Assembly (NCBI GenBank): GCA_025924435.1
Contig: JAICIL010000277.1
Location: 1-6,116, forward strand
Direction of reading: 5' to 3'
Source of the DNA: Chloroflexia bacterium
GTDB lineage: Bacteria; Chloroflexota; Chloroflexia; Thermomicrobiales; JALYUS01
Length of the DNA: 6,116 nt
Both the position numbers and the translations under genes were made by a program. Under the pieces are notes generated by a model. The model saw nothing but the letters and a program-made list of their open reading frames with translations, made no database searches and had not been told where the DNA came from. This document shows positions 1 through 6,116 of this stretch, in pieces; within the stretch, counting starts at the first letter, position 1; each line of letters opens with the position of its first letter.

Positions 1-222
1 GAGGCCGAGCACCGCGCGGGCGTCCGCTTCTACGCGGTCCAAGCCGGGGTGATTTCCGGCACGCCGAACGACGTCGCCTTCGAGAAGGCGATGTTCGGCA
101 GCGTCGCCGAGGCGGCGGCGGCCCTCCAGAAGCTGGGCTTCATCGGCGGCAGCGGCCCGCAGATCACCTACCCCGGGCCGGGCGCCATTGACAACACCGG
201 CCTCAGCCACCTCACGCCGTAA
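1..222 (+). CDS. Ferritin-like domain protein, C-terminal fragment (5' end outside window)
   Basis: The frame is open from the first base and ends at TAA 220-222, giving 73 residues. It begins inside a ferritin-like metal-binding helix (E-A-E-H-R) and ends with a segment containing GSGPQITYPGPGAID. The next gene has the same elements in the same order (EEAEHR, then GSGPAANYPGPGAID), so the two are clear paralogues in tandem. By analogy the missing part should hold an export signal and the first Glu/His helices of the four-helix bundle. Unlike its neighbour, this copy stops soon after the PGPG motif and has no Ala-Pro tail. The stop lies 37 bases before the next start, which fits one transcript. 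Family-level function would be di-iron or other metal binding, possibly in oxidative stress or metal handling outside the membrane. The exact role is unknown. Confidence 0.85.
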   Translation, partial: EAEHRAGVRFYAVQAGVISGTPNDVAFEKAMFGSVAEAAAALQKLGFIGGSGPQITYPGPGAIDNTGLSHLTP

Positions 223-259
223 CGCCCCGGCCACGACGATAGAGAGAGGAGTCTTCACG

Positions 260-1150
260 GTGAGTAAACTCGAAATAGTGACAAGCACGCGGCTTCCCCG
301 GCGCACCCTCTTCAAGGGCGTCGGCGTGCTCGGGGCCGGGTTGGCGCTGACCAGGGCCGGTTTCCTGCCCTCCATCAGCACGGACGTCGCGGCGGCGGAG
401 AATCTCCAGGATATTCTCAATACGACCGTGACCGTCGAGATGTTCGGGGTGACGATCCTCGGCCTGGCGCTTGACAGCAACGCGAAAGGCAACTTCAAGC
501 CCGCATTTCCCGCCCCGGTCGTCGCCATCCTCACGGCGGCGCGGGCGCAGGAGCAGGCCCATCTCGAATTCTTCTCGAGTCTCGGCGGCAAGCCCCTGAC
601 CCAGACCTTCCACATCCCGGACCCCGCGCTCCTCACCGATCCGGTGGCCTTCTTCGACGCGGTGCAGGCCGAGGAGACGCGCGAGATCGCCGCGCAGATC
701 GCCGCGATGACGACCTTCACGGCGATGAACCGGCCGGATCTCGTCAAGGTGAGTTTCCAGTACGCCGCCGAGGAGGCGGAGCACCGGGTGCTCGCTAACT
801 ATGCGAAGGGGGCGCGGCCCGCGAACAACTACGGGTTCGCACCGGCGCTGTACGCGAACACCACCGACATCATCGCGGCCCTCCGGCAATTGGGGATCAT
901 TGACGGCAGCGGCCCCGCCGCCAATTATCCCGGCCCCGGCGCGATTGATGCCAGCAATGTGATCGAGCGGACGCCCGGTGGCCCGATGGTCAGTTGCGCC
1001 GCCCCTGCGGCTGCGCCCGCGCCCGCACCGGCGCCCGCCCCCGCACCGGCCCCCGCGCCCGCGCCGAGCGCACCAAGCGTGCCGAGCGCGCCGCCTTCGA
1101 CCGGCGAGGGCGGAGAAGCGCGCTTCATCCACCGCCTCGGCGACGGATAG
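260..1150 (+). CDS. Exported ferritin-like domain protein with twin-arginine signal and Ala-Pro tail
   Basis: This is a 296-residue protein. I place the start at GTG 260 because GAGAGGAG (244-251) sits 8 bases before it; an upstream in-frame ATG at 188 would overlap the preceding gene. Residues 1-46 look like a Tat-type signal: RLPRRTLFKG (twin Arg at 14-15), a hydrophobic stretch at about 20-38, then AAA near 44-46. Residues 50-215 resemble the Ferritin_2 type (PF13668-like) four-helix bundle, with candidate metal ligands E60, E98 and H101 (QEQAH), E138/E139 (AEET), and E171, E174 and H175 (EEAEH). Residues 216-231 (GSGPAANYPGPGAID) match the paralogue upstream. The tail holds nine Ala-Pro pairs (252-269) and ends in a Ser/Pro/Gly stretch, probably an extended linker outside the membrane. 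Export with a possibly pre-loaded metal is inferred from the signal; the substrate is unknown. Confidence 0.88.
   Translation: MSKLEIVTSTRLPRRTLFKGVGVLGAGLALTRAGFLPSISTDVAAAENLQDILNTTVTVEMFGVTILGLALDSNAKGNFKPAFPAPVVAILTAARAQEQAHLEFFSSLGGKPLTQTFHIPDPALLTDPVAFFDAVQAEETREIAAQIAAMTTFTAMNRPDLVKVSFQYAAEEAEHRVLANYAKGARPANNYGFAPALYANTTDIIAALRQLGIIDGSGPAANYPGPGAIDASNVIERTPGGPMVSCAAPAAAPAPAPAPAPAPAPAPAPSAPSVPSAPPSTGEGGEARFIHRLGDG
1013..1066 (+). repeat. Ala-Pro codon repeat (nine AP units)
   Basis: Nine consecutive GCN-CCN codon pairs encode residues 252-269 of the exported ferritin-like protein. The codons vary at third positions (GCG/GCA/GCC with CCC/CCG), so this is not a perfect DNA microsatellite. 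That argues the peptide is maintained as protein, although such tracts also change length by slippage. Such repeats usually form rigid, extended linkers. Confidence 0.85.
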
Positions 1151-1179
1151 GGAGATCGAGAATACGGCACGTCGAGTTC

Positions 1180-1207
1180 AGGCCGGGGGATGCACATCCC
1201 CCGGCCT
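1180..1207. terminator. Strong stem-loop between convergent genes, probable bidirectional terminator
   Basis: The arms 1180-1192 (AGGCCGGGGGATG) and 1195-1207 (CATCCCCCGGCCT) are perfect reverse complements, 13 bp, with CA between them. In RNA the innermost pairs would open to make a loop. It lies 29 bases after the ferritin-like stop and 15 bases after the lactonase stop on the other strand, where a shared terminator is expected. Neither side has a clean U-run (TTTT occurs at 1221-1224 on the plus side), so termination by the intrinsic mechanism is not certain. It could instead protect 3' ends. Confidence 0.6.
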
Positions 1208-1222
1208 CCTCCGGTCAACCTT

Positions 1223-2344
1223 TTACCCGAAGAGCAGGCAGACGGGCGTCGGAACATGGGCGATGTCGCCCGTCGCGGTCAATGTGCCGGTGGACTGATC
1301 AATCCGGAAGGTGACGACGTTGTCGGTATCCTGATTCGCGACGAGCAGGAAGGTTCCCGTCGGGTCGAGGGTGAAACTGCGCGGGTTCTTCCCCTGCGTC
1401 GGCGCGTGGCCGCGCGCCGTCAGATTCCCGCTGTTCGGGTCTATCGCGAAGAGCGCGATGCCGTTGTAGCCACGCACGGAGCCGTAGAGGAACCGACCGG
1501 ACGGATGCACCGCGATTTCCGCGCCGCTGCTCGCGCCGGTGAAGTCGGCGGGCCGGATGGAGATCGTCTGGAGAGGCGCGAGCGTGCCGCGCGCCGCGTC
1601 CCAGGCGAAGGCGTCAATTGTCGAGTCGAGCTCGTTGATGACATAGACGTGGCGGTTCGTCGGGTGGAAGGCGATGTGGCGCGGCCCCGCCCCCGGCGCG
1701 GATCGCCCGCACGACTGCTCCGCCGCCCCGTTCTCGGTGGTGACATCGTGCGCGTTCAATTTCCCCGTCGCCGCATCGAGGCGGTAGACGAGCGTCTTGT
1801 CTATGCCGAGGTCAACGAGCAGCGCGTACCGCCCGGAAAGGTCGAAGGTGATCATGTGCGCGTGCGGCCCCGCCTGTCGCGCTTTGTTCGGCCCCGACCC
1901 CGTATTCTGCACGAGATCGCCCATCGCGCCGAGATTGCCGCCCCCTTCGATGGGATAGACCGCGACATTGCCGCTGCCGTAATTCGCCACGAGGAGGTAC
2001 GCGCCGCTCGGGTCCACCGTGAGGTGGGCGGGGAATGTGCCGCGCGTCGGCCGCGCGTTGCGCGGCGTCAGGCTCCCCGTCGCGGCATCGAGCGCGAAGG
2101 CGCTCGCGCCGCCGCCCGGCTGCCCGTCGTGCGTCTCCGTCTCGTTGACGGCGAAGAGGTGGCGACGGGCCGGATCAATGGCGAGAAAGGAGGGATTGAC
2201 CACGCCCGCGACCGTCCGCACATGCGCCAGCGCGCCGGACGCCGGGTCCATCCGGTAGACGTAGATGCCCTCCGCCGTGCCGTGCATCGCCGGTTCGGTG
2301 TAGGTGCCGACGTAGAGGAAAGGCGCGCTGCCGGAAGCGGTCAT
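1223..2344 (-). CDS. Lactonase family protein (YbhE/6-phosphogluconolactonase-like seven-bladed beta-propeller)
   Basis: This is a 373-residue protein. The start is ATG 2344-2342, preceded on its strand by GGAGAG about 8 bases upstream; an upstream ATG at 2434 adds 30 residues unlike the family. It opens with LYVGTYTE, typical of the Lactonase family (PF10282). It then shows repeated propeller-blade signatures of the type HP/DPSG-hydrophobic-N: AIDPARRHLFAVNE (56-69), LTVDPSGAYLLVANYGSGN (108-126), PHAHMITFD (160-168), GPRHIAFHPTNRHVYVINE (220-238), AEIAVHPSGRFLY (275-287) and PRSFTLDPTGTFLLVANQ (321-338). Length is close to B. subtilis YkgB and somewhat longer than E. coli Pgl (331). Known members hydrolyse 6-phosphogluconolactone in the cytosolic pentose phosphate pathway, but many family members act on other or unknown lactones, so no symbol is given. 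No signal peptide is seen. It is transcribed alone, convergent with the ferritin-like genes. Confidence 0.93.
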   Translation of the reverse strand: MTASGSAPFLYVGTYTEPAMHGTAEGIYVYRMDPASGALAHVRTVAGVVNPSFLAIDPARRHLFAVNETETHDGQPGGGASAFALDAATGSLTPRNARPTRGTFPAHLTVDPSGAYLLVANYGSGNVAVYPIEGGGNLGAMGDLVQNTGSGPNKARQAGPHAHMITFDLSGRYALLVDLGIDKTLVYRLDAATGKLNAHDVTTENGAAEQSCGRSAPGAGPRHIAFHPTNRHVYVINELDSTIDAFAWDAARGTLAPLQTISIRPADFTGASSGAEIAVHPSGRFLYGSVRGYNGIALFAIDPNSGNLTARGHAPTQGKNPRSFTLDPTGTFLLVANQDTDNVVTFRIDQSTGTLTATGDIAHVPTPVCLLFG

Positions 2345-2415
2345 CGGTTGCACTCTCCATTCTTGCCGCGCGCATCGCGATCCGCGCCCGGCGGTTGGCG
2401 GTCCGTCCGACACGC

Positions 2416-2444
2416 ATTCTTGCGCTCCCGCCAACGCGCGTCAA
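2416..2444 (-). promoter_or_regulatory. Candidate sigma70-type promoter of the lactonase gene
   Basis: Read on the minus strand, TTGACG (2444-2439; 5 of 6 to TTGACA) is followed after exactly 17 bases by AAGAAT (2421-2416; 4 of 6 to TATAAT). The expected transcription start, near 2409, would leave a leader of about 65 bases before ATG 2344. Spacing and location are good; the -10 box is imperfect. Not experimentally known. Confidence 0.45.
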
Positions 2445-2448
2445 TCGT

Positions 2449-2497
2449 GGGAGGTTCGCGGTTCGGAGAGGGGACTTCCTCGAACCCCGAACCTCCC
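2449..2497. promoter_or_regulatory. Long interrupted dyad between divergent genes, candidate operator
   Basis: Arms 2449-2465 (GGGAGGTTCGCGGTTCG) and 2481-2497 (CGAACCCCGAACCTCCC) are reverse complements at 16 of 17 positions, with a 15-base spacer. Each arm itself holds a directly repeated hexamer (GGTTCG twice; CGAACC twice), so there are four half-sites. It lies 4 bases upstream of the lactonase -35-like box and 8 bases upstream of the TATATT on the other strand. A site between divergent promoters fits a regulator-binding operator better than a terminator. As RNA it could also form a long hairpin. No regulator gene is present in the window to pair with it. Confidence 0.5.
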
Positions 2498-2505
2498 CGC
2501 TGGCA

Positions 2506-2511
2506 TATATT
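2506..2511 (+). promoter_or_regulatory. Possible -10 element for the plus-strand gene cluster
   Basis: TATATT stands out in very GC-rich surroundings, 57 bases before the ATG of the first small gene. No convincing -35 box lies 16-18 bases upstream; that region (near 2483-2488) is inside the right arm of the dyad. The promoter, if real, would be weak or depend on an activator. Confidence 0.3.
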
Positions 2512-2568
2512 GTGCGGTTTCCTCTCTTTGCCACGTGCATTCGCGCGGCGGAACGAGAGGGGAAATCC

Positions 2569-2850
2569 ATGCCACACGAACACGGCGATGTACCCGGCCC
2601 GACGACCAAAGGGGGCGAACGGCCCGAGGGCAGTGCGCGGCCCGGCCAGCGCGCCGCCGAATCGCAGCCTTCGCCGCCCGCGCCGCTCGGCTACGGCGAG
2701 GAGGCGAGCGAAAACCTCGGCACGACGACGGCCCCGCCACCGCCCGCGCCGGACAAATACCACGACCCGAGCGAGGGAGAATCCCCCGTGCGGACGAGTG
2801 CGCCGCACCACGGCGGCGGTTACATGCTCATCCCCGGCGAGGATTCCTGA
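2569..2850 (+). CDS. Small Pro/Gly/Glu-rich hypothetical protein
   Basis: This is a 93-residue protein from ATG 2569, with the strong ribosome-binding site GAGAGGGGA (2555-2563) a few bases upstream; this decides the start over longer in-frame choices. I do not recognise a family. It contains about 18 Pro, many Gly, Glu and Ser, no Cys and no hydrophobic segment long enough to cross a membrane, so it is probably intrinsically disordered. A PPPP run lies at 56-59. The C-terminus GGGYMLIPGEDS is its only hydrophobic patch and might be a short binding motif. It is the first gene after the divergent regulatory region, and the following genes point the same way, 125 and 82 bases apart. The SD quality supports translation; function is unknown. 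Confidence 0.6.
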   Translation: MPHEHGDVPGPTTKGGERPEGSARPGQRAAESQPSPPAPLGYGEEASENLGTTTAPPPPAPDKYHDPSEGESPVRTSAPHHGGGYMLIPGEDS

Positions 2851-2912
2851 TCGCGCTGGCGGCGCGCGTCGCGGCACGGCATTTGCCATCAGCGAACTGA
2901 GGTCACCCGGCG

Positions 2913-2931
2913 CATGGAGAAATCCTCCATG
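2913..2931. other. Short perfect inverted repeat upstream of small helical gene
   Basis: CATGGAG (2913-2919) and CTCCATG (2925-2931) pair perfectly with the 5-base loop AAATC. No U-run follows. It lies 62 bases after the preceding stop and 44 bases before the next ATG. It might be a weak terminator, a leader hairpin or an operator half-pair. Confidence 0.35.
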
Positions 2932-2975
2932 GCCGTCCGTAGCAGGGACCGTACCGTAACGAAAGGAGCGCATTG

Positions 2976-3287
2976 ATGCAGCAGCAGAGCAGCGGCGGGA
3001 CACAGGGTAAGAGCGGCCAGACAAGCGGCATGCAGGGTCAGCAGTTCCACGGTCAGGGTATCTATCCCGTCTCCGATCATGATTATAACATCATCTCAGC
3101 CCTCGCCAACGAGTTGCAGGGTTTGGAGAAGTTCCAGGAGTACATGCAGAATGCCGGACAGAGCAGCAAATTCTGGCAAGATGCACTGAACCTGAAGAAG
3201 CAACTGGCCGAACTCTTCACCCACGAACTCGCCGAGCACGCGAAGGAGGGGCACTTCGGCTCCGGCCAGAAGCGCACGATGCAGTAA
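2976..3287 (+). CDS. Small Gln-rich helical hypothetical protein, possibly CotF/ferritin-like
   Basis: This is a 103-residue protein. I choose ATG 2976, 7 bases after GGAG in GAAAGGAG (2961-2968); a TTG immediately before it is in frame but less likely. Residues 1-29 are a Gln/Ser/Gly-rich flexible head. Residues 31-92 look like two amphipathic helices separated by a short turn (DHDYNIISALANELQGLEKF, then QDALNLKKQLAELFTHELAE), followed by EGHF. This helical hairpin resembles short spore-coat CotF-like or ferritin-like bundle proteins, but I see no full metal-ligand set and make no firm family claim. Composition (Gln, Lys, Met) differs from its Arg/Ala-rich neighbours. It is separated by 82 bases, including a strong hairpin, from the acidic protein downstream. 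Confidence 0.72.
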   Translation: MQQQSSGGTQGKSGQTSGMQGQQFHGQGIYPVSDHDYNIISALANELQGLEKFQEYMQNAGQSSKFWQDALNLKKQLAELFTHELAEHAKEGHFGSGQKRTMQ

Positions 3288-3319
3288 CGCCGCACACCGG
3301 CAATGCGAGGATGCATACG

Positions 3320-3345
3320 GGCCCCTACCGGTTGCGGTGGGGGCC
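3320..3345 (+). terminator. Stem-loop after the small helical gene
   Basis: GGCCCCTACCG (3320-3330) pairs with CGGTGGGGGCC (3335-3345) over 11 bp (one U-G pair) with loop GTTG. It starts 32 bases after the stop at 3287 and ends 9 bases before the AAAGGA of the next gene. No U-run follows, so it may attenuate or stabilise rather than terminate. Confidence 0.4.
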
Positions 3346-3369
3346 GCGATTGTGAAAGGAACTCTTTTG

Positions 3370-3870
3370 ATGGACGAGGCACGCGAACGCGACACCATCC
3401 CCGGCGATGCCTACGCGGACAACCGCACGCTCCCCGACGAGACCGACCCCGCGACGGGCGAATCGGCGGACGACGCGCTCGAAGCGACGCGGACCGAACC
3501 CGAATACCTGATGCCCACCGAGGACGCCACCCCGCAGCCGGTCAATTGGTCCGTCAACCCGACGCAGGACAGCACCCAGGAGGCGGAGTGGGAGGAACCG
3601 TTCGACGCGCCGAACAACAACGCCACCGGCGGCGACGACGAGGATATGCTCGCCGCCGAGGGTTCGATTGATTCGGGCGTGGATCGCGTCGTGGACGAGT
3701 CCTACTTCGAGAACGAGGAGGACGATCTGAACGACGCCGAGGAGGAACCGCTCCGCCGCGCCGCACTGCCGGATGATCCGCACCCCGGTTCGAACGTACG
3801 GGACATCGCGGATGCGGATATACTGCCCCCGGATGAGGAGACGACGCGCGGCGCATCGTCGCGCCGCTGA
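3370..3870 (+). CDS. Highly acidic, probably disordered hypothetical protein
   Basis: This is a 166-residue protein from ATG 3370. AAAGGA at 3355-3360 lies 9 bases upstream; a longer in-frame GTG start at 3337 would lie inside the upstream hairpin. I count 49 Asp/Glu, 11 Arg and no Lys or Cys, a net charge near -38. Pro, Asn, Gly and Thr are frequent and there are few hydrophobics, so most of it should be disordered. The densest acidic stretch is residues 109-126 (DESYFENEEDDLNDAEEE). No known domain is recognised. The gene is followed after 26 bases by the DUF1997-like gene, suggesting one transcript. Possible roles such as binding cations or basic proteins are speculative. Confidence 0.72.
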   Translation: MDEARERDTIPGDAYADNRTLPDETDPATGESADDALEATRTEPEYLMPTEDATPQPVNWSVNPTQDSTQEAEWEEPFDAPNNNATGGDDEDMLAAEGSIDSGVDRVVDESYFENEEDDLNDAEEEPLRRAALPDDPHPGSNVRDIADADILPPDEETTRGASSRR

Positions 3871-3896
3871 CGACGGAAGACGGAAAAGGACACCAC

Positions 3897-4451
3897 ATGC
3901 CACTCGCCGCGCGGGACGATCAATTCACGCTCCGGGGGGCGTTCGCCGAGCGGCTGACCCTCGCCGGGCCACGACCGTCCGTCTACAATTTCCTCGCGGA
4001 CGCCGAGACGCTGCTGCCGCTCGTGCCGAACGTGGCGCGGATCGTCGCCCATGCGGGCGGCGCGTACCGGCTCGTCTTCGCGCCGGTCGGGGCGGCGGGC
4101 TTGCAGTTCGTCCTCGAACTCGAATTGGGCGTCTCCGGCGACGGCGCGCGCACCGTGACGCTCCACTCCGTCCCGACGGACATTCCCCCACTCGAACCGA
4201 AGGGCATCCTCGGCGACTTCACGGCCACCCTCGCCCTGGCCGAACATGGCGCGGAGACGGTGATTGACGGCAATGCCACGCTCACCGTGGTGGATACCAT
4301 CCCGCCGATGCTGCGCCGGATGCCCCGGATGCTCCTCGAACGGACGACCTCGCTCGCCGTCGGCAAGCAGATGGAGACGATTGGCCGCGACCTGATGCGC
4401 AACGTCGCCGCCGCCTACCCCGACTGGCAGAAGAGCCACCCCGACGCTTGA
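3897..4451 (+). CDS. DUF1997/SRPBCC-like lipid- or ligand-binding fold protein
   Basis: This is a 184-residue cytosolic protein from ATG 3897, with AAAAGGA (3884-3890) 6 bases before it. The pattern matches DUF1997 (START/SRPBCC-like): an opening beta segment, then GPRPSVYNFLADAETLLPLVPNVARI (helix and 'wing' with LP-LVP, split here as GPRPSVYNFLAD and AETLLPLVPNVARI, residues 24-49), YRLVFAPVGAAGLQF (57-71), a strand with LEPKGILGDFTATLALAE (99-116), and a C-terminal helix (PPMLRRMPRMLLERTTSLAV, 136-155) ending in PDWQKSHPD. The family is known from cyanobacteria and plastids as well as other bacteria and has no firmly established biochemical role. SRPBCC folds generally hold a hydrophobic ligand between sheet and long C-terminal helix. 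A terminator-like hairpin begins at its stop codon. Confidence 0.75.
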   Translation: MPLAARDDQFTLRGAFAERLTLAGPRPSVYNFLADAETLLPLVPNVARIVAHAGGAYRLVFAPVGAAGLQFVLELELGVSGDGARTVTLHSVPTDIPPLEPKGILGDFTATLALAEHGAETVIDGNATLTVVDTIPPMLRRMPRMLLERTTSLAVGKQMETIGRDLMRNVAAAYPDWQKSHPDA

Positions 4452-4480
4452 CGCGGGAATAGGCCCGCGTTTCACTTTGT
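4451..4480 (+). terminator. Probable intrinsic terminator after the DUF1997-like gene
   Basis: ACGCGGG (4451-4457) pairs with CCCGCGT (4464-4470) around a 6-base loop and is followed by the T-rich TTCACTTTGT (4471-4480). The first base of the stem is the last base of the stop codon. The stem is GC-rich, but the T-tract is interrupted. Confidence 0.6.
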
Positions 4481-4488
4481 AGAACGTC

Positions 4489-4525
4489 CTCCCCTTTCCT
4501 GCGGGGAAGGGGCCGAGGGGTTAGG
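4489..4525 (+). repeat. Intergenic palindromic repeat, copy 1
   Basis: CCCCTTTCC (4491-4499) pairs with GGGAAGGGG (4504-4512), one G-U pair, around a 4-base loop. It is followed by CCGAGGGGTTAGG (4513-4525). A second copy with the same order and the same 3' end occurs at 5581-5620. The copy lies wholly between genes, just before the SD (AAAGGAG, 4529-4535) of the SelW-like gene. The form resembles dispersed REP/MITE-like elements; only two copies are visible here. Confidence 0.75.
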
Positions 4526-4542
4526 CACAAAGGAGCATCACC

Positions 4543-4809
4543 ATGGCGAACCGTCTCCCGACCATCGGCATCGAATACTGCCACGAATGCGGCTACCTCG
4601 GCTTCGCGACGAAACTGGCGGAGGGGCTGCTGCGCACCTTCGAGGGGCAACTGGGCGGCGTGCTCATCATCCCCTCCACCGGCGGCGCATACGAGATCAC
4701 GCTCGATGGCCGTTCGATCTACTCCACCTTCGAGGAGGGGATGCCGACGCAGGACGAGGCGATTGAGCGCGTCCGCACCGTGCTGGCGTCGTCCGCAGTG
4801 ACGGCGTAG
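4543..4809 (+). CDS. SelT/SelW/SelH (Rdx) family protein, cysteine form
   Basis: This is an 88-residue protein from ATG 4543, with AAAGGAG (4529-4535) 7 bases upstream. It has the small thioredoxin-like Rdx fold pattern (PF10262): IEYCHECGYLGFATKLAEGL (10-29) with the redox motif Cys13-His-Glu-Cys16, then LGGVLIIPSTGGAYEITLDG (37-56) and a C-terminal helix (DEAIERVRTVLA). In animal SelW the second position of the motif is selenocysteine; here both codons are TGC, so no selenocysteine machinery is needed. Members are thought to act in thiol redox control, but bacterial substrates are not well defined. Tyr-Ser-Thr-Phe (60-63) replaces the aromatic residues often seen before the C-terminal helix. 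It is 13 bases upstream of trmD and probably co-transcribed with it. Confidence 0.9.
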   Translation: MANRLPTIGIEYCHECGYLGFATKLAEGLLRTFEGQLGGVLIIPSTGGAYEITLDGRSIYSTFEEGMPTQDEAIERVRTVLASSAVTA

Positions 4810-4822
4810 CGGTGCGACCGGC

Positions 4823-5368
4823 GTGCGCATTGACATCCTCACGATCTTCCCCGGCATGTTCGCGGGGGCGGGGCCGCTCGGCGCGAGCATCATCGGGCGG
4901 GCGGTGGAGCGGGGCATTCTCGATCTACGCGTCCACGACCTGCGCGACTGGACGACCGACCGCCACCGCTCGATAGACGACTATCCGTACGGCGGCGGCG
5001 CGGGCATGGTGATGAAAGCGCCGCCCGTCGTCGCGGCCATCGAGGCGACGCTGGGCGAGGATGTTGAGCGCGCGCCGCGCGTGCCGGTGCTGCTGATGTC
5101 CGCCGCCGGGCGGCCGTTCACGCAGGTGATGGCGCACGCACTGGCGGAGCGGGAGCGATTCATCCTCCTCTGCGCCCACTACGAGGGAGCGGACGAGCGG
5201 GCAATCGCCCTCGCCGTGACGGACGAGGTGAGCATCGGCGACTACGTGCTGACAGGCGGCGAACTGCCCGCGATGGTCATCACGGACGCCGTCGCGCGCC
5301 TCCTGCCCGGCGTGATCGAGGCGGAATCACTCGCCGAAGAGTCGTTCGCGGACGGCCTGCTCGAATAA
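4823..5368 (+). CDS. trmD: tRNA (guanine-N1)-methyltransferase TrmD, truncated by in-frame TAA
   Basis: TrmD uses S-adenosylmethionine to methylate N1 of G37 next to the anticodon in the cytosol, preventing +1 frameshifting. From GTG 4823 the frame reads MRIDILTIFPGMF, DYPYGGGAGMVMKAPP (53-68), LLMSAAGRPF (90-99), CAHYEGADER (117-126) and SIGDYVLTGGELPAM (137-151), which are the SPOUT knot and AdoMet-binding parts. It then has AVARLLPG (156-163), with Arg159 matching the catalytic Arg154 of E. coli. Codon 182 is TAA where Tyr is usual, giving 181 residues against about 250 for the family; the C-terminal tRNA-binding domain follows in frame. Glu173 stands where the catalytic Asp169 (E-D-S-F motif) is expected. 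No clear SD precedes the GTG; the preceding stop is 13 bases away, so coupling is likely. Family identity is certain; activity as encoded is doubtful. Confidence 0.95.
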   Translation: MRIDILTIFPGMFAGAGPLGASIIGRAVERGILDLRVHDLRDWTTDRHRSIDDYPYGGGAGMVMKAPPVVAAIEATLGEDVERAPRVPVLLMSAAGRPFTQVMAHALAERERFILLCAHYEGADERAIALAVTDEVSIGDYVLTGGELPAMVITDAVARLLPGVIEAESLAEESFADGLLE

Positions 5369-5569
5369 CCGCACTACACCCGCCCGCCGGAGTTTCGTGG
5401 CCTCGCCGTCCCGGAGGCGCTGACGAGCGGCAATCACGCCCGCATCGCCCGCTGGCGGCGCGAGCAGGCCCTGCTCCGCACCCGCGCCCGCCGCCCCGAT
5501 CTCCTCGCCCATGCCCCCCTCACCGACGCCGACCGCCGCTTCCTCGCCGAGCACGACGATGACTCCTGA
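5369..5569 (+). pseudogene. trmD: C-terminal part of TrmD, in frame after the internal stop
   Basis: Immediately after TAA 5366-5368, the same frame encodes 66 residues that are the expected TrmD C-terminal domain: [18 protein letters not shown], then [16 protein letters not shown] and [10 protein letters not shown], ending at TGA 5567-5569. There is no frameshift, deletion or second stop, and length from the GTG (248 codons) is normal. The segment has no plausible start of its own near the beginning and no SD. It is expressed only by read-through, or the TAA is a C-to-A base-call error for TAC. If the stop is real, the decay is very recent. Confidence 0.85.
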
Positions 5570-6116
5570 TTTCCGTATTTCTCCCCCTTCCCTCGGAGGG
5601 AAGGGGACCGGGGGGTTAGGAAATCTCCCCCCACCAATCACCACCGCCGATGCGCCGGATGCGGTGCGGATCGCGACGCCGGAGCAGGTGGCGATCACGC
5701 TGCCGCTCGCGGGCGTCGGGACGCGGCTGCTCGCCGCGCTGCTCGATGCGCTCGTGATGCTCGCGGTTATCCTCGCCGCGCTGATCGCGATTGCCCTCCT
5801 CGATAGCGTGATCGCGCTCCAACCGCGCGGCGTGGCGGCGGGATCGGTGCTCGGCGCGTTCACGCTCCTCTTCCTCTTCGGCTTCGTTTTCGCCTACTAC
5901 GCGGCGCTGGAACTCTTGTGGGACGGCCAGACGGTTGGCAAGCGCGCGCTGAAACTGCGCGTGGTGCGGGACGACGGCACGCCGGTGGATGCCGCCGCCG
6001 TGCTGGCGCGCACGGTCGTGCGGCTCGTGGATTTCCTCCCCGCCGGCTATCTCGTCGGCCTCGTCAGCATGATCGCGGACGGGCGGTCGCGGCGACTGGG
6101 GGACATCGTCGGCGGC
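5559..6116 (+). CDS. RDD family membrane protein, 3' end outside window
   Basis: The frame is open to the window edge, 186 residues from ATG 5559. The core begins [17 protein letters not shown] (36-52), followed by [13 protein letters not shown] (54-66) with the family Arg and Asp, hydrophobic segments at about 59-82 and 96-118, [17 protein letters not shown] (120-136), [11 protein letters not shown] (151-161) and [11 protein letters not shown] at the edge. These are the hallmarks of the RDD family (PF06271), inner-membrane proteins of mostly unknown function; some are linked to ion transport. The start is uncertain. ATG 5559 overlaps the trmD stop by 11 bases, but then residues 8-21 are encoded by a palindromic repeat. 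GTG 5664 begins exactly at the conserved core but has no SD. I give the longer form; the shorter is nearly as likely. Confidence 0.85.
5581..5620 (+). repeat. Intergenic palindromic repeat, copy 2
   Basis: CCCCTTCCCT (5584-5593) pairs perfectly with AGGGAAGGGG (5597-5606) around CGG and is followed by ACCGGGGGGTTAGG (5607-5620). It matches copy 1 (4489-4525) in order and in the 3' motif CCGRGGGGTTAGG, with a longer, uninterrupted stem. It starts 12 bases after the trmD stop at 5569. If the RDD gene starts at 5559 it is inside the coding region; if at 5664 it is intergenic. Confidence 0.78.

Follow-up and report, generated by a model that had tools for sequence, protein, structure and literature searches.

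The window, the whole stretch of 6,116 nucleotides that we analyzed (contig JAICIL010000277.1 of a Chloroflexia assembly), contains trmD together with genes for a lactonase-like propeller, a DUF1997 protein, an Rdx-family protein, and an RDD-family protein. Open frames run off the window at both ends, as would fit a short metagenomic contig, and no tRNA genes were found within it. Two neighboring frames, at 1-222 and 260-1150, resemble each other over 75 residues (41% identity), which suggests a tandem duplication; no Pfam match was found for either. Direct reading of the trmD frame (4823-5569, + strand) gave a GTG start at 4823, 181 sense codons, a TAA, 66 further sense codons, and a TGA. The features of the gene are as follows.

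4823..5365, + strand: trmD codons 1-181, the SPOUT domain and the first part of the C-terminal extension, from scores above the NF000648 and TIGR00088 cut-offs and from PDB alignments
5366..5368, + strand: in-frame TAA, codon 182, by direct reading; Tyr in relatives, with no stop in related loci
5369..5566, + strand: trmD codons 183-248, the remaining C-terminal extension, in frame and conserved, with NF000648 and TIGR00088 tail matches
5567..5569, + strand: terminal TGA of trmD, by direct reading; CGA at the equivalent place in the related genome G009

Residues 1-181 by themselves score above the trmD cut-offs of NCBIfam (NF000648, 221.1 bits against a cut-off of 220; TIGR00088, 205 bits against 195), and the 66-residue tail, searched on its own, aligns to the final part of both models (E values of 3e-17 for NF000648 and 1.7e-16 for TIGR00088), a match that is far beyond chance. 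When the two parts were joined with X at the stop, the reading matched the whole of each model, at 300.4 and 281.8 bits, respectively. The original prediction of 66 well-conserved TrmD codons in frame after the stop, followed by a TGA, is borne out by the frame reading and these matches. The standard code ends the product at residue 181, short of a complete C-terminal extension in one chain. Judged by the model matches, the gene is trmD by descent, and the product that the record encodes is an incomplete TrmD.

On sequence similarity, the closest relatives of the window are uncultured Thermomicrobiales, an order belonging to the Chloroflexota. The best homologues with a named organism come from metagenome-assembled Thermomicrobiales and Thermomicrobia (P0015 and P0020, 88% identical), and the best-scoring protein, P0001 (96% identical), comes from a 2,040-base metagenome contig. 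Another close TrmD homologue (P0014, 88% identical, 385 residues) also carries a PF00903 domain. In the best-scoring 48 of about 8,000 scored proteins, column 182 is Tyr without exception, which agrees with the claim that the TAA at codon 182 occupies the usual position of a Tyr; codon 182 is also the sole position of 248 at which the window has no counterpart among those 48 proteins. Among the 163 proteins listed (the best 120 of about 8,000 scored, from each of two protein searches, combined), the column is Tyr in 144, His in 8, Gly in 6, and Ala in 4, and is not reached in 1.

A list of proteins is by nature unable to show a stop at this column. The codon itself was read in the DNA of 112 related loci, 111 of them distinct (L001-L112; L053 and L081 are the same place, and L113 was omitted as the same place as L082). 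None had a stop at codon 182, which was TAT in 53, TAC in 40, CAT in 7, CAC in 5, TTT in 3, CCG in 2, and GGG in 2. Of these loci, L081-L112 gave direct readings for 32 genomes of the order; the other 23 matched genomes were judged by the internal stops that the search reported. No stop lay within the aligned stretch in 54 of the 55 matched genomes, where six matches were partial (G048, G032, G052, G058, G035, and G010) and three of these alignments (G032, G035, and G010) fell short of codon 182. Translation of the remaining candidate for an independent stop, in G041, placed the flagged TAA at the natural end of that gene, at codon 229 of the query alignment. Comparison with close relatives, which had been proposed as a check, thus found a sense codon at every codon 182 read, and the stop is private to the window among the sequences compared.

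A single C-to-A step from TAC to TAA had been suggested as the origin of the stop. This was not established, as the sister genome G009 has TAT at codon 182. Counted over seven predicted ORFs of the window, the Tyr codons are 27 TAC and 6 TAT; because G009 has TAT while these ORFs favor TAC, the ancestral codon may have been either.

G009 belongs to the same order (locus L053), and its TrmD is 89% identical to that of the window. An 11.7 kb contig of G009 is collinear with positions 1227-6115 of the window (identity 82% by BLASTN and 84% over the bases aligned globally), and positions 1-1226 did not align to it. In the global alignment, the lactonase (from its ATG at 2344), DUF1997, and trmD frames have no indels relative to G009, the ORFs at 2973, 3337, 4543, and 5559 contain only indels whose length is divisible by three, and no frameshift was found in any gene alignable with G009. 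G009 trmD has CGA in place of the terminal TGA, and its open frame is 256 codons long. The codon at 3355 is AAA in the window and TGA in the aligned G009 sequence, so the ORF listed as 3337-3870 may begin downstream of 3337. Near the start of the RDD-family gene lies a near-perfect palindrome, CCTTCCCTCGGAGGGAAGG, at 5586-5604, which overlaps 21 bases (about 5596-5616 in the alignment) missing from G009; no exact copy of it was found among the 145 loci searched.

The possibility of another trmD elsewhere, which the original prediction had raised, was pursued in relatives. Exactly one trmD match was found in 55 of 61 genomes of the order and none in the other 6, and by analogy a second trmD in the organism of the window is unlikely.

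We compared the two sides of the stop with related sequences. Relative to P0001, and with codon 1 excluded, there are 6 differences in the 180 residues that precede the stop and 1 in the 66 that follow. Relative to G009 trmD, the ratio of synonymous to non-synonymous codon differences is 39:13 before the stop and 5:12 after (Fisher p = 0.0012). We considered relaxed constraint after the stop and rejected it, as relatives that lack the stop also vary more in the tail, in keeping with the skewed counts: the best-scoring 12, all without it, show 0.168 differences per residue in the tail vs 0.073 before. Over the 66 residues of the tail, P0010 has 6 differences from the window and the other nine relatives in the range P0003-P0012 have 10 to 13; similar numbers are to be expected against P0001, the tail of which is that of the window except for one residue. 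Higher variation in the tail therefore looks like a natural pattern of the protein. The stop is isolated as well as private, and the frame around it is undecayed. With trmD giving no sign of decay on either side, comparison with its homologues points to a stop that is either an artefact or of very recent origin.

We consider it most probable, with a probability of about 0.6, that the TAA is an error at the level of a single base in this short environmental record. A single wrong base could have arisen by sequencing or assembly error, or as a consensus from few reads of a mixed population; the record would be a thinly covered metagenomic contig, and the gene of the living organism would encode a full-length TrmD methylating G37 of tRNA. 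Such an error would leave what was found: one private position among 248, few differences from P0001 on either side, no stop in any of the 112 loci (111 distinct) with one trmD each in the relatives, and alignment of the genes in 1227-6115 to G009 without a frameshift. The change itself may also fit. In a duplex-sequencing study (PMC6337315), C to A was the most increased class of heat-induced artefact and a signature of oxidative damage, and would apply here if the earlier codon was TAC, as the codon preference of the window supports; however, with the TAT of G009 as the starting codon, the change would instead be T to A and this argument would fall away. Artefacts of this kind were found only at 0-1% occurrence (PMC6337315) and would therefore reach a consensus only at thin coverage. 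Two further points weigh against an error. The record does not look conspicuously poor, with no second lesion where the window aligns with G009, and the skew from 39:13 to 5:12 can be read as relaxed constraint, although relatives without the stop vary more there too. A literature search for premature stops in metagenome-assembled genomes found no paper.

Given the absence of decay, a real nonsense mutation would have to be very young, and we regard this as a possible but clearly less probable origin of the stop. The cell would then make a 181-residue TrmD without most of the C-terminal extension. What such a chain would retain can be predicted from the alignments. Arg159 and Glu173 of the window occupy the positions of the catalytic E. 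coli residues Arg154 and Asp169, according to PDB alignments and column counts, with a numbering offset that fits both residues; Asp169 is the catalytic residue of both E. coli and H. influenzae TrmD. The Asp169 position (codon 173, 5339-5341) is Glu in the window and in 159 of the 163 listed homologues (Asp in 3, not reached in 1). Across the 112 loci it is Glu in 70 and Asp in 42, with Glu in all 32 loci of the order (L081-L112). In a truncated chain Arg159 and Glu173 would thus be present, but most of the C-terminal extension (the last 66 residues) would be gone.

Earlier work indicates what these parts do. Asp169 is reported to be required for methyl transfer (PMC5372744, PMC9508554), and an enzyme with Glu at this position had activity equal to wild type (PMC8643618). 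The residue is located in the C-terminal extension (PMC9508554), which is about 74-95 residues long (PMC9508554) and contacts tRNA from the other subunit (PMC5372744, PMC9508554); a review judged the SPOUT domain alone likely insufficient (PMC9508554). A real stop would take away the last 66 residues of this extension. The organism could then be largely deficient in m1G37 and survive slowly or through compensation, for example in proS, an outcome to which we assign the same tentative standing as to the mutation itself. There is precedent in E. coli, where, as reported in PMC8643618, trmD translational-knockout (stop codon) and catalytic mutants remained viable despite severe growth defects, the four worst grew on average 2.8-fold slower, and recovery came mainly via duplication or mutation of proS. 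These viable, slow mutants weaken the claim that TrmD is usually essential; a trmD null is not necessarily lethal on the evidence of that study, and a real, recent inactivation therefore stays in contention. Against it, no stop occurs at codon 182 in the 112 loci (111 distinct), and so slow a mutant would presumably rarely dominate a natural population.

The conserved tail is also what read-through of the stop would preserve. If the TAA were read through, or decoded by a Tyr-inserting suppressor tRNA, the gene would yield a full-length TrmD, but we consider this very unlikely. A programmed signal would be kept at the same place in relatives, and it was kept in 0 of 112 loci. Furthermore, a small predicted gene near trmD ends with the TAA at 3285-3287, a stop that G009 has at the equivalent position; the Rdx gene, which stops with TAG in the window, stops with TAA in G009. 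Because of these two gene ends, TAA is a terminator in this lineage. A general code change with TAA as Tyr is disfavored by the shared gene end near trmD, which also contradicts any stop-codon reassignment in which TAA no longer terminates. The same argument had been made earlier from three TAA stops, and it holds for the one at 3287, which is shared with G009; those at 222 and 1223-1225 lie outside the aligned stretch of 1227-6115.

A search for a tRNA-Tyr with a UUA anticodon had been suggested, and G009, the nearest genome, provided a partial answer. We scanned 25 of the 30 tRNA loci and two further stretches, within which the five omitted loci lie, and typed all 35 matches. None of these 35 tRNA genes had the TTA anticodon, in a genome that is incomplete and is not that of the window's organism, so the finding weighs weakly against a suppressor. 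The sole Tyr tRNA found has a GTA anticodon. G009 is taken to be incomplete because Ser, Ile, and Trp tRNAs are absent from the 35. Recoding thus has no positive support. Of the four explanations offered at the outset, an error and a very recent inactivation are the two left as likely.

The 181-residue piece alone scores above the trmD cut-offs, as would be expected of a functional short TrmD, or of a two-piece enzyme whose tail is made by re-initiation. We find this barely credible. Past the stop there is no in-frame ATG, GTG, or TTG, and the first CTG is at 5420; a two-piece protein is therefore unlikely. Six short homologues taken from the matches listed were examined for ends at this site, and none ended there: P0052 and P0080 are missing the N-terminus, P0121 stops short of the site, and the chains of P0159, P0145, and P0153 run beyond it.

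The finding is best explained as an ordinary one and not as a new way of reading the genetic code. We give little credence to the idea that this is a natural uncultured member of the Chloroflexota with a truncated single-copy TrmD, its loss of m1G37 compensated elsewhere, or that one TAA is read here as an amino acid. If the stop were real and fixed, the organism would be a natural bacterium without full TrmD, and the dispensability of m1G37 seen in the laboratory would become testable in nature. A single private stop in an environmental record should not be taken as evidence of recoding.

Set beside known systems, the gene resembles TrmD, tRNA (guanosine(37)-N1)-methyltransferase (TIGR00088, NF000648, PF01746), in matching over its full length, and it would be of normal length if the stop were passed over; it differs in having TAA at codon 182, where its closest relatives have Tyr, and in a recorded chain that stops at residue 181. 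With programmed read-through and stop-codon reassignment it has in common a conserved, in-frame coding sequence after the stop. In contrast to those systems, its stop is not common to relatives, TAA is the normal stop nearby, and no suppressor tRNA appears in the nearest (incomplete) genome, G009. A further likeness is to isolated in-frame stops in sequence records, whether from error or from recent nonsense mutation, two sources that sequence alone does not distinguish. We saw no difference between these and the stop of the window, which, like them, is a single codon, private to one sequence, with an intact frame around it.
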